From IMG/VR virus record IMGVR_UViG_3300007513_000001, positions 186,001-250,000 of that record: 64,000 bases of DNA. One strand, 5' to 3'. Of this stretch, positions 1 to 64,000 are shown piece after piece. Position numbers and translations under genes: made by a program. The stretch comes from a virus. Numbering within the stretch: position 1 is the first letter of the stretch; each line of letters starts with the position of its first letter. The notes under the pieces were generated by a model, which was not told the DNA's origin, did no database searches, and saw nothing but the letters and a program-made list of their open reading frames with translations.

Positions 1-1044
1 GGACTAAACGTTTTAAATAAAGCTAACGCGCTTATGAATGATAGAGCAGCCTCTACAGATCCAAAAGGTCTTGCTGGGGATGATCCACCGGGCGGTGGAC
101 TCGGTCTTGGCGGAACAGCTGGAAACGGATCAATGTCTGGGCTGGGACGCCAAAACAACGTAGTTTTCTCTTACAGAAAAGCTGTAGAGATTATGACTGA
201 TCCAATGATAGTCAACACTAATCTTCTTGCGGTACCAGGCATAAGAGATCCATTCATTACTGATCTTGCTGCTGATAGAACTAGAGATTATTCAATGGCT
301 ATGTATGTTATGGACATTCAGCAGTACGACGAAGATGAAAATAGACTGTTTGATTCTGACACTGCGAAGCGAGATGTAAGAGAAACTGCCGAGCAGTTTG
401 AAGGCCGTAGAGTTAATAACAACTATGCTGCGACTTACTTCCCCGACGTATATATCGATGACCCAGTTAATAATAAGAGTGTTTTAGTTCCTTCATCTGT
501 AGTTGCTATGGGGGCTTTGGGTTATAACGACACTGTAGCATATCCTTGGTTCGCGCCTGCTGGATTTAACCGCGGATCATTAGACAACGTTAGAAATACT
601 GCGGTGAGATTAACTGCTGGAGATAGAGATGAGCTATATGATGCTAGAGTTAATCCTATAGCTAATTTTCCAAATGGCGGATTCGTCATCTTCGGCCAAA
701 AGACCCTGCAGATCAACAAGAGTGCGCTTGACAGGGTAAACGTTCGAAGAATGTTACTTGAAGTCAAGAGATTAGTGGTTCAAGTAGCAGATAGACTGTT
801 ATTCGAACCAAACACACCGGCAACAAGATCGAGATTTATTTCTCAAGTTGCACCAATTTTAGCACTAGTTCAATCACAGGCAGGTATAGAGAAGTTTTCT
901 GTGGTCATGGACGACACAAACAATTCGCCACAAGATGTAGAGCAAAATAAACTGAATGGTAGAATAGTGGTTGTTCCCACTCGTTCTGTTGAATTCATTG
1001 CTATTGACTTTATTATCACAAATAGTGGCGTATTGTTCATGTAA
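1..1044 (+). CDS. Tail sheath protein, C-terminal part (5' end outside the window)
   Basis: The reading frame is open from base 1, so this is the 3' part of a longer gene; the first ATG (34) is internal. The 347 visible residues align along their length with the C-terminal third of the next gene: both carry 'AIPGIR/AVPGIR', 'YVMDI', 'AAYFPD', 'AVAYPWYAPAGF', 'SALDRVNVRR', 'FLFEPN' and 'TRSVEFI'. This is the conserved C-terminal domain of myovirus sheath proteins (T4 gp18 family), which polymerises around the tail tube and contracts. A Gly-rich linker lies near residues 28-50 of the visible part. It is followed at once by a full sheath paralog and then the tube gene. The family call is secure; which of the two copies is the main sheath subunit is unknown. 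Confidence 0.88.
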   Translation, partial: GLNVLNKANALMNDRAASTDPKGLAGDDPPGGGLGLGGTAGNGSMSGLGRQNNVVFSYRKAVEIMTDPMIVNTNLLAVPGIRDPFITDLAADRTRDYSMAMYVMDIQQYDEDENRLFDSDTAKRDVRETAEQFEGRRVNNNYAATYFPDVYIDDPVNNKSVLVPSSVVAMGALGYNDTVAYPWFAPAGFNRGSLDNVRNTAVRLTAGDRDELYDARVNPIANFPNGGFVIFGQKTLQINKSALDRVNVRRMLLEVKRLVVQVADRLLFEPNTPATRSRFISQVAPILALVQSQAGIEKFSVVMDDTNNSPQDVEQNKLNGRIVVVPTRSVEFIAIDFIITNSGVLFM

Positions 1045-1085
1045 TGAATAGTTACTTGTAAGAGAAATTTTAGGAGCACAAATAA

Positions 1086-4000
1086 ATGGCTGAATTAACT
1101 TTTAAAAGTCCGGGAGTTGCAACAAGGGAGATTGACCTTTCAGGTCCGACTAGTGTTGCCCCTCAAGGTACCCCAGCTGGAATAATCGCTACGGCAAATC
1201 AAGGTCGAGCTTTTGTTCCAGTGACAGTTGCTACTTACCAAGATTTCATCGCAACATTCGGAGCTTCCGATGGCGAGAAATTTGGACCGTTAGCTATGAA
1301 CGAATGGATGAGAAATGCAAAGGCGGGTACTTATCTAAGAGTTCTCGGCGTTGGCGATGGAAAAAAGAGAATTACATCGCAAACAACAGATGCTGGTGGT
1401 TACGACATTTATCCTGGAGCAGTAAAAAATGCAGGATTTATTGTAGGGACCAAACAATTAAACGATAAAGGATACCTCAACACTAACGTTTATGCTTACG
1501 ACTATGGTGTAGCTGGCGGAACATATATGTTTGGCGCACTAATGTCTGAATCTGCAGGAAGTACAATATTTTCCGATGCGGGTTTGCAGAGCAAAAATTA
1601 TTCGTGGATTGGATATGGCGCAAAAGCAGTTCCAATTTTAAGAGCTGTTTTAATGGTTGCATCTGGTGTTACTTTAGGACTTTCTGGCAACTTAGTTAAA
1701 GGGCCGGGCGCTGGAGTTGTAACAGCTTCTGCCACAGGAACAAAGGGAATATTAAGCTCTGCGTTTGACGGCGGTGCAAGTTGGGGAGAGCTAGATCTTA
1801 CCTCGGCAAACCACTACAACTTTACAATGCTGTTAAACGGGCACAAGAACACCTCGGCTTATCCAAATACAATTACAGCTTCTATGTCTCCTTGGAGCCC
1901 TTCATATTTTACAAATGTATTCAACACAGATCCAACTAAACTACAGCAAGCTGGATATTATATGTACACGCATTATGATATTGCTCCAACTCTTGCGGTT
2001 GTTACTGGTACCGGAGTAGTTTCAGTCAATGCTTGGACCGGATCTTATGCAGCTTCGAACTATGAGCCCTGCTTATTCGTTCTAACAGCTTCTGATGGAG
2101 TTAACCAAGGAACGACTACTAAACCTAATTACGAAAACTTCTCTGACAGGTTCCGAACAGCTTTCTCTCCTTGGGCAATATCTCAGAAATTCGGTGGAAA
2201 ATATAAAAACTTGTTTAGATTCCACTGCTTAGATGACGGCCAATATCCAAACACTTTAACAAAAGTTTCTATTAGTAATTTTAAAAAGGGTGCCACTGAA
2301 GAAAATTATGGAACTTTCGATGTAGAAATTAGGGCTTTCGGAGACACCGACGCTGAAAAACAAGTTTTAGAATCCTACCTTGGAGTTAATTTAGATCCAA
2401 CTTCTGATGATTACATTGCAAGAAGAATTGGAAATGTCCACCAATACTTTGATTTTGACCACAAGGTCGCAAGTCAAAAATTGGTAATTGAAGGCATTCA
2501 TCCAAACATGAGTAAATACGTTAGGGTAGAAGTGCACAACGAAGTAGATGTTCAAAATACTCCGGTCACTTCCTTACCGATAGGATATCGTGGTCCTTAT
2601 CACTTAGTTACATCTGGTTCAGACATATTCTCAGATCCAGGTTATCCTGCAATGAATACTATTACAGGCTCAGCTGCTGACGCTGACGGTAGTGGGGTCA
2701 TGGCCCAAGGAACTGTAATCGCGCAATCAACTTGGGGCGAAAGAATGGTAGAACCCCCTATCCCTTATAGACTTTGTATCTCAAACAACACAGGAGATAA
2801 AAGAACGGCTAATAGCTCTTATTATTGGGGTGTCCAGTTTACTAAGCAAGATAGGATTTATGAAAAAGGCCCTAACGCTAGTAACGTTTTGGAAGAGTCA
2901 TTAGCTTCTTATACTAAATACTTTCCTCGGTTCGCCACCGGCCAACGACACGTTTCAGTCGGGAATAACGCCGGAGCTTTAGACGCTAGTGGAACCGTAT
3001 TAGACTCAGATAAATTTAATAACAATATCTTCACGCTCGAAAGAGTTCAAGTTCACACTAAATCTTCAGAAGACAAAGTAGATTCTAAAGAGTGGGCATT
3101 CTCAGTCTATAGAAGATCAGGGGTGTTAAGTTCTTCACTTCTAAAGAGCGATGGAACTTATTCAACTGGTCGCTTCTTAAATGTCGATAAAGACTTTGGA
3201 GATGTAGCTTCTCGCAAATACATGAAATTTACGATGTTTATGCAGGGAGGATTTGACGGCGTTAATATCTTCGATGAAGATAAAGCTAAGCTTAATAATG
3301 CTGCTGCATCCCGCGAGATGGATGATGAGAACCAAGGCTACGCGCAAGGTCCAACAGTTGCAACTTACATGAAAGCTATCGATGTAATGTCTGAAAAATC
3401 AGATGCTGATATTATGCTCTTAGCTATTCCTGGAATCCGCGAGACAAAAATTACTGATCACGCACTAGACAGAACTGAAGAGCGTTTCGATGCTATGTAC
3501 GTCATGGATATTGAAGAAAGAGACACTCAGAATAATGTAGTAACTGGATCTCTAGAGATAATTGGTGTTAATAACACTGTTACTAATTTTAAATCTAGAA
3601 ATCTTGATAGCTCATTTGGAGCTGCTTACTTCCCAGACACCTATATTACTGATCCAGCGACTGGAACCAATGTAAGGTGTCCACCATCAGTTTCAGTTTT
3701 AGGAGCTATGTCGTTAAACGATGCAGTTGCATATCCATGGTATGCTCCAGCAGGATTTACTCGAGGCGCTCTGTCTACTACTCTTTGGGCTCACGTCCAG
3801 TTGAGTCGAGCTAATTTAGACACACTTTATGATGCTGATATTAACCCAATAACAAACTTCCCAACTTCTAACGGGGTCGTAGTATTCGGTCAAAAGACAA
3901 TACTCCGGTCTGCTAGCGCTTTGGATAGAGTAAACGTTAGAAGGCTTCTTATCGATATTCGTAGAAAAGTTAGAAAAATTGCAGATACTTTCCTCTTTGA

Positions 4001-4235
4001 GCCTAACCGAGAAGATACTCTTGCTAGATTCTCTGCTTCAGTAACGCCTGTTCTTACAAGAATTCAGCAACAGCAGGGTCTCGATAGGTTCAAGGTCTTA
4101 ATTGACACCACAACCACCACCCAGGCTGATGTAGAAAATAATACTATTAGAGGAAAAATATTCTTGCAGCCCACTCGCTCTGTCGAGTTCATATCTCTTG
4201 ATTTCGTTGTTACAAATAATGGGACAGAGATTTAG
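1086..4235 (+). CDS. Tail sheath protein, second paralog (1049 aa)
   Basis: A contractile tail sheath subunit that would stack in rings around the tube. The N-terminus 'SPGVATREIDLS' is the usual opening of phage sheath proteins ('pGVyv.EiD.S'), and residues about 750-1049 hold the conserved C-terminal domain, homologous to the preceding partial gene. At 1049 aa it is much longer than T4 gp18 (659 aa). The extra length lies in the middle (about residues 100-600) and is rich in Gly, Ser, Thr and Tyr, consistent with inserted surface-exposed domains. SD 'TAGGAG' precedes ATG 1086. The 41-nt gap after the first sheath gene has no terminator, so the sheath-sheath-tube genes are probably co-transcribed. 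Confidence 0.93.
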   Translation: MAELTFKSPGVATREIDLSGPTSVAPQGTPAGIIATANQGRAFVPVTVATYQDFIATFGASDGEKFGPLAMNEWMRNAKAGTYLRVLGVGDGKKRITSQTTDAGGYDIYPGAVKNAGFIVGTKQLNDKGYLNTNVYAYDYGVAGGTYMFGALMSESAGSTIFSDAGLQSKNYSWIGYGAKAVPILRAVLMVASGVTLGLSGNLVKGPGAGVVTASATGTKGILSSAFDGGASWGELDLTSANHYNFTMLLNGHKNTSAYPNTITASMSPWSPSYFTNVFNTDPTKLQQAGYYMYTHYDIAPTLAVVTGTGVVSVNAWTGSYAASNYEPCLFVLTASDGVNQGTTTKPNYENFSDRFRTAFSPWAISQKFGGKYKNLFRFHCLDDGQYPNTLTKVSISNFKKGATEENYGTFDVEIRAFGDTDAEKQVLESYLGVNLDPTSDDYIARRIGNVHQYFDFDHKVASQKLVIEGIHPNMSKYVRVEVHNEVDVQNTPVTSLPIGYRGPYHLVTSGSDIFSDPGYPAMNTITGSAADADGSGVMAQGTVIAQSTWGERMVEPPIPYRLCISNNTGDKRTANSSYYWGVQFTKQDRIYEKGPNASNVLEESLASYTKYFPRFATGQRHVSVGNNAGALDASGTVLDSDKFNNNIFTLERVQVHTKSSEDKVDSKEWAFSVYRRSGVLSSSLLKSDGTYSTGRFLNVDKDFGDVASRKYMKFTMFMQGGFDGVNIFDEDKAKLNNAAASREMDDENQGYAQGPTVATYMKAIDVMSEKSDADIMLLAIPGIRETKITDHALDRTEERFDAMYVMDIEERDTQNNVVTGSLEIIGVNNTVTNFKSRNLDSSFGAAYFPDTYITDPATGTNVRCPPSVSVLGAMSLNDAVAYPWYAPAGFTRGALSTTLWAHVQLSRANLDTLYDADINPITNFPTSNGVVVFGQKTILRSASALDRVNVRRLLIDIRRKVRKIADTFLFEPNREDTLARFSASVTPVLTRIQQQQGLDRFKVLIDTTTTTQADVENNTIRGKIFLQPTRSVEFISLDFVVTNNGTEI

Positions 4236-4275
4236 TTTGCGTAATACTTAGTTTATACCATAGGAGAAAAAGAAA

Positions 4276-4764
4276 ATGGCCGAAACTCTCGCAGTTCAAG
4301 ACATGCTTCCAAATAAATTTGAGCCAAAAAGAAAATTTAGATGGATATTTGCTATCGAAGGAATCGATGCTTTCTTAATGAAGGCAGCGGCTCGCCCCAA
4401 CGTTACAATTTCTGAACAGGAATTGCACTTCATTAATTCACGGAGATACCTTGCTGGTAAGATGAATTATGATCCAATCAGTGTTACCCTTTATGATCCA
4501 ATTGCTCCATCTGGAGCTCAACAGGTCATGGAGTGGGTTCGTACACATTCAGAATCTGTTTCTGGTAGATCTGGTTATGCTGATTTCTATAAAAGAGATT
4601 GCCAGCTTAAAATGCTAGATCCAGTAGGAACAGTAGTGGAGCTCTGGGATCTTAAGGGATGCTTTTTAACTAATGCTAACTTTAACGATCTAGATTATAC
4701 AGCTGAAGATCCAACCGAAATTGCTTTGACGATTAGATTCGACAATTGCGTACTTCAATACTGA
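4276..4764 (+). CDS. Tail tube protein (T4 gp19-like)
   Basis: The 162-residue protein has almost exactly the length of T4 gp19 (163 aa) and lies directly after the sheath genes, the normal sheath-tube order. Visible family features are the N-terminal 'PNKFEPKRKFRWIFAIEGID', the central 'ISVTLYDPI' strand, 'QQVMEWVR' and the terminal beta-strand 'EIALTIRFDNCVLQY'. The protein should form the hexameric rings of the inner tube through which DNA passes. SD 'TAGGAG' lies 10 nt before ATG. A strong intrinsic terminator follows, so the sheath/tube transcript probably ends here. Confidence 0.92.
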   Translation: MAETLAVQDMLPNKFEPKRKFRWIFAIEGIDAFLMKAAARPNVTISEQELHFINSRRYLAGKMNYDPISVTLYDPIAPSGAQQVMEWVRTHSESVSGRSGYADFYKRDCQLKMLDPVGTVVELWDLKGCFLTNANFNDLDYTAEDPTEIALTIRFDNCVLQY

Positions 4765-4800
4765 TATTTTCTCCATTTTCTTTTTAGTTTTGAACTGCTT

Positions 4801-4834
4801 AGCAGCTCCGTTTAACGACGGAGCTGTTTTATTT
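4801..4834 (+). terminator. Intrinsic terminator after the tail tube gene
   Basis: A perfect 9-bp GC-rich stem (4803-4811 CAGCTCCGT with 4818-4826 ACGGAGCTG) closes a 6-nt loop TTAACG. G-U and A-U pairs extend its base, and a T-rich tract (TTTTATTTT) follows. This is the classic rho-independent form. The 124-nt intergenic region otherwise contains only the 'ATCTTTATTTAGGAG' leader of the next gene. Confidence 0.9.
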
Positions 4835-4888
4835 TACATTTGCTGAAATTGGTAAAAATTACAGTAAGATCTTTATTTAGGAGATTAA

Positions 4889-5755
4889 ATGTCTGATAAC
4901 AGTGATAGAGCAAAAAGAAACGAAGTTTTCGGATCTGGCAACGGACCTACTGGTCACGCTCCCGGCATGCCGACTAGAAATGTAATGAAAGACGATTTTG
5001 GCTTGGATATTCCAGTCGACATCGTTCCATTGCCTTCGAAGGGGGTAGTCTACCCAGTAGATTCTGCGATGTATGGAAAGGAAACAGTTTCCATCAGAGC
5101 AATGACAGCTAGAGAAGAAGATATTTTAACTTCTAGAGCTCTTATTAAAAATGGAACGGTTATTTCCGAGCTTCTAAAGTCCTGTATTGTTGACGAAGGC
5201 TTCGAGCCTATGAATATGTTAACTGGCGACCGGAATGCCCTGATGACAGCTCTGAGGATCACGGGCTATGGTGCTGAGTATAGTGTGGAAGTTAATTGTC
5301 CAGCATGTAGTGAAAGATCTAAACAAGATTTTAATCTTGCAGAACTTCCAGTCAAAAGATTAGAAATAAATCCAGTTTCCGATGGCGCTAATTTGTTCGA
5401 AGTTGATTTACCGGTAACTAAGAAAACAGCACGGTTTAAGTTTTTAATAGGCTCTGATGAGCAAGAAATATCTACTGTTTCTGAAAGAAGAAAGAAGGCG
5501 GGTCAGAGAACTGATAATTTAGTTACGACAAGACTTCAATATTCTCTAGTTTCTATTGGCGGTATTACCGATAAATCTAAGCTTAATATTTTTATTAGAA
5601 GCATGCCAGCTAAAGACTCTCTTTTCTTGAGAAGATATATTGATGCTAACGAACCAGGAATAGAAATGAAGGCTTGGATGGAATGCCCATCTTGTTTTGA
5701 GTCTTCGGAGGTAAAAATGCCGCTTGGCGCAAGCTTTTTTTGGCCTGAATCCTGA
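4889..5755 (+). CDS. T4 gp26-like baseplate/tail-assembly protein with two CxxC pairs
   Basis: The 288-aa protein resembles the T4 baseplate hub gp26 family (T4_baseplate type). It has an acidic N-terminal segment, then 'ITGYGAEYSVEVNCPAC' with Cys137/Cys140, and a second pair 'CPSC' at Cys266/Cys269, probably one zinc site. It ends in 'FFWPES', a typical end for this family. It lies between the tube and tape-measure genes, where long-tailed phages place the tail-assembly chaperone pair, and its end overlaps a +1-frame ORF, as in lambda G/GT or Mu. It may therefore act as a tape-measure chaperone rather than a permanent baseplate part. SD 'TAGGAG' supports ATG 4889. Confidence 0.65.
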   Translation: MSDNSDRAKRNEVFGSGNGPTGHAPGMPTRNVMKDDFGLDIPVDIVPLPSKGVVYPVDSAMYGKETVSIRAMTAREEDILTSRALIKNGTVISELLKSCIVDEGFEPMNMLTGDRNALMTALRITGYGAEYSVEVNCPACSERSKQDFNLAELPVKRLEINPVSDGANLFEVDLPVTKKTARFKFLIGSDEQEISTVSERRKKAGQRTDNLVTTRLQYSLVSIGGITDKSKLNIFIRSMPAKDSLFLRRYIDANEPGIEMKAWMECPSCFESSEVKMPLGASFFWPES

Positions 5756-5993
5756 AGATAAAAAAGTGTTTTTAGAACACACTTTCTTGCTTATGTATTA
5801 TAGCGGTTTTTCTTACATTGAGTGCTATAATATGCCGATATGGCAGAGGGTGTGGTTTATTAATCGAATTAATGAAGAAATAAAGAAATCGCAAGGTCAG
5901 TCTCACGCCGCGCATCACAACGATCCTCAAACAAGAGCCATGATGAATCGAGCTCGATCAAATGTGCCCAGTAAATTAAGAAGATTTACTTGA
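5724..5993 (+). CDS. Small overlapping ORF, possible frameshift extension of the tail-assembly chaperone
   Basis: This 89-codon frame overlaps the end of the gp26-like gene by 32 nt in the +1 (equivalently -2) frame and has no ATG near its start. The frame is open from 5715 and the only local start is TTG 5724. It contains the hydrophobic/aromatic motif 'FLLMYYSGFSYIECYNMPIWQRVWFINRINEEIKK' region (residues 21-55), conserved-looking in tailed phages. Just inside the overlap is a run of seven T (5735-5741), a possible slippery site. An SD-like GGAGG at 5707-5711 could instead serve TTG 5724 at 12-nt spacing, so independent initiation is also possible. Confidence 0.6.
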   Translation: MAQAFFGLNPEDKKVFLEHTFLLMYYSGFSYIECYNMPIWQRVWFINRINEEIKKSQGQSHAAHHNDPQTRAMMNRARSNVPSKLRRFT

Positions 5994-6283
5994 TGGGTAA
6001 TAGTTATATTGAGAGGCGCAAAATGTCAAAGAAAAACAATGCTGGTGAGAAAAAATTATTCGCAGCTTCAGCTGCTTATATTTTGGGTTTGGGTCCCGTT
6101 CAAACGATACGTGGAACCCCAGTCCAAGTAGAAGCTTATAAAAAAACAATAGCAGCCTCTAGAAATCTTTACGAAGCTTTAGAGATAAGTGAAGACTCAA
6201 GTGCAGTTTTGGCTTTAATTGAAGAAAAGAATAAGAAAGCAAGAGACTTATATAACAAAACGGGCATTCGCTGGCCATTTTAG
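5993..6283 (+). CDS. Small basic protein upstream of the tape measure
   Basis: The ATG at 5993 overlaps the preceding stop (TGATG), but a second ATG at 6023 has a better SD (GAGG, 6 nt) and may be the true start, giving 87 aa. The protein is Lys- and Ala-rich and predicted helical ('KKLFAASAAYILGLG', 'AAASRNLYEALEISED'), with a C-terminal 'NKTGIRWPF'. No family is recognised. Its place between the chaperone-like genes and the tape measure suggests a tail-assembly role. The gap to the next gene (6284-6369) has no terminator. Confidence 0.65.
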   Translation: MGNSYIERRKMSKKNNAGEKKLFAASAAYILGLGPVQTIRGTPVQVEAYKKTIAASRNLYEALEISEDSSAVLALIEEKNKKARDLYNKTGIRWPF

Positions 6284-6369
6284 TTTACTACAGCTTCAGA
6301 TTTAACACCATAAATTTCTGGAGAAGATATTTATTACATAAGTCGTAAAATTGCATGTAGAGAATATTA

Positions 6370-9300
6370 ATGGCCAATGACGATCAGCACCAGTTAGACA
6401 TCCAATCACAGATAAATAAAGTTATCGAAGCTCGTGCTGCGCTAATGAAAAATGTGACTTCTGAAATAAGCGCGCAAGTTTCAATGGCCCAGGAATTATG
6501 CAAGGCTTTAGATTGCGAAGATCTCGAAGGCATGCAAGAGAGGATGGATGGTTTCCACGAAGCTCTTAATAGAGCGGGAGATTCTGCTAGGGATATGGAT
6601 TCAACCCTAGTTGACATCGGCGAAGCCGCGGAGGATTCTGCCAGCTCAGCGAATAATTTAGTTAGTGAATTAGCAGATATTGCTCCAAAAGCCACGGGCG
6701 CCGTTGGGGCGATGAATGCGTTTAAGGGCGTAAAAACTTCTCTCCATGGCCTTTGGGATACTGTTAGTGGATTAGGCAGTTCTTTGATGAATATTGGCGG
6801 CGCTATAATGGGCGCTGTTTCTGCTGGAATAGGTTTTTTAGCTGATAAAGCTATGCAGGCTGGAAATGCTAATGTTGGCTTTGCTAACGCAATGAACAAA
6901 CTAAATGCCGCGTTTGGGGAATCTTCAGCGCAAGCAAAAAATGTGCGCGGAGCTTTTGATAATATAAAATCTGGCTCCAACGCAATGGGAGAGGCTGGAG
7001 TTTCTCTCACGGCCATTTATGGCCGAGGCCCAGATGGTATGGCTGCAGCCTTAGAAGATATAACTGAACTAGCTAAAGAGATGGGAACTGAGTTCAACAA
7101 GCTAGGCGACGACTTTGAAAAAAATGCTGGCCAGTATATGCTTGCTTATAAGGGCTTGGGACTCTCGGCCGAAGCTTTAGCAAATATAAACAAAGAAGCC
7201 ATGGCTGGTGGAAAAAAGACTTCCGATGTTTTAAAGATGCAGGCAAAGATGGTGGGTCATCTCTCTAAAGAGTATGGCGTATCCGTCAAGCAGATGGGAA
7301 AGAATTTGTCCGAAATGGCAGAGGCACATGAGACATTCGGAGGAATGTCTCAAAAGCAGTTAACTGCGACTGCAGCTTTTGCTGCGAAGCTTGGTGTTGA
7401 GATTAAATCCCTGGCAAGCGTTACTAAAAAATGGGACGATTTTGCCAGTGCGGCGGAAGGAGCTTCTGAATTGGCAGCCAGCTTTGGCATGGCTATTGAC
7501 ACTATGGATATGATGAATGCGGATCCAGCTGAGAAAATAGGGATGCTCAGAGACAGTTTCCACGCAGCAGGAAAATCTTTCGCAGATATGTCCAGGCAAG
7601 AAAAGGCCAGGTTGGCAGAGCTTTCAGGCGGACTCTCAACTAAAGAACTCGAGACAATGTTAGATCCAGCTAATGCTGGTTTATCTTTTGATGAGCTCGA
7701 AGCCGCAGCTCAAGATGCTGCCGATGGAGCAATCACTCAAGAAGAAGCCAATGTGATGTTAGCTAAATCTATTGAAAAGCTTACGGAAGCTTTTGGTGGA
7801 ATGACAAACGTTGGCGGACCGCTAGATGCGTTTTTGCAGGGTGTAACTCAGGGAATAATGAAGTCTCCACAAATGAGAGAGATTTTAAATAATTTCCGAG
7901 AAGTCTTAATGACTATCTACAACGCTGGAAAAGAAGTCGGTAAAATGTTCATGGAGCTCTTTCCCGGAATGGAACAGTTTGCGGGTGGTTTTGCTGAGCT
8001 TCTTAATCCTGAACAATGGAAAGCCATGATGGGAGATGTCGTTGAAGCTTTTAGAGAGTTCTTTATTCTGTTAGAGACAGATCCAGAAGCTGCAATGGAT
8101 AACTTGATAGAAAAAATTAAAACTATTTTTACTGACTTTTTTGCTGGTAACGAAGGCTCTAGCATGATGCAAGAAGGTCTACAAAAAATGTGGGGGGCTA
8201 TCCAGGGTATTGTTGGTTGGCTAGCCAAAAAATTAGCTGAATTTATGGCGCAAATATTTGATGCTCTTATGAAGAGCGCGCTGTTTAAGAAAGCTGCAAC
8301 TGCTCTTGGTATGTTTGTCGGCGCCAGATTTGCTCTTGGTTTAGCAATGGCTGCTGGGCAAGCAATGTTTGTCGAGTGGTTAAAGAATAAGTTTTTTCCA
8401 AAAGGTGCGGCTGATAAGATTGCTAAGACAGCTGGTAAAGGTGTTGGCGGCGCAGTCGGTGAAGGCGCAGAAGACGGAGTCAGGTCTAATAAAGGAATAA
8501 TAGAAGCTCTAAAGGAAATTACTGAGAAAGACATCAAAAAAGCTTTTAAAATTGGAATGTATTTAGTCGCGTTCGTTTCTATAGCTATGGTAGCGTTGGC
8601 TGGAGCTTTCTTTTTGGTATCTAAAATATTAGGTGCTCTTTCAGTAGAAGAAATGGTGAAGGGCATAGTAGGATTAGCTTCGGCATTAGGTGCAACTTGG
8701 GTAATGATTCAATTTGCTAAAATGATGAAGAAAGCTGATATCATGAAAGCTTCTATGGGTATGTTGGCCGCGGCGGGAATGTTTTTGGTATCTGGTTATT
8801 TATATGCTACAGGCTTAAAACTTATGCACGGTGTTCTCGAGGGCATTCCGTTGTTGCGAATGGTAGAGGTTATGGCTATGCTTGGTATGGCTCTGCTAGC
8901 AACTTGGGGTATGATCCTTTTGGGTTCTTTGCTGGTAGCCGATGGTGGAGTCATGATGGCCATGACAGCTCTCGGAATGCTCGCTGCTGGATTATTGTTC
9001 TTGATTACTGCTCCAATATTCGGTGCTGGCTTAGTGGCTTTACACGATACCATGGCCGGTATTGATCTCATGAGAATGATCGAAGTCATGGCGATGTTGG
9101 GAATGGCACTATTAGCAACTTGGGGGATGGTTATGGTTGGAGCTACATTAGGCTCTTCTCTCGTAGCCATCGGCCTTGCATTAATTGGTAGTTTGGCTGC
9201 TGGCGCTTTGTTTGTAGTCATGTCAACAGTTCTAGGCGCTGCGATGATAGAGTTTTATAATGCAATGTCTGGTATAGACGCAACAAGAATGATTCTTCTT

Positions 9301-11127
9301 TTATCAGCAATGGGTCAAGTTCTGCTAATGGTTACTTTGTTCATGCCAATTGCCGCTGCTTTAGGCTTGGTAGCCATGGCTTCTTTTGGAATGGGGATCG
9401 CTGTTGTGAAAAAAGGATTTAAAGTTATTGGAGAACTTGCTTCCTCGATGGCTGAATCGTTAGTTCCAGCTATAGAAACAATAGGCGCCATGCGAATCGG
9501 AGATCCAACCGCTTTTGAGAAAAAGATGGATGCTATTTTTCAAATTATTGAAGCTACTGAAAAATTCGGAGATATGGCAATAAAAATTGCTGTATTAGAT
9601 ACCATAGCAACGGCCGAAGGCGGCGAAGCTGGAGCGATACTAGAGGGAGCAGCTTCGTTTATAGATTCAATGCTTGGCGGTATGGTCGATCTAATAGATG
9701 CCATGGTGTTGATGACAAACTTAATAGGCGAAGATGATATAGGAAAACTTGGTGCAATGGGCAGTCTTATAGCCTCAATATCGACTTTAATGACATCACT
9801 TCAGCCTCCACCCGCTTTACTTGAAGCTATGAAACCATCATATAGTGTTGGAATGCTTGGAGTGTCAAGGCAAGCTCCAGACGTGGCGGGAATTATGGGA
9901 GCCTATGGTGGCGCAGTAGTACGAATCATGAAGACTATGACAAAGCACTTACCGCCAATGCTTAAATCTATTATGGAGCTTGATCTAGGCGAAGACCCCT
10001 GTAAAGCAATACAAAAAATGCAAGCCATCGCTATTGCAATAGACGCAATAGGCAAGATGGCAGCTACTATGGGTGGTATGGCAGCTGAAATGATGTGCAT
10101 CCATGAAAATCAGCGCCATTGGTATAGTAATGATGCTAGTATGACTGATACTATGAAAACTTATAATGGCGCGATTGTATCTATTATGAAATCCATGAAA
10201 CAGCACATTCCAGAAATGCTAGAAGTAGTTATCGAAGCTGCTAAAAAGATAGACAATCCAGAAAAAGCATTGAAAAGCATGGAAGTTGTATCTAAAGCTC
10301 TTACTGCTGTTGGGTCTTTTGCTTCAGGGATAGGATCAATCGCTTCTTTAATACCAGAAGATGATTCTTGGAACCCATTCGCCGATGATCCAGATAGGGC
10401 GGCTCAGTTGACCAACGATATAAGAGACATAGTTGATGCTGTTAAAGACGCCATACCTGGATTAGTTGAGGCTTTATTAAGTGTAGAGATTGGAAATCCC
10501 CAAGCTGCAATGGGCAAATTAGAAGTAGTAAGTGCTGTCTTAGAAAGAGTGGCTCAGTTTGGAAGAGTTATAAAAGGCATCGGTGGAGATATGGGCGATG
10601 CAGGAGGAGCATTAGCTTTTGCCGCTGATGCAACTAACGCATTTGATATAGTGACAACCATTATTACAGGCCACGGAAAGTCTATGGAAGGCAAGTCTAG
10701 CATGCGGGATCTGGTGACAGCTATTAATGATCTTCCAATTAGTAGAAGTACGGGCACAAACTTAGAAATCGCTGGTCAAATGATTGAACACGTTGCGCAA
10801 TTTATAAATCACTCAACAGCGATAATGGAGACAATTAGTGGCACATCATCTTTGGCAATTGGCACTGCTGTTGGCACCGCAGTAGATGCTTATAATGCAG
10901 TTTCTCAAGAACTAACAAGAATAGACCCCATAAACATTGACGCTATTATGTCTGCAGTTGAAACAGGGCTGCAAGTCAACAGAGATCAGATTACAGTCCA
11001 AGATAATGGGCTTACAATTCAGTTAAGCCTTAACGTTACTATGGAAGCTGACGACTTAGCAGAAGTGCTAGTTGAAAAGAAACTTGTTGTAGCCGGAACA
11101 GGCATGGAAAATCAAAACCCAAACTAG
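6370..11127 (+). CDS. Tape measure protein (1585 aa)
   Basis: This is the longest gene in the tail module. It sets tail length and occupies the tube lumen until DNA ejection. Residues 1-100 are helical and acidic; 130-160 and 720-1010 are hydrophobic with Gly/Ala/Met-rich putative membrane segments, typical of tape measures that help DNA cross the inner membrane. Three related hydrophobic repeats are visible near residues 833, 904 and 968, the first two sharing 'EVMAMLGMALLATWGM' with different codons. The region about 1150-1400 has further helical repeats ('MQAIAIAIDAIGKMA', 'MEVVSKALTAVGSFA', 'LEVVSAVLERVAQFG'). No muralytic domain was seen. An ATTTAT box and a weak SD precede ATG 6370. Confidence 0.9.
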   Translation: MANDDQHQLDIQSQINKVIEARAALMKNVTSEISAQVSMAQELCKALDCEDLEGMQERMDGFHEALNRAGDSARDMDSTLVDIGEAAEDSASSANNLVSELADIAPKATGAVGAMNAFKGVKTSLHGLWDTVSGLGSSLMNIGGAIMGAVSAGIGFLADKAMQAGNANVGFANAMNKLNAAFGESSAQAKNVRGAFDNIKSGSNAMGEAGVSLTAIYGRGPDGMAAALEDITELAKEMGTEFNKLGDDFEKNAGQYMLAYKGLGLSAEALANINKEAMAGGKKTSDVLKMQAKMVGHLSKEYGVSVKQMGKNLSEMAEAHETFGGMSQKQLTATAAFAAKLGVEIKSLASVTKKWDDFASAAEGASELAASFGMAIDTMDMMNADPAEKIGMLRDSFHAAGKSFADMSRQEKARLAELSGGLSTKELETMLDPANAGLSFDELEAAAQDAADGAITQEEANVMLAKSIEKLTEAFGGMTNVGGPLDAFLQGVTQGIMKSPQMREILNNFREVLMTIYNAGKEVGKMFMELFPGMEQFAGGFAELLNPEQWKAMMGDVVEAFREFFILLETDPEAAMDNLIEKIKTIFTDFFAGNEGSSMMQEGLQKMWGAIQGIVGWLAKKLAEFMAQIFDALMKSALFKKAATALGMFVGARFALGLAMAAGQAMFVEWLKNKFFPKGAADKIAKTAGKGVGGAVGEGAEDGVRSNKGIIEALKEITEKDIKKAFKIGMYLVAFVSIAMVALAGAFFLVSKILGALSVEEMVKGIVGLASALGATWVMIQFAKMMKKADIMKASMGMLAAAGMFLVSGYLYATGLKLMHGVLEGIPLLRMVEVMAMLGMALLATWGMILLGSLLVADGGVMMAMTALGMLAAGLLFLITAPIFGAGLVALHDTMAGIDLMRMIEVMAMLGMALLATWGMVMVGATLGSSLVAIGLALIGSLAAGALFVVMSTVLGAAMIEFYNAMSGIDATRMILLLSAMGQVLLMVTLFMPIAAALGLVAMASFGMGIAVVKKGFKVIGELASSMAESLVPAIETIGAMRIGDPTAFEKKMDAIFQIIEATEKFGDMAIKIAVLDTIATAEGGEAGAILEGAASFIDSMLGGMVDLIDAMVLMTNLIGEDDIGKLGAMGSLIASISTLMTSLQPPPALLEAMKPSYSVGMLGVSRQAPDVAGIMGAYGGAVVRIMKTMTKHLPPMLKSIMELDLGEDPCKAIQKMQAIAIAIDAIGKMAATMGGMAAEMMCIHENQRHWYSNDASMTDTMKTYNGAIVSIMKSMKQHIPEMLEVVIEAAKKIDNPEKALKSMEVVSKALTAVGSFASGIGSIASLIPEDDSWNPFADDPDRAAQLTNDIRDIVDAVKDAIPGLVEALLSVEIGNPQAAMGKLEVVSAVLERVAQFGRVIKGIGGDMGDAGGALAFAADATNAFDIVTTIITGHGKSMEGKSSMRDLVTAINDLPISRSTGTNLEIAGQMIEHVAQFINHSTAIMETISGTSSLAIGTAVGTAVDAYNAVSQELTRIDPINIDAIMSAVETGLQVNRDQITVQDNGLTIQLSLNVTMEADDLAEVLVEKKLVVAGTGMENQNPN

Positions 11128-11138
11128 AGAGGAAATAA

Positions 11139-11438
11139 GTGAGTAAAGACGATAAAAAAGAAGATGCATTTACGGAAGAGCAGTTAAAAGACGTAAATCA
11201 AAAATTGAATGACAGCGCCATTCCAGAATTTGATGTGAAGGGCACCTTGGAGTCCCTAGAAGCATATTCTCACTTTTTAGATCAGTGCCCAGAAGAACAA
11301 AAAGAAAAAGTTTTAGAAGATGTCCAAAAGCAAACAGATGCTTGGCAAAAAGTGTTTGATGGTTTTAAAGAAGCGTTAAAAGATCCAGAGTCGAAACAGC
11401 GTTTAAGAAAAATGATAATAGATGGCTGGAAAAAATAA
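11139..11438 (+). CDS. Hypothetical acidic helical protein (99 aa)
   Basis: It starts with GTG 11139 behind a good SD (GAGAGG), 11 nt after the tape-measure stop. The protein is highly charged and almost entirely helical in character (Lys, Glu, Asp and Gln rich), without Cys in a motif or membrane segment. It is probably a small tail-assembly or chaperone protein, judging only from its place between the tape measure and the next tail gene. No family is recognised. Confidence 0.6.
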   Translation: MSKDDKKEDAFTEEQLKDVNQKLNDSAIPEFDVKGTLESLEAYSHFLDQCPEEQKEKVLEDVQKQTDAWQKVFDGFKEALKDPESKQRLRKMIIDGWKK

Positions 11439-11442
11439 AGCC

Positions 11443-11462
11443 TTGCTATTTATGAATAGCGG
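11443..11462 (+). promoter_or_regulatory. Small hairpin with ATTTAT core before the 1099-aa tail gene
   Basis: GCTATT (11445-11450) pairs with AATAGC (11455-11460) around the loop TATG, with two G-U pairs extending the base. The centre reads ATTTAT, the same hexamer found before several other genes here. It has no T-tract, so it is not an obvious terminator. It lies about 26 nt before ATG 11486, whose own SD is AAGGAG. Its role is unknown. Confidence 0.35.
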
Positions 11463-11485
11463 TAAATAAATTAAAAGGAGATAAA

Positions 11486-14400
11486 ATGAGTGAAATAAAA
11501 GATTCTGATTTTGCTCCTGAGCCGTCTAATGCTGACGGGACAGTTAATATTGATTTACCCGATGAGATCCAAGGTATCACTAGCGCTGATCCCCCTAAGC
11601 AAACTTTGGGAGATTGGCTTGCAGACACAACTTCAAAAAATACATACGGCCCAGCAAGCGGGTTAGAGAGAAATCCAGCATTCCAAGGGCAAATAGAAAG
11701 ACCTCCAATTGTAACTGGGGGAGAAAGTTCTAGTGCAAGGGTATTTTTTGATGATGTGTTAGATCAAGCTTCTTCTTATTTTGAAAACATTACCGCTGGT
11801 GGTACACCTGACACCCGCGAGGGCGGAACTTTTACACCAACTCAATTAGCTACTTTATTAGAAAAAAATAACCCACAATCTGCAGATGAAGCAAAAACGG
11901 GAAACACACTATTGTCTAGCGTCGAAGGAGACCCCTTTAATACAGCTGGCACTACAAACTATGGAGATAGTTCTAAAACTGCTTTGCAGGGAAGGATAAA
12001 CGGAGTCTTAAGATATAATAGATTTAGCCCTGGAGGAGAGTCTCCGTATATCCAAGACAGAGAGTACTCAAGAGGAATTTGGGCTAATCAAACAAAGTTT
12101 GGCGAGTTCGATGAAAATGGAAAAACTCCTTCTTTGGAAGATTTAGCAAAAGTTGGTCTATCCCTTATGTTAAGAGCAACAGGAGATAATTCTGATCCAG
12201 ATAGTCAAGGCACTGGTGGCGCGATGTTAACTGGAATATTACCTCAGCTAGCAATGAAAAAAGTGGATGTGGTAGATTTAGATGCTGCTGCCACCCTAGA
12301 TTCAGTTGCAGGAATCACCACTGAAGGATCTACTTTTAACTATATTGATGAGAAAGGTATACGCAGAAAGGGTTCTGCTACAGAGCCTCTAGATGCTGAA
12401 AGCAAAAAATCATTCGGGCAACTAAACAGTTATCTCGAGCCTTTTGGAGGACCACTCCCAACTTCAATGATTTTATTGGCTGTTTTATCTGCGTTAGCAA
12501 CTTTAGTTGCTGGAGTCATCATCGGCCTATTTTTAGATTTAATAATCTTAATATTTCCAAATGTAGACGCTACTCAACCTGGGCAAATATATCCATTGGG
12601 AGCTGCATCTGGAACTCCCGCATATGGAAGAGGTGGCACTGGCCAAAGTATTAAAAAGTTTTTAAACATGCCAGTTCTTAGATCTGGAGAGCCATTCTGG
12701 AAATGTATGTCCTTGGGCGCAGTTCAGTTTTACTCTAAGCTTTTGGGAGTGAGCGCCGGATATTATACTATAGTGTCTAGAGCCGCAATTCGAGATGTAG
12801 AGCAAATAGCTGACGCTTTTTCAAATATGCCATCAATTACAGATCCGATAGGCTTTATCGCAGGCTTGTTTATGATAATGGAGGCATTTGCAACTTCTAC
12901 AACGTTTAATTTTTTAAACACTATAGCCAAAATAGGCGATATTGGTTATCTCACTGGCGGGTGGGGCGGCAAAGGTCCATGGACTCAAAGCCCTTATCCA
13001 GATGGAATTCCGCCTGAACAAATTAAGCCAACGCTTGCTGTTGCACACACAAAGTCTAGAACACTGGTTGCTGGGCAAACAGATGATTCTACTTCTTTAT
13101 CATGGAGATTTGGATCTACTCCGTCTATGCATTTACTTCCTGCTGGTTTTGATACTTACGTGAAAAGAAAAAATTGGCCAGGATTATCTCTAAAAAATGC
13201 TTTTACTTCTGAGGCAGATTCTACTGATAATCCAAACGGATATGAAAAAATACAACGTATGCCAGCTGGTAAATTTAGAATAGACCAAGAGGAAGTAGAT
13301 AGGATAGAAAACATTTTAGATACTTCTTATATGCCATTTTATTTACATGATGTAAGAACTAATGAAATTCTTTCTTTCCATGCGTTTTTTGAAGCGATCA
13401 CAGATAGTTTCGCGCCAAAATGGAAAGAAGAAGAAGGCTTTGGTCGAATGGACCCAGTCCAAATATACCAAAACACTCAGCGAAAAATGGGGATAAACTT
13501 TTATATAGCTGCAACTAATCCAGATGATCATGATGAAATGTGGTATTCTATAAACAGATTGGTCGCAATGGTGTATCCACAGTGGTCTAAAGGAATTCAG
13601 CGGCAAGACGCTGAAGGTAATAAGTTTATTCAGCCATTTTCGCAAATTCCAACTGCTTCACCATTAGTCAGGTTGAGGGTAGGAGAATTATTTAAAACAA
13701 ATTATTCTGATTTAAATCTTGAAAGGCTTTTTGGAATTGTGACCAATGCTTTTGGCTTAGTTGTAGACGATGCAGAAAAATCACAAGAGATTCAAGAAAA
13801 AATTGAAGCTGCCAGCGCTAATGCTCGTGCTTTATTAGAAAAAGCAAATCTCGGCCCTCCTCCGTATGGTGATGTCCTTGGCCTCATAACTACTCTTTCT
13901 TTAGGCCTGCCGGTCATGCCAGCCCAGGGCTTTGCTCCAGATATGCCCGTTGAAGTAACAGCCAACAAGTTCCCGCGGGCAAAATCTGGCTTAGTTCCTG
14001 GAACTTTCGAAATCGATTCAGCTGCTGGAGAGATACAATTAACAGAAGCGCAAAATAGAGAAGGTGTCGTGAAGGGCTGGATTGCCACACCCATGATCAC
14101 TTTGGGAATGTCGGAAGATGATGTTTCTAAAGCTGGCCAAGAAGCGGAGCAACCGCCAGAAGTCAAATATATTGTTGAACTACCTTCTTTGGGGGACGAT
14201 CCAGTAGTTGTTATAGCGAATCAAGCAAATGTGTCAACAGAAAAATCAAACATTCAACAGCGGTACATAAACGCTTTTATAGCCGAAGCTTTTGCAGCTG
14301 GTGGAGCCGCAATACCGCCAGCTGGTATGCCAGGAGCTGCTGGTGATACTAGTGGCAGGGCTGGAATAGCAAACGACGCAGAGTGGTTTTATGCAGAAGA

Positions 14401-14785
14401 AGTGAGAAAATTCTTTTCTGCTGAAGAAAATGCAGTTGTTCGGTCATTTAAGTCTGCGGGTGGACAAGGAATAGCTGGGGTAATAAACGCGCTAGATTTT
14501 GATTATATGATAGACAAGGTTGGTTGGGAAACTGCTCCTGGAAGCAGAGCTCCACAAATGGTTAAAGTTTCTATTGGATTTTCTCCAATACATGATATTC
14601 CTCTTGGCTTGGCGCACGACGGTTCAATGAGGGCAGTTTCACATCCAGTTGGAAGTAAAGTTAGGGGCTTGTATGGAGCTCCAAACGCAGGATATGGAGA
14701 CGAAGCGTACTTCAGGGCCCTCGAAGTGTTTAAGTCAATGACTACTCCGCCACCTCCGCCCACTACTACACCGGAACTGGAATAA
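11486..14785 (+). CDS. Large tail/baseplate structural protein with one hydrophobic segment (1099 aa)
   Basis: It lies between the tape measure and a LysM protein. The first 300 residues are acidic and low-complexity. A hydrophobic stretch sits near residues 328-357 ('LAVLSALATLVAGVIIGLFL' within it). The central region (about 615-760) reads 'FYLHDVRTNEILSFHAFFEAI', 'GRMDPVQIYQNTQRKMGINF' and 'SPLVRLRVGELF'. This pattern resembles proteins that sit next to LysM/gpX-type baseplate proteins, so an XkdP-like tail-cap or baseplate function is inferred. The C-terminus ends in a Pro/Thr-rich tail. SD AAGGAG precedes ATG 11486. The precise family is not certain. Confidence 0.72.
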   Translation: MSEIKDSDFAPEPSNADGTVNIDLPDEIQGITSADPPKQTLGDWLADTTSKNTYGPASGLERNPAFQGQIERPPIVTGGESSSARVFFDDVLDQASSYFENITAGGTPDTREGGTFTPTQLATLLEKNNPQSADEAKTGNTLLSSVEGDPFNTAGTTNYGDSSKTALQGRINGVLRYNRFSPGGESPYIQDREYSRGIWANQTKFGEFDENGKTPSLEDLAKVGLSLMLRATGDNSDPDSQGTGGAMLTGILPQLAMKKVDVVDLDAAATLDSVAGITTEGSTFNYIDEKGIRRKGSATEPLDAESKKSFGQLNSYLEPFGGPLPTSMILLAVLSALATLVAGVIIGLFLDLIILIFPNVDATQPGQIYPLGAASGTPAYGRGGTGQSIKKFLNMPVLRSGEPFWKCMSLGAVQFYSKLLGVSAGYYTIVSRAAIRDVEQIADAFSNMPSITDPIGFIAGLFMIMEAFATSTTFNFLNTIAKIGDIGYLTGGWGGKGPWTQSPYPDGIPPEQIKPTLAVAHTKSRTLVAGQTDDSTSLSWRFGSTPSMHLLPAGFDTYVKRKNWPGLSLKNAFTSEADSTDNPNGYEKIQRMPAGKFRIDQEEVDRIENILDTSYMPFYLHDVRTNEILSFHAFFEAITDSFAPKWKEEEGFGRMDPVQIYQNTQRKMGINFYIAATNPDDHDEMWYSINRLVAMVYPQWSKGIQRQDAEGNKFIQPFSQIPTASPLVRLRVGELFKTNYSDLNLERLFGIVTNAFGLVVDDAEKSQEIQEKIEAASANARALLEKANLGPPPYGDVLGLITTLSLGLPVMPAQGFAPDMPVEVTANKFPRAKSGLVPGTFEIDSAAGEIQLTEAQNREGVVKGWIATPMITLGMSEDDVSKAGQEAEQPPEVKYIVELPSLGDDPVVVIANQANVSTEKSNIQQRYINAFIAEAFAAGGAAIPPAGMPGAAGDTSGRAGIANDAEWFYAEEVRKFFSAEENAVVRSFKSAGGQGIAGVINALDFDYMIDKVGWETAPGSRAPQMVKVSIGFSPIHDIPLGLAHDGSMRAVSHPVGSKVRGLYGAPNAGYGDEAYFRALEVFKSMTTPPPPPTTTPELE

Positions 14786-14788
14786 AAA

Positions 14789-15082
14789 ATGAGCGTTTCT
14801 AGATATGGAAGAACACAAATTGTAAAAGGTGGTACTCAGTATGGCACTTCTAAAGGTTCCACAGCCATTTATTATGCTGTTAAGCGCGGCCAAATTAGTT
14901 ACTACAGAAGAGTATCCAAAGAGGGCGAGCGCTTAGACACTATCGCTGGAGAAGTTTGGGGCAACGCGTCCCTGTGGTGGATCATAGCCGCAGCTTCTGG
15001 TATCGGGTGGGGAACTCAAGTTCCGCCAGGCGTAGTTTTAAGAATACCTTCTAATTTAGAAGATATAGCGATGTTTGTTTAA
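14789..15082 (+). CDS. LysM-domain baseplate protein (gpX/gp53-like)
   Basis: The 97-residue protein carries a LysM-like domain in its second half: 'GERLDTIAGEVWGNASLWW', then 'GWGTQVPPGVVLRIP'. This is the usual form in phage tail proteins such as P2 gpX and the C-terminal part of T4 gp53 or PBSX XkdP ('Gd.Lw.IA...PGt.LriP'). These domains sit at the tail tube end/baseplate, and some bind peptidoglycan. The gene starts 3 nt after the large tail gene and is followed by the hub-like gene, matching the tape measure-XkdP-hub order. The SD is weak. Confidence 0.8.
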   Translation: MSVSRYGRTQIVKGGTQYGTSKGSTAIYYAVKRGQISYYRRVSKEGERLDTIAGEVWGNASLWWIIAAASGIGWGTQVPPGVVLRIPSNLEDIAMFV

Positions 15083-15092
15083 GGGGGCCACT

Positions 15093-18000
15093 ATGGGAAA
15101 AGCAGAAATGCTAGAACAGGCTTGCCAATCCCTTGGTGGGTATTTTGGTGCCAACACAAAAGATCGCTTTATGGACAAAGTTTTAGAAACTAATCCAGAG
15201 TTTGTGGAACAACCAGATGGGTCTGTGATGATCGTCTATTATAAAGTAGACGATGAGCTAGCTAAAGAAGTAGTATCTATAGTTGATGGCGGAAAATATT
15301 CGTATGAACTTTTGTCATCTAGCAAATTTGATGGAATAGACGCAGAATCTAAATCTGCGCTTCAAAATGCTTTTATTTTTGTCTGTAAAGATGATGTTGG
15401 AGACCCAGCTGGCTTACGGCACGAAGCAGTAACGATGGCTGATATGTTGGGAGCTACAGCAGCAGGAGTAAACCAAAATCAGCCTTACATGAGATCTCAA
15501 CCCGCGCTTTCCACTATCCAGGTTTTACCAGTTAAGCTTAACTTTTCTAATAGAGATACTGGTGCCCTTCAAATTTTTCTTAATGCTATTCCTACAATTG
15601 AGTGGTCCAGAGCGGTTCCTTATCTATCAGCCGAAGTAATAAGTCCAGGCAATGTAATTCAGGGTGGATTCATTCAAAAAATGGGTTTAATGAGATTTTT
15701 AATGGGCACTGCATTCGTCCAAAGTGATTCTGGTGGCTCTCCCGATGAAATAATGGCAAATGCAGTCTCTGCCGACGTTGCAGGAATGAATGCTGCCGCT
15801 ATAATAGATGCAGCCATAGAAGAAAATAGACAGGCAGATTTACCCGAAGAGCTCCAGAGTGACGAAGAGGCTGCTCCAGCAACATATTCTTCTGCCGGGA
15901 TGGAAATTTTTACTGCTCCCCAGACACTAATAAATGCAGACGAACAATATAGATCTTTTGAAGGGATTGCTTATAGTCATATAGAGGGTGGAATCGCAGA
16001 TATAGGAGCTGCCATGTCGGCAGAAGAAAGAGCTAATAACCAAGAATTCTTTTTTCCCGGAGAGCCAGGATCTACGCGGCCCGCCCCCATTTTAGATCGG
16101 ATGCGGCCATTTATGAGCATCAACGATGTAAATATTAGCGTCAAGCCAACTAACGGAATGATGTCTCATAAATCTGCAAAAATGAAGCTTACTCTTCATG
16201 ATAGATCTAGATTGGCTGAAATAGCTGAATTCGTAAAACCTTCTAGTTTTGGCCAAACGGAAATCTTGCTAGAGTACGGCTGGAGTCATCCCGATTGGGC
16301 TACAAATGAATACGGAAAATTTATAAATTGTTTAAGAGTTAAAGAGAAATTTGGTGTCTACAATACAGCTTACAGCTTTGATGACGCGGGCCAGGTTAAA
16401 ATTACGCTAGATATGGTAACTAAAGGTACTGCCCATATGAATATTACTGACATCGGCATGAGCAGTGAAGTTCAAGCTAAGTGGTATTTCATGGAAAAGC
16501 TGATCGAAAAAATCCGTCAAGTAAGAAGACAAGTTCTTTCTGATGAGGGTATGAGAGATGTAATTGGAATGAGTGTAATTTCTTCTTTAAGCCCTAGCAA
16601 CATTGGAGACGCTTTTGATGGAGAAAAACTTCAAGAGCTTAATGCCTTTATTTCAAATAGTCTTAATAGTGAAAATGAAGATATGGCTGATCTTGCCACA
16701 TATATGAATGACTTAAAGAGTAGTGTAGAAAGTTTTAATACTACGATTGGTGATGTGATCGCTGCTAAAATAACTCAAGCAAAAGCTGTGGGAGACCCTT
16801 TTTTAGTTAAAAGAAATGGAGATCCTTTAATAACTCCATGGATTCAACCTTCTTGGCAGGGGAGGGGAAGCGCTACTATATCTCCAGAAGACAATGCGAA
16901 CTACTGTTCATTAGCAAAAATAATGAACTTATTTTTAGGTTTGCCTATTGCAGAGAGCGGAAGATTTGAAGAAGTTCAAATGATATTTTATTGCTTTAAT
17001 GATAGAGCAAGCCATATGGCTAAATACAATATAGGCTCTTATCCAGTTAGAATAGATGGGGATAATGGATTTGATAAACTTTTCACAGCATATCAAGAAG
17101 AGAAAATTCAAGTTTCTCCTGCTAGATTTATAAATTTTATGAATACTAACTTTTTAAGCAATCAGGCCGCAGAAGCATATGGATTCTCTAAACTATACAC
17201 AAGAAATGACGACGGAAAAGTTGAAGTCACCGAAACTTCAAACAACAATCCTGGAGACACTAAGACGTTTAAGGATGCGGTCCTTGAAGAGGCTTACGGT
17301 ACAACAGAAGGCTTAGTATTTAAACTTCCAAGAGTACAAATGTATGTTGAAGCCGTTCCTCATACCGCAGATGTAGATCCAAGCGAAGCAGGTGAACCTT
17401 GGAGACCCGGCCACGGAAACACAATACTTCGGCTACATTTCTTTGATGCTGTTGCAACAAAATATGCTGGGGAAGCAGATTTAATTAAAGCGTCAAGAAA
17501 TAGCGATATAGGATCTATAGCTTCTGTTTTAAGAGATGTTATATCGACAGAAGATGGAGATCAAAGCCAGCACGGCATTCAGTTCAAACAAACTATGGAA
17601 TCAGCTGTAGAGCACGGACTGCTAGAAAAAGTTGTCGCTAGTGCAGCAGCTGGAGGTGGAGAATTCTGGCGTCCTGTTGGTGGAGTACCAAGACTTAAAC
17701 ACTTTGTCAAAATGTCAATGCCAACAATAAATTATGGGAGCCAAAACTGTTCTGTGAAATCAATATCTGCAGATTCTATGCATAACTCTAAAGATACTAC
17801 TATTCATATGCAAAGAGCTCAAAGAAATGCGTCTTCAGACGCTAATGCTCCCGGAGAACAAGACCGTGGCCTTCCGTTAAGAATGATGCCAATGAAAATA
17901 AAAATCAAGTCTTTGGGTTGTCCTTTAGTTTCTCACGGTCAGCAAATGTTTGTAGACTTCTTTACAGGAACTTCGGTTGACAACACTTATGCAGTAAATG

Positions 18001-18146
18001 GCTTAACTCACGACCTTTCTCCTGGCACTTTTGAAACAAGTTTTGATATGGTTCCATTTGGAGATGCTTATGGAGCTTACGAATCTTTAGACACCATGAT
18101 TCAAAAAGCTTCTGGTATAGTTGAAAGAGCTCAAGAAGGCGAATAA
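15093..18146 (+). CDS. Baseplate hub-like structural protein (about 1017 aa)
   Basis: Start ATG 15093 is chosen because the purine-rich SD AAGGGGG (15081-15087) sits correctly for it; an upstream in-frame TTG at 15075 lacks an SD. The middle section 'MSINDVNISVKPTNGMMSHKSAKMKLTLHDRSR...' region (about residues 340-380) followed by 'TEILLEYGWSHPD' looks like the beta-rich domain of gp27/gp44/XkdQ-type hub proteins that form the ring below the tube. The N-terminal region (about 1-150) and an acidic insert (about 240-320) are not recognised. Its position directly after the LysM protein supports a hub role; homology is inferred from pattern only. Confidence 0.65.
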   Translation: MGKAEMLEQACQSLGGYFGANTKDRFMDKVLETNPEFVEQPDGSVMIVYYKVDDELAKEVVSIVDGGKYSYELLSSSKFDGIDAESKSALQNAFIFVCKDDVGDPAGLRHEAVTMADMLGATAAGVNQNQPYMRSQPALSTIQVLPVKLNFSNRDTGALQIFLNAIPTIEWSRAVPYLSAEVISPGNVIQGGFIQKMGLMRFLMGTAFVQSDSGGSPDEIMANAVSADVAGMNAAAIIDAAIEENRQADLPEELQSDEEAAPATYSSAGMEIFTAPQTLINADEQYRSFEGIAYSHIEGGIADIGAAMSAEERANNQEFFFPGEPGSTRPAPILDRMRPFMSINDVNISVKPTNGMMSHKSAKMKLTLHDRSRLAEIAEFVKPSSFGQTEILLEYGWSHPDWATNEYGKFINCLRVKEKFGVYNTAYSFDDAGQVKITLDMVTKGTAHMNITDIGMSSEVQAKWYFMEKLIEKIRQVRRQVLSDEGMRDVIGMSVISSLSPSNIGDAFDGEKLQELNAFISNSLNSENEDMADLATYMNDLKSSVESFNTTIGDVIAAKITQAKAVGDPFLVKRNGDPLITPWIQPSWQGRGSATISPEDNANYCSLAKIMNLFLGLPIAESGRFEEVQMIFYCFNDRASHMAKYNIGSYPVRIDGDNGFDKLFTAYQEEKIQVSPARFINFMNTNFLSNQAAEAYGFSKLYTRNDDGKVEVTETSNNNPGDTKTFKDAVLEEAYGTTEGLVFKLPRVQMYVEAVPHTADVDPSEAGEPWRPGHGNTILRLHFFDAVATKYAGEADLIKASRNSDIGSIASVLRDVISTEDGDQSQHGIQFKQTMESAVEHGLLEKVVASAAAGGGEFWRPVGGVPRLKHFVKMSMPTINYGSQNCSVKSISADSMHNSKDTTIHMQRAQRNASSDANAPGEQDRGLPLRMMPMKIKIKSLGCPLVSHGQQMFVDFFTGTSVDNTYAVNGLTHDLSPGTFETSFDMVPFGDAYGAYESLDTMIQKASGIVERAQEGE

Positions 18147-18155
18147 TTTATAGCT

Positions 18156-18169
18156 AACCATTTATGGTT
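18156..18169 (+). promoter_or_regulatory. Inverted repeat with ATTTAT core plus TATAAT box before the polymerase gene
   Basis: AACCAT-TT-ATGGTT forms a short inverted repeat centred on ATTTAT, 22 nt before ATG 18191. A TATAAT hexamer (18182-18187) follows, 3 nt before that ATG. The arrangement marks the change from the tail module to the replication module, so a promoter here is plausible. No clear -35 was found. Confidence 0.35.
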
Positions 18170-18190
18170 TCGTGGTTATTTTATAATATC

Positions 18191-19396
18191 ATGAAACTAT
18201 TGATAGCGTCATCTAATTTTGGAAAAGATAAGCATTTAGCTTATGATGGCGAAAATTATTCTTGGGTTTCGTCAATTGACAATGATTCTTTAATTTTGTG
18301 TGGTGATCCGCACAAGAGTTACGCTATAGATCATCTTTGTTCTTTGCTTAAGCTAGAAAAACCTTCACTTCTTGATGAAGCTCAAAAAAAATCTTTTGAA
18401 GAACTTGGAGTGTCTACATCAGAAATTCCAACTATGTGGATTTACCCTTCAGAAAAATTTAAAAAGCGCTTAGAAAAAATCACAGAATGGGCTTCTGATA
18501 TATACGAAAATTTAGATGGGTATTCCTATATAAAGACGTTCCAAGAAGAACTAGAGTTACTTCAGGGTATGGAAGCGGCTATGTTTGACACAACCTCATT
18601 TAATCGGTGGTGCTTGGGTAAAAGTATAGACAAAAAAGTTAAAAAATCTTTTGCCACAAATCGCTTTGGGTATCTAGAAAGAGTCTCTTACAACAATTAT
18701 TCTACAAGGACTGGAAGGATAGTAACACAGTCTGGACCGCAACTTTTGACGGCTAACAAAGAAATTAGAAAATTTTTAAAATCTAGATACAAAAATGGAA
18801 AGATAATTCAGTTAGATTTCGTATCTCTCGAGCCAAGAGTGGCTTTGTATGCTGCTGAAAATGATTTTGTTCAAGATGTTTACAAGATGTTTAATGAAGT
18901 TTATTTTGCTAATTCTTTAGAGCGCTCTCAAATTAAAAAGCTCGTGCTGTGCGCTCTGTACGGAGCAGGTACAAGAACTTTAAAGAAAATATTGCCAGAA
19001 AACATTTCTCCTTCTAAGGCGGTGAAAAATGTTAGAGAAGCAATGAATTTTTCTAATTTAGTAGAAACCAAGAAAAAAGAACTTCAAGAAGATTCTGAGA
19101 TGACTAATTTTTTTGGAAGAAAAATAATTCCTTCATCTGATCGAGATTCTATCATTTTCAATAATTGGGTTCAATCTTCAGCGGTTGATGTCTCTTTACT
19201 TGGGTTTAGAAAATTGATAAAGAGGTTCAGAGACTTCAATATAAAATTTAATCCTCTCTTTTTAATTCACGACGCTTTAATAATTGACGCGTCTCCAGAA
19301 ATGATCGAAAAATTAGAACCTGAGAGCGATATTAATGTTTTTATAGACGCTTTGGGCAATTTTCCACTTTCGTTGGAATACCTATCCGAAAAGTGA
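18191..19396 (+). CDS. Small family A DNA polymerase (polymerase domain, 401 aa)
   Basis: The PolA motifs are all recognisable: the 'STRTGRIVTQSGPQLL' block (171-186), motif A 'QLDFVSLEPR' with Asp209, motif B with Arg245, Lys249/Lys250 and Tyr257-Gly258, the 'NNWVQSSAVD' block (324-333), and motif C 'LIHDALIID' with His360-Asp361. The protein would extend DNA primers 5'-3'. At about 400 aa it lacks the 3'-5' exonuclease and 5' nuclease domains of PolI (928 aa), and its fingers and thumb must be short. ATG 18191 is preferred over ATG 18164. It sits upstream of the SSB and UvsX genes, and the phage also encodes a DnaE-type replicase, so this enzyme may serve in repair, gap filling or recombination. 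Confidence 0.87.
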   Translation: MKLLIASSNFGKDKHLAYDGENYSWVSSIDNDSLILCGDPHKSYAIDHLCSLLKLEKPSLLDEAQKKSFEELGVSTSEIPTMWIYPSEKFKKRLEKITEWASDIYENLDGYSYIKTFQEELELLQGMEAAMFDTTSFNRWCLGKSIDKKVKKSFATNRFGYLERVSYNNYSTRTGRIVTQSGPQLLTANKEIRKFLKSRYKNGKIIQLDFVSLEPRVALYAAENDFVQDVYKMFNEVYFANSLERSQIKKLVLCALYGAGTRTLKKILPENISPSKAVKNVREAMNFSNLVETKKKELQEDSEMTNFFGRKIIPSSDRDSIIFNNWVQSSAVDVSLLGFRKLIKRFRDFNIKFNPLFLIHDALIIDASPEMIEKLEPESDINVFIDALGNFPLSLEYLSEK

Positions 19397-19419
19397 TATT
19401 TATATCAAAGGTGTTGAAA

Positions 19420-20202
19420 ATGAGAGAAGCTCAACTTAGAAAATATATTCAGAAAATTATAAAAGAGCAAGCTAAAAAAGAACCTCAAGAAACTGAGAAG
19501 CTTAAAGGTGGTAGATACAAGAAGGAAATTGAATCCTTGAAACTTGTTCCCCCTGGCGAACTAATGAAACGCTTAAAAGCAAAGAAAGCATCGGGTGATT
19601 CGACCGGACAAAAGCTTGCTTCTTTTCTTGGTTCCGCTGCTGGTGGCGTAGAAGAAATGAGGCTAGTTTATGGTAAACCCATAAGAAAAGAAGACAAGGC
19701 CGGGCACCAGGGAGTATCAATCCCGCTCAATTCTATCAAGGGCGGAGCTGGAACAATTCCGCCAAGAGACGGAAGAAGATATATACAGCATACAGTAACT
19801 GCGGGTTTAGAATCTGGATATTTACCGCTCCCTAAAAAAGAAGTCCAAATAGAGATTTTTGGTAAGGGAGTTTTGGTATATGTGGCTAAAAAGAAATATT
19901 CGTGGGGCAAAGGAGAAAAGAAAAAAGAAGAAAAACCAAAAGATGAATCTCATCACGGAGTAGATGAAGAGCTTTTGGGTGAGCCAGATCTTTCGCAAGA
20001 AGATGAAAGGCAGGACGATGAAACAAAAGACGAATATAGTGTTTCAGCTAACGTAGCCGGAGTTGTAACGCCTCTTGGGACTGGACCTGACGGCGGAAAA
20101 GGAAAAAAGAAGAAAAATTCTCCAAGAAAAAGAGCGATAGACGCTAATAAAAGAGCTTTCGGAGGCGGAGAGATATACAAGCCCGCAAAGAAAAATAAAT
20201 AA
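19420..20202 (+). CDS. Basic/acidic low-complexity protein with N-terminal helical motif
   Basis: ATG 19420 (SD AAAGG) is preferred to the earlier GTG 19393. It opens with 'MREAQLRKYIQKIIKEQ', the amphipathic motif shared with several proteins further right. A central globular part (about residues 30-160) contains 'RRYIQHTVTAGLESGYLPL'. The C-terminal third is a charged, disordered Lys/Glu/Asp tail ending 'YKPAKKNK'. No family is recognised. The shared N-terminal motif suggests a common destination with the 50-59 kb proteins, perhaps the virion. Confidence 0.7.
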   Translation: MREAQLRKYIQKIIKEQAKKEPQETEKLKGGRYKKEIESLKLVPPGELMKRLKAKKASGDSTGQKLASFLGSAAGGVEEMRLVYGKPIRKEDKAGHQGVSIPLNSIKGGAGTIPPRDGRRYIQHTVTAGLESGYLPLPKKEVQIEIFGKGVLVYVAKKKYSWGKGEKKKEEKPKDESHHGVDEELLGEPDLSQEDERQDDETKDEYSVSANVAGVVTPLGTGPDGGKGKKKKNSPRKRAIDANKRAFGGGEIYKPAKKNK

Positions 20203-20216
20203 ATCGCTCTCGAAAT

Positions 20217-20236
20217 CTTATATCTAATAATATAAG
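20217..20236 (+). promoter_or_regulatory. AT-rich 7-bp hairpin before the 146-aa gene
   Basis: CTTATAT (20217-20223) pairs perfectly with ATATAAG (20230-20236) around CTAATA. It sits 8 nt before ATG 20245, next to the weak SD AGG, so it could affect ribosome access. It has no T-tract. Similar small hairpins precede other genes in this window. Confidence 0.35.
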
Positions 20237-20244
20237 GTTCCAAC

Positions 20245-20685
20245 ATGAAAAAAACGAAACCACAATTCAACGTGGGCGATTTGATAGCAGTCTTTGGTGG
20301 AGAGATAAAACAAGAGACAGAAAGTGCCGACAAAGTTTATTTCTGTGAAATAATATCAGTCGGCCAAAGTGATCTAATGGTAGAAGAAAAGTCTGATTCT
20401 TATTCCGTTAGAAAGCTTTTTTATATAGTCCCTAAAGATATATGCGTTAAGATCGAAATTGATCCGACCGTTGTGGTCAAAGCGCGATGCTTGGAACCGA
20501 AGATTGGAGATTTAGTCCTTTCTTATATAAGAGAAGCGTTCAAAAAAGAAGAACCTGTTGAAATAACTGGAATATTGTATAAAATAGTTTATAAGTTCGG
20601 CCGGCCATCAAAAGCAACAATAATTCATGACAATGAAATGAAAGAAGTACCCTTTTCAAGTTTAATGGTTTTGCAAAGAAATTAA
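20245..20685 (+). CDS. Hypothetical beta-rich protein (146 aa)
   Basis: Two related segments, 'FNVGDLIAVFG' near the N-terminus and 'PKIGDLVLSYI' near residue 90, look like SH3/Tudor-type beta-barrel openings, so a small duplicated barrel protein is possible. It has no catalytic motif, signal peptide or membrane segment. It lies just before the gp32-like SSB gene. Function is not assigned. Confidence 0.65.
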   Translation: MKKTKPQFNVGDLIAVFGGEIKQETESADKVYFCEIISVGQSDLMVEEKSDSYSVRKLFYIVPKDICVKIEIDPTVVVKARCLEPKIGDLVLSYIREAFKKEEPVEITGILYKIVYKFGRPSKATIIHDNEMKEVPFSSLMVLQRN

Positions 20686-20782
20686 ATTGAACAATTCACT
20701 ATAAAGTTATAGATTTATTATGTGGTTATCTACCACACTTCAAACTAAAAATCTGCACATTTAAACATTTAAGGAGTTAAAA
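20686..20782 (+). promoter_or_regulatory. Leader of the SSB gene: weak promoter-like boxes and a hairpin
   Basis: The 97-nt gap holds TTGAAC (20687-20692) and, 17 nt later, TAGATT (20710-20715), each a 4/6 match to sigma-70 boxes. A hairpin TGTGGT-TATCT-ACCACA follows at 20721-20737. The SD AAGGAG lies before ATG 20783. In T4, gene 32 translation is autoregulated through its leader; whether this leader does the same is inference. Confidence 0.4.
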
Positions 20783-21592
20783 ATGGCAATCGATCTAGAT
20801 GCAATCCGCAAGAAGCTAAATCAGCTTTCTGGCAACAATTCAAAGCGTAATTCGATGTGGCGTCCCCAAGAGGGAGAAGATCACACAGTTCGAATTCTAG
20901 CTTTTTCTGATAACGACGGACAACCCTTTAAGGAGCGTTGGTTCTATTATAATATTGGCAACAATCCAGGCCTCCTTGCGCCTCACCAGTTTGGTCAACC
21001 AGATCCTATTCAAGATCTGATCAACACTCTTAGGAATGATGGAACTAAGGAGTCTTATGAGCTAGCTAAGAAGCTTTATCCAAAAATGCGAGCTTACGCT
21101 CCAGTGATTGTTCGAGGAGAAGAATCGCAAGGAGTTCGTCTCTGGTCTTTTGGAAAGACGGTGTATCAGTCACTTCTCAACTTGATGCTTGATGATGAAG
21201 TGGGCGATATTACAGATCCAACAACCGGCCGCGACATTAAAGTAACTTGCACGAAACCCCCCGGCCGGATGTGGGCCACGACTGAAGTTCGTCCTCGTAT
21301 GAGTACTTCGGATCTAGCAGAGAGCGCAAAGCAAGCTAAGCAGTGGCTCTCAGAAATTCCAGATTTGGATGATTTGTACCAATGCAAAACTTATGAAGAG
21401 TTGGAAACTATTGTTAACGCATGGCTCAACGGAGATACTGAAGAAAATTCTAACGACTATGGCTCCACTCGTGGAGGAAACACGACAACTCAGCCGAAAA
21501 CGCCTCAAACAACCGAGGCAGATAATTCTAAAATGGCTGAGAAGTATGCAAGTCTCGATGACGCTTTCGCTGATATCGAAAAAGATTTCTAA
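20783..21592 (+). CDS. Single-stranded DNA-binding protein (T4 gp32-like)
   Basis: The 269-aa protein follows the gp32 pattern: a basic N-terminus ('AIRKKLNQL') used for cooperativity, then 'WRPQEGEDHTVRILAF', 'FKERWFYYNIG', 'DPIQDLINTLR', 'YAPVIVRGEESQGVRLWSFG' and 'DITDPTTGRDIKV'. A Thr/Gln/Asn linker leads to an acidic C-terminus ('DDAFADIEKDF') that would contact polymerase, helicase and recombinase. It should coat ssDNA at the replication fork. The T4 gp32 zinc ligands are not evident; only two Cys are visible and they are not in a zinc pattern. It has its own leader upstream and a strong terminator downstream, so it forms a single-gene, probably highly expressed unit. Confidence 0.9.
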   Translation: MAIDLDAIRKKLNQLSGNNSKRNSMWRPQEGEDHTVRILAFSDNDGQPFKERWFYYNIGNNPGLLAPHQFGQPDPIQDLINTLRNDGTKESYELAKKLYPKMRAYAPVIVRGEESQGVRLWSFGKTVYQSLLNLMLDDEVGDITDPTTGRDIKVTCTKPPGRMWATTEVRPRMSTSDLAESAKQAKQWLSEIPDLDDLYQCKTYEELETIVNAWLNGDTEENSNDYGSTRGGNTTTQPKTPQTTEADNSKMAEKYASLDDAFADIEKDF

Positions 21593-21623
21593 GATATAGA
21601 TTAAAGCATCATCTTAATTTCGG

Positions 21624-21665
21624 GGCGCCGGCTTTCTTTAAAAGAGTTTAGCCGGCGCCTTTTTT
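21624..21665 (+). terminator. Strong intrinsic terminator after the SSB gene
   Basis: A perfect 10-bp GC-rich stem (21624-21633 GGCGCCGGCT with 21650-21659 AGCCGGCGCC) encloses a 16-nt loop and is followed by six T. It separates the SSB gene from the UvsX gene. A possible -10 (TACAAT, 21695-21700) for the next gene lies downstream without a clear -35. Confidence 0.95.
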
Positions 21666-21714
21666 GATGAACATCGAAGACTCTTTTTTTATATTACAAT
21701 AGGAGAATTAATTT

Positions 21715-22908
21715 ATGGCAAAAAAGAAAAAAGAAAAAACTCAAGCTGATGATTTTACTAGCGATTTAATAAAGCAGCTCAACAAGGAACACGGCTCTAA
21801 AGTTGCCTACAATTTAGAAAATGATGAATCTCCTACGCATATCAAACGCTGGATAAGCACGGGCTGCAAACAACTAGACTATATTGTTTCTAATCGTCCG
21901 AATGGTGGATTGCCAGAGGGAAGAATTATTGAAATATTCGGTCCTCCATCTATTGGGAAATCTCACATTGCTATTCAAATTGCACGCACAACTCAAAAAA
22001 TGGGAGGAATTGTAGTTTATATCGATACTGAAAATGCTACCTCAGTTGAAAACTTGGGCAATTTAGGCGTTAACATTTCTAAACGTTTTGTGTACGTCGA
22101 CACTCATTGCACCGAAGAAGTGTTATCAATAGCAGAGTCAACGATTCTAAAAGCAAGAGCGATGGAGAAGGATGTCCCAATTACTATTATTTGGGATTCT
22201 GTAGCGGCTTCTTCTCCGAAGGCTGAACTAAATGGTACTTATGAGCAAAACTCTATCGGACTTCAGGCGAGAGCTATTTCCAAAGGAATGCGTAAAATAA
22301 CTGGCGTCATCGGTCAAACGAATGCTTTGTTCGTGATTCTTAATCAAATTAGAACTAAGATTGGCGTAATGTATGGAGATCCAACTACGACCCCTGGCGG
22401 GAAAGCAATTCCATTCCACTCTTCTGTTAGAATTAAGCTTGGAGCTGGCCAGCAGATCCAAAACAAAGACAAAGAAGTCATTGGTATCAACGTGTCTGCA
22501 AAGACTATCAAGAATAAAGTTGCGCCACCATTTCGGACTGCTAATTTTGAGATACATTTTGGCAAAGGTGTATATGAACACGAGCAAGTCTTTGATTTAT
22601 TGAGAAAGCATGGTCCAGAAATCGTAGATGGAAACGAAATTAACATATCTGGTACAGGAGCTTGGAAAAATCTCGCAGTCGTAAATGTAGAAACGGGTGA
22701 AATTTTAGTAGAGAAGAAATTTTATAAAGCTGACTTTGGAGAAGTTTGGAAAAACCCTGAATATGAGCCGTATATTGAGAAGCTGCTTAATTGTTGTTTA
22801 GTAAAAACTTTAAAAGATCCCGAAAGCATGGATTTAGACATTGAATCATTTGAAGAAGTAAGATCTCTAGCAATGGAAGCAGATTTGTTATTAGAGTCTA
22901 ATGAATAA
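21715..22908 (+). CDS. uvsX: UvsX/RecA-type recombinase
   Basis: This 397-aa ATPase should form filaments on ssDNA and drive strand exchange for recombination-dependent replication and repair. The Walker A motif is GPPSIGKS (76-83), 'YIDTENA' carries the catalytic Glu (106), and the Walker B strand 'ITIIWDS' ends at Asp161. A RecA-like loop L2 region 'NQIRTKIGVMYGDPTTTPGG' follows. The Lys-rich N-terminus and acidic C-terminus are typical. It lies next to the gp32-like SSB, its usual functional partner. SD TAGGAG precedes ATG 21715. It overlaps the exonuclease gene by 8 nt. Confidence 0.92.
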   Translation: MAKKKKEKTQADDFTSDLIKQLNKEHGSKVAYNLENDESPTHIKRWISTGCKQLDYIVSNRPNGGLPEGRIIEIFGPPSIGKSHIAIQIARTTQKMGGIVVYIDTENATSVENLGNLGVNISKRFVYVDTHCTEEVLSIAESTILKARAMEKDVPITIIWDSVAASSPKAELNGTYEQNSIGLQARAISKGMRKITGVIGQTNALFVILNQIRTKIGVMYGDPTTTPGGKAIPFHSSVRIKLGAGQQIQNKDKEVIGINVSAKTIKNKVAPPFRTANFEIHFGKGVYEHEQVFDLLRKHGPEIVDGNEINISGTGAWKNLAVVNVETGEILVEKKFYKADFGEVWKNPEYEPYIEKLLNCCLVKTLKDPESMDLDIESFEEVRSLAMEADLLLESNE

Positions 22909-23863
22909 AAAAGAAAGACCAATAGTTTTTATCGATGCTTTGAATTTTTTTATGCGTCATTTCACAGTAAACCCTTCAGTTGGTGTGAATGGCCAGCATG
23001 TAGGCGGAGCTTTAGGGTTCTTAAGGGGCTTGGGATATTTAGCCGATTTATTAAACCCAGAGTGTGTATATGTGGTCTGGGAAGGGGGCGGCTCGCCTCG
23101 AAGAAGAAACATATTTCCCGAATACAAGAAAAACAAACGACCAGTAAAGCTTAATAGGTTTTACGAGGGAGATATTCCAAACACGATAGAAAATCGAAAC
23201 TATCAAGTTAATCTTATAGTCAACCTTTTAAAAAGGTCAGGCATAAAACAAATATACACCTCGGATTGCGAAGCAGATGATGTTATAGGCTACGTTTGCA
23301 AAAGAGAATTTAAAGAAAACCAAAAAGTGATAGTTTCGTCAGACAAAGATTATTATCAACTTTTAGAAGATGAAAAAATAAGAGTCTGGTCTCCAGGCCA
23401 GAAAGATTTCGTAACTTCTGAAAAAATTTTAAAAAAATTTGGTGTCACTGCTGCCAATTATTGCCTATGTCGATGCTTTACTGGCGATGGTTCTGACGGC
23501 ATTCCGGGAATAAAAGGTGTTGGTTTTCGATCATTAGTGAAACGATTTCCAGATTTAGCTTCTTCTGGATCGATGAATGTAGAAGAAATAGTTAGTTTAA
23601 GTAGATCCAAAGCGGTGAACAGCAAACTTCAGATCTATCAAAATATCATCAAAGATGATGAAATAGTCAGGAGAAATTGGAAATTGATGTACTTAGATAC
23701 TTCCAATCTCTCGTTTAACCAAATACAAAAAATAAAAAGTCAACTGGAATCCGAGATTCCAAAAATGAATAAAATGGATTTTATGAGGATTATTCTAAGA
23801 GAAGGAATTCAAGATTTCGATGTAGAAAAATTCTTCATGAGCATGAAAGCAATGAGCTATTAG
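22901..23863 (+). CDS. 5'-3' exonuclease / flap endonuclease (T4 RNase H-like)
   Basis: The 320-aa protein has the FEN/5' nuclease layout: 'IVFIDALNFFMRHF' with the first metal-binding Asp, 'YVVWEGGGSPRRRNIFPEYKKNR'-type segment near residues 57-77, 'SDCEADDVIGY' with the conserved acidic cluster, 'VIVSSDKDYYQL', and 'GDGSDGIPGIKGVG', the helix-hairpin-helix DNA-binding loop. It should remove RNA primers from Okazaki fragments. It overlaps the recombinase gene and is followed 8 nt later by the helicase gene, so the three form one replication operon. Confidence 0.9.
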   Translation: MNKKERPIVFIDALNFFMRHFTVNPSVGVNGQHVGGALGFLRGLGYLADLLNPECVYVVWEGGGSPRRRNIFPEYKKNKRPVKLNRFYEGDIPNTIENRNYQVNLIVNLLKRSGIKQIYTSDCEADDVIGYVCKREFKENQKVIVSSDKDYYQLLEDEKIRVWSPGQKDFVTSEKILKKFGVTAANYCLCRCFTGDGSDGIPGIKGVGFRSLVKRFPDLASSGSMNVEEIVSLSRSKAVNSKLQIYQNIIKDDEIVRRNWKLMYLDTSNLSFNQIQKIKSQLESEIPKMNKMDFMRIILREGIQDFDVEKFFMSMKAMSY

Positions 23864-23871
23864 GAGTAATT

Positions 23872-25284
23872 GTGCTATCAGAAAATTATGACGTGTCTCC
23901 CAGCTCGGGAGTTTCATATTTCTCTAAATATGGAAAGCATTTTCAAGAAAAAATATTTCAGGGTCTATTGACAGACCATCGATGGGCTGCCCAAATAATG
24001 GAGGTAATGCATCCTGATTTTTTTGAACTTAAATACTTGACATATCTTTCAGAAAAATACTTTTCTTATTTTGAAAAATATAATACGTTTCCCACTCCAC
24101 AGTTGTTGATCTCTATAGTAAAGGAAGATTTATCTGATACTGGCGACATTCTTCTTAAAGAGCAAGTTGTAGAATTTCTTCATAGGCTCAAATCAAATCC
24201 AGATTTGGGAGACCAAAGCTATGTCAAAGACAAGGCTTTAGATTTCTGCAAATGCCAAGTTTTCAAAGAAGCTTTAGACAAGGCTGTAGATCTTATTTCT
24301 ACTGAAAAATTTGATTCTGTTGTCGGGCTCATGAAAGAAGCAGTTTCTGTTGGTATGCCAAGTAGTTTGGGTCACGATTTTTTCGAAGATATGGACTCTA
24401 GATTTGTTAAGAATACTAGAATCGTAATCCCTACGGGTCTTGCTAGATTAGATGCACACGACATTTTGCGCGGAGGCCTTGGCAGGGGAGAAATTGGCGT
24501 CATAACCGCAAATACTGGCGTGGGAAAATCTCATTGGCTTGTGGAGATGGGCGCTAATGCAATGCGTGCTGGCAAAAATGTTGTTCATTACACTTTCGAG
24601 CTTTCTGAAGAAGCCGTTGGCCTCAGGTATGATTCAAATCTTTGTGATATTGCAAATAATGATATCGTAAATCACAAAGAGAGCGTAGTTGATCACTATA
24701 AAGACAACGAGATGGGTAAATTAATAATCAAAGAGTACCCAACAGGGTCAGCTAGCGTTTTAACTTTAAAGAACCATTTAGACAAATTACTTTTGAAAAA
24801 TTTCAAGCCGCACATTATCATTGTAGATTATGCTGATATTATGAGATCAACAAGGTCTTTTGATTCTTTGAGGCATGAATTGAAATTAGTTTACGAAGAA
24901 TTAAGAAATTTAGCTATGGAACTTAGCATTCCAGTGTGGACGGCATCTCAAGCTAATAGAGATTCAGCAAATTCTGATATTGTCGGACTCGAAAATATGT
25001 CAGAAGCTTATGGCAAGGCAATGGTTGCTGATTTGGTGGTTTCTATATCGAGAAAAGCTACTGAAAAAGCTTCTGGAAAAGGTAGACTTTTTATTGCAAA
25101 AAATCGAGCTGGGCGAGACGGCCTTCTTTTTCCACTCTCAATCGACACCGCGAAATCTAAATTCGAGATTTTAGATGAAAATCACCTTACACTAAACGAA
25201 GCAGTAAAACAAGATAATAATGAAATGAAAGATCAGCTTCGCCTTCGATGGCAAGAAGTGAGAGGAATACAGAGAAATGGCTAA
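23872..25284 (+). CDS. Replicative DNA helicase (DnaB / T4 gp41-like)
   Basis: The protein has 470 aa, starting with GTG 23872 behind SD AGGAG. The N-terminal helical domain (about 1-150) precedes the RecA-like ATPase: 'GLGRGEIGVITANTGVGKSHW' holds Walker A (ANTGVGKS), 'HYTFELSEE' is the H1a region, 'IIIVDYADIM' is Walker B, and 'WTASQANRDS' is the H3 motif with its Gln. This is the hexameric 5'-3' helicase that unwinds the fork. No separate primase was recognised in the window. Its end overlaps the ribonucleotide reductase start by 8 nt. Confidence 0.9.
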   Translation: MLSENYDVSPSSGVSYFSKYGKHFQEKIFQGLLTDHRWAAQIMEVMHPDFFELKYLTYLSEKYFSYFEKYNTFPTPQLLISIVKEDLSDTGDILLKEQVVEFLHRLKSNPDLGDQSYVKDKALDFCKCQVFKEALDKAVDLISTEKFDSVVGLMKEAVSVGMPSSLGHDFFEDMDSRFVKNTRIVIPTGLARLDAHDILRGGLGRGEIGVITANTGVGKSHWLVEMGANAMRAGKNVVHYTFELSEEAVGLRYDSNLCDIANNDIVNHKESVVDHYKDNEMGKLIIKEYPTGSASVLTLKNHLDKLLLKNFKPHIIIVDYADIMRSTRSFDSLRHELKLVYEELRNLAMELSIPVWTASQANRDSANSDIVGLENMSEAYGKAMVADLVVSISRKATEKASGKGRLFIAKNRAGRDGLLFPLSIDTAKSKFEILDENHLTLNEAVKQDNNEMKDQLRLRWQEVRGIQRNG

Positions 25285-27718
25285 AATCTATCAAAAGGAA
25301 GAGGTAATAAAAGAAACTAATCTATATTTTGGTGGAGATGAATTAGCAACTAGCGCTATAGTAAACAAATACTTGCTTAGAGACGCTGAGGGAAATTGGT
25401 TAGAAAAAAATCCAGACCAAATGCATAAAAGGTTATCTAAAGAGTTTGCTAGAATAGAAAAAAAGTATAACGGATCTAGAGCTCTTGACGAAAATCAAAT
25501 TTATGATTTGTTAAAGAATTTCAAGCAAATTATTCCCCAGGGTTCTCCCATGTTCGGGATTGGAAATGATTATGCCATCGCAAGTCTTTCAAATTGTGTA
25601 GTTGTTGATTCGCCAGCAGATGATATAAGTTCTATTTTAAATCGGGGTAAAGATTTAGCGAATTTGTTTAAAAGAAGGTGCGGGGTTGGAATCGATATAT
25701 CGACGCTCCGGCCAGAAGGGACTTTTGTTTCAAATTCTGCAAGAACAACAACTGGTGCTTGGAGCTTTGCAGATTTTTATAGTTACGTTTGTCGTATGAT
25801 AGGTCAAAATGGTCGCCGTGGTGCTTTAATGATCACTCTCGACGTTCGTCATCCCGACATCGAAAATTTTGTAACTATGAAGCATGATCTCAAGAAAGTT
25901 ACTGGCGCTAATGTTTCTGTAAAAATAAACGATGAATTCATGAGAGCTGTGGAAAATAAACAGCCATTTACTCTGCAGTTTCCAATAGACTCAGATAATC
26001 CAACTATAGTTAAAGAAATAGACGCGCAATCTTTATGGAGCGTTATTATAGATAGCGCTACGAAAACAGCAGAGCCCGGATTAATGATGTGGGATAATAT
26101 CCTCGAAGATCTCCCGGCAGAATCTTATAGTAGCGATGGATTTAAAACGATTACCACGAACCCTTGCGGAGAAATTCCTTTAAGCGCTTACGATTCTTGC
26201 AGATTAATAGCCATTAATTTAACTAGTTTCGTAAACAATCCATTTGAAGCGAGCGCCGCTTTTGATTTTGAAAAATTCAAAATGATCTCAAGATACGCGA
26301 TGAGATTAAGCGATGATCTTATTGATTTAGAAGCAGAAAAATTAAAAACTATATTGGAAAAAGTAGATACGGAAGATGAAAAAATTTTATGGACAAAACT
26401 TTTAAAAGCTTGCTTAAACGGTAGGAGAACCGGTTTAGGAACTCTTGGTTTGGGTGATGTATTAGCCTCTCTTGGTTTGGTTTATGGTTCTGAAGAATCT
26501 ATTTTTCTTATAGAAAAGATATACGAAAGCTTAAAAATATCAGCTTATACAGAAAGCGTTATTCTTTCTGAAGAAAGGGGCCCTTTTAAAGTTTGGGATT
26601 GGGAAAAAGAAAAAGACAACTCTTTTATTAAGCGGCTCCCTGAAAGTCTCAAGTCTGCTATTAAAAAACACGGCCGCCGAAACATAGCTTGTTTAACAAA
26701 CGCCCCTACTGGCACGTGTTCAATTGCAGCTCAAACTTCAAGCGGAATTGAGCCTATTTTTAGGTTAAGCTACACAAGAAGAAAAAAAATAAATCCAGAC
26801 GAAAATGAAAAACCAGATTTCGTTGATAGCCTTGGAGATAAATGGAAAGAGTTTGAAATATATCATCATTCCGTAAAACAATACATGGAGATTAACAAAA
26901 AAAATAAAGATAATCTTCCAAACTATTTTATTACTTCTGAAGAAATTGACTGGTCTAAAAGAATCGAAGTTCAAGCTGCCATCCAGCGCCACATCGATCA
27001 CTCCATAAGCAGTACTATTAATTTACCCGCCAACACTAAACCAGAAGTTGTCGACACCCTTTACAGAAAAGCTTGGAAGCATGGTTTGAAAGGGGTGACA
27101 GTTTACGTTGACGGATCTAGAGCTGGAGTGCTAATCACTAAAAAAGAAAAGAAGTCCAAACTACAGTACCACTCTGCTCCAAAAAGAGAAGAAATGTTGA
27201 GTTGTGAGATACATAGAGCTTCTATAACAGGAGATGATTGGACTATTTTAGTTGGGTTGTACGATGGAAAGCCATACGAAATTTTCGGAGGTCTTTCAGA
27301 ATATGTAGAGATCCCTAGAAAGCATACTAGCGGAAAAATTAGAAAAAGGTCTAGAAAAACAGTAGAATCAAAATATGATCTAATTTTAGGTGAAGGAGAA
27401 GACGAATTAACTATAAAAGATGTAGTAAGCGTTTTTAGAAACCCTAACCATACAGCTTTTACAAGGACTATTTCACTGTCGATGCGCCACGGAGTGCCAG
27501 TCCAGTATTTAGTAGAGCAGCTTCAAAAAGATAAAGAAGCTGATTTATTTTCTTTCAGTAAAGTTATAGCTAGAGTGCTAAAAAAATATATTAAAGACGG
27601 AACAAAAGTAAGCAACGGAATCATAGATTGTAATTGTGAAAATAGAGAGCATTCTAAAGTGGTGTATCAAGAAGGGTGCGCTACTTGTCTGACTTGCGGA
27701 CATGCTAAGTGTGGATAA
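25277..27718 (+). CDS. nrdJ: Adenosylcobalamin-dependent (class II) ribonucleotide reductase
   Basis: The 813-aa protein reduces ribonucleotides to deoxyribonucleotides. Visible hallmarks are the redox Cys107 in 'SLSNCVVVD', 'RCGVGIDISTLRP', the active-site loop 'NPCGEIPLS' (Asn295, Cys297, Glu299), 'NAPTGTCSIAAQTSSGIEP' and a C-terminal Cys-rich tail 'EGCATCLTCGHAKCG' that recycles the active site. There is no adjacent NrdB or activase gene, as expected for a B12-dependent class II enzyme, which needs neither oxygen nor a small subunit. A segment near residues 640-760 matches the extra C-terminal domain seen in long NrdJ proteins. Confidence 0.93.
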   Translation: MAKIYQKEEVIKETNLYFGGDELATSAIVNKYLLRDAEGNWLEKNPDQMHKRLSKEFARIEKKYNGSRALDENQIYDLLKNFKQIIPQGSPMFGIGNDYAIASLSNCVVVDSPADDISSILNRGKDLANLFKRRCGVGIDISTLRPEGTFVSNSARTTTGAWSFADFYSYVCRMIGQNGRRGALMITLDVRHPDIENFVTMKHDLKKVTGANVSVKINDEFMRAVENKQPFTLQFPIDSDNPTIVKEIDAQSLWSVIIDSATKTAEPGLMMWDNILEDLPAESYSSDGFKTITTNPCGEIPLSAYDSCRLIAINLTSFVNNPFEASAAFDFEKFKMISRYAMRLSDDLIDLEAEKLKTILEKVDTEDEKILWTKLLKACLNGRRTGLGTLGLGDVLASLGLVYGSEESIFLIEKIYESLKISAYTESVILSEERGPFKVWDWEKEKDNSFIKRLPESLKSAIKKHGRRNIACLTNAPTGTCSIAAQTSSGIEPIFRLSYTRRKKINPDENEKPDFVDSLGDKWKEFEIYHHSVKQYMEINKKNKDNLPNYFITSEEIDWSKRIEVQAAIQRHIDHSISSTINLPANTKPEVVDTLYRKAWKHGLKGVTVYVDGSRAGVLITKKEKKSKLQYHSAPKREEMLSCEIHRASITGDDWTILVGLYDGKPYEIFGGLSEYVEIPRKHTSGKIRKRSRKTVESKYDLILGEGEDELTIKDVVSVFRNPNHTAFTRTISLSMRHGVPVQYLVEQLQKDKEADLFSFSKVIARVLKKYIKDGTKVSNGIIDCNCENREHSKVVYQEGCATCLTCGHAKCG

Positions 27719-27757
27719 ATCTGTAACGGATAAAATTTATAAAAGTAGAGAAGAGAA

Positions 27758-28360
27758 ATGAAGTGGATTACGAAAATATCTCCATTAGTTAAAGAATTTG
27801 AATTGAGAAAAAACCCGATTATTATTCGAGTAAATAAGTTCGATGAAGAAGCAGCTAAAAAGTTTAGTCAGGAAGTAGCGCAAGCTCATAACACTGGCCA
27901 AAAAGTTATTCCAGTAGTAATAGATTCTTACGGAGGGCAAGTATATAGTTTAATGTCTATGATTAGCGCTATTAAAAACTCTGAGCTTCCTGTAGCCACA
28001 ATAGTTGAGGGCAAGGCTATGTCGTGCGGTGCTATATTGTTTTCTTTCGGTACAGCCGGCTATAGGTTTATGGATGCTGATGCAACAGTAATGATTCATG
28101 ACGTTTCTTCTATGGATATGGGTAAGGTTGAAGAATTAAAAGCTGGAGCAATGGAAGCAGATCGATTAAATCAAATTGTGTATAAAATGATGGCACAAAA
28201 CTGTGGTAAAAAAGACGATTATTTCATGAAGCTTGTAGACAAGAAAAAGCACGCCGATTGGTTCTTAGACGCTAATGAAGCTAAAAAGCACGGGCTAGCA
28301 AATCACGTCAGAGTTCCGGTTTTACACGTTAAAGTAAATGTAGACTTAGATTTTGAGTAG
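27758..28360 (+). CDS. ClpP-like serine protease (S14 family)
   Basis: The 200-aa protein has the ClpP fold pattern: 'VVIDSYGGQV' (the Gly-rich oxyanion strand), catalytic Ser89 in 'EGKAMSCGA', His114 in 'VMIHDVSS', and Asp167 in 'HADWFLDANEAKKHGLAN'. Length is close to that of E. coli ClpP (207 aa). In phages such proteins act as head maturation proteases or as ClpP mimics. It lies beside the endolysin and far from any recognised capsid gene, so its role is uncertain. The leader contains ATTTAT and the SD GTAGAGAAGAG. Confidence 0.88.
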   Translation: MKWITKISPLVKEFELRKNPIIIRVNKFDEEAAKKFSQEVAQAHNTGQKVIPVVIDSYGGQVYSLMSMISAIKNSELPVATIVEGKAMSCGAILFSFGTAGYRFMDADATVMIHDVSSMDMGKVEELKAGAMEADRLNQIVYKMMAQNCGKKDDYFMKLVDKKKHADWFLDANEAKKHGLANHVRVPVLHVKVNVDLDFE

Positions 28361-28374
28361 ATAGGAGCTACAAA

Positions 28375-29310
28375 ATGGCTATAGACAAAGTTTTTTATAA
28401 CAAGAGCTCAGCAGATTCTTTGGGTTGGAAACCAGATTGGTTCAACGCGAAATATCATGATGAAGATCTAGTTAAAGCAATTCGAGCTTGGCAAAAAGAA
28501 AGGGGCTTAACAGCCGACGGGCTTTGTGGACCAGCGACGTATAGAAGAATCTGGACAGAAAGAGACGCTGAAATAGGAAACTATATACCTTATCATCATA
28601 AAGCAAAAGATCGTAATTTTATCATTCACAACAGTAAGCCAATCCACATAGAGTGGGATAAAGTCGTGTTATGGTCTGATGAGGGTGGATTAAAAATGAA
28701 GCCAGGTACATATTACGATTATGGTGGCAAACCAGATAGAAATCCCTCACATTTCGTGAATCATTGGGATGTATGCCTTTCTTCTGAGTCGTGCGTAAAA
28801 GTTCTTAACAAAAGAGGGGTTTCCGTACATTTTTGCATTGATAACGATGGAACAATATACCAAATTTTGGACACTCAACACGGAGCTTGGCACGCTGGAA
28901 ACGTTTATGGAAACAAACAAGGGATTGGCGTAGAGATAAGCAATGCTTATTACACAAAATACCAAAACTGGTATGTTAAAAATGGATTCGGAGAAAGACC
29001 AATTCAAGAACACGGTTACGTACACGGCAGAACTCTAGACCCGTTCACCGATTTTTATCCAGTTCAACTCGAAGCGCTTAAAGCTCTGTGGAAAGCTGTT
29101 CACCTTGGACTTGGTGTTCCTCTAGAATATCCAAAAAATTCTGATGGATATATTGAAACTGGGGTCCACAAAGATGTTTCAAAGGGTAAGTTCGCTGGTT
29201 TTTGTAATCATTATAATTTTACTAGAAACAAAATAGACTGCGCTGGCTTAGACCTTCCCTCTCTTCTTCAAGATGTTATAAATTCTCCAAAGTATTGTTT
29301 GGACGACTAA
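28375..29310 (+). CDS. Endolysin: N-acetylmuramoyl-L-alanine amidase with peptidoglycan-binding domain
   Basis: Residues 1-60 form a PG_binding_1-like domain ('LVKAIRAWQKERGLTADGL', 'GPATYRRIW'). Residues about 105-300 form an Amidase_2 (T7 lysozyme-type) domain with 'HFVNHWDVC', 'VHFCIDNDGTIYQILD', 'AWHAGNVYGNKQGIGVEISNA' (zinc His and Gly/Glu features) and a C-terminal 'CNHYNFTRNKIDCAG' supplying the final ligands. The enzyme would cut the bond between MurNAc and L-Ala during lysis. There is no signal peptide, so it needs a holin or another route. SD TAGGAG precedes ATG. Confidence 0.9.
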   Translation: MAIDKVFYNKSSADSLGWKPDWFNAKYHDEDLVKAIRAWQKERGLTADGLCGPATYRRIWTERDAEIGNYIPYHHKAKDRNFIIHNSKPIHIEWDKVVLWSDEGGLKMKPGTYYDYGGKPDRNPSHFVNHWDVCLSSESCVKVLNKRGVSVHFCIDNDGTIYQILDTQHGAWHAGNVYGNKQGIGVEISNAYYTKYQNWYVKNGFGERPIQEHGYVHGRTLDPFTDFYPVQLEALKALWKAVHLGLGVPLEYPKNSDGYIETGVHKDVSKGKFAGFCNHYNFTRNKIDCAGLDLPSLLQDVINSPKYCLDD

Positions 29311-29311
29311 A

Positions 29312-29758
29312 ATGGCAAACATAAAAAATCGCTGGAGAACGATGAGTTTAGTTTCTACGCATCTGTGTAAAACTAGCGACGTTGGATTTCATGGAAATCT
29401 TTTTGGAGGTAAGCTTTTAGCTTGGCTCGACGAAGCAGGAGCTGCTTTATCGGCTGAGTTTACAGAGACGGGAAAAATTGTTACGAAACATATTTCAGAA
29501 GTAAACTTTCAAAGCCCTGTCAGGCCAGGCCAGCTTATTAAGATTTATGGAAAGATTTTAAAAGTTGGAAAAACGTCTTTGACGATAGAAGTAGAAGCTA
29601 GGAGACACAGTATTTATAACGGAACGCAAAAACCAGTTTGTAAATGTCAGATGGTTTTTGTTAGAATCGATGGTGATGGAGAGGCTGTGCCTATCCCTCC
29701 CCATATTCACCAAAAATTCGCTCGGCCCATTGAAAGAGGAAATAAAGATGGAAAATAA
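29312..29758 (+). CDS. Hotdog-fold acyl-CoA thioesterase
   Basis: The 148-aa protein resembles YciA/BFIT-type acyl-CoA hydrolases: 'NLFGGKLLAWLDEAGA' carries the catalytic Asp/Glu helix, followed by 'TKHISEVNFQSPVRPGQLIKIYGKI' and 'KTSLTIEVEAR'. It would hydrolyse acyl-CoA to the free acid and CoA, a host-metabolism gene rarely noted in phages. It begins 1 nt after the endolysin stop and overlaps the ThyX start by 11 nt. Its place in the lysis/nucleotide stretch does not explain its job; effects on host membrane lipids are speculation. Confidence 0.85.
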   Translation: MANIKNRWRTMSLVSTHLCKTSDVGFHGNLFGGKLLAWLDEAGAALSAEFTETGKIVTKHISEVNFQSPVRPGQLIKIYGKILKVGKTSLTIEVEARRHSIYNGTQKPVCKCQMVFVRIDGDGEAVPIPPHIHQKFARPIERGNKDGK

Positions 29759-30464
29759 ATCAATAGAGCTTTATGGAGACGGCATTGGCTCTGTAGATTA
29801 TGTCGACCACATGGGTTCCGATCTTACTATTGTCAACAGCGCTCGCGTATCATTTGGCAAGCAAAAAATGACAATGGATAAAAGAGATGAAAAACTTATT
29901 AAGTACCTTATGGAACACAAGCACACCTCAACGATGGAACACAATATTGTTACGTTTCGTTTTACTGTTCCTCTTTACGTTAGGTCTCAGCATCATCGTC
30001 ATAGAACTTGGTCCTATAATGAGATCTCTCGCAGATACACGGATGTAGATATTAGATTTTATGAACCAAAATCTTTTAGAACTCAGCATGAATCAAATCG
30101 ACAAGCGTCTAATACAAAAGAATTAATCAATCCAGAGTTAAATTTGGGCGGCGGCAAATATAAGATGACAGCTGCGGAGGCATCAATCGGACTTCGAAAT
30201 ACTTCACTAGAACTTTTTAATTTATTGATTGAATCTGGTGTTTGCCGAGAACAAGCCAGAGGAATACTCCCGCAAAACATGTACACAGAATACTATGGTA
30301 CTGTCGATCTAAATAATTTGCTTAAATTTGTTGAGCTTAGAACGCATGATGGTGCTCAGTGGGAAATTCAAAAAGTCGCTGAAGCTTGTTTAGATATTGC
30401 TGAAACTCTGTGGCCAATTACTATTAATTGTTACAGAGAAACTAGGGGCAAAACTCATGAATGA
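29748..30464 (+). CDS. thyX: Flavin-dependent thymidylate synthase ThyX
   Basis: ATG 29748 is chosen because it has the SD AGAGG and gives a 238-aa protein of normal ThyX size; a longer upstream frame would run deep into the thioesterase gene. The signature RHRxxSxNExSxRY is intact at residues 84-97 ('RHRTWSYNEISRRY'), and the usual 'EHKHTSTMEHNIVTFRF' and C-terminal 'RTHDGAQWEIQKVAEACLDI' blocks are present. It converts dUMP to dTMP using FAD and methylenetetrahydrofolate. Together with the RNR, dUTPase, dCMP deaminase and thymidine kinase it gives the phage its own dTTP supply. Confidence 0.95.
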   Translation: MENKSIELYGDGIGSVDYVDHMGSDLTIVNSARVSFGKQKMTMDKRDEKLIKYLMEHKHTSTMEHNIVTFRFTVPLYVRSQHHRHRTWSYNEISRRYTDVDIRFYEPKSFRTQHESNRQASNTKELINPELNLGGGKYKMTAAEASIGLRNTSLELFNLLIESGVCREQARGILPQNMYTEYYGTVDLNNLLKFVELRTHDGAQWEIQKVAEACLDIAETLWPITINCYRETRGKTHE

Positions 30465-30675
30465 AAATGACAGATCTACCCTTAATGACAAGCAAATGCT
30501 TTTCACGCTTATTACAGCTTTGGTTAAGCGTGAGGGTGGAGAAATACGAATTTCTGAAGAAGAGATGGATTCCGTTATAAAACAAGACATCATGATGATG
30601 TATTATGATAAAAAATTAGCTGAAATAATTTTAACAGTAAAGCTTTTGGGGTCTGAAATATCTGGAGAACAATGA
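30457..30675 (+). CDS. Hypothetical small protein (72 aa)
   Basis: The start at ATG 30457 overlaps the thyX stop by 8 nt. The protein is helical, acidic and Met-rich ('QDIMMMYYDKKLAEIILTVKLLG'), with no recognised motif or membrane segment. A short hairpin follows it. Many T4-like phages carry small accessory proteins like this; function is not assigned. Confidence 0.55.
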   Translation: MNENDRSTLNDKQMLFTLITALVKREGGEIRISEEEMDSVIKQDIMMMYYDKKLAEIILTVKLLGSEISGEQ

Positions 30676-30681
30676 TTAAAT

Positions 30682-30699
30682 CTTCTATACTTATAGAAG
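30682..30699 (+). promoter_or_regulatory. 7-bp hairpin just before a small ORF
   Basis: CTTCTAT (30682-30688) pairs perfectly with ATAGAAG (30693-30699) around ACTT. It lies directly before the SD GGTGAAGAG of the 60-aa ORF at 30710, so it could be a leader element. There is no T-tract. Confidence 0.35.
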
Positions 30700-30709
30700 T
30701 GGTGAAGAG

Positions 30710-30892
30710 ATGTTTTTTCTAAAAATTTGGAATTTTTTAAAAATAAAATTTAAAAAAAAAGATCCTATTGCTGATGAGCTCCCAGAAACCATAATTTATT
30801 TTAATGAGTACTCGCATTATAGACTAAAGTTTAATGCTGATAAAAACATGTATCAAAAAGTTCTCGAATATCAAGAAGAGAACATAGATTAA
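30710..30892 (+). CDS. Hypothetical small protein (60 aa)
   Basis: The protein has a hydrophobic/basic N-terminal helix ('MFFLKIWNFLKIKFKKK') that could sit on the membrane surface, then a short polar part ending 'YQKVLEYQEENID'. An SD is present (GGTGAAGAG). Length and composition fit a small membrane-associated accessory protein. No family is recognised. Confidence 0.5.
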   Translation: MFFLKIWNFLKIKFKKKDPIADELPETIIYFNEYSHYRLKFNADKNMYQKVLEYQEENID

Positions 30893-30937
30893 TAGAAGAA
30901 CGTATTATATTTATAGACGTTAACCCAGTGAGCGTTT

Positions 30938-31177
30938 ATGTCTAGTTCTAATAAGTGCATTGAAGTCTCTGAATCGATATTAAAGTTAAGAACTTTAAGA
31001 GAAAAGCTCTGTAAAAATGACGATGAATGGAAAAAAGCTTTTGAAGTAAGAGACTATGTTATAAGTGGATTGCAAGAACTTCAAGACATGCTTGACGATG
31101 AAACAACAGCTAAAAAAGATTGTTCTTTAAAATTGAGAGAAATATTACATTACTTCAAGGAAAACAACAATGTCTGA
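30938..31177 (+). CDS. Hypothetical helical protein (79 aa)
   Basis: A fully helical, charged protein with heptad-like spacing ('ILKLRTLREKLCKNDDEWKKAFEVRDYVISGLQELQDML'), probably a short coiled coil. The leader 30899-30921 contains an inverted repeat AACGT...ACGTT around TATATTTATA. It overlaps the next gene by 8 nt. Function is unknown. Confidence 0.55.
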   Translation: MSSSNKCIEVSESILKLRTLREKLCKNDDEWKKAFEVRDYVISGLQELQDMLDDETTAKKDCSLKLREILHYFKENNNV

Positions 31178-31490
31178 TCAAGATGGCTGGAGCGAATATT
31201 CTCGTTTAGTTCTTAAAGAGCTTGAAACCTTAGCGTCAAGCATACAATCTTTAAATTCTGAAATTCAAGAGCTCAAACAAGAGATTGCTAGAATGAGAGA
31301 ACGCGAAGACCGAGTTGACGAGCTTCGAGCGTGGAAAGAAAAAGTCGATGAAGTTGCTTCCCCATCTCAATTACAAACTGTACTCAAAGAAGTAGATGAT
31401 CTCAAACAGTTTAAAACGAAAGCAGTTACAATCTTTGCGGTTGTGCAGTTTGGCATGGCGTTTTTCGCTTGGGCAATGAAATTTATGTAA
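31170..31490 (+). CDS. Tail-anchored coiled-coil protein, possible lysis accessory
   Basis: Residues 10-50 form a clear coiled coil ('LETLASSIQSLNSEIQELKQ'), and the C-terminal 20 residues ('VTIFAVVQFGMAFFAWAMKF') form one transmembrane helix. This layout recalls XhlA-type holin partners and similar small proteins of T4-like marine phages. SD AAGGA precedes ATG 31170. It lies a few genes from the endolysin, so a role in membrane permeabilisation is possible but unproven. Confidence 0.6.
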   Translation: MSDQDGWSEYSRLVLKELETLASSIQSLNSEIQELKQEIARMREREDRVDELRAWKEKVDEVASPSQLQTVLKEVDDLKQFKTKAVTIFAVVQFGMAFFAWAMKFM

Positions 31491-31492
31491 AG

Positions 31493-31521
31493 ATTATTTG
31501 ATTGTGTTATAATCAAATAAT
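31493..31521 (+). promoter_or_regulatory. 11-bp inverted repeat holding an extended -10 promoter
   Basis: ATTATTTGATT (31493-31503) pairs perfectly with AATCAAATAAT (31511-31521) around GTGTTAT. Inside it is TGTTATAAT (31505-31513), an exact TGnTATAAT extended -10. Transcription would begin about at the A of ATG 31520, and no SD precedes that ATG, so the mRNA may be leaderless. The palindrome is a natural repressor-binding site or a hairpin in read-through RNA. Confidence 0.55.
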
Positions 31522-32329
31522 GACGAATGAAGAATTCCAGCGCTTACTTGGAAAAGGTTTATGGTGGGACCAAGTAATTAATCCAAAGACAAGATCGTGC
31601 TACGATGATCTTAAAAATCTGCCGAATGTATTTGAGTGTTTCTGCCAGGCTCATCCCCTTCCAATACGCCCAGCTTTACCATATTACGATGGCGATAAAA
31701 AAATCACAACTTTGCTAGCAGGAATTCCAAGATCGGGAAACACTGTTACCTGGCAGATTTTAAACTCTTTAACCGATGGCCATGTTGTTAGAACCCACGG
31801 GTTTGCGGATAGCTGCCCTCTTTTATATGATTTTAGCGAAATTATTATAACTGTTAGGCACCCTTATGATGTAGCACATTCTATGAAAAGGCTGGGGTGG
31901 TATTCTAAAGAAAAAAATAAAGAAATTTGGAGCGATTTAAAAAACTTTACAAAGGTCAGTCAGTTTCAAAACTTAGGTTATCGCGCTGATTTAAAAATAA
32001 CGTATTTAAAATACGAAGAAGTCTGGAATAAGCCAGAGCAAAGAATAAGATATTTGAGCGACTTTTTAAATAAAAAACTGACAAATCAAGAGTTCAAAAA
32101 TGTTCTTTACGATACATCGATAGAAAAAAATATAAAAAGATCTAAAGCTCAAAGAATTCTATCTTTTAAAGCTGGGAAAAAGATTCAAGATAAAAATAAA
32201 ATTAATCCAAACCATATCGGCCCAAGAAAGGGTGCTCCCGGCGAAGGCCAAAATCTAAATAGAGATACGAAGATGGAAGTTTTTCAAACTTGCAGTTGGG
32301 CTTTTAATTGTTTTGGATATGAAAGATAG
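31520..32329 (+). CDS. Sulfotransferase-like protein
   Basis: The protein has 269 aa from ATG 31520; an upstream TTG 31502 is inside the promoter palindrome and is not preferred. The PAPS-binding motifs are visible: the 5'-phosphosulfate loop 'LLAGIPRSGNTVTWQIL' (about residues 65-81), the 3'-phosphate site 'ITVRHPYDVAHSM' (about 110-122), and a C-terminal 'GPRKGAPGEG' resembling the RKGxxGdW loop. It would move sulfate from PAPS to an alcohol or amine. The substrate is unknown; cell-surface sugar or a phage metabolite is possible. No SD is present and an extended -10 promoter abuts the start. Confidence 0.8.
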   Translation: MTNEEFQRLLGKGLWWDQVINPKTRSCYDDLKNLPNVFECFCQAHPLPIRPALPYYDGDKKITTLLAGIPRSGNTVTWQILNSLTDGHVVRTHGFADSCPLLYDFSEIIITVRHPYDVAHSMKRLGWYSKEKNKEIWSDLKNFTKVSQFQNLGYRADLKITYLKYEEVWNKPEQRIRYLSDFLNKKLTNQEFKNVLYDTSIEKNIKRSKAQRILSFKAGKKIQDKNKINPNHIGPRKGAPGEGQNLNRDTKMEVFQTCSWAFNCFGYER

Positions 32330-32337
32330 GAGAAGAT

Positions 32338-33144
32338 ATGCCTGAAGGGCCAGAATGTAAAAGGATTGGGGAGTCTCTCGCTCGAGAAGTCTCTAATAAG
32401 ACCATCGTGGGTATCGATATTTTAGGAGGCAGATATACTAAGAAAGAGCCTTCCGGTTTATCAGATTTAATTTCTGAATTGCCAGTAGGCGTCGTTGGAG
32501 TGGGCGTGCATGGAAAATTTATTTATTGGATCTTGCTCAAAGAATACTCTCTTTGGAACACGTTGGGAATGAGTGGATTTTGGTCTGGTGAAAAACAAAA
32601 GCATTCTAGAATAAGATTTAGCTTTTTAGATGGCTCTCAAGTTTATTTTAACGACACTAGAAATTTTGGAACTGTTAAGTTAGTAAAGGGAAAATCTGAG
32701 CTAGTAAAAAAACTACAGTCTCTTGGACCAGACATGCTTTCAGAAGACGTAGAAGACTCAACTTTTATTTCAGCTTTAAGAAAAAAGAATAAGCACAACA
32801 TTTGCAAAGTTATCATGGATCAAAGCGTAATAGCTGGTGTCGGAAATTATGTAAAAGCAGAATCTCTTTGGCTTGCTAAAATTAATCCAGCTAACGCAGT
32901 ATCAGAGTTAAATGATGAAAAGCTTGTTTCGCTTAACACTTCTATAAAAAATGTTCTTAGAGCTTCTTACCAAAGCGGAGGAGCAACAATTAAATCATAT
33001 CAAAATTTTAACGGTGAAATTGGAGATTACTCTTCGAAGTTTTTAGTATATAATCAGAAAACTGATCCTCACGGAAACAAAGTAATCAAATATCGAACTC
33101 CAGACGGAAGAACGACGCACTGGGTACCAGAAATTCAAATTTAG
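32338..33144 (+). CDS. Fpg/Nei-family DNA glycosylase, Nei-like, zincless
   Basis: The 268-aa protein begins 'MPEGPE', giving the catalytic Pro2 and Glu3 of the Fpg/Nei family; the PEGPE form is typical of Nei (endonuclease VIII). A conserved Lys lies in 'GVHGKFIYW', and the H2TH region has 'NICKVIMDQSVIAGVGNYVKAESLW'. The C-terminal 'LVYNQKTDPHGNKVIKYRTPDGRTTHWVPE' region has the beta-hairpin with its Arg but lacks the four zinc Cys, so it is a zincless finger as in NEIL1 and mimivirus Nei1. It should excise oxidised pyrimidines and nick the DNA. SD TAGGAG is present. Confidence 0.9.
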   Translation: MPEGPECKRIGESLAREVSNKTIVGIDILGGRYTKKEPSGLSDLISELPVGVVGVGVHGKFIYWILLKEYSLWNTLGMSGFWSGEKQKHSRIRFSFLDGSQVYFNDTRNFGTVKLVKGKSELVKKLQSLGPDMLSEDVEDSTFISALRKKNKHNICKVIMDQSVIAGVGNYVKAESLWLAKINPANAVSELNDEKLVSLNTSIKNVLRASYQSGGATIKSYQNFNGEIGDYSSKFLVYNQKTDPHGNKVIKYRTPDGRTTHWVPEIQI

Positions 33145-33153
33145 GAGAATAAA

Positions 33154-33432
33154 ATGGCAGAAAATAATTATAAAATGACAGATCACGCAATCGCGCACGT
33201 TGCTAAGCTCGTTCAGGTTGCTATGCTTACTGGCACAGATATTGTCGACCACTTGAGATCTCTAGAGTTTTCTTTAGATGAGTCTGGAAATCTTGTACCG
33301 GCAGAAAAGTCTTTATCTTCTTTAGGCATGGAAATTGAATCTATGTTTACTGAAATTGAAAATTCGCAACCCCAAGAAGAAGAAAACAATTTTCAATTAG
33401 ATTCTCGAAACGTCTCTATTTTTGAAGCTTAA
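33154..33432 (+). CDS. Hypothetical small protein (92 aa)
   Basis: A helical N-terminal half ('HAIAHVAKLVQVAMLTGTDI') is followed by 'LRSLEFSLDESGNLVPAE' and an acidic Gln/Glu tail. The segment 'L..LEF.LDES' resembles part of the N-terminus of the next gene's protein ('LQQLEFAVGES'), suggesting a small shared domain. SD TAGGAG. Function unknown. Confidence 0.6.
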   Translation: MAENNYKMTDHAIAHVAKLVQVAMLTGTDIVDHLRSLEFSLDESGNLVPAEKSLSSLGMEIESMFTEIENSQPQEEENNFQLDSRNVSIFEA

Positions 33433-33471
33433 AGCGAAAATGTGATACTTAGCATTAGCAAGTGTCATACA

Positions 33472-34281
33472 ATGAAAGCATCAAACAAAAGAGAAAAAAT
33501 AAAGCTTAGCCAAAAATATTCAGAAATGAATTTTTGGAAGAGCTCTCTTGAAGATATAAAAGATTTATTTCATGCTTATGATATAGAATTATCTGATTTT
33601 TTGCAACAACTAGAATTTGCGGTCGGGGAATCTGTTAAATCTCCAACAGAAGAAACTTCAATAATAAACCGAGAAGAAAAAGAAGATCCTCAAGCTAAGC
33701 TTGAAAACCCCCAATCTTGCAAAGAGTCTTTTGAAGAAAAAGAAAGAGAAGTTTACAATAATTCTGCTCCTTCGTGGATGAAAAAAGCTTTTAAAGCTAT
33801 TGCGATAAAAACGCATCCAGACAAAGTTTTATTTAGAGACGACTTATCTGAATCGCAAAAAGAAGATTTAGTAAAAAAATATGCTGCAGCTGCTGATGCA
33901 ATAGCGTCATCAAGCGGAATTGCTCTGTTGGAGATATCGAAATCTTTAGATATTGAATTAGATCTTTCGCCTAAAGAGCAGATTGATATGCTAGAAAACA
34001 AAATAAAAAAAATAAAATCTGAAATCCATGATCATAAAGCAATGGTTTCTTGGTCTTGGGGAGAATCTGAAGGAGATTTAAGCACTAGGACTAATTTAAT
34101 AGTTTACGTTAGAAGCTATTTGAAAAAACCAGTTTTAAATGCTAGCACAATAAAAACTCTTATAGAGAAATACGAAAATGGAGAAACTCTTTTTGAAAAA
34201 AACAATAAAAGAGATAAAATATTAAAAAGAAAAGTAGGAACGCACCCACATCCAAGCATCGGGAAAATGAGAAAAAAATGA
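33472..34281 (+). CDS. J-domain (DnaJ-like) protein
   Basis: It has 269 aa from ATG 33472; a GTG at 33442 is possible but less likely. Residues about 100-145 read 'SWMKKAFKAIAIKTHPDKVLF' and then helices, with the invariant HPD tripeptide at 115-117, so it should stimulate the ATPase of an Hsp70 (host DnaK). The J-domain is internal. The N-terminal 50 residues resemble the preceding small protein, and the C-terminal half is a Lys-rich coiled coil ('LENKIKKIKSEIHDHKAMVSW') ending in a basic tail. No Gly/Phe or zinc region is present. It may recruit host DnaK to phage replication or assembly. Confidence 0.78.
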   Translation: MKASNKREKIKLSQKYSEMNFWKSSLEDIKDLFHAYDIELSDFLQQLEFAVGESVKSPTEETSIINREEKEDPQAKLENPQSCKESFEEKEREVYNNSAPSWMKKAFKAIAIKTHPDKVLFRDDLSESQKEDLVKKYAAAADAIASSSGIALLEISKSLDIELDLSPKEQIDMLENKIKKIKSEIHDHKAMVSWSWGESEGDLSTRTNLIVYVRSYLKKPVLNASTIKTLIEKYENGETLFEKNNKRDKILKRKVGTHPHPSIGKMRKK

Positions 34282-34538
34282 AAGAAGGATCTCTTATTGT
34301 TTTTGAGCAATCAGCCCACGGTCAAGCTTTAGCAGACTACAAACTAAAAAATGTAGAAAATCAAATGGAGCTTTTTACATACCATTCAGCTCTAATAGAG
34401 CCTGGTGATTATGGAGTAATATGTAAATTACAAAAATTTGACTCTTTTAACCATGTGCTTTTAGCTGATGTTTTGATTGGAGATACTTTAATTTTCGATG
34501 TAGATCTAAGCGTTACTGAAATTTCTATAGTAAATTAG
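34278..34538 (+). CDS. Hypothetical beta-rich protein (86 aa)
   Basis: Its start overlaps the J-protein stop as ATGA, so it is translationally coupled. The sequence is mainly alternating hydrophobic strands ('YGVICKLQKFDSFNHVLLADVLIGDTLIFDVDL'), with no catalytic motif. It is the last gene before the one leftward gene of the central region and overlaps that gene's stop codon. Function unknown. Confidence 0.55.
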   Translation: MKEGSLIVFEQSAHGQALADYKLKNVENQMELFTYHSALIEPGDYGVICKLQKFDSFNHVLLADVLIGDTLIFDVDLSVTEISIVN

Positions 34539-35269
34539 AAACATTCTCTAGCTAAAGATACGCTGCCACCTTCACCAACTATAAAAGTTTTGATTTTGAC
34601 GTGAGGAAAATAATCTTTGCAAAGGTCGGCAATAGCATTGACGTTTCCTGAGCTGTCATCATAGAAATAAACTTCTTCTGGGTTATACTGATCTATGTAA
34701 GATCTCATTATTTTAGCTTTTGCTCCTGGTCCACCGCCACTGTCTCCCGCGGTGTTGATGTCAGAGCTAGATATGCTTAGTCCTTGATCAGATAAAAATT
34801 GAGCTATGTCTTTTTGATTAGTTGGGGTTATATTTTTTCCAGCTAGCGATTGAAGGTTTGAAGTTCCAGACCTAGCAGTAATGATTACTAGCATAGATCC
34901 GGGCATACCTTGCGCGCTTTTCGCGATAGACAAAACATTGTCTATGGGAGAAACTGTATCTAAATCAATGCTTGCTGTTTTAGAAAAATCAAACTTGTCT
35001 TCTAGTTCGTTGGCTGTTAAGAAATTTAGGTCTTTTCTTGCTTTTTCTTCGTATTTAGCAAAATCTTCTGAAGAGAACCAAACAACTTCACTCGAAGTTT
35101 CTCGATCATCAACAGCTTCAAAGTCTAAATTGTTATCGATAATCCAGTCCATAAATTGCGGATCTGATTCGTTGTTAGAATTAATTCTTTGTACTCCGAT
35201 TATACTGTTGGTGATAGCCAACGTATCATCAAAATCAAAAGCGAACAATTTTTTGATATTTTGAGGCAT
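34535..35269 (-). CDS. HAD-superfamily phosphatase
   Basis: The four HAD motifs are clear: motif I 'FAFDFDDTLA' with the nucleophile and acid/base Asp near the N-terminus, motif II 'LVIITAR', motif III Lys in 'GAKAKIM', and motif IV 'VYFYDDSSGN'. The 244-aa protein should be a Mg-dependent phosphatase; substrate unknown (nucleotide or polynucleotide 3'-phosphate ends are possible). It is the only leftward gene between 1 and 60.9 kb. It has its own SD (AAAGGA on the - strand) and converges on the 86-aa gene with 4-nt overlap. Confidence 0.85.
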   Translation of the reverse strand: MPQNIKKLFAFDFDDTLAITNSIIGVQRINSNNESDPQFMDWIIDNNLDFEAVDDRETSSEVVWFSSEDFAKYEEKARKDLNFLTANELEDKFDFSKTASIDLDTVSPIDNVLSIAKSAQGMPGSMLVIITARSGTSNLQSLAGKNITPTNQKDIAQFLSDQGLSISSSDINTAGDSGGGPGAKAKIMRSYIDQYNPEEVYFYDDSSGNVNAIADLCKDYFPHVKIKTFIVGEGGSVSLARECF

Positions 35270-35321
35270 TTTTTAGTTTCCTTTTATAAAATATAAATAT
35301 TAATGATAAAGTGAGATACTA
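35270..35321. promoter_or_regulatory. Divergent intergenic region with TATAAATA/ATATTTATAT box
   Basis: This 52-nt gap feeds the leftward HAD gene and the rightward 96-aa gene. TATAAATA at 35292-35299 on the + strand equals the T4 late-promoter consensus. Read on the - strand the same place gives ATATTTATAT, the ATTTAT box seen before other genes. Which strand it serves cannot be decided by eye. Confidence 0.4.
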
Positions 35322-35612
35322 ATGAATTCTTTACGTCTGTTAATTAGAGAGATTCTAAGAGAGCAAGTTGTTGGCTATACGCCGCCGTCTAAAGATGACG
35401 ATGACAATAGCGGTTATATAGAGTTTGGCGATTTGTCGGCACCTTCGAAAGAAAAAACTTCTGAAACAGAAGATCCAGAAGATCAAGAACAGCTAAGCGC
35501 GCAAGAGCAACAATTAACTCAGCAGCGCCAGCAAGACATAGACAAAAAAGACGCTAATGCTGTAAACTACGACGGAAGGGAACTACAAAGATTAAGAAAT
35601 TCAACAGGATAA
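35322..35612 (+). CDS. Small acidic protein with N-terminal helical motif
   Basis: The 96-aa protein begins 'MNSLRLLIREILREQVVGY', the clearest example of the shared N-terminal amphipathic motif. The rest is disordered and rich in Asp, Glu and Gln. Composition and the motif fit a small virion-targeted or scaffold-associated protein, by analogy with T4 internal proteins; this is inference. SD is weak. The next gene's regulatory hairpin follows directly. Confidence 0.6.
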   Translation: MNSLRLLIREILREQVVGYTPPSKDDDDNSGYIEFGDLSAPSKEKTSETEDPEDQEQLSAQEQQLTQQRQQDIDKKDANAVNYDGRELQRLRNSTG

Positions 35613-35616
35613 AGTG

Positions 35617-35663
35617 AAAAACCTCTCGTTATTTGATATAATGGATTATCAATAGAGGTTTTT
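35617..35663 (+). promoter_or_regulatory. Ribosome-site-blocking hairpin with an extended -10 promoter in its loop
   Basis: AAAAACCTCT (35617-35626) pairs perfectly with AGAGGTTTTT (35654-35663). The 3' arm holds the SD AGAGG of the DnaE gene (GTG 35666). An inner stem TTGATA/TATCAA (35633-35638, 35647-35652) is nested inside. The loop carries TGATATAAT (35634-35642), a perfect extended -10, so initiation would fall near 35649. Read-through RNA would fold and hide the SD, while RNA from the internal promoter would lack the 5' arm and be free for translation, as for T4 gene e. Confidence 0.65.
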
Positions 35664-35665
35664 AA

Positions 35666-38600
35666 GTGAAGGTTCCTAGTAAGTTTTTTGGTTTGCATTC
35701 CCATTCTGGTTTTTCTATTTTTGATGGTCTTGGATACCCCCAAGAGCATATTGACTTTTGCCGCGAAAATGGATTAGATGGTTGGTCTTTGACCGATCAT
35801 GGTCATATGAACGGTTTTGCGCATGCTTATCTCCATACAGAAAAATTAAATAAAGCTGGAGGCAACTTTAAGCTTATTCCGGGTTGTGAAATGTATGTCC
35901 ACCCAGATTTAGACGTGTGGAAGCTAGATTATGAAATAAACAAAATGGCTAAAAAAGGCGACAAAGAAGCTTTGGATATTCTAAAAAAGCAAAGAGAAGC
36001 AATTCAAACTCCGCTTTTAGCTTTTGTAGATGAACACGATGAAACTTTAGATGTCGGTTTAGAGGGTGCCTCTTTAACTGTTGAAAACGAGGAAGAAACG
36101 AAATCAGGAAAATTTTACGATCCAATCAAACGTCGACACCATTTAGTAGTTTTACCGAAAACGTCTGAAGGTCTACAAAGGTTGTTTCATTTGATTTCTA
36201 GAGGGTACACAGAAGGATTCTATAGGTTTCCAAGAGTGGACTATAAGATGCTTAAAGAGGCAGCCAAGGGAGGCCATCTAATGGTTTCGACAGCTTGTAT
36301 TGGCGGCCCTTTAGCTTATGACGTATTTCAACCACTACAAGAAACTAACTTTGAAGATCTTATTCCTTCGCTTTTTGATGACGAATCTTTGAGAAATAAA
36401 ATTCTTTCTAAGTTTGAATATTCTTATGACCAGCTCGCAGACGCTGTTGGCGAAGAAAACGTTATGCTAGAACTTCAATTCAACAAGCTTCCAGCTCAGC
36501 ACTTAGTGAATAGAGCAATATTAGAATTTGCAAGAACACGGTCTTTAACCGACCAACTTGTCGTTACTTGCGATTCTCATTATGCTTCTCCAGAGCACTG
36601 GAAAGAAAGAGAACTCTATAAAAAGTTGGGCTGGCTAAATTATAAAAGCTTTAATCCAGACAATCTTCCAAAATCTAAAGACGATCTTAAGTGTGAGCTT
36701 TATCCTAAAAATGCTCAACAGGTGTGGGAATCTTATCTTGAAACTTCTGCTGAGCATGATTTTTATAATAGCGATGAAATATTTGAAGCTATCGAAAGAA
36801 CTCACGATGTAGCTCACGAAATGATTGGCGAGATACACCCAGACCGCAAAATGAAACTTCCGTCGTATGTCGTTCCAGAAGGGGTGACAGCAAATAAAGC
36901 TCTTTTAGAAGCTTCTAAAGAGGGGCTGGTCAAGCGAGGGCTAGCAAATAAGCCAGAATATGTGGAGCGGATGAAAACCGAGCTAAAAGTTATTTTTGAT
37001 AAAAACTTTTCTGAGTATTTTCTTACAATGAAAGCAATTATTGATTTAGCTCGAGAAAAAATGCTAGCTGGCCCAGGTCGAGGCTCTGGTGCGGGATCTT
37101 TAGTAAACTATGCACTGTATATTACGGATATCGATCCTGTAGAATATGGGCTTTTGTTTGAGCGTTTTATGTCTCCAGAGCGTACTGAAATGCCAGATAT
37201 CGATACAGATATTGCGGATAGAGATGAGCTCATCAAGATTCTTAGAAGTAATTTTGGAAATAAAAACGTAATTCCAATTTCAAATTACAATACTTTTAAA
37301 ATCAAGAGTCTTCTTAAAGATGTATCTAGGTTTTACGGCATTGAGTTTTCTGAAGTAAACAAAACTTTAGCTTCATTAGAAAGAGAAGTAGCCCAAGGAA
37401 GAAAAGCTGACGGCGTAGATGCAGCTTTTGATATTAGTTTTGAAGAAGCTAAAAAGTATTCTACGAAAGTCAGAGATTATCTAGAAAAATACCCGCAAAT
37501 TGCTGATCCTATAAACGTGTTATATAAGCAAAACAAGGCTCTCGGCCGACACGCTGGTGGAGTAATTGTATCTGAAAAGATCGAAGAAAGAATGCCGTTG
37601 ATTGTTGCTAGGGGAGAAATGCAAACTCCTTGGGTAGAAGGCATGAACTATAAACATCTAGAAGAATTTGGGTGGATCAAATTTGATTTACTTGGATTGG
37701 AAACACTTAGAATTATTGAGAGGACTATTTCTCTTGTTTTAGAAAAGTCTGGAATAGAAAATCCTTCTTTCGAGCAAATTGTTGAATGGTACAATTCTCA
37801 TATTGCTCCAAATGTGATAGATTTCAACGACCAAAAAGTTTATGAAAATGTTTATCACTCTGGAAGATGGGCTGGAATTTTTCAGTGTACTCAGCGAGGA
37901 GCTCAAGCGCTTTTCAAAAGAGCTAAGCCGGTAGGGTTAGTTGATTTGGCTACTTTGACTTCTATTTACCGACCAGGTCCACTGTCTGCCAAAGTAGACA
38001 AACTTTATATTAAGGCTAAAAACAATCCAGAAAATGTTTTTTATGGTCATCCATTGATTGAACAAGTTCTTAATTCAACTTATGGAATGATTATTTTTCA
38101 AGAGCAAGTAATGGAGCTTTGCCACGTGGTTGCTGGATTCCCTAAAGCTGAATGTAACAAACTTAGAAAAATGATGAAGCCAGTTGGTTCTGGTAATGAA
38201 AACATAAAGAAAGCTGCCGCCCTTAAGAATAAGTTTGTAGAAGGCGCATCAAAAAATGGTGTAGAGAAAAATATTGCTAGCGAGCTTTATGATAGGATTC
38301 TGTATTTCTCTGGGTACGGATTTAATAAGTCTCACGCGGTTTCTTATGCTGTGAACTCATATCATTGTGCATGGTTCATGACCTATTTTGAACAAGAGTG
38401 GATTCAAGCTTACTTAGAAGCATGTTCAGGAAATCCTAAAAAGCTTTCAAAGGCTTTAAGCGAAGTAAAGGCGCTTGGCTATAAAATAGTCCCAATTGAC
38501 ATTAATAAAGCTGGTAAAGCTTGGACTTGCATAGACGATAATTCTTTGATGCCCTCATTTTTGTCTTGCAAAGGTGTGGGCGCAGCAGCGGTTGAAGAAA

Positions 38601-39265
38601 TTTTGGAAAAACGCCCTTACAAATCGCTTGAAGATATGTTTTGGAGTGAAGATGGAACTTGGAAGCATGCTAAATTCAACAAGAGAGCTATAGAGTCCTT
38701 GATAAAAATTAGAGCTTTTGACTCCCTAGAGTGCGTCGGCCCAGACAAAGATTTTAAGAGTTATGCGCATATGCACTCTGTTGTTATAGAAAACTTTAAC
38801 GAGCTTAGAAAACGTACTAAGAAAGATCCTTATCGTGGAAAAAATAATTTCTTTAAAATTCTTGTAGAGAGCTCTGAAATTTCTGAGTGGTCTTTCGACG
38901 CAATGATGAATTTTGAACAAGAGCTTTTGGGAACCATTAATGTAGAAGCTCTTTTACCAGAAAAATTTGTAAAAAGAATGAATGACAAAAATATTCTTTC
39001 TTTAGATGAACATTGTGGTAGAGAGTTTTACTGGTTTGTTTTAACAAAAGCAATCCCCAAACTCACAAAAAACAAGAAGCCGTACTTACTCTTGAACGGC
39101 ATAGCTTCAACAGGAAAATCTCATAGAATGTTTTGCTGGGGAGTGCCCAAAGATGCTGATTTAGATCCTTTTACTTTTTGCATCGCAGAAGTAGATAAAA
39201 ATGATTTCGGAATGTCTACGAAGTGGAACAGGATCAAAAAATTTAGCTTTAATGATCTTTCTTAA
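35666..39265 (+). CDS. dnaE: DNA polymerase III alpha subunit (DnaE-type, family C replicase)
   Basis: The 1199-aa protein has the normal DnaE length. It begins with a PHP domain ('FFGLHSHSGFSIFDG', residues 8-21; 'SLTDHGHMNG' follows). It then has the polymerase motif 'GPGRGSGAGSLV' (about 468-479) and the catalytic 'PDIDTDIADRD' with Asp511 and Asp513. The fingers region includes 'GRHAGGVIVSEK', 'WIKFDLLGLETL', 'SIYRPGPL' and 'GYGFNKSHAVSYA'. The C-terminus is shorter in recognisable tau/beta-binding features, so the clamp contact is uncertain. GTG 35666 is supported by the SD AGAGG. This should be the main replicase, unusual in a phage with T4-like helicase and SSB. Confidence 0.95.
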   Translation: MKVPSKFFGLHSHSGFSIFDGLGYPQEHIDFCRENGLDGWSLTDHGHMNGFAHAYLHTEKLNKAGGNFKLIPGCEMYVHPDLDVWKLDYEINKMAKKGDKEALDILKKQREAIQTPLLAFVDEHDETLDVGLEGASLTVENEEETKSGKFYDPIKRRHHLVVLPKTSEGLQRLFHLISRGYTEGFYRFPRVDYKMLKEAAKGGHLMVSTACIGGPLAYDVFQPLQETNFEDLIPSLFDDESLRNKILSKFEYSYDQLADAVGEENVMLELQFNKLPAQHLVNRAILEFARTRSLTDQLVVTCDSHYASPEHWKERELYKKLGWLNYKSFNPDNLPKSKDDLKCELYPKNAQQVWESYLETSAEHDFYNSDEIFEAIERTHDVAHEMIGEIHPDRKMKLPSYVVPEGVTANKALLEASKEGLVKRGLANKPEYVERMKTELKVIFDKNFSEYFLTMKAIIDLAREKMLAGPGRGSGAGSLVNYALYITDIDPVEYGLLFERFMSPERTEMPDIDTDIADRDELIKILRSNFGNKNVIPISNYNTFKIKSLLKDVSRFYGIEFSEVNKTLASLEREVAQGRKADGVDAAFDISFEEAKKYSTKVRDYLEKYPQIADPINVLYKQNKALGRHAGGVIVSEKIEERMPLIVARGEMQTPWVEGMNYKHLEEFGWIKFDLLGLETLRIIERTISLVLEKSGIENPSFEQIVEWYNSHIAPNVIDFNDQKVYENVYHSGRWAGIFQCTQRGAQALFKRAKPVGLVDLATLTSIYRPGPLSAKVDKLYIKAKNNPENVFYGHPLIEQVLNSTYGMIIFQEQVMELCHVVAGFPKAECNKLRKMMKPVGSGNENIKKAAALKNKFVEGASKNGVEKNIASELYDRILYFSGYGFNKSHAVSYAVNSYHCAWFMTYFEQEWIQAYLEACSGNPKKLSKALSEVKALGYKIVPIDINKAGKAWTCIDDNSLMPSFLSCKGVGAAAVEEILEKRPYKSLEDMFWSEDGTWKHAKFNKRAIESLIKIRAFDSLECVGPDKDFKSYAHMHSVVIENFNELRKRTKKDPYRGKNNFFKILVESSEISEWSFDAMMNFEQELLGTINVEALLPEKFVKRMNDKNILSLDEHCGREFYWFVLTKAIPKLTKNKKPYLLLNGIASTGKSHRMFCWGVPKDADLDPFTFCIAEVDKNDFGMSTKWNRIKKFSFNDLS

Positions 39266-39294
39266 TTGTAAAAATCACAAACTCGGAGTAGAAT
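39266..39294 (+). promoter_or_regulatory. Sigma-70-like promoter abutting the ThyA-family gene
   Basis: TTGTAA (39266-39271) and TAGAAT (39289-39294) are separated by 17 nt, close to the sigma-70 consensus. Initiation 7 nt after the -10 falls at the A of ATG 39301, so the product may be leaderless. A CGGAG (39284-39288) could act as a poorly spaced SD only in read-through RNA. Confidence 0.45.
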
Positions 39295-39300
39295 AATCTT

Positions 39301-40146
39301 ATGGTTGAAAACTATATAAATTTAAATCAAGCGTTTGTTGAAGAATTAGTAGACCTCAAATTTAACGGTGAAGAAGTTAAGTCGAGAGGATTCACGCAAA
39401 AAGAAAAATTGTTTTGCTCTTTCATTATAAAAGATCCAACAGATCTAAAGATCAAAGTGCCCGCCCGCAAGTTTAATGAAGATTACGCTGTTTTAGAGTG
39501 GCTTTGGTATCTTACTTCCAATTGCGAAGTAAGCAATATTGGGAAGTTTGCTGATATATGGAATAAAATAGCTGATGAAGATAATTTAGTTGAATCAAAT
39601 TATGGAAGTTATATAAAGCCTGCTTGGTATGATTTAGTAAACGAGCTTCTTAACGATAGAGATACAAGAAGAGCTACTTGCGTAATTAACCAACCTCACC
39701 ATCGATGGAAAAATCCTAACGACTACCCCTGCACTCATTATATTCATTTTTTTATTAGAGGAGATGCTCTTCACTTGGGAGTTTACATGAGATCTAACGA
39801 TGCAGTTTTTGGTTTTTGCAATGACGTTTTTACTTTTGCGTTGTTTCAACAGCTTATGTTAAACGAACTAAATTCTCGTGGTGCTAATTTAAAGCTAGGC
39901 AATTATTACCATTCAGCTGGAAGCTTTCATGTTTATGATCGACATTACGAAATGCTAGAAAAAATCTCAAAAAACTACTTTAAGAAAGCTAGAAAAGAAG
40001 GGTATCCCACATTTGAAAAAATGACTTTAAATCCAGATTTAACTTGGCCAAAAATGGAAAAATTTATATCTTTTTTTGAAGAAAACCTAGACAAAGACGA
40101 AATATCGAGTAAGATTAAAGAGATTAGGGAGATTATCTTTCAATGA
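39301..40146 (+). CDS. Thymidylate synthase-family protein with Asp specificity residue; probable deoxypyrimidine hydroxymethylase
   Basis: The 281-aa protein has the ThyA fold pattern: Glu66 in 'LEWLWYL', catalytic Cys144 in 'DYPCTHYIHFF', 'RSNDAVFGFCNDVF' (Arg164-Phe177), and 'SFHVYDRH' with His210. In a gapless alignment with E. coli ThyA 'RSCDVFLGLPFN', the specificity Asn177 falls on Asp175. Asn-to-Asp at this position marks enzymes that act on dCMP, such as T4 dCMP hydroxymethylase. Because the phage also has ThyX, this enzyme probably makes 5-hydroxymethyl-dCMP or a related base, not dTMP. It opens the nucleotide/base-modification block. Confidence 0.82.
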   Translation: MVENYINLNQAFVEELVDLKFNGEEVKSRGFTQKEKLFCSFIIKDPTDLKIKVPARKFNEDYAVLEWLWYLTSNCEVSNIGKFADIWNKIADEDNLVESNYGSYIKPAWYDLVNELLNDRDTRRATCVINQPHHRWKNPNDYPCTHYIHFFIRGDALHLGVYMRSNDAVFGFCNDVFTFALFQQLMLNELNSRGANLKLGNYYHSAGSFHVYDRHYEMLEKISKNYFKKARKEGYPTFEKMTLNPDLTWPKMEKFISFFEENLDKDEISSKIKEIREIIFQ

Positions 40147-40424
40147 ATATTCTTGACGAAGCTAACAAAATTATTAACGAAAGATCTGAAGAAAAAGAAA
40201 GACAATATGGCCCGATGGGCGAAGGCTTAGAGCGCGCTGCAATGATTGCTTCTGGGATGACTGGAAAAGATTTTACTGCCGACGATATTTTTGCTGCTTT
40301 AGTAGCTCTTAAGTTTTCGAGGCACTCATACAATTATAAAGAAGATAATTTTTTAGATGCCGCAGCTTATCTGGGCGCGTGGAATAACTACATTCAAAAG
40401 GGTTTGAAAAATGAAAATAAGTAA
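40143..40424 (+). CDS. DUF6378-like small phage protein
   Basis: The 93-residue protein reads 'ERQYGPMGEGLERAAMIASGMTG', 'FTADDIFAALVALKFSRHSYN' and 'EDNFLDAAAYLGAW', the pattern of DUF6378 proteins common in phages near nucleotide-metabolism genes. It is all-alpha with conserved Glu/Asp residues, which recalls the MazG/all-alpha NTP pyrophosphatase fold, but activity is not established. It overlaps the ThyA-family stop (ATGA) and the dUTPase start (14 nt). Confidence 0.7.
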   Translation: MNILDEANKIINERSEEKERQYGPMGEGLERAAMIASGMTGKDFTADDIFAALVALKFSRHSYNYKEDNFLDAAAYLGAWNNYIQKGLKNENK

Positions 40425-40845
40425 AGTAAGAAGTGTTAAAACTCCAACTCGAGGAACTCCTGAATCTGCAGGCATAGATTTTTATGTTCCGCAAGGAATG
40501 GTTGTTAGCTTACCTCCGGGTTATTCTTGTTTGATGCCAAGCGGAATAAAGGCTAATGTTCCAGCAGGCCATGCTTTAATTGCATTTAACAAGAGTGGCG
40601 TAGCTGTAAAAAAGAATCTCCACGTCGGCGCATGCGTTGTTGATGAAGATTATCAAGGAGAGATCCATATTAACTTGATCAATGTTGGCAGAGAAACAGT
40701 GAAAATTTCTTCTGGAGAAAAAATTATACAATTTGTTTTACTTCCAGTATTTTATGACACAATTGAAGAAGTAGAACTAGAAAATCTTTATGAACAACAA
40801 ACCCAGCGCGGCGAAGGCGGATTTGGAAGTACGGGAGTTGAGTGA
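40411..40845 (+). CDS. dut: dUTP diphosphatase (dUTPase)
   Basis: All five trimeric dUTPase motifs are visible in 144 aa: 'SAGIDFYVP' (1), 'NKSGVAVKKNLHVGA' (2), 'GACVVDEDYQGEIHINLIN' (3), 'GEKIIQFVLLP' (4) and the C-terminal 'RGEGGFGSTG' (5). It hydrolyses dUTP to dUMP, keeping uracil out of DNA and supplying ThyX. If the phage uses hydroxymethylated pyrimidines, it could also protect that pool. Its stop overlaps the next start (TGATG). Confidence 0.95.
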   Translation: MKISKVRSVKTPTRGTPESAGIDFYVPQGMVVSLPPGYSCLMPSGIKANVPAGHALIAFNKSGVAVKKNLHVGACVVDEDYQGEIHINLINVGRETVKISSGEKIIQFVLLPVFYDTIEEVELENLYEQQTQRGEGGFGSTGVE

Positions 40846-41900
40846 TGAATTATTTTGTAGATTATGAATTACCAAAAAGTTGCAAAATCGGTATTGATGG
40901 ATTAGAGCGCAATATTCCAACTCGTAAACATAGTCACAACGCGGCTTGGGTTCATTTGTATAAAAACATGCTTCAATCTGCCGGCTGGGAAGACGTTCAC
41001 GTCTTGGGAAATCATGATACTTACGAAGGCTATGAAGCCATGATTTTTTATCCTGGAATTGCTTATTCGGGAGCCATTAATTTCTTTTTTGGAGTGGATG
41101 ATAATGTCGTTAGAAGATTTTCTAGAGTTCAAGACTTTGAAGGCCCGACATTTATTTTAAATCATGAAATGCCCCTTATCGGAAACACGATCAAAGGAAG
41201 ACTTCATAATAAATCTACTAGTAGTCGAGTTGGAAACCTTAAGCTAGACTTGTTAGACGATATCTGCAAGTCTACTCGTAGAATCGACTATGTAGAAAGA
41301 TCGAAAAAACTTTGTTTTGGAGACAGCCACTGCTTCTCAACTTATGCCCCCGGGTATTCTGTTTGTCGAAACGATGGTCTTACACTTTTTTCTACTTTAC
41401 GAAATGGAGTGAAGCAAACCATTGAAGAAAAATCGGGTATGATGACTAAAGATTTAACTCATCTTACGTTTTATATGGGTAATATTGATATTCGACATCA
41501 CCTCATGAGACAAGAAAACCCTTTTGAAAAAGCCCATGCAATGGGAATAGAATTGGGATACCAGCTTAAATCTTTAGGCATTCCAAACATAGAAATTGTT
41601 CACGTTCTTCCAATTGAAAATATTTCTCGAAAACTTCCAAAAACTGGCTACTATAAGAAGACTCCATATTTTGGAACTTGGGAAGAAAGAACCAAACTAG
41701 TCAATACATTTAACAACGCTGTGGATAAAATTTGTATAGAAAACAAATGGAATACTTTCCATTGGCCCGAAGAGTTTTTAAATGATTCTAAAGAGTTGGA
41801 TTTTGAATATATGGAGCGTCCAAAAAGTGTTCATTTAAGCCCAGTTTCTTATAGGTGGGATCTTTTTGAAAATAAATTAAATAGCTTGCATAGTAGCTAA
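40845..41900 (+). CDS. SGNH-hydrolase-like protein
   Basis: The start at ATG 40845 overlaps the dut stop. The 351-aa protein has a central 'LCFGDSHCFSTYAPG' (block I, GDS with the nucleophile Ser), 'HLTFYMGNIDIRHHL' (in place of the GxND block), and a C-terminal 'SVHLSPVSY' that could provide the catalytic His. SGNH proteins remove or transfer acetyl and acyl groups on sugars and lipids. The N-terminal third is not recognised. It lies between dut and the inositol-phosphate synthase, so a role in building or editing a glycan or modified base is possible but unproven. Confidence 0.65.
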   Translation: MNYFVDYELPKSCKIGIDGLERNIPTRKHSHNAAWVHLYKNMLQSAGWEDVHVLGNHDTYEGYEAMIFYPGIAYSGAINFFFGVDDNVVRRFSRVQDFEGPTFILNHEMPLIGNTIKGRLHNKSTSSRVGNLKLDLLDDICKSTRRIDYVERSKKLCFGDSHCFSTYAPGYSVCRNDGLTLFSTLRNGVKQTIEEKSGMMTKDLTHLTFYMGNIDIRHHLMRQENPFEKAHAMGIELGYQLKSLGIPNIEIVHVLPIENISRKLPKTGYYKKTPYFGTWEERTKLVNTFNNAVDKICIENKWNTFHWPEEFLNDSKELDFEYMERPKSVHLSPVSYRWDLFENKLNSLHSS

Positions 41901-41914
41901 AAATGGAGAAAAAT

Positions 41915-43105
41915 ATGCCAAAAAATAAATCAATTCGAGTTGCAATTGTCGGTGTCGGAAATTGCGCTAATTCTTTCTATCAAGGATTAACATATTATGC
42001 TGGATACACCGAAGGCCAAGAGCGCGACGGCGTTATGAAGAGCCGAATCGGAGGATATTCAGTAGCTGACCTCGATGTTGTAGCTGCGTTTGATATAGAC
42101 AAAAGAAAAGTCGGCAAGTGTTTTAGAGAAGCTATGTGGGCTAAACCAAACTGTACTCCAGAATATGAACCTAATGTTCCCGATGGTCCAATAGTTCAGA
42201 TGGGCCCAGTGTTAGATGGGGTACCGTCTTTGATGAAATCTTATCCAGACGATGAAGCTTTTAGACCAGCTGATTTAGAGCCCGTAGATGTGGCTCAGAT
42301 ATTAACAGACTTAAAGGTGGATATTCTAATCAACTATCTACCAGTGGGTTCTCAGAAGGCTACTGAGTGGTATGCAGAACAGTGTCTAAAGACGGGAGTT
42401 TCTCTTCTTAACTGTATTCCAGTCTTTATTGCTTCTAATCCAATTTGGGAACAGAAGTTTATTGATGCTGGAATTCCTTTGGTTGGGGACGATATGAAAT
42501 CTCAGTTTGGGGCGTCTATTTTATCTCAAATGCTGCAAGAATTAGCTTTCGCCCGAGGACTAAATGTGAATGCTCATATTCAGCGTAATGTTGGTGGAAA
42601 TACTGATTTCTTGAATATGGTCGATCAATCTAGGTTAAAGTATAAAAAGGTTTCTAAGGAAAATGTAATTCGATCTCAGCATGTTATCAGGGGAGTTGAT
42701 CCAGAAGAATCATTCTTACATGCTGGCCCTTCAGAATATATTCGTTTTTATGGAGATAACAAGGTTGCCAATTTTAGAGTAGAGATGGAAGGTTTCCTCG
42801 GCGCACCAGTAATTCTAGACGCGCAACTTTCCGTAATCGACTCTCCAAACTCTGGTGGAGTTGTTATCGACGCGGCTCGATATCTAAAGGTTGCGAGAGA
42901 AATGGGGATTGTTGGAGCTTTGCGTGGGCCATCTGCCTTTACGCAAAAAACCCCGCCCCAACAATTAATGTTTTCAGAAACTCTTTACGAATGCGACGCT
43001 CTTTCAGAGAGAAAGCTTACTAGATTTACAAAGAGGCAAACTCAAAATTACAGTGCGGAAGAGTTGTATCAATCTTGCCCAGCAGGAAACAAGGAAGTAG
43101 ATTAA
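41915..43105 (+). CDS. Inositol-3-phosphate synthase (prokaryote type)
   Basis: ATG 41915 is preferred because GGAG lies 6 nt upstream; the earlier ATG 41903 contains that SD. The 396-aa protein has an N-terminal Rossmann motif 'VAIVGVGNCANS', then 'AAFDIDKRKVGK', 'NYLPVGSQKATEWYAEQC', 'PLVGDDMKSQFGAS' and 'QRNVGGNTDFLNM', all typical of actinobacterial/archaeal Ino1 enzymes. It should convert glucose 6-phosphate to L-myo-inositol 1-phosphate using NAD. This is a very unusual phage gene. With the epimerase, cupin and FkbM genes nearby it may feed a sugar or cyclitol decoration. Confidence 0.9.
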   Translation: MPKNKSIRVAIVGVGNCANSFYQGLTYYAGYTEGQERDGVMKSRIGGYSVADLDVVAAFDIDKRKVGKCFREAMWAKPNCTPEYEPNVPDGPIVQMGPVLDGVPSLMKSYPDDEAFRPADLEPVDVAQILTDLKVDILINYLPVGSQKATEWYAEQCLKTGVSLLNCIPVFIASNPIWEQKFIDAGIPLVGDDMKSQFGASILSQMLQELAFARGLNVNAHIQRNVGGNTDFLNMVDQSRLKYKKVSKENVIRSQHVIRGVDPEESFLHAGPSEYIRFYGDNKVANFRVEMEGFLGAPVILDAQLSVIDSPNSGGVVIDAARYLKVAREMGIVGALRGPSAFTQKTPPQQLMFSETLYECDALSERKLTRFTKRQTQNYSAEELYQSCPAGNKEVD

Positions 43106-43106
43106 A

Positions 43107-43823
43107 ATGCCGAAAATCCACGAGCAAAAAGGGAAATTATTTAATCCTGAAGCTGGAAATTTTGAAGAATGCATTATTAAACTAAACCCTCGTAATAACT
43201 TTTGGTATCGTCCTGGCACTTTTGATCTTAATTCTATTAGAGAGTGCCGAGACAACTATAGTGAAATAGACACTTGCGGAAAAGTTGTTCTAGATCTGGG
43301 TGCCAATATTGGCGGTTTTGCTCGGATGGCTCTTCAAAAGGGCGCGAAACAAGTTATTGCTCTAGAGCCGTGCCCATATAATTTTCAACTGCTAGAGATT
43401 AATGCTGAAAATGCTGAAAACATAAATGCAGCAGTTTCAGAAGAAGATACTGATAGCGTTGTTTTTCATTATGCTAGTTCTAAAAGAAATTCTGTTTCTT
43501 CTTCTACGGTTCGACGCAGAAACGCTTCGGGAACCACTATTTCAGTCCCAGGCCTTTCTTTTGGAGGGCTATTAGAGAAATATAAGCCTGAAATTCTTAA
43601 AATTGATATCGAAGGAAAAGAGTATGATATTTTAGATTCGATTAAAGAGATACCAGATTTTGTAGAAGTTGTTGGTATTGAATTTCACAATACTCGAAAA
43701 CCATATTCGGAATATCCTTCTCGTTTTTTTCCAGAATCTACTTGGAAAAAAGTAGAGCACCCTATTTTGATGTACGGACAGAAAAAGGTTTTAGATTACA
43801 CATTTTATCGCAAAGTTGTTTAG
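43107..43823 (+). CDS. FkbM-family methyltransferase
   Basis: The 238-aa protein has SAM motif I 'KVVLDLGANIGGF' (59-71), 'VIALEPCPYNFQLLEIN', and the FkbM hallmark 'EILKIDIEGKEYDIL'. This family methylates hydroxyl groups on sugars and other small molecules. It starts 1 nt after the inositol-phosphate synthase and is followed by a HAD gene, so it is part of the same operon. The substrate cannot be read from the sequence; an inositol, sugar or modified-base moiety is possible. Confidence 0.87.
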   Translation: MPKIHEQKGKLFNPEAGNFEECIIKLNPRNNFWYRPGTFDLNSIRECRDNYSEIDTCGKVVLDLGANIGGFARMALQKGAKQVIALEPCPYNFQLLEINAENAENINAAVSEEDTDSVVFHYASSKRNSVSSSTVRRRNASGTTISVPGLSFGGLLEKYKPEILKIDIEGKEYDILDSIKEIPDFVEVVGIEFHNTRKPYSEYPSRFFPESTWKKVEHPILMYGQKKVLDYTFYRKVV

Positions 43824-43832
43824 GAGAAAATA

Positions 43833-44249
43833 ATGGTTGTTAATGGTTTTGATATTGACGGAGTGATTCACCTTGGAGATAGTGTCTGTGGAATCCGCCC
43901 TGGTCCTGGTGATGTGATTATTACCGGTCGAAGTTTTGAGGAAGAGGCCGAAACTCTAGCTTTTCTTCGTCGTAATGGAATTAATAATCCAGTATTTTTT
44001 AACCAGTGTCATTATGATGAAAAAACTCGTGAAGGTTCTGGTTGGCACAAAGGCGAAACTATTAAGTTGTTGCATCGAGCTGGCCTCAGCATTCGATATT
44101 TTTTCGAAGACGATGAAGTTCAAAAAGCCGAAATTGAAAGAATTTTAGCAGAAAAAGAAATCTGGAATATGCCAACCAAAGTAATTCACGTTAACAATCC
44201 ACATGTAGCGAAAGAGAATAGACGTCACTTAGAGGATTTACATGAGTAA
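43833..44249 (+). CDS. Small HAD-like phosphatase
   Basis: The 138-aa protein has short HAD motifs: 'GFDIDGVIH' (motif I, DxD), 'VIITGRS' (motif II), Lys in 'GWHKGETI' (motif III) and 'FFEDDEVQK' (motif IV). There is almost no cap domain. It probably dephosphorylates a small metabolite or nucleic-acid end. It sits between FkbM and the thymine-pyrophosphorylase-like gene, overlapping the latter by 8 nt. SD TAGGAG. Confidence 0.78.
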   Translation: MVVNGFDIDGVIHLGDSVCGIRPGPGDVIITGRSFEEEAETLAFLRRNGINNPVFFNQCHYDEKTREGSGWHKGETIKLLHRAGLSIRYFFEDDEVQKAEIERILAEKEIWNMPTKVIHVNNPHVAKENRRHLEDLHE

Positions 44250-45687
44250 TTCTGAGCTTCTTAAAATGACTGATAAGCAGCTTTTTGATGAAATTCCCTC
44301 TCATAAAAAGCAAGATTTTATAGACTTTATAAAAGAGCTTAATCGAAGAGAGTATTTAGTTAGATTTGCAAAATCGTGCACCTTTGAAAGCTTTCAGCAT
44401 TTACCTGGTACTTCTTTTAAATTTGGTAATGGTTTTATCGTAAATGGAAAATCAGTCCCTTATTTCCACCCCAATCGTAGCTTTCATGATGAAATTATTT
44501 GGTTGAATGAAAATCTTTTCTACAACCCTCATGCTACTTTTGAAGACAAGCTCATCAACGCAGCGATTGTAAAGTTTTATGGGCCATCTAACACTTTGAA
44601 GCTTATTGCTAGCGGAACAGGAAAGAATTTTGTAGATTATAAACGATTCATAGGAGACGCTAAGTATCTTCAACAAGTTTGTGTAAATTTGGAAACAGCT
44701 GTGAAAAATAAAGAGAAGATATACGGAACCACAGAACTAAGAACAAGCCTACAAACTGCTGCTCGAAACTACGCAAGAGACGTTGGTTCTCCAATAGATA
44801 AACTTGAATTAATTCCGTTGGTAGATAGAAAAGTTAGATCATGTCGACCTTCTGATATTCTTTTTTGGTTTACTAAGATCGGTCCAGATTTTGTAAATTT
44901 TTATAAGAAGACTCCAAACATGGAAGAGTCTTTCAAGTTTTTAAATTCTTTTAGAGGGATTGGAAATTATTATGGTTATCATTTTAGTTGCAATCTTGCT
45001 CGTATGCCCTCCGTTGGAAATTTAATATTCAAGGGTACCCCTGGCAAAATCGATGAAGATGATGAATATGTTGTTCCGGGTGTTGGAGCGATGTCTGCGA
45101 TAAATTGGTTTTATGAACACCGCGGCCACTCTATAAACACAAAAGTTGGAAAAAAATTAATAAACGCTATTCGCGAACACCAAAATGATTTCTTCGATTT
45201 AAAGAAATCTGACAATTCTAAATTTTATATGGAAAAAGTTTCTGAGCTTGGGTATTTTACTAATTTCGGCTGTGAAATATCTTGCTGCCAGTTCGGAGTT
45301 TATCGAAGATTAAGAGAAGATAAAAAATTAGCTTTAAGAAGAGCAGCTGCACCAATTTCAAAAGAGGAAGTCAAAATGATTCTTACGCCAAAAACCCTAA
45401 TGCAAAAACTGGGTCTTATTTCAGAAGATAAGCCTTCTGAAGAACACATCCAAACCACCAATCCCGCTTTAGATTTTTCTTCTACAAGCAAAGAAGATTT
45501 AATTCTTGCTATTGTCGATGAATCTGGAGGAGCTTGTTCACATTCTGCAGTGGCAAAAATGATAGAAGAAAAGGGATATACTCAATATAAACAGTCTGGA
45601 AGCTGGAAAGAAAGCTGGGTAATAATGAGAGAATTAGTTAAAAAGGGTGCTCTAGTTAAAGATGGAAAATTTTATCGGAGGTCGTAA
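44242..45687 (+). CDS. Thymine-pyrophosphorylase-like (aGPT-Pplase/HMUDK helical) base-modification protein
   Basis: The 481-aa protein shows the helical glycosylase-like pattern of alpha-glutamyl/putrescinyl thymine pyrophosphorylases and the related domain of 5-hmdU DNA kinases: 'FLNSFRGIGNYYGYHFSCNLARMP' region (about 230-253), then 'YVVPGVGAMSAINWF' (about 275-289), and late 'FGCEISCCQFGVYRRL'. Those enzymes act on hydroxymethyl-dU in phage DNA to install amino acid or polyamine groups. The last 65 residues form a winged-helix-like DNA-binding domain. It lies directly before a C5-methyltransferase and 4 kb after the ThyA-family gene. The match is by pattern; substrate is unknown. Confidence 0.68.
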   Translation: MSNSELLKMTDKQLFDEIPSHKKQDFIDFIKELNRREYLVRFAKSCTFESFQHLPGTSFKFGNGFIVNGKSVPYFHPNRSFHDEIIWLNENLFYNPHATFEDKLINAAIVKFYGPSNTLKLIASGTGKNFVDYKRFIGDAKYLQQVCVNLETAVKNKEKIYGTTELRTSLQTAARNYARDVGSPIDKLELIPLVDRKVRSCRPSDILFWFTKIGPDFVNFYKKTPNMEESFKFLNSFRGIGNYYGYHFSCNLARMPSVGNLIFKGTPGKIDEDDEYVVPGVGAMSAINWFYEHRGHSINTKVGKKLINAIREHQNDFFDLKKSDNSKFYMEKVSELGYFTNFGCEISCCQFGVYRRLREDKKLALRRAAAPISKEEVKMILTPKTLMQKLGLISEDKPSEEHIQTTNPALDFSSTSKEDLILAIVDESGGACSHSAVAKMIEEKGYTQYKQSGSWKESWVIMRELVKKGALVKDGKFYRRS

Positions 45688-46865
45688 TGCAAAACGTGAG
45701 GTGGGGAACTATCATTCCCCTTATTGGGGGTAGCGCTATAGGGTGCTCTCAAGCCACTAAAAATAAGCCAGAATTTCATCTTAGTTATTCTGCTTTTGGC
45801 GCTAACGAAAAGTATTTAACCGATTATTGGAAAGACGTACCTCGTATAGTTTTAGATGAAGGTGGAGAAATCCCAAATCAGCAAATTGATTTTATCAACT
45901 CAGTTTGTCCATGCGCGGGTTTAAGTCAGCTTAATACTTCTAGAAGCAAAGATATGCGTGAATCTAAAAATTACTGGATGTACGAATCCGCTCAAAGGAT
46001 AATGGGAGAACTTAAACCGAGAGTTTACTGGGGAGAAAATGCTCCCGGCCTTTTTACTAATTCGGGTGCGTACGTACGTGACAAGCTTAAAACCCTGGCC
46101 AAAGAACATGGTTATTCCTTTTCTCTTTATAAAACTGATACTCAAAAACATGGAATACCACAGCGAAGAGTAAGAACTTTTTATTTTTTTTGGAGAGATA
46201 CTAATCCGCCTATTTTAAATTATTTTGATCAAACTCCTGTCCCTTTTGCAGAGTACATCAAAGAGATACCAGATACAGCAACTTTACAAGATCAGTTTAA
46301 TATTGCGGGAAAAATTTCTGACAATTTTGATTCTTACGCTTTCGTTCTTCAGAAGTTGAAAATAACCCACAGAGAATTCGTGAAATCTAATGATTCCGGG
46401 TCTATTCATTCAATTTTTTCTTACCTTGCTGAAAATGAACTTTTAAAAGAGTGCATAGACTGGATAGAAAAAAACAAAAATGAAGAAACAGCTGAACACA
46501 GAAGATTGAAAGCTATTTATAAAAAAGTTCAATCTGGTGGGAGATTTATGGATGCTTCTCCGGGGTATTATTATGCTAGAACTAACGCTATAGTGGGAAG
46601 GACTTTAACGCATTTAGTTCACCCCACTGAAGATCGCGGCATGTCTATTCGAGAGCTGCTTCATATGATGGGGCTGCCTCATGACTTTGAAATGAGCGAT
46701 AGAAAATCCTTGAATGTAATAGCGCAGAACGTTCCTACGTGTACAGCCCGAGATATGGCTACTCAAGTTATTGAATACTTAAACGGTGGTTTACAAATTG
46801 CAGAAAACAGTTTTTTAATGCAAAATAACTTAAAACAGGAGACCACGTTATGCGAGCCCTTGTAA
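45687..46865 (+). CDS. Divergent DNA cytosine-C5 methyltransferase-like protein
   Basis: The 392-aa protein keeps most C5-methyltransferase motifs: a motif I-like 'PLIGGSAIGCSQA' (11-23), motif IV 'SVCPCAGLS' with the presumed catalytic Cys76, motif VI 'GENAPGL' (116-122), motif VIII 'GIPQRRVRTFYFF' (156-168), and motif X-like 'NVPTCTARDM' near the C-terminus. It would flip out and methylate, or otherwise attack, cytosine C5. The acidic motif II residue is unclear and motif I is divergent. It starts on the last base of the pyrophosphorylase-like gene (SD CGGAGG) and overlaps the epimerase by 16 nt. Confidence 0.8.
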   Translation: MQNVRWGTIIPLIGGSAIGCSQATKNKPEFHLSYSAFGANEKYLTDYWKDVPRIVLDEGGEIPNQQIDFINSVCPCAGLSQLNTSRSKDMRESKNYWMYESAQRIMGELKPRVYWGENAPGLFTNSGAYVRDKLKTLAKEHGYSFSLYKTDTQKHGIPQRRVRTFYFFWRDTNPPILNYFDQTPVPFAEYIKEIPDTATLQDQFNIAGKISDNFDSYAFVLQKLKITHREFVKSNDSGSIHSIFSYLAENELLKECIDWIEKNKNEETAEHRRLKAIYKKVQSGGRFMDASPGYYYARTNAIVGRTLTHLVHPTEDRGMSIRELLHMMGLPHDFEMSDRKSLNVIAQNVPTCTARDMATQVIEYLNGGLQIAENSFLMQNNLKQETTLCEPL

Positions 46866-47836
46866 CTGGAGGTTGCGGATTTATTGGATCATGCATCTCT
46901 AAAAAATTAGTAGATTCAGGATGGGATGTTGAGATAGTTGACGATATGTCTAATGGGAATTATGAGTTTTTAGATGGCTATCGCATAAGATCAGTTCCGG
47001 TTCAGCTTGGTGAAAGTTTTGAAAACCAAGTCAAAAAGCAAGAACATCAAATTTTAGTTTTGGTTGGAGATTTTACTAGCTACGAAGTCGTTAGAAGAAT
47101 TGTGGAAAAAAAATATGATGTAATATTTCATTGCGCAGCCAATCCACGCGTAGAATACTCAGTTCAAAACCCTGTTGAAACAACAGACGAAAATCTAACT
47201 AAAACAATTAAGCTTTTTACTCACTCTATTGGAAACGTCAAAAGGATAGTGTTTTCCTCTAGTTGTTCAATATACGGTGATCCGTGGACTCTTCCTACTA
47301 CAGAATCTCACGGAAAAAATCCAAATAGTCCATACGCGCTTCAAAAGCTTTGTGTCGAAGAGTTTGCGCGACTGTATTCTAAAACTTATGATTTAGACAT
47401 AGCTTGTTTGCGATACTTCAATGTTTATGGCCCTTATCAATATGGAGGGTCTCCATATTCTACAGCTATCGTATCTTGGTGTGACAAAGTAAAAAATGGT
47501 TTACCGCTTCGCAGTGATGGTGATGGAACGCAGTCTAGAGATATGGTTTTTGTAGAAGACGTTGCGAGAGCAAATATTTTAGCTGCGACTCATAAAGAAA
47601 ACTTTAGTGGAAAATGCATTAATATTGGAACTGGAGCTTCTTATACTAATAATCAAATTTTAGATATTTTTAAGTCTAAGTTTCCCGACATAGAAATTAG
47701 TCATGCACCAGAAAGATCCGGAGACGTAAAACACACTCAGGCATGCACAAAAGAAGCAAGGAATTTTTTAGGATTCAGAACTGAATATTCTTTAGAAGAA
47801 GGTCTAGAAAAAACTTTTGACTGGTGGGAGATTTGA
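46850..47836 (+). CDS. NAD-dependent nucleotide-sugar epimerase/dehydratase
   Basis: An extended SDR of 328 aa with the NAD-binding 'TGGCGFIGS' (6-14), 'HCAANPRVEYSVQNP', the 'SSSCSIYG' strand, the catalytic Tyr162 and Lys166 in 'SPYALQKL', and 'RYFNVYGPYQ'. This is the UDP-glucose 4-epimerase/dTDP-glucose dehydratase family. It probably changes a nucleotide sugar used for a glycan or a DNA-base decoration. The start is supported by SD AGGAG, and it overlaps genes on both sides. Confidence 0.9.
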   Translation: MRALVTGGCGFIGSCISKKLVDSGWDVEIVDDMSNGNYEFLDGYRIRSVPVQLGESFENQVKKQEHQILVLVGDFTSYEVVRRIVEKKYDVIFHCAANPRVEYSVQNPVETTDENLTKTIKLFTHSIGNVKRIVFSSSCSIYGDPWTLPTTESHGKNPNSPYALQKLCVEEFARLYSKTYDLDIACLRYFNVYGPYQYGGSPYSTAIVSWCDKVKNGLPLRSDGDGTQSRDMVFVEDVARANILAATHKENFSGKCINIGTGASYTNNQILDIFKSKFPDIEISHAPERSGDVKHTQACTKEARNFLGFRTEYSLEEGLEKTFDWWEI

Positions 47837-48393
47837 TGAAAAATGAATTTGTTATGTTTGTCGGACCCATGTTTGGTGGGAAAACTACTAAACTTTTAAG
47901 CGCGATAGACAGATATCGATATCAAGGTAGAGACATTCATGTGTTTAAACCGATAGTAGATGAAAGATATTCTAAGGAAGAAATAGTAACCCATTGGGGA
48001 ACTAAAATTCCAGCTACTAGAATCACCTCTCCAGTTAGCAGCCTTCATCCAGTATTTGAGCCTTTCTATCACCTTAAAGAATCTTGCGTTTTAGCAGTAG
48101 ATGAAGCTTTTATGTTAGAGGGAGTTGGAAAAGTTTTGGTCGACCTGTTTAGAAGAGGCCACACAGTGCTTGTTTCTTCTCTTCAGCTTTCTTCTGATTT
48201 TACTCCATATAAAGAGCTTCAAACCATGCTTCCGTACGCTACAAAAGTAGAAGTTTGTCCGGCAGTATGCTCTACGTGCGGCGCAGACGCGCACTATACT
48301 AAAAAGGTTGGCGGTCGTTCTGATCACGCAATCGAGGTAGGGGGATCAGAGATGTATCAGCCTAAGTGTTTAGAGCATTTTTATTTGGGATAA
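47836..48393 (+). CDS. tdk: Thymidine kinase
   Basis: ATG 47836 overlaps the preceding stop (TGATG) and has the SD GGGAG. The protein has 185 aa. Walker A is 'GPMFGGKTT' (10-18). 'CVLAVDEAFMLEG' carries Walker B and the catalytic Glu, and the lasso/zinc region has 'CPAVCSTCGADAHYTKK' with a last Cys in 'CLEHFYLG'. This is the type II TK fold. It phosphorylates thymidine or deoxyuridine for salvage. With ThyX, dUTPase and dCMP deaminase it makes the phage largely independent for dTTP. Confidence 0.93.
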   Translation: MKNEFVMFVGPMFGGKTTKLLSAIDRYRYQGRDIHVFKPIVDERYSKEEIVTHWGTKIPATRITSPVSSLHPVFEPFYHLKESCVLAVDEAFMLEGVGKVLVDLFRRGHTVLVSSLQLSSDFTPYKELQTMLPYATKVEVCPAVCSTCGADAHYTKKVGGRSDHAIEVGGSEMYQPKCLEHFYLG

Positions 48394-48400
48394 TTATGAA

Positions 48401-48424
48401 ATTCTAGTTAATTCTAGTTATAAT
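48401..48424 (+). promoter_or_regulatory. Promoter-like -10 behind a 10-bp tandem repeat
   Basis: ATTCTAGTTA is repeated exactly at 48401-48410 and 48411-48420, one helical turn apart, and runs into TATAAT (48419-48424). The arrangement looks like an activator or repressor site beside a -10 box. The start codon TTG 48447 is 23 nt downstream with the SD GAAGGA. Confidence 0.45.
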
Positions 48425-48446
48425 TTTATTGAAGGATATTTTAACA

Positions 48447-48869
48447 TTGTCAGACAAACACCACAAATCATCTTGGAAGTCTAGATCTTCTCTTGCTGTT
48501 ACCCCATGGGGATCTGAGATCCGATGGGCTGCAACTGCCGGAGTAAATGGAAAATGCCTCAGCATTAACAAGGGCATGAGAACAAGCTTAAAATACTATA
48601 AGTTAAAAGACGAAGTTCTTTTTCTTTACAAGGGGAAGATTTTAGTAACTCACGGAGATGAAAAAACTATAACGCATCCAGAAACACATCCATATGTTCA
48701 ATCTATTCTTGCGCCTGGAGAAATGGTAATAGTGCAGAGCCATTGCCCTTACAGGATTGAAGCTTTAGAAGATTCTGAAGTTATTGAAATAGGCTCTCGA
48801 GGTCCAGGCGACACAGTCATGCTGGAGGATGATTTCGGGAGAGCAGATAAAGCAGATAAGGAGCTTTAA
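48447..48869 (+). CDS. Cupin protein, mannose-6-phosphate isomerase C-terminal-like
   Basis: TTG 48447 is chosen since SD GAAGGA lies about 10 nt upstream; another TTG at 48429 precedes that SD. The 140-aa protein has 'PWGSEIRWAAT', 'LSINKGMRTSLKYYKLKDEVLFLYKG', 'ILAPGEMVIVQSHCPYRIEALEDSEVIEI', the double beta-helix layout of type II phosphomannose isomerase cupins. The usual metal-binding His pattern (HxH) is weak, so it may bind a sugar without catalysis. It lies with the sugar and nucleotide genes. Confidence 0.7.
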   Translation: MSDKHHKSSWKSRSSLAVTPWGSEIRWAATAGVNGKCLSINKGMRTSLKYYKLKDEVLFLYKGKILVTHGDEKTITHPETHPYVQSILAPGEMVIVQSHCPYRIEALEDSEVIEIGSRGPGDTVMLEDDFGRADKADKEL

Positions 48870-49775
48870 ATGACAGTAACTGACCCATCTTCAGTCAATG
48901 TAGTGATATATCACGCAGACTGCACTGACGGATTCGGAGCTGCATACGCAGCTTGGAAACTACTTGGAAATAGAGCTGAATATCATGCATGTAAACATGG
49001 TAAACCACCGCCAGACGTAAAAGGAAAAGTTGTTGCTATTTTAGATTTTTCTTATGACAATGCTACAACTAAACGAATGATAGAAGACGCGGAAGGGCTG
49101 ATCATCATCGATCATCATAAGTCAGCAGTCGTAGAATTGCACGATATCAGTAATGCTATTTTTGATATGGCTCATTCTGGAACAGTTCTTTCTTGGAACT
49201 TTTTTCACCCGGGAAAAGAATCTCCTAAGTTTTTGACTTATATTGAAGATCGCGATCTTTGGAAGTGGGAACTCCCATATTCAAAAGAATTTAGTGCAGC
49301 ATTTGATATGGTTCCATTTGAATTCGAGGAATTTGAAAAATTTGAAGACGATTCTGTATTCGATGACGCTGTAAAACGAGGTTCTTACATTTTGGCGTAT
49401 TCAAAAACTGTTGTAAAGAAAGTTTGTGAAAAAGCTGAGCCGAGAAAGTTTGAAGGTAAGGATGTACTAGTCGTCAATGCGTCTCACTGGATGTCAGAGA
49501 TTGGAGCTCGTCTTTCTCCAGACTGCGATTTTGCGATGATCTGGTATTGGGATCACGTTGCGCAGCACACTAAAGTTTCTCTAAGAGCTTTTCATGAAAC
49601 TGTGGACGTTTCTGAAATTTCTAAAAAGTTCGGTGGCGGCGGCCACAAAAAAGCAGCTGGATTTCAGCTTTCCAAAAGTAAGCATGTTGAAGATTTATTT
49701 GATAAGCCGAAAACAACTAGAAAAAAATCTACTAAATCTTCAGCTAAAACTGTAAAGAAAACGGAGACTTCTTGA
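48870..49775 (+). CDS. DHH-family phosphoesterase
   Basis: The 301-aa protein begins with 'VVIYHADCTDGFGAAYAAW', has 'VAILDFSYD', the DHH motif in 'LIIIDHHKSA', 'YIEDRDLWKW', and the C-terminal DHHA1 substrate loop 'KKFGGGGHKKAAGFQL'. Such enzymes are oligoribonucleases/nanoRNases or cyclic-dinucleotide phosphodiesterases. The phage could use it to recycle short RNA or to degrade signalling cyclic nucleotides (an anti-defence role), but the sequence does not decide. A Lys/Thr/Ser-rich tail follows residue 275. Confidence 0.88.
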   Translation: MTVTDPSSVNVVIYHADCTDGFGAAYAAWKLLGNRAEYHACKHGKPPPDVKGKVVAILDFSYDNATTKRMIEDAEGLIIIDHHKSAVVELHDISNAIFDMAHSGTVLSWNFFHPGKESPKFLTYIEDRDLWKWELPYSKEFSAAFDMVPFEFEEFEKFEDDSVFDDAVKRGSYILAYSKTVVKKVCEKAEPRKFEGKDVLVVNASHWMSEIGARLSPDCDFAMIWYWDHVAQHTKVSLRAFHETVDVSEISKKFGGGGHKKAAGFQLSKSKHVEDLFDKPKTTRKKSTKSSAKTVKKTETS

Positions 49776-50173
49776 GACCGTCGTGGGATAAAATATGGAT
49801 GGATTTCGCAAGCTCAATCGCTGAGAGATCTTACGACCCAAGATTTCAAGTGGGCGCTGTTATTATTACTGAAGACAACAGCCAAGTTTTAGCTGTTGGA
49901 TATAACGGAAATTACGCTGGAGGTCCCAATGAAGTAGAATCAGAAACCCCTGGGGAATCTGGCATGCTTCATGCTGAAATTAATGCATTACTTAAAATGG
50001 ATTACAACAACCCTAAAAAGAAAAAGCTTTATCTAACTCTTTCTCCTTGTAGAATGTGCGCAAAGGCTATAATTAATAGCGGAATTAATGAAGTAGTTTA
50101 TGCTGAATCTTATAGGGACCTATCGGGGATAGAACTTTTAAAAGAATGTGGCATATCTGTAAGACACGTTTGA
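49772..50173 (+). CDS. dCMP deaminase
   Basis: The TTG start at 49772 overlaps the DHH stop and has SD GGAG 6 nt upstream. The zinc site is intact: 'HAEINALL' (His, Glu) and 'LSPCRMCAKAIINSG' (two Cys). It converts dCMP to dUMP, the ThyX substrate. The protein has 133 aa, a little short for the family; the middle Gly/Glu insert is 'GGPNEVESETPGESG'. Its presence also means any hydroxymethyl-dCMP pathway would share the same dCMP pool. Confidence 0.92.
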   Translation: MRPSWDKIWMDFASSIAERSYDPRFQVGAVIITEDNSQVLAVGYNGNYAGGPNEVESETPGESGMLHAEINALLKMDYNNPKKKKLYLTLSPCRMCAKAIINSGINEVVYAESYRDLSGIELLKECGISVRHV

Positions 50174-50220
50174 TTCAGAACTTAATATGTAGTAATGAAT
50201 TGTAATTAACGAGGACCGTA

Positions 50221-51621
50221 ATGTCACGATTAACTATGAAAGAGAGATTCGAGCTTTTTGCGAAGTGTGGAGCTTTCGGAAATTTAGAAGATTTAATGCT
50301 TCAAGAATCCAGCGTTTCTTTTCTAATGATAGAACAATTAGAAAATGACGACGTTCAAAAACTTAGAACGTCTATTGCTAATAGTAAAAAGGTAGTAAAC
50401 CAAGCGAAATCATCTCTAGCTGATAAGTTTCCTAAATCTTTAGGACCTTATTTGTCTGGGCATGCTTCAAACCTTGACAAGGCTGAGCAGTTAGCTTCTA
50501 AAATAGATTTGTCTAACCCGGAAGGACTTAAGGGCATGCTTTCAAGCATGCTTGGCGGCAAAGTCGACGTCGGCAGAGCTCTTCAGGGAGTGTTAGAAAT
50601 TGAAGCACAGTCAAATCAATCGTTAGAAACTTTTAAAAATGCTATCGCCTTAATACACAGAAATCTTGATGGTAAGCTAGAAGACGACACGAAACTTTCG
50701 GAAATTCCAGCGGATGTGGGAATTACTTCAGATCAATTAAAAGACGCTGTTAAAAAAGCGTTTAAGGGAGCTGGCAAAAAAGGCGTATTCGCAAAGATGG
50801 CCGGCTTTTTTAAGAAAAAAGCGGCAGATATTCCTGGCGCTGAAGAGGTTGGAGAATTTCCAGCTGAAGAGTTTGCTACTGAACTTTTAGAATTACCGTT
50901 TAAAGAGCTGAAAGCTTTGGCTTCTGGCACGCAGAAATTAGAGCCTCCTGCGCCAAACGAAGATGCTATTACCGATGTAAATCAAAAAGCAGAAGAAGAA
51001 ACTACAGAAACCCCGGGAGAAGAAACTACAGAAACCCCGGGAGAAGACGCTGAAGAAACCCCTGGAGAAGATACTGAAGAGCCAGATGCTCCAGAAAACC
51101 CAGACCAAGAACAAGCGGAAAACGAAGCCGCTCTAGATGCGGCTGTTTCCGCTGAAGAAAACCAAGCCCAATCCCCCTTAAAAGCTGCCATGGACGCAGT
51201 TGATGGGTGGGTTAGTGGTCTTTCGCCATCATCTCAACAAACTCTCAAAAGAGGAAAAAGAGACGAAGAGCTTAAAACAGGGATTCAATCTGCCGTAGAG
51301 GACGTCGCCGGGGCTTTACAAAAAGCCGTGAAAGGCTCAATAGATAAGTGGGTTGGTACGCACGGTGAAACCCTTATTAAATCTAAACGTTTTAAGAAGG
51401 GAACTTTTGAAAATATGTCAGACACTATTGCTGACCTCATGGCCAATTTAATGATTTCCACTAACGAATCTGGAATACCACTTACTAAAAACAAGGTTCA
51501 AAAATCAGTTTATTCTTATTTAAACAGAAAATATTTGACTGATTACGATTCTATGATAAGTGAATCATCTAAAATTATGGATAGGTGGAATCATTTAGCG
51601 GGTTTAGATCATGAAAATTGA
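50221..51621 (+). CDS. Putative virion-associated protein with acidic repeats and RWxxLAGL tail
   Basis: The 466-aa protein has a helical N-terminal region (1-240), a disordered acidic linker of tandem 'TETPGEE' units (about 259-300), a second helical domain, and the C-terminus 'DRWNHLAGLDHEN', matching the 54.5-56.1 kb protein. SD ACGAGG is present. No enzyme motif was found. It is the first of a run of acidic, low-similarity proteins that I infer to be virion- or head-associated. Confidence 0.7.
   Translation: MSRLTMKERFELFAKCGAFGNLEDLMLQESSVSFLMIEQLENDDVQKLRTSIANSKKVVNQAKSSLADKFPKSLGPYLSGHASNLDKAEQLASKIDLSNPEGLKGMLSSMLGGKVDVGRALQGVLEIEAQSNQSLETFKNAIALIHRNLDGKLEDDTKLSEIPADVGITSDQLKDAVKKAFKGAGKKGVFAKMAGFFKKKAADIPGAEEVGEFPAEEFATELLELPFKELKALASGTQKLEPPAPNEDAITDVNQKAEEETTETPGEETTETPGEDAEETPGEDTEEPDAPENPDQEQAENEAALDAAVSAEENQAQSPLKAAMDAVDGWVSGLSPSSQQTLKRGKRDEELKTGIQSAVEDVAGALQKAVKGSIDKWVGTHGETLIKSKRFKKGTFENMSDTIADLMANLMISTNESGIPLTKNKVQKSVYSYLNRKYLTDYDSMISESSKIMDRWNHLAGLDHEN
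50995..51066 (+). repeat. 24-bp tandem repeat (three units, last degenerate)
   Basis: The unit GAAGAAACTACAGAAACCCC + GGGA occurs exactly twice (50995-51018, 51019-51042), followed by a diverged third copy. It encodes 'EETTETPG' units in the acidic linker of the 466-aa protein. Exact copies imply recent expansion or active slippage. Confidence 0.85.
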
Positions 51622-51979
51622 TAAATTAGCTAATCGTCTCTTGCACGCAAGATATAAACAGCGGCTTCTTGAAGCGATATCAGAGGTAGATGTTGTAGAC
51701 GATCAAGGAAATATTATTATTGCTAAAGACTTAAAAGTTCGCCATAAAGATTCTGGTTACGAATATACGGTAGACGATGTAGTTGATGACGCCGGCGCAA
51801 TTAGTGTAGTTTTAAGAGAACCTTCAGAGCCCAGGTTTGAGCCGGCTGGCTCCGAAGCGCTATTGGGCTCTCCGCCAAACCAACAGCTTGATCTAAACGA
51901 AGACGACGCTGCCGAAGAAGAAGAGGTAGTTTTTATAGTAGACCAGGCAGAATTTGAAAAGGAGTACGAAGTCAAATGA
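51611..51979 (+). CDS. Hypothetical small protein (122 aa)
   Basis: It opens with the helical 'MKIDKLANRLLHARYKQRLLEAI', similar in style to the shared N-terminal motif. A beta-rich part follows ('IIIAKDLKVRHKDSGYEYTVDDV'), which looks like a small SH3-like barrel, then a Pro/Glu-rich acidic tail. It overlaps the preceding gene by 11 nt and the next by 4 (ATGA), so it is part of one operon. Function unknown. Confidence 0.6.
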   Translation: MKIDKLANRLLHARYKQRLLEAISEVDVVDDQGNIIIAKDLKVRHKDSGYEYTVDDVVDDAGAISVVLREPSEPRFEPAGSEALLGSPPNQQLDLNEDDAAEEEEVVFIVDQAEFEKEYEVK

Positions 51980-52662
51980 GCAATTTAGAAAGAGATATAA
52001 AAAATCAAATTATTTCTGATTTGGGATTAGAAAATAGAGAGCTCTCTGAAGCTTATGTGACTCAAGCGAAGCAGTTTGAATTGAACACTGAATTATTGAG
52101 TTCGAAAACTAAGAAAGTTCAGCAAGAGATGATGAATGGTTATGTTGAAACTCTTAATCACGTTGCTGCTTCACTAGATACTGCCGCAGAAGACAACGCT
52201 AATTCAGATTCTTCAAAGTTCAGATCTTTAAAAATAGACGAAGTTTACAACATGAATGGTGCGTTTTTGTTCGGAATGCACTTTGAAAATATATCGGACC
52301 CTCAATCTAAAATAATGGTAGATTCTTTGACATTTATGCGCTTAGAGAGAGACTTTGGGACTTTTGATGAGTGGCAAAAAGATTTCATCGGTTGCGCCCT
52401 ATCATCTCGCTCGGGCTGGGTAGTGACAGTTTATAACGGGTTTTTAAATCGGTACATGAATGTCTGCATTGATTCTAACGATATTAGTGTACCACTCAAT
52501 TGTTATCCCCTTATAGTATTAAGCATGCACCCAGAGTCTTACGTGAGGGATTATCTGGGGGATAAGAAAGCCTATGTTTATGCGATGATGCAAGAATTTA
52601 AGTGGGACGTAGTAGAATCTAGATTCAAAAAATCTGATAAAATCAGCAAGGTGCTTAAATGA
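51976..52662 (+). CDS. Fe/Mn superoxide dismutase-fold-like protein without metal ligands
   Basis: The C-terminal two thirds of this 228-aa protein track the Fe/Mn-SOD pattern: 'GMHFENISDPQSKI', a helix with 'FGTFDEWQKDF', 'SSRSGWVVTVYNGFLNRYMN', and 'PLIVLSMHPESYVRDYLGDKKAYVYAMMQEFKWDVV' region. In true SODs the last block has DxWEHAYY. Here the aligned Asp is Ser and the Glu/His pair is lost, so metal binding is unlikely. A structural (virion) use of the fold is my inference. It lies in an ATGA-linked operon with acidic proteins. Confidence 0.55.
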   Translation: MSNLERDIKNQIISDLGLENRELSEAYVTQAKQFELNTELLSSKTKKVQQEMMNGYVETLNHVAASLDTAAEDNANSDSSKFRSLKIDEVYNMNGAFLFGMHFENISDPQSKIMVDSLTFMRLERDFGTFDEWQKDFIGCALSSRSGWVVTVYNGFLNRYMNVCIDSNDISVPLNCYPLIVLSMHPESYVRDYLGDKKAYVYAMMQEFKWDVVESRFKKSDKISKVLK

Positions 52663-53318
52663 AAAGAGACGACCTAAAAGAATATTTCAGAAAATTTTAT
52701 TCTGACACTCTTTTGACTGAGCAAGATGATTTATTTGGCGATGACGAGAACGCAGATGATGAAGCGGCAGACGAAGAAGGCGATACTGAAGCTGAAGAAG
52801 AAGCAGCTCCAGAAGAGGAAGAAGAAGAAGAAGTAGAAATCGAAGCTGGAGACGAAGTCCGATTAAACAAGCCGTTCGAAGCTCAGATAGATTCAATTCT
52901 TTCAGATTTCGAAATGGATGCTCTAAAGAGTGCACAAATTAATGTTGTTGATTCTGAAGTTACCGCAGAGTCTAAATGGTGGAAAAAATCTCTTTCTAAT
53001 ATTTTGCTTGAGCAAGATGAAGAAGAAGTTACTACAGAAGCTGATATAGATTTAGATTTATTTGCATCTGATGTTGCTAGGCTTATTGGAAATTATGATG
53101 TTTTGTTAGACATGGAGTCGATTCTTTACAATAAAGCTAGAGAGCTGTTGGCGGTGAAGTATACTGAAGAAACTGCTGCTGCTTTCGATGAAATACTTCA
53201 AACTCGCTACGGGATAGAGTTAGCAAAACCTGTAGACGGTAAAGTTTCTTCTCCCGGAGAAGAAGTACAGCCCCCTCTTTCTGTGGGCGCAACTGGTGGA
53301 GAGGGCGGAGCAGCGTGA
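52659..53318 (+). CDS. Highly acidic protein, possible scaffold- or virion-associated
   Basis: The 219-aa protein opens with 'MKRDDLKEYFRKFYSDTLLTEQD', the shared N-terminal helical style, then a long Glu/Asp/Ala run (about 28-62). Two helical segments follow, one with 'SLSNILLEQDEEE', a second copy of the LxxILxEQ style. There is a Gly/Pro-rich end. It resembles acidic scaffold/core proteins in composition only. It is linked to neighbours by 4-nt overlaps at both ends. Confidence 0.6.
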   Translation: MKRDDLKEYFRKFYSDTLLTEQDDLFGDDENADDEAADEEGDTEAEEEAAPEEEEEEEVEIEAGDEVRLNKPFEAQIDSILSDFEMDALKSAQINVVDSEVTAESKWWKKSLSNILLEQDEEEVTTEADIDLDLFASDVARLIGNYDVLLDMESILYNKARELLAVKYTEETAAAFDEILQTRYGIELAKPVDGKVSSPGEEVQPPLSVGATGGEGGAA

Positions 53319-53596
53319 CTAGCCCATTTCAAACTAGAAAATCTGTGCATGTTAATTTAACCACTGGTACTCATGCTGAGTTTAGAATGTCTCTTTTTGA
53401 AAGAGGTCTTTCGATGCAAGAAGTTTTTGAACATTTAGCATGTTCGATTGTTGACGGAGATTCTTACTTAAATAATCTTTTAGACAATCTTGAATATAAT
53501 AAGAAATATAGAGTAGGCACAAAGCAAATTATAAGCTCAGATTCTGAGACTATATTTGAGGAAATTAAAGCCAACAATACTTTTGGAGAAGATTAA
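53315..53596 (+). CDS. Small ribbon-helix-helix-like protein
   Basis: GTG 53315 overlaps the preceding stop and has GGAG upstream. Residues 7-45 ('RKSVHVNLTTGTHAEFRMSL', 'GLSMQEVFEHLACSIVDGD') have a strand-helix-helix arrangement like an RHH DNA-binding domain (Arc/MetJ type), followed by a polar tail. It could be a small transcription regulator. The RHH match is by pattern only. Confidence 0.55.
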   Translation: MTSPFQTRKSVHVNLTTGTHAEFRMSLFERGLSMQEVFEHLACSIVDGDSYLNNLLDNLEYNKKYRVGTKQIISSDSETIFEEIKANNTFGED

Positions 53597-53887
53597 ATGT
53601 TTGATTTTTTGTTTAGAGATAATAAGGCTCGCGAAAACGTAGTTAGGCTTTCTAAAGAAGTTGATTCTCTCAACAAAGAATTAAACGAAGTAAAAGAAGA
53701 TTTAGATAAGATAAAAATTTCGTTAACAGAACTTCAAATGAGCTTAACTCTAGTTTTAGGTGCAACTCAAGGAGTGGCTGACGACTTAGCAGTGCTTTAT
53801 ACGACTGTTTTTGGATCTGAGCAGAAAAAAATATCAGCTTTGTCTTTTACAATGACAAAAACTGATGATGAAGACTACGAAAACTAA
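53597..53887 (+). CDS. Small coiled-coil protein (96 aa)
   Basis: Residues 10-50 form a regular coiled coil ('VVRLSKEVDSLNKELNEVKE'). The segment 'LTLVLGATQGVADDLAVLYTTVFG' is a hydrophobic helix that could bundle or touch a membrane. The preceding gene ends directly before it. A role beside the putative holin genes that follow is possible. No family is recognised. Confidence 0.6.
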   Translation: MFDFLFRDNKARENVVRLSKEVDSLNKELNEVKEDLDKIKISLTELQMSLTLVLGATQGVADDLAVLYTTVFGSEQKKISALSFTMTKTDDEDYEN

Positions 53888-53910
53888 TATTTAAAAGTAG
53901 GAGGTGGTTT

Positions 53911-54102
53911 ATGAAGACACCACTTATGGATAAATTAGTTAATAAGTTAATTTCTAGGAAGTTTTTAGTTTTTCTTACGGCTACTGGACTTCTTACTTGG
54001 TCTGGATTAGATTCAGACACATGGGGCATGATCGCAATAGTCTACATTGGGGGACAATCAGTGATCGATGCTGCTTTAGCTTGGAAACATGGCGATAATT
54101 AG
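53911..54102 (+). CDS. Putative holin (63 aa, two hydrophobic segments)
   Basis: Behind the strong SD TAGGAGGTGG, this small protein has a basic N-terminal helix, a hydrophobic segment 'KFLVFLTATGLLTWSGL' and a second 'TWGMIAIVYIGGQSVIDAALAW', with a charged end. This is the pattern of small two-helix holin-like phage proteins that open the inner membrane for the endolysin. It is followed by a membrane-anchored coiled-coil protein, as expected for a lysis cassette. The endolysin lies 25 kb away. Confidence 0.6.
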   Translation: MKTPLMDKLVNKLISRKFLVFLTATGLLTWSGLDSDTWGMIAIVYIGGQSVIDAALAWKHGDN

Positions 54103-54523
54103 TACAATGGCTACAGCGCTTTGGTGGATATCATTTCAAGCATGGCTTAAAAAAGCTTTGGCTTGGTGTAAGAAAAACTGGAAGCTTTTTGTGGGTATGG
54201 CTATCCCTATATTGATAATGATTATCTCTAGGAAGCGAGTCGATCTCAAAAAAGTTTTAGATAGAACTCGAGAAGATTACGAAAAAGAATTAGATCTAAT
54301 AGAAGAATCTAAACAAAAAGAGCTAGAGAAGCGAGATGAAGCTCGTAAAAATTATTTTTCTACTGTTGAAGAGATTAAAGAAAAATATGAAGAAGAAAGA
54401 AGCTCATTAGAGAAAGAAAAAACAGAAGCAATAGATAAACTTTTAGAAGAATACGCAGATGACCCCAAGGTTCTTACTGAGAAGATTAAAAGTTTAACAG
54501 GCGTAAGCATATATAATAAATGA
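54089..54523 (+). CDS. Membrane-anchored coiled-coil protein, possible i-spanin
   Basis: The start ATG 54089 overlaps the putative holin by 14 nt; ATG 54107 is an alternative. The protein has an N-terminal hydrophobic region ('WKLFVGMAIPILIMIIS') and a long charged coiled coil (about 52-125). The layout is like an inner-membrane spanin (Rz) with a periplasmic coiled coil, or a scaffold of the membrane. No outer-membrane spanin lipoprotein lies directly downstream. Confidence 0.55.
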   Translation: MAIISTMATALWWISFQAWLKKALAWCKKNWKLFVGMAIPILIMIISRKRVDLKKVLDRTREDYEKELDLIEESKQKELEKRDEARKNYFSTVEEIKEKYEEERSSLEKEKTEAIDKLLEEYADDPKVLTEKIKSLTGVSIYNK

Positions 54524-54542
54524 ACTAATGGAGCAAAATTAA

Positions 54543-56117
54543 ATGTCCTATTCTTTAAAAGACGTTTACGGTTTTAATAAAAAGAAATCTAACCCTAAAA
54601 AAGTCCGCGCAAGAGATGTTGCTAAGCTAATACTCAGAGAAGCTATTTTAATAGAACAAGAAGAATTAGCGAAACAAGTTCAGTCTGCTGGTGGAAAGCC
54701 TATTACTCTTGTTGTTCTTTATGGACCACCAGCGGCCGGAAAGGGAGCTGCGAAAAAAGATATAGGTACTTTCATAGGAGCTTCTGGCGAGAAAGATTTT
54801 GAGAAATGGCTAGAAGACATTGGAGACGAAGGAAACAAGCATTTCCAAGAAGAAGATGCCGCCATGGTAAATATAACTACAAAGCAAATGGCACCTGCAG
54901 TGTATGGAGAAATTTCTAAGAGAGTCTCTGCCGGAGAAAATTTTGACGACGTAGTTCAAGAATATTTTCATGTAAATGAATCTGGCAAAAAGTTTTCAGT
55001 TGCTGATATTTTAAGCAAATCAGCTTTCGATAAACTTGAAAAGTCTGGAGGCGCAGAAGAATTTGCAAATTTCCCTCAAACCCAGGCATTCTTTACACAA
55101 GCTAGAGGTTTTTCTAAGCCTGTTGAGGGTTTATCTGACGACGTTAATAAAATGATGGGCCCAAGTGACGATTCACCCACACTTGGCATTCGAGCAGCCG
55201 CCGCTGGCAGATACATGAAAGATGTAAAATCGGAACTTCAGGGAATGTTAAGCACTGAAGAAATCGGATCTACTCCCTATGCCACAGTCTATTTAGCGGA
55301 TCAAGCTGGAGAGTCTACAGCTGATACAGCTAGAATTGCAGCTCTTGGAAAAATGAAAGAAGATCCAGAATTTGACGCTCTTAAAATAATCGGTGTATAT
55401 ATTCATCAACCAGCTGAAAGAACAAGGATAGCCAATCTTCATAGAGCATCTACTGGCGGCCGCCGAGTTGCTCAAAAAGAAGTTGACCGTATCTTTAAAG
55501 CGGGTCCAGAGATCGGAGCTGATGGAAACCTTGTAAATAAAGGAGCTGCTCTCGAAGCAATGGAAGGCGCTGGATTTGATCAAATTCACTTATACCACCC
55601 GCCAGACCCATTTGATCCTGAGGGAGTTGAAGTTAATGGGCGCCCAATAGGTAATGCTATTTGCGAACCTCTTGGATCCGGCAAGGGCCACTTAGATATC
55701 GAGGGCTGTGATCAGGAATCTGAGGGATCAGCGACAGGCGCAAAATCATTGAAGGGGATGGAAAAATACGCAGTTAAGCAAGCTAAAATTCCTGATGAAG
55801 AAGTTGAAGCAGCCGGTGGCGGAATTCCCGAAGATTTAGAAGCTGAAGAAAAAGAAAAGATAATTGCTGCTTTTAACAAAATGGGCTTCAGCGGAGTTTC
55901 AAGTGGAGATTTAGACAGCTACCTTACTACTTTAGCACCACCCAACGTAAGAGGTGCTTCTAAGCATGGAAAAGTCCCGTGGGCTGGTGATTTATTTGGA
56001 AAAGGAACAAATCCAACTGAGAAAATCACGCTTAAAGGAGAAAATGCCAGAAGTCAAAAGACTCAAGACGATGTTCTTCTTGAAAGGTGGCAACGCCTCG
56101 CGGGTTTACTTAAGTAG
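54543..56117 (+). CDS. P-loop kinase-like protein with virion-type motifs (524 aa)
   Basis: Residues 54-72 contain 'TLVVLYGPPAAGKGAAKK', a Walker A close to the adenylate-kinase/zeta-toxin form but with Ala where Thr/Ser is usual. Later, 'VYIHQPAERTRIANLHRASTGGRRV' (about 286-310) resembles the zeta-toxin Arg region, so a zeta-like nucleotide kinase is likely. The N-terminal 'RDVAKLILREAILIEQEEL' and the C-terminal 'LLERWQRLAGLLK' are the shared short motifs of this genome segment, which suggests it is packaged or targeted. Substrate unknown. SD TGGAG. Confidence 0.65.
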   Translation: MSYSLKDVYGFNKKKSNPKKVRARDVAKLILREAILIEQEELAKQVQSAGGKPITLVVLYGPPAAGKGAAKKDIGTFIGASGEKDFEKWLEDIGDEGNKHFQEEDAAMVNITTKQMAPAVYGEISKRVSAGENFDDVVQEYFHVNESGKKFSVADILSKSAFDKLEKSGGAEEFANFPQTQAFFTQARGFSKPVEGLSDDVNKMMGPSDDSPTLGIRAAAAGRYMKDVKSELQGMLSTEEIGSTPYATVYLADQAGESTADTARIAALGKMKEDPEFDALKIIGVYIHQPAERTRIANLHRASTGGRRVAQKEVDRIFKAGPEIGADGNLVNKGAALEAMEGAGFDQIHLYHPPDPFDPEGVEVNGRPIGNAICEPLGSGKGHLDIEGCDQESEGSATGAKSLKGMEKYAVKQAKIPDEEVEAAGGGIPEDLEAEEKEKIIAAFNKMGFSGVSSGDLDSYLTTLAPPNVRGASKHGKVPWAGDLFGKGTNPTEKITLKGENARSQKTQDDVLLERWQRLAGLLK

Positions 56118-56144
56118 CTAGAAGTTTAATATTTTCATATGATT

Positions 56145-56588
56145 ATGAAAAAAATATTTGCGGGAATAATAAGCCTTCAGCTTATTTTCATTCCTGTTTC
56201 TGCTCACGCTGAAGAGCTAATCGCTAACGTCAATGAAGGAGATCCCGCACCATTTAGTGGTACGCTGTTTAATCCAGAAGCTAGCGCTAGAGTAATAATA
56301 GAGTTGGAGCACGCAAATGCAGCTTGCGACCTTAGAATATCAGAGGCAACTGATAGTTTAACTGCTCGCCATACTTTTGAATTAGAAGTACTTCAATCTT
56401 CGCTAACAAGTTGCAATGATTTATGTACGGCTAGATTAGATATTCGACAGAATCAAATTGATTTTCTAAACCAGGAATTAACTAAGCAAAAGCCAGCAAA
56501 CCAAACGCTTTATTTTATAATTGGGGCAGTGCTGGGAGTTGGCTTAACTTTGGGTACTTCTTACGCATATTCAAATATTGTAAATTAG
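56145..56588 (+). CDS. Exported membrane-anchored protein, possible spanin/lysis protein
   Basis: ATG 56145 gives 'MKKIFAGIISLQLIFIPVSAHA', a classic Sec signal peptide with an AxA cleavage site. The mature part has 'EGDPAPFSGTLFNPEASARV', a helical region with three Cys, and a C-terminal transmembrane helix ('LYFIIGAVLGVGLTLGTSYAY'). Similar 'GDPAPFSG' proteins are common in phage lysis regions; a unimolecular spanin-like or holin-partner role is inferred. No good SD is visible; ATATTTTCAT lies upstream. Confidence 0.6.
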   Translation: MKKIFAGIISLQLIFIPVSAHAEELIANVNEGDPAPFSGTLFNPEASARVIIELEHANAACDLRISEATDSLTARHTFELEVLQSSLTSCNDLCTARLDIRQNQIDFLNQELTKQKPANQTLYFIIGAVLGVGLTLGTSYAYSNIVN

Positions 56589-56626
56589 CTTTCATCTACA
56601 TACTTAGTTATGTTCACGGAGTCATT

Positions 56627-57667
56627 ATGCCCAAGAGTAAAAGATCCAACTTATTAAAAACGATAGACAGCATTCTGTTCGAAGACGTATGGCAAAAGTA
56701 CGGTTCCGAATATATGTCTCATCCAATGGATCAAAAAGATTTTGAAGATACCACAGTACCACCAAGCTTGCCCATACAAGCTTTGGATCAAATGGCAACT
56801 CAGCTTACAGTAGAGCGTCCGCCAGTTGAAGATCCCGATTATATTCCTGATGGCGTAGAAGAGCTTTCTAGATCTGCTAGCACCCTTGCGCAGCAAGTTC
56901 CGAGAGATCAAGTCGCTTTTTTCTACGAGAAGATAAAAAAAGATTTAGAAGTTGCAATTGAAAATGAAAACAATCCAGAAACAGTAACTACTAAAAAAGA
57001 AGAAGAAGAGGCGGAAGAAGCTTCGCAGGCAGTTGAAAAAATGGACGAAACTAAAAACTTAAGAAGATATTTAAAAGGTTTGCTAAAAGAACAAGGTCGA
57101 GGACCTTCTGATTGGTCTCAGTTTAAACTGGGTAAACATTATGATGAAGATGAGCCAGAGGAATGGGAACTAGAAGACGAAGATCCACAACCCGCTGGAG
57201 GCTCTAATAAAGATACTATAAAGGGCAAACACATAGCAAAATACTACGGGAAAGCTGGTCCATCAGGAGTAAACGTATCTAGCGATAGATTAATGCAGAA
57301 TTTTCTCGCCCCACTTTTTAGCGTACCCTCAGAAGATTTAAGAGATGCAATGGATTATATTCGTTATTTCTATCGCGAGCACGCTACCGGAGAAGAGCCA
57401 CAAGGATCTGAGCAGTCATTTGTGAGTTATGTTCTTAAAAAAGTGGTGAAAGATTTAGTTAAAAAGAATCCTGACATAACTCAAACTCTTTTGCCTGCGG
57501 TTGTACAGCACGTTAAAGAAATGCCAGATAAACAATTTTCAAAACTCATAGACAAAGCTTCGAAAGAATCTTCTAGTGAAATTAAAGCTAGGGGAGAACT
57601 TGCGGATACTTTAGAAAGAGAAGATCCAGAACAATTTGAGGTCCTTCAAGATTTAGGGCTAGCTTAA
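56627..57667 (+). CDS. Hypothetical acidic protein with internal helical motif (346 aa)
   Basis: It has SD ACGGAG. It opens with 'MPKSKRSNLLKTIDSILFEDVWQ' and carries the shared motif internally ('NLRRYLKGLLKEQGRG', about 145-160) between two acidic domains, so it may be a fusion of two motif-bearing modules or be cleaved between them. The C-terminal domain is helical ('LRDAMDYIRYFYREHATGEE'). No known family. Its stop overlaps the next start (TAATG). Confidence 0.6.
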   Translation: MPKSKRSNLLKTIDSILFEDVWQKYGSEYMSHPMDQKDFEDTTVPPSLPIQALDQMATQLTVERPPVEDPDYIPDGVEELSRSASTLAQQVPRDQVAFFYEKIKKDLEVAIENENNPETVTTKKEEEEAEEASQAVEKMDETKNLRRYLKGLLKEQGRGPSDWSQFKLGKHYDEDEPEEWELEDEDPQPAGGSNKDTIKGKHIAKYYGKAGPSGVNVSSDRLMQNFLAPLFSVPSEDLRDAMDYIRYFYREHATGEEPQGSEQSFVSYVLKKVVKDLVKKNPDITQTLLPAVVQHVKEMPDKQFSKLIDKASKESSSEIKARGELADTLEREDPEQFEVLQDLGLA

Positions 57668-58047
57668 TGAACCTTCAAGATGTCTTAAAAGAGTATTTTG
57701 AAACTGAAGATTCTCCAAGGTCTTCTTTGAATGAGAGCATGGGCATGTTTTGTTCAGTTCCGGTGCAGCCAACGCAAAGAGACGATTGGGAAGTTGTGGC
57801 TAGTCCAAACCGCTTGAATAAAACATATGAATTTGAAAATTCGCAAATTCTTAAAGCTTTTTTACTAGAAATGCTAGACTATCAAGAGTCTGTTTCTCAT
57901 CATGGTAAATTTATTGTAGATTATCCAAAGGTCACCGTAGAAGTATATACACATGATCTAGACGATGTCACTGAAATAGATTTGGAATGGTCAAAAATGG
58001 CTGACAATATATACAGAGACGTTAATGACTATGCCCCAAGATACTGA
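57667..58047 (+). CDS. Hypothetical protein with N-terminal helical motif (126 aa)
   Basis: It opens with 'MNLQDVLKEYFETED', a version of the shared motif. The remainder looks like a compact alpha/beta fold ('YEFENSQILKAFLLEMLDYQESVSHHGKFIVDYPKVTVEVYTHDL' region). This resembles pterin-4a-carbinolamine dehydratase-like layouts (helix then strand with 'H' positions), but the match is too weak to name. It is coupled to both neighbours. Confidence 0.55.
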   Translation: MNLQDVLKEYFETEDSPRSSLNESMGMFCSVPVQPTQRDDWEVVASPNRLNKTYEFENSQILKAFLLEMLDYQESVSHHGKFIVDYPKVTVEVYTHDLDDVTEIDLEWSKMADNIYRDVNDYAPRY

Positions 58048-58441
58048 TCCAGAGTTGTCTAGAGTCCTTTCGAATCCAGACAACTTGATAATAAGCGAGT
58101 CTCTTCTAGAGAGGCTTCCGACAAAAAAAGAGCCCCTACTACAAAGATGCAGTTTAAAAATTAACGACGCTTTGTATTCTGGTTTTTGTTTGCAGATAAA
58201 TTTTCAAAAAGATAAAGCAAAAATTTCTATAGAGCTAGAATCTAATGAGCCTAAATTTAAATTTATAGATTCTAATTTTCCAAATTCTCTCTTTCAGCAC
58301 CGCGTTTCTATTACGTTAGACGAAGAAGAAAAAATCATAACTGGTAAACTGCTTGAAGTTTCTTATGATTTATCTCTAAGCTCTAAATGTATAATGTCGT
58401 TAGAGATATATAATTACCAATTGGAGGGTCATCATGGCTGA
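58025..58441 (+). CDS. Hypothetical beta-rich protein (138 aa)
   Basis: It overlaps the preceding gene by 23 nt (start ATG 58025; ATG 58031 also possible). After an acidic N-terminus it is mostly beta strands ('CSLKINDALYSGFCLQINFQ', 'KAKISIELESNEPKFKF', 'RVSITLDEEEKIITGKLLEV'), consistent with a jelly-roll or barrel. No motif is recognised. It overlaps the following small gene by 8 nt. Confidence 0.6.
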   Translation: MTMPQDTDPELSRVLSNPDNLIISESLLERLPTKKEPLLQRCSLKINDALYSGFCLQINFQKDKAKISIELESNEPKFKFIDSNFPNSLFQHRVSITLDEEEKIITGKLLEVSYDLSLSSKCIMSLEIYNYQLEGHHG

Positions 58442-58604
58442 TGAATTCGATTTTTCTAAATTCGTGAAAGATATAGAAAAAAGAGAGAACGAAGCTAAAA
58501 AGAAAAGGCTTCAACATCAAGAAGGTCAAAAAGACCATCCTATTAGAAAGCTGAATATTCTCACTAGAGAACTATGGCAAAATCGTATTAAATGGAGAAA
58601 ATAA
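58434..58604 (+). CDS. Small charged protein (56 aa)
   Basis: An ORF with a good SD (TTGGAGGG, 7 nt before ATG 58434) fills the gap between two genes. The protein is Lys/Glu-rich and helical ('FSKFVKDIEKRENEAKKKRL') and ends 'NILTRELWQNRIKWRK'. Its stop overlaps the next start (TAATG). Strong translation signals and tight packing support a real gene. Function unknown. Confidence 0.65.
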   Translation: MADEFDFSKFVKDIEKRENEAKKKRLQHQEGQKDHPIRKLNILTRELWQNRIKWRK

Positions 58605-59254
58605 TGAATTTTTCTCAATTAGACGAAATAACAAAATCTTCAGTAACGCAAGCTATTAAAGAATTATACACTCAGCTGCTAGAAGAAAAAGAACAAACAA
58701 CACAACATAAAACATCTTCTGAAATAGATGACCTCAATCTTAGAGCTAAAAAAGAAGCTCAATCTACCGATGAAGAAGAAGAAGAAGAAAAAGTAGTAGT
58801 AAAATCTACATCTACTGAAAAAGCTTCTTCAGAAGAAAAACCTGAAATCGTCGTTCCTGAAAAGCTGCCTGACGTTTTAGAGCCAGAATCTATCATTAAA
58901 TCTATAAACGTGATAAGATCTGGAAACTCTTTAAAAGATGCGGGCGTTCAAGAGAGATTCCAAATTTATTTTGATAAATTAGATCCCGCAGAAAAAGTAG
59001 CTCTTAAGGGATTTTTAGACGGGCTCGCCCAAGTTATAGCTGGTGATATACCTGGACAAGATGCTGTTGCACCTTCGTCTCCGCCATATAACGTCTCAAT
59101 GAAAGACAAACCTTTACAAAAAAAATCTAGCGCTAAATCATCTCCAGATGCTGGGCTTGCTGTCGGCAATAGCCAACCAGACGCTCCTATTATTGTCGGA
59201 GAAAGTGCTAATAAACAATGGGTTAAAAATGTATTCTCAAAAAATAAAAAATAG
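58604..59254 (+). CDS. Hypothetical acidic protein (216 aa)
   Basis: ATG 58604 is preferred (overlaps the stop before it, SD GGAG); an in-frame ATG 58592 lies inside the previous gene. It begins with 'SSVTQAIKELYTQLLEEKEQ', again helical with LxE-type sites, then an acidic disordered stretch with a run of seven Glu, a helical core ('NVIRSGNSLKDAGVQERFQI') and a Ser/Pro-rich tail. Function unknown. It is the last gene before the structured RNA. Confidence 0.6.
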   Translation: MNFSQLDEITKSSVTQAIKELYTQLLEEKEQTTQHKTSSEIDDLNLRAKKEAQSTDEEEEEEKVVVKSTSTEKASSEEKPEIVVPEKLPDVLEPESIIKSINVIRSGNSLKDAGVQERFQIYFDKLDPAEKVALKGFLDGLAQVIAGDIPGQDAVAPSSPPYNVSMKDKPLQKKSSAKSSPDAGLAVGNSQPDAPIIVGESANKQWVKNVFSKNKK

Positions 59255-59261
59255 TCTTTTT

Positions 59262-59390
59262 GGCGGGCGGCCGTTCCTATCTCAGGTCGACCATAGGTTA
59301 AGCTACATTTCGCTACTTTCTGGTGCTTCTCCCAGCGACTTAAGTCGCTATCAACCCCAAGCAGGATAGTTAGCTAGCCGGTCGTCCGCC
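59262..59390 (+). ncRNA. Candidate structured RNA closed by a 12-bp GC-rich stem
   Basis: Bases 59262-59273 pair with 59379-59390 over 12 bp, including two G-U pairs (67-385, 70-382) that would be mismatches in DNA, so the structure is best read as RNA on the + strand. Inside are CCTAT/ATAGG (59276-59280, 59293-59297), AGCTA/TAGCT (59301-59305, 59371-59375), and AGCGAC-TTAA-GTCGCT (59334-59349). TCGCT at 59310-59314 could compete for the same AGCGA arm. The stem is GC-rich in an AT-rich genome. It lies 21 nt before ATG 59412, so it may be a leader element or a free ncRNA. It matches no family I recognise. Confidence 0.65.
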
Positions 59391-59411
59391 TCTTATATAG
59401 TAGATAAAATA

Positions 59412-59672
59412 ATGAAAACTCTTAGAAAACTAATAAAAGAAATGATTGCCCAAGAAGATTCTTGGAGAAGGGTGGATGGCTCTGTAGTTCCGTTTGGCTG
59501 CCCAGAGTGCGTTGATGATATTACTGGTAGAATAGAAGATACTTCTACGCTAAGAGATCAAATACCTAAGGGGTCTGCAGATCGCGCTCATTTAAATGGC
59601 GTGTTAGCTTTTTTAAGAAAAAAGAACAGACAAGCTCAAAAACTTACGCATAATTTTGAGGATAATCTGTAA
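59412..59672 (+). CDS. Small protein with N-terminal helical motif and CxxC (86 aa)
   Basis: It opens with 'MKTLRKLIKEMIAQED', the shared motif. It has a 'FGCPECVDD' CxxC pair and a helical, basic C-terminal half ('AHLNGVLAFLRKKNRQAQK'). No SD is evident, and the structured RNA lies directly upstream, so its translation may depend on that element. No family recognised. Confidence 0.6.
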   Translation: MKTLRKLIKEMIAQEDSWRRVDGSVVPFGCPECVDDITGRIEDTSTLRDQIPKGSADRAHLNGVLAFLRKKNRQAQKLTHNFEDNL

Positions 59673-59688
59673 AAAACTCCCTTTTTTA

Positions 59689-59697
59689 TGGTATAAT
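59689..59697 (+). promoter_or_regulatory. Extended -10 promoter before the ligase-like gene
   Basis: TGGTATAAT is an exact TGnTATAAT. Initiation near 59704 gives a short leader with the SD AAGGAG (59709-59714) and ATG 59723. There is no clear -35, which extended -10 promoters often lack. Confidence 0.6.
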
Positions 59698-59722
59698 ATA
59701 TCTATAATAAGGAGTAACGTCT

Positions 59723-61003
59723 ATGGGTGGTGTAGGTAAACATCTGAGTCATACTTGGGAAAACCTTGATATGACATTTGGAGAACTAAAAGGAATTCTT
59801 TCTGAGGCAAGTCTGGGAACACTGGAGGTTGTCGAGAAGTTTGACGGAGTTAACTTGCACTTTTGCGTTGACTCTCGTGGAATTCCACGATTCGCAAGAA
59901 ACGATACGCATAAAATGGGCGGCGGTCTCAATTTGAGAGAGCTTAGAGATTTCTTTGAAGGTCACCCAGCCCAGTCAACATTTGTGCGGGGTGCTACGGC
60001 AATTTGCGAGATGCTCACCGATGTTTGGTGGCCTCTTGGATTCACACGAAGAAATTGGGTTAATTGTGACGTCATCGACACAAAGAGGCCTCAATTACTT
60101 AATTATTCTCGCCCCGCAATTACTCTTCACGAAGTCGCTTCTTTTGATTCTTCTGGCAAAAAGTTAAACGTTAGTGAAAGCGTCCAAAATCAATTTAAGC
60201 GACTCATAGAATCAATGCCAGCAGCAGTCTCTTTTGATGGAGAAGAATTCGACGTTGTTGGGCCTCAAAAGATAGAGCTCAATCCGGTTGCTGGCACAGA
60301 AATCTATGATAGCGTGCTGCAGGCTATTTCTCACTGTCAATCAGCGACGCAAGTTAATAACGAAGATACTCTTCGAGAGTTTGCTTATCGCTCTATTTAC
60401 GCTGGAGTTACAAGCCAGATGAATATTTCAGAAAGACGAGCTAAAGATCTTGCTAATCTCATTGTTGGATATGACTCTCCAAAACTAGTAGAGATTAAAA
60501 AAGGTTTAAATCCCTCAGTAGCAAAACTAGTTTCTTCTGTTGGAAGAGCTAACGTAAGAGGCAAAGTAATAGCTGAAGCAATCCTTCCTATTGAAACCGC
60601 AATATCAACCCTTGGATCTTATATGCTGGATGGAGTATCTTCGGTACTTGTAGATAATCCTTCTGGAGAATGCGATAGAATCAAACTTGAATACATTTCA
60701 GCGCGCACTGTTTGCGAAAGCATTGATGATGGATATCAAGCACAAAGAATGGAGATCGTAGAAAAACATGTAAGAAAAATAGAGCTTGAAAATTATTCTT
60801 TGGAAAATTCGACATTTCAAGGCTTTGCAATTGAGGGTGTTGTTTTCGAACAATCCGGACAAAAATACAAACTGACAGGCCACTTCGCTGCAATCAATCA
60901 AATAGTCGGAACCACTCGCTACGGCCGAGGAAAAATTCCTGCTCTTGATGGAAACTCAGCAGAAAAGCAATATTCTATTTTAGAGAATCTGTCAGTCGGA
61001 TAA
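59723..61003 (+). CDS. DNA/RNA ligase-fold nucleotidyltransferase-like protein
   Basis: The 426-aa protein has ligase-type motifs in order: motif I 'VVEKFDGVN' with the candidate nucleotidylated Lys39 (KxDG), a motif III-like 'NWVNCDVID', motif IV 'FAIEGVVFE' (Glu371), and motif V 'YKLTGHF' (Lys383). Spacing between III and IV is larger than in small ligases because of a helical insert (about 195-330). It begins 'GGVGKHLSH', which recalls T4-like phage proteins with ligase-like domains. It probably joins or adenylylates RNA or DNA ends. It has its own extended -10 promoter and converges on the leftward cassette with 12-nt overlap. Confidence 0.7.
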   Translation: MGGVGKHLSHTWENLDMTFGELKGILSEASLGTLEVVEKFDGVNLHFCVDSRGIPRFARNDTHKMGGGLNLRELRDFFEGHPAQSTFVRGATAICEMLTDVWWPLGFTRRNWVNCDVIDTKRPQLLNYSRPAITLHEVASFDSSGKKLNVSESVQNQFKRLIESMPAAVSFDGEEFDVVGPQKIELNPVAGTEIYDSVLQAISHCQSATQVNNEDTLREFAYRSIYAGVTSQMNISERRAKDLANLIVGYDSPKLVEIKKGLNPSVAKLVSSVGRANVRGKVIAEAILPIETAISTLGSYMLDGVSSVLVDNPSGECDRIKLEYISARTVCESIDDGYQAQRMEIVEKHVRKIELENYSLENSTFQGFAIEGVVFEQSGQKYKLTGHFAAINQIVGTTRYGRGKIPALDGNSAEKQYSILENLSVG

Positions 61004-61567
61004 TAGAGCTTCTACGTTTTGATCTACGGTGTATTGAGAATAGCCTCTGTGGGTGTACACTAGTTCCATGTCTTCGTTAATGTAGAAAAAGGTTGGCCAA
61101 CTTTCAAGAGGCCACCCGTGGGGATCTGAGGGCTTAAGTAAACTTCTGTTACCAGCTAATACTGGTTCTGATATATTAAAAGTTTCTGCCCACCAAGTCA
61201 AATTGTTTGTTGTTGGATCTTCTCCAAAACTATTTTCTATTAATACAGTTATGTAATTTATTTCTGGAAAAGCAGCTACTGTTTCATCTATTCCACCAGC
61301 TGCAGATTGACAAGGGCCACACCACATAGCAGAAAAATCTAATACGATTGGCTCTCCATAAAAATCATACAAATTAACTTCGTTTCCGTTTTGATCTTTT
61401 AGAGAAAAATTGCAAGGATGACTCCCCACTTCAGCATCACAAGAATCCCAAGTTGCAAATGGGTATGGGTCTTGTTCACCGTCATCGATAATAACTGGAG
61501 TGGGTCCGCACCCATTACATCCGATCAGGCAAGTTGCTAAAATAATTGCAGAAAGTATTTTTTTCAT
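60992..61567 (-). CDS. Thioredoxin-fold lipoprotein
   Basis: ATG 61567 has the SD GAGGAC; a longer frame would enter the upstream gene. The protein has 191 aa. The signal 'MKKILSAIILATCLIGC' has a perfect lipobox (LIGC, Cys17), so it should be lipid-anchored outside the inner membrane. The domain has 'LKDQNGNEVNLYDFYGEPIVLDFSAMWCGPC' region with the active CxxC, and the cis-Pro in 'SWPTFFY', typical of TlpA/ResA/AhpC-TSA redox proteins. It is downstream of the VWA genes, which contain Cys residues, so it may assist their folding. Confidence 0.85.
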   Translation of the reverse strand: MKKILSAIILATCLIGCNGCGPTPVIIDDGEQDPYPFATWDSCDAEVGSHPCNFSLKDQNGNEVNLYDFYGEPIVLDFSAMWCGPCQSAAGGIDETVAAFPEINYITVLIENSFGEDPTTNNLTWWAETFNISEPVLAGNRSLLKPSDPHGWPLESWPTFFYINEDMELVYTHRGYSQYTVDQNVEALLSD

Positions 61568-61586
61568 AATGTCCTCTTTGTTTTTT

Positions 61587-63197
61587 TTATTGGCAAGACC
61601 AAATAGCATAATTAATGTTTATAGAGCTTCCATCGGCAGGTGATATTGAGAAAATAATCGTATTAGAAGAAGCTTCATAAGACCAATCAGATGAAACTAC
61701 TCCATCAACAGTCACCTCTATAGTGTCTTCAATTGGTGTATCAGATAGTGCAAACGCTAGTTGAGCGAGTGATTCTCTAGCCAATGTATCCATTGTGCTG
61801 CTCCAATCCGAAGCGCATATTGACATGAAAGTTCCACCTAAATCGTTTACTACGTCATAATAACCATCGCCAAACTGCGCCCCTCCATTAGTGGAACATC
61901 CAGAAGGATAATCTCCAGCAATTGCGTGAGCAACAACGAGGTCTGAAGAGCTTTTTAAAGTGGAAAGATTAGAAGAATAATCGGATGGTGACTTCGTAGG
62001 ATCACGATATGATTGGGATCCATCAGCTTCATCAGAAACATATACCACGACTAATCTTGCATCTGTTCGAAAAAATCCAGTTGAAGAAGTTGGAGAAGCA
62101 TCTCCACCATTGGTAGATTCATACGCTGCCCATAATCCAGCTTCAAGTGCGCTTCCCCTTGTTCCAATATAGTCGATTTGATCGTTGAATTCTGTTACAG
62201 GGTCAGGTGTCGAATTAGTAATAATATCGCCTACGAAATCAGGACTATCAGTAGTGATAAGCGCTATTTGATAAGAAACCCCCGCTGCGGAGAAAGCATT
62301 CATAAATGTGTCAAAGTTGTTCTGGAGATTTGTTTGATTTCCTCCCATGGATCCGGAGTTGTCAATAACAAAAAGAATATCTACGTCTACAGTTCCATCT
62401 TGTGTAAAAGAATCTGTTACCCAAGCCTCGACTTCTCCGAGTCCGTCTTGATCTGCAAAAGCCGTTGGTGTAGCTGGATCGTTAGACGAGATTTCTATAT
62501 ATGAAGCGTCGTCTAAAGTATCTACAGGGATATAATCTACATTAAGCTCTATTGTGTCTCCAGGAGAAACAGTGATAGGTAGTGCTCCCCATGAAGATTC
62601 ATATTCTTGTATAGAAAAATCTACGGGCAAGCTGGCAAAAAACTCAATATCTGAAATTATAAGATTTGAGTTTCCGATATTTCCTATTTCTACTGGAATT
62701 GTATCATCACATCCAAGATAAATTTTTCCGAAATCGTGGTAGTCTGGAGAAACTGTAATAACTGGTGCATCTCCAGATCCATCGAGAGTAACATTAACAA
62801 TAGGCTCATCTTCATCGTTAGAAACAATGCTAATTGTTTCGTAGTTAGTCTCATATGTCCCGGGAGAGTAAGAAACTATCAGAGCTACAGAGTTCAATGG
62901 CTCCACAATGCCAGTCGGCATAGATGTCAACGCGAAATTAGAATTTCCACTATGAAGATATATGTTAGAAATGTTGAGATCACCATTGCCGACATTGTCA
63001 ATATTGATAATAACATCTTGAGTTTCACTCCCTGCGCTTAGCGCTCCATAGCTGTGATGCGTGGGGTCTACTTCAATTTCAGGTGCCGTAATTCCAGGCT
63101 CTGCAGGTTCAACGTCTGGAGATATTTTATAGTCACTAGTACAGCTAATTGAAAGCAAAAATAAAGAAGAAAAAAAGAATTTAGTCCACGTATACAT
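61587..63197 (-). CDS. Exported VWA-domain protein with HYDIN-like repeats
   Basis: ATG 63197 is chosen from the SD GGAGG; 536 aa. The N-terminus 'MYTWTKFFFSSLFLLSISC' is a signal peptide with an atypical lipobox. Two choice-of-anchor-D/HYDIN-like beta domains follow ('YGALSAGSETQDVIINIDNV', 'HDFGKIYLGCDDTIPVEIGN'). Then comes a von Willebrand A domain with an intact MIDAS 'DILFVIDNSGSMGG' (about Asp280) and 'VVYVSDEADG', and a C-terminal beta module with 'VTVDGVVSSDWSY'. Such proteins are secreted surface or adhesion proteins in Myxococcota-like bacteria. It is homologous to the gene upstream. Confidence 0.82.
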   Translation of the reverse strand: MYTWTKFFFSSLFLLSISCTSDYKISPDVEPAEPGITAPEIEVDPTHHSYGALSAGSETQDVIINIDNVGNGDLNISNIYLHSGNSNFALTSMPTGIVEPLNSVALIVSYSPGTYETNYETISIVSNDEDEPIVNVTLDGSGDAPVITVSPDYHDFGKIYLGCDDTIPVEIGNIGNSNLIISDIEFFASLPVDFSIQEYESSWGALPITVSPGDTIELNVDYIPVDTLDDASYIEISSNDPATPTAFADQDGLGEVEAWVTDSFTQDGTVDVDILFVIDNSGSMGGNQTNLQNNFDTFMNAFSAAGVSYQIALITTDSPDFVGDIITNSTPDPVTEFNDQIDYIGTRGSALEAGLWAAYESTNGGDASPTSSTGFFRTDARLVVVYVSDEADGSQSYRDPTKSPSDYSSNLSTLKSSSDLVVAHAIAGDYPSGCSTNGGAQFGDGYYDVVNDLGGTFMSICASDWSSTMDTLARESLAQLAFALSDTPIEDTIEVTVDGVVSSDWSYEASSNTIIFSISPADGSSININYAIWSCQ

Positions 63198-64000
63198 TAT
63201 ATCCCACCTCCACGAGAGATCCATAGTCTGGAGTAGTGTCAAGTTTTACCGTATTTGTTTCTTCTGTGTAAGTCCATTCATAAATTGGGAATCTGTCAAC
63301 ATAGACGATAATTGATTCTAAAATAGGTTCCGGTTCGCTCAACTGGATAGAGTTTTGTTGTTGGGTGAGATAAGAAGATTCCGATAGCCAAACCGACCAA
63401 TCGTCGGTTTGCAAGTCTACAGTATCTTTTCCATATAGGTTAGCTAGCTCAATATATTTGAATCCTATTTCTTGAGCCCAACCATTCCCAGTTCCATCGT
63501 CTGGATTTACAACACAGACTACATCATGTCTTACATCTTGAAATTCGTCATGCATCCAATCGTAGAATAAATCAGAGGTGATAGCGCTTTGTTCATCTTC
63601 ATCAGAAATCAAAAATAACAGAAAGTCCGCCTCTTGACGCCTGAAGTCGTATAAATCTATGTTCGAAAAAAAAGTATAAGTAGAAGCAAAACCTTCTTCT
63701 GGCATTGTCATTGGAAGAAGGCCAGGCGCCATGAGCATGTCAATCGCTGAAGACGATGCATCATACGGGCCTGTATAAGATAGGTTGCTTGGGTCCATGG
63801 TAATATACCCAAATCGATAGTCAAGAGTGAGAGATTCAATATCTGCTCTCAATATATCCATTCCGTCTGCAACATCGTCATAATTGTCGCTCATAGAACC
63901 CGAGGTATCTAGTACGACTAAGACATCTAGCTCTTCTAGCTGTACTGGTTGAATATAAGAGTCAACAACTACTCTTACTTCGTGGTTATCAGTAACTTGA
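63181..64000 (-). CDS. VWA-domain protein paralog (5' end outside the window)
   Basis: The frame is open to base 64000 on the - strand, so the gene continues beyond the window. The MIDAS 'VVLDTSGSMSDN' lies near 63889-63915, preceded by 'EVRVVVDSYIQP', which matches 'EVEAWVTDSFTQD' in the downstream paralog. The C-terminus 'IIVYVDRFPIYEWTYTEETN' matches that protein's last module. It contains 'FLISDEDEQSA', the second VWA strand. The stop overlaps the next gene's start by 17 nt, so the two are coupled. Confidence 0.85.
   Translation of the reverse strand, partial: QVTDNHEVRVVVDSYIQPVQLEELDVLVVLDTSGSMSDNYDDVADGMDILRADIESLTLDYRFGYITMDPSNLSYTGPYDASSSAIDMLMAPGLLPMTMPEEGFASTYTFFSNIDLYDFRRQEADFLLFLISDEDEQSAITSDLFYDWMHDEFQDVRHDVVCVVNPDDGTGNGWAQEIGFKYIELANLYGKDTVDLQTDDWSVWLSESSYLTQQQNSIQLSEPEPILESIIVYVDRFPIYEWTYTEETNTVKLDTTPDYGSLVEVGYNVYVD

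Follow-up and report, generated by a model that had tools for sequence, protein, structure and literature searches.

A promoter nested in an RNA hairpin appears to make translation of a phage replicase gene depend on where its message begins. This hairpin lies directly upstream of a dnaE-type gene for DNA polymerase III alpha and probably works as a genuine device against synthesis of the polymerase from read-through RNA. Transcript-origin-dependent translation of dnaE is our best reading of the locus, and we hold it with moderate confidence. The main evidence for the predicted hairpin is comparative and does not come from a single fold. The locus is part of a 64-kb window, by which we mean the whole stretch of DNA under analysis (positions 186001–250000 of a virus record with 293,409 bases in total). 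The source is an uncultivated giant phage of a lineage without close cultured relatives. Its DnaE finds only distant matches among cultured phages (best approximately 30% identity), and a search of cellular genomes for a relative found none. Since 309 of the 339 called genes in the genome share one strand, read-through RNA is plausible. A tRNA search of the 64-kb window returned none, and an Rfam search of the window gave no family above gathering score.

The dnaE gene (35666–39265, + strand) encodes 1199 residues from a GTG start, matches phrog_405 (5.7e-230) and contains PHP, DNA_pol3_alpha, finger and HHH domains. Ahead of the start codon, AAAAACCTCT (35617–35626, + strand) pairs with AGAGGTTTTT (35654–35663, + strand) in a perfect 10-bp stem that closes a loop of 27 nt. 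The first five bases of the 3′ arm, AGAGG (35654–35658), are the Shine–Dalgarno sequence (SD) of dnaE and stand 7 nt before the GTG at 35666. The loop contains the extended −10 element TGATATAAT (35634–35642, + strand), the sole exact copy in the window. A sequence-only reading of this DNA had called both a perfect 10-bp stem with the replicase SD in its 3′ arm and an exact extended −10 in the loop; we could confirm the two features, including the coordinates and the identity of the SD. Overlooked at that time were a −35 element, an inner stem of 6 bp and the stop codon of an upstream open reading frame (ORF) only 4 nt from the stem. The −35 element GTGAAA (35614–35619, + strand) is separated from the −10 by a 17-nt spacer, and the resulting promoter agrees with sigma-70 at 10 of 12 positions, plus the TG. 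The 5′ arm of the hairpin, which acts as the putative anti-SD, overlaps the −35 element and the spacer and ends 7 nt 5′ of TGATATAAT. According to the predicted fold, the inner stem is formed by TTGATA (35633–35638, + strand), which is part of the −10, and TATCAA (35647–35652, + strand), and together the two stems reach an energy of −13.3 kcal/mol. The upstream ORF (35322–35612, + strand, stop codon 35610–35612) codes for 96 residues and is co-directional with dnaE; the closest relatives, L102 and L099, carry co-directional ORFs of 98 and 120 residues at the same place.

From the position of the −10 alone, transcription is predicted to start approximately 7 nt after this element, at about 35649 (35648–35651, + strand). 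With this start, the RNA made from the promoter itself would begin downstream of the 5′ arm and would be without it. In the longer RNA, AGAGG falls wholly within the 3′ arm and is predicted to be held in a helix. Model energies for opening the SD are 8.9 kcal/mol in the read-through RNA versus 3.1 kcal/mol in RNA starting at 35648–35650. Hence the spacer of the dnaE promoter may double as an anti-SD arm: read-through RNA with both arms would fold, hide the SD and yield little polymerase, while RNA starting near 35649 would leave the SD more open and would be translated. DnaE synthesis would then be tied to its own promoter, and the gene would be insulated from co-directional transcription arriving from upstream. 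We infer three steps of this scheme, namely the use of the promoter, the presence of read-through RNA and the difference in translation. Against it speaks that some structure, worth approximately 3 kcal/mol, still covers the SD in the short RNA.

To examine this arrangement in other phages, we drew on two scans of viral contigs, which provided two overlapping sets of 33 and 79 loci for relatives with 47–100% identity, and on a comparative set of approximately 50 divergent relatives with 47–93% identical dnaE. Most relatives show the order TGNAAA, 16–18 nt, a TATAAT-like element, a short leader and the dnaE start, and this promoter is retained in most of them down to approximately 50% protein identity. 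The sequences of spacer and leader are unconserved, yet in many relatives they are mutually paired. The arms are TCCTGTCT/AGACAGGA in L054, AAAGCTCTTGTT/AACAGGAGCTTT with one GU pair in L061, TCCTGGGTC/GACCCAGGA in L032, TCCAGATT/AATCTGGA in L051, TTTGTCTAAC/GTTAGACAAA in L104 and AAAACCTC/GAGGTTTT in L056, and in L080 spacer and leader pair across a longer loop. The predicted start follows the 5′ arm in these loci. That pairing and not sequence is kept is seen most cleanly in the comparison of the window with L102 (93% identity) and L099 (91%), in which GTGAAAA and TGATATAAT are invariant while the stem arms are altered and still pair. The inner pairing also occurs in both of these phages, and the folds over the SD have z-scores of −2.9 (window), −4.6 (L102) and −6.3 (L099). 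Single-locus folds of L054, L061, L056 and L051 were left out because the available pieces are too short on the 5′ side.

A clear hairpin is present in roughly a third of the relatives, and about half show no clear hairpin. In L043 and L044 the −10 is spanned by a hairpin with T6–T7 behind it, and the SD is left outside; L068 and L073 have a terminator-like stem whose loop contains the −35 and whose T tract contains the −10. Their sequence features suggest terminators in the position that the SD hairpin occupies elsewhere. Either solution, an SD hairpin or a terminator, would keep upstream RNA from making DnaE. The sequence-only reading had suggested that conservation of the stem and the −10 be checked in relatives, and the comparison bears it out: relatives retain the promoter, and between spacer and SD they repeatedly form stems of unlike sequence, far beyond the level of swapped partners. 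Its larger claim, a switch governed by the origin of the transcript, fared well in the retention of promoter and stem and in the position of the 5′ arm upstream of the predicted start; it fared less well in that the hairpin is clear in only about a third of loci and is replaced by a terminator-like element in two relatives.

The swap test behind this comparison used the sequence that begins shortly ahead of the −35 and ends at the −10, and measured the duplex that it forms with the leader after the −10, using either a locus's own stretch or those of other loci. Over 50 loci the mean duplex energy was −9.07 kcal/mol with the own stretch versus −6.76 ± 0.33 kcal/mol after permutation (z = −7.1, 0 of 50,000 permutations). 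The z-score was identical (−7.1) for a dereplicated set of 44 loci, an earlier version of the test on 43 loci gave −5.6, and values with and without GU pairs, compared to tell RNA from DNA pairing, were similar (−6.4 and −6.1). The own upstream stretch also raises the cost of opening the SD more than swapped stretches do (4.6 versus 3.0 kcal/mol, model energies for 50 loci, Wilcoxon P = 0.002). Relative to dinucleotide shuffles, dnaE leaders are more strongly paired than those of 436 other genes from these loci (Mann–Whitney P = 4e-5), and pairing is individually significant for 20% of dnaE leaders versus 6.7% of other genes when one fixed geometry is applied. Because the fixed-geometry test misplaces some loci, we prefer the test anchored on the −10. 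About one locus in three contributes the pairing signal, and many others show nothing. These data show a selection-like retention of pairing while the sequence of the arms turns over.

For the window itself, we asked how often such a hairpin would arise by chance. The arrangement AACCTCT..AGAGGTT is expected 0.01 times per window, a figure for a pattern that was picked post hoc. The 293-kb genome contains only 23 perfect repeats of at least 10 bp with loops of 6–34 nt, and a −10 would fall into the loop of such a repeat at 0.15% of positions. Across the whole genome, 2 of the 17 strict promoters of the dnaE type are located in such loops (P = 0.0003). These two, the dnaE promoter and one at window position 31508, are also the sole ones of the 17 that map between 45 and 245 kb. 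The second looped promoter (31493–31521, + strand) consists of an 11-bp stem ATTATTTGATT/AATCAAATAAT around TGTTATAAT (31505–31513), and its 3′ arm extends as far as the start codon (ATG, 31520) of a sulfotransferase-like gene. Folding energy on its own is not unusual for a 71-nt piece (z = −1.5) and is lower for a tight 58-nt piece (z = −2.9). The result for the longer piece and the absence of the hairpin from many relatives are what one would expect of a functionless AU-rich inverted repeat beside a genuine promoter. We regard this explanation as very improbable, since dnaE exceeds other genes, the tests of own-partner pairing and SD opening are significant, the closest three phages keep pairing with altered arms, and two of 17 promoters sit in repeat loops.

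The gene upstream of the promoter provides a further comparison. Where a co-directional gene ends near the promoter, the mean pairing z-score is −1.2 (36 loci), versus approximately +0.2 for overlap of the upstream gene with the promoter (4 loci) and approximately +0.1 for a divergent upstream gene (4 loci). This difference in context has P = 0.011, or 0.006 for the first class against all others, with classes assigned by hand once the sequences were known and with only four loci each for the overlapping and divergent cases. Two of these eight loci, L046 and L063, are exceptions that pair despite an overlapping or divergent upstream gene. The weaker hairpins at divergent and overlapping loci fit a role of the predicted pairing in insulation from read-through.

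Three other functions of the hairpin deserve consideration. In the window itself, translational coupling is the chief rival, because only 4 nt separate the upstream stop codon from the stem: ribosomes finishing the 96-residue ORF would melt the 5′ arm and free the dnaE SD, DnaE output would follow the upstream gene, and the promoter would be an extra source of message. The window stop does fall inside the footprint of a terminating ribosome, near enough for that ribosome to melt the 5′ arm, which counts against transcript-origin-dependent translation, and the upstream gene ends at about the −35 also in L102, L099 and L054. However, in L061, L056, L032, L104 and L044 the stop precedes the −35 by 12–27 nt, so that the stem lies mostly past the footprint, yet these loci are paired. 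On balance we consider coupling unlikely, though it is the strongest of the alternatives.

An intrinsic terminator or attenuator, which would stop upstream transcription at the promoter instead of hiding the SD, is somewhat less probable still. The forms with T6–T7 and an exposed SD in L043 and L044, the terminator-like stems of L068 and L073, and the TTTTT at the end of the window stem would suit this function. The window stem has only three GC pairs and a loop of 27 nt, its T run takes part in pairing, and a terminator scan did not call it; L102 and L099 are without such a T run, and the SD is paired in both. We find it similarly hard to credit, and slightly harder, that the dyad around the −10 is a DNA operator for a dimeric repressor or activator. 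Its center is near the −10, and an inner dyad TATGGTA/TACTATA is common to other promoters of the genome, but the outer arms have no common sequence across clades or among the promoters of one genome, the spacing of the arms is variable, and wobble pairs and bulges occur in L061, L102 and L031. Transcript-origin-dependent translation of dnaE is the explanation that we retain as the best reading.

We then turned to the question as to whether other promoters follow the same design. A promoter family TTCTGTAAAAA..TATGGTATAATAnTACTATAA in the genome of the window (G000) occurs mostly at 7–45 kb and 245–280 kb. The strong family of the form TTCTGTAAAAA-N-TATGGTATAATAnTACTATAAgg, which includes the promoter at window position 59692 (G000 245692), is marked by an inner dyad, conserved around the −10; its members are all on the + strand and are likely the early promoters of the phage. 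A search for a second promoter class by upstream k-mer enrichment recovered only the TTCTGTAAAAA..TGGTATAATA family. Spacer and SD can pair at G000 42536 (TCCACC/GGTGGA), 280411, 24901 and 245692, and at G000 252660 a GTG start is hidden by CACTAAAT/ATTTAGTG; the apparent counterpart of the latter in G001 (215428) has different arms, TCCTCTT/AAGAGGA. G000 264333–264361 reads TCCTTTTTTT-ttataattt-AAAAAAAGGA, a stem of 10 bp whose loop contains TATAAT and whose 3′ arm contains the SD, and here too the arms differ in the apparent G001 counterpart (226847). When all promoters were subjected to the own-versus-swapped test, two of five genomes were significant, G004 (P < 0.0002) and G010 (P = 0.008), and G000, G001 and G003 showed no significance in this test. 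With significance in only G004 and G010, a genome-wide rule is a lead and not a result. This rule would state that promoters in long co-directional blocks generally carry an anti-SD in their spacer, such that the replicative polymerase and other products are made only from their own promoters, with arms re-invented in each clade and sometimes a terminator instead; we consider it possible but doubtful. If true, the timing known from T4 would be reversed, in that a replication gene would be silenced in other RNA. G003 has a different promoter family, CGTGCAAA..TGTGGTATAATAnnnATGTTGGTGGGG (L150–L163, e.g., at 814, 1582, 212800 and 235964), the leaders of which look foldable (TTGGTC..GACCAA; GGTGGGG..CCCCAC) and perhaps stabilize mRNA 5′ ends.

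Among the genes near dnaE, window positions 29658–30464 and 39301–40146 both match thymidylate synthase profiles (phrog_85 and phrog_160), possibly representing a ThyX-type and a ThyA-type enzyme in one genome. Positions 41903–43105 hold a phage gene with a myo-inositol-1-phosphate synthase domain.

The proposed device has precedents. In the transposase genes of IS10 and IS50, read-through RNA folds over the ribosome binding site (RBS) and RNA from the transposase promoter does not; there the arms come from the terminal region of the element, whereas the putative phage anti-SD is encoded in the spacer of a promoter that serves an ordinary gene. The T4 genes e, soc, 49 and I-TevI are established cases of hidden RBSs, with an effect of about 100-fold for e (PMC3014915), and further such hairpins precede I-TevII, I-TevIII, segB and Aeh1 mobE (PMC2988022). 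The dnaE locus resembles e, soc and 49 in that the predicted helix over SD or start codon needs the longer upstream RNA and the RNA of the promoter itself would be without the 5′ strand (PMC3014915), and it resembles the I-TevI, I-TevII, I-TevIII, segB and mobE loci in that a promoter lies in or beside a hairpin that would hide the RBS, plausibly within a longer transcription unit (PMC2988022). According to a review, every known case is a late gene carried on an early or middle message (PMC2988022). In e, soc and 49, late TATAAATA promoters that overlap the structure shield late genes from early RNA (PMC2988022), and the second group consists of homing endonucleases, the promoters of which are middle or late. 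In contrast, the promoter described here is of the −35/−10 type (GTGAAA-N17-TATAAT) and serves a replicative DNA polymerase. We also considered T4-like late promoters as the source of read-through and rejected them: the genome contains 16 copies of TATAAATA, two of these with an RBS, and the motif is not enriched. One copy at window 35292–35299, with a distance of 30 nt to the start codon (ATG) of the upstream 96-residue ORF, may be due to chance. The analogy to T4 drawn in the sequence-only reading accordingly holds for the logic of the switch, and breaks down for the host-sigma-like promoter, the replicase gene and the unenriched TATAAATA. In our best reading, the device would work like those of T4 e and I-TevI, and new would be the host-sigma-like promoter, the replication gene and the fast turnover of the arms. 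The dnaE hairpin provides a unit of approximately 50 bp for tests and a sequence rule to find others. If the proposed reading is true, insulation encoded in promoter spacers would be a wider answer to read-through in phages that are nearly one-directional.
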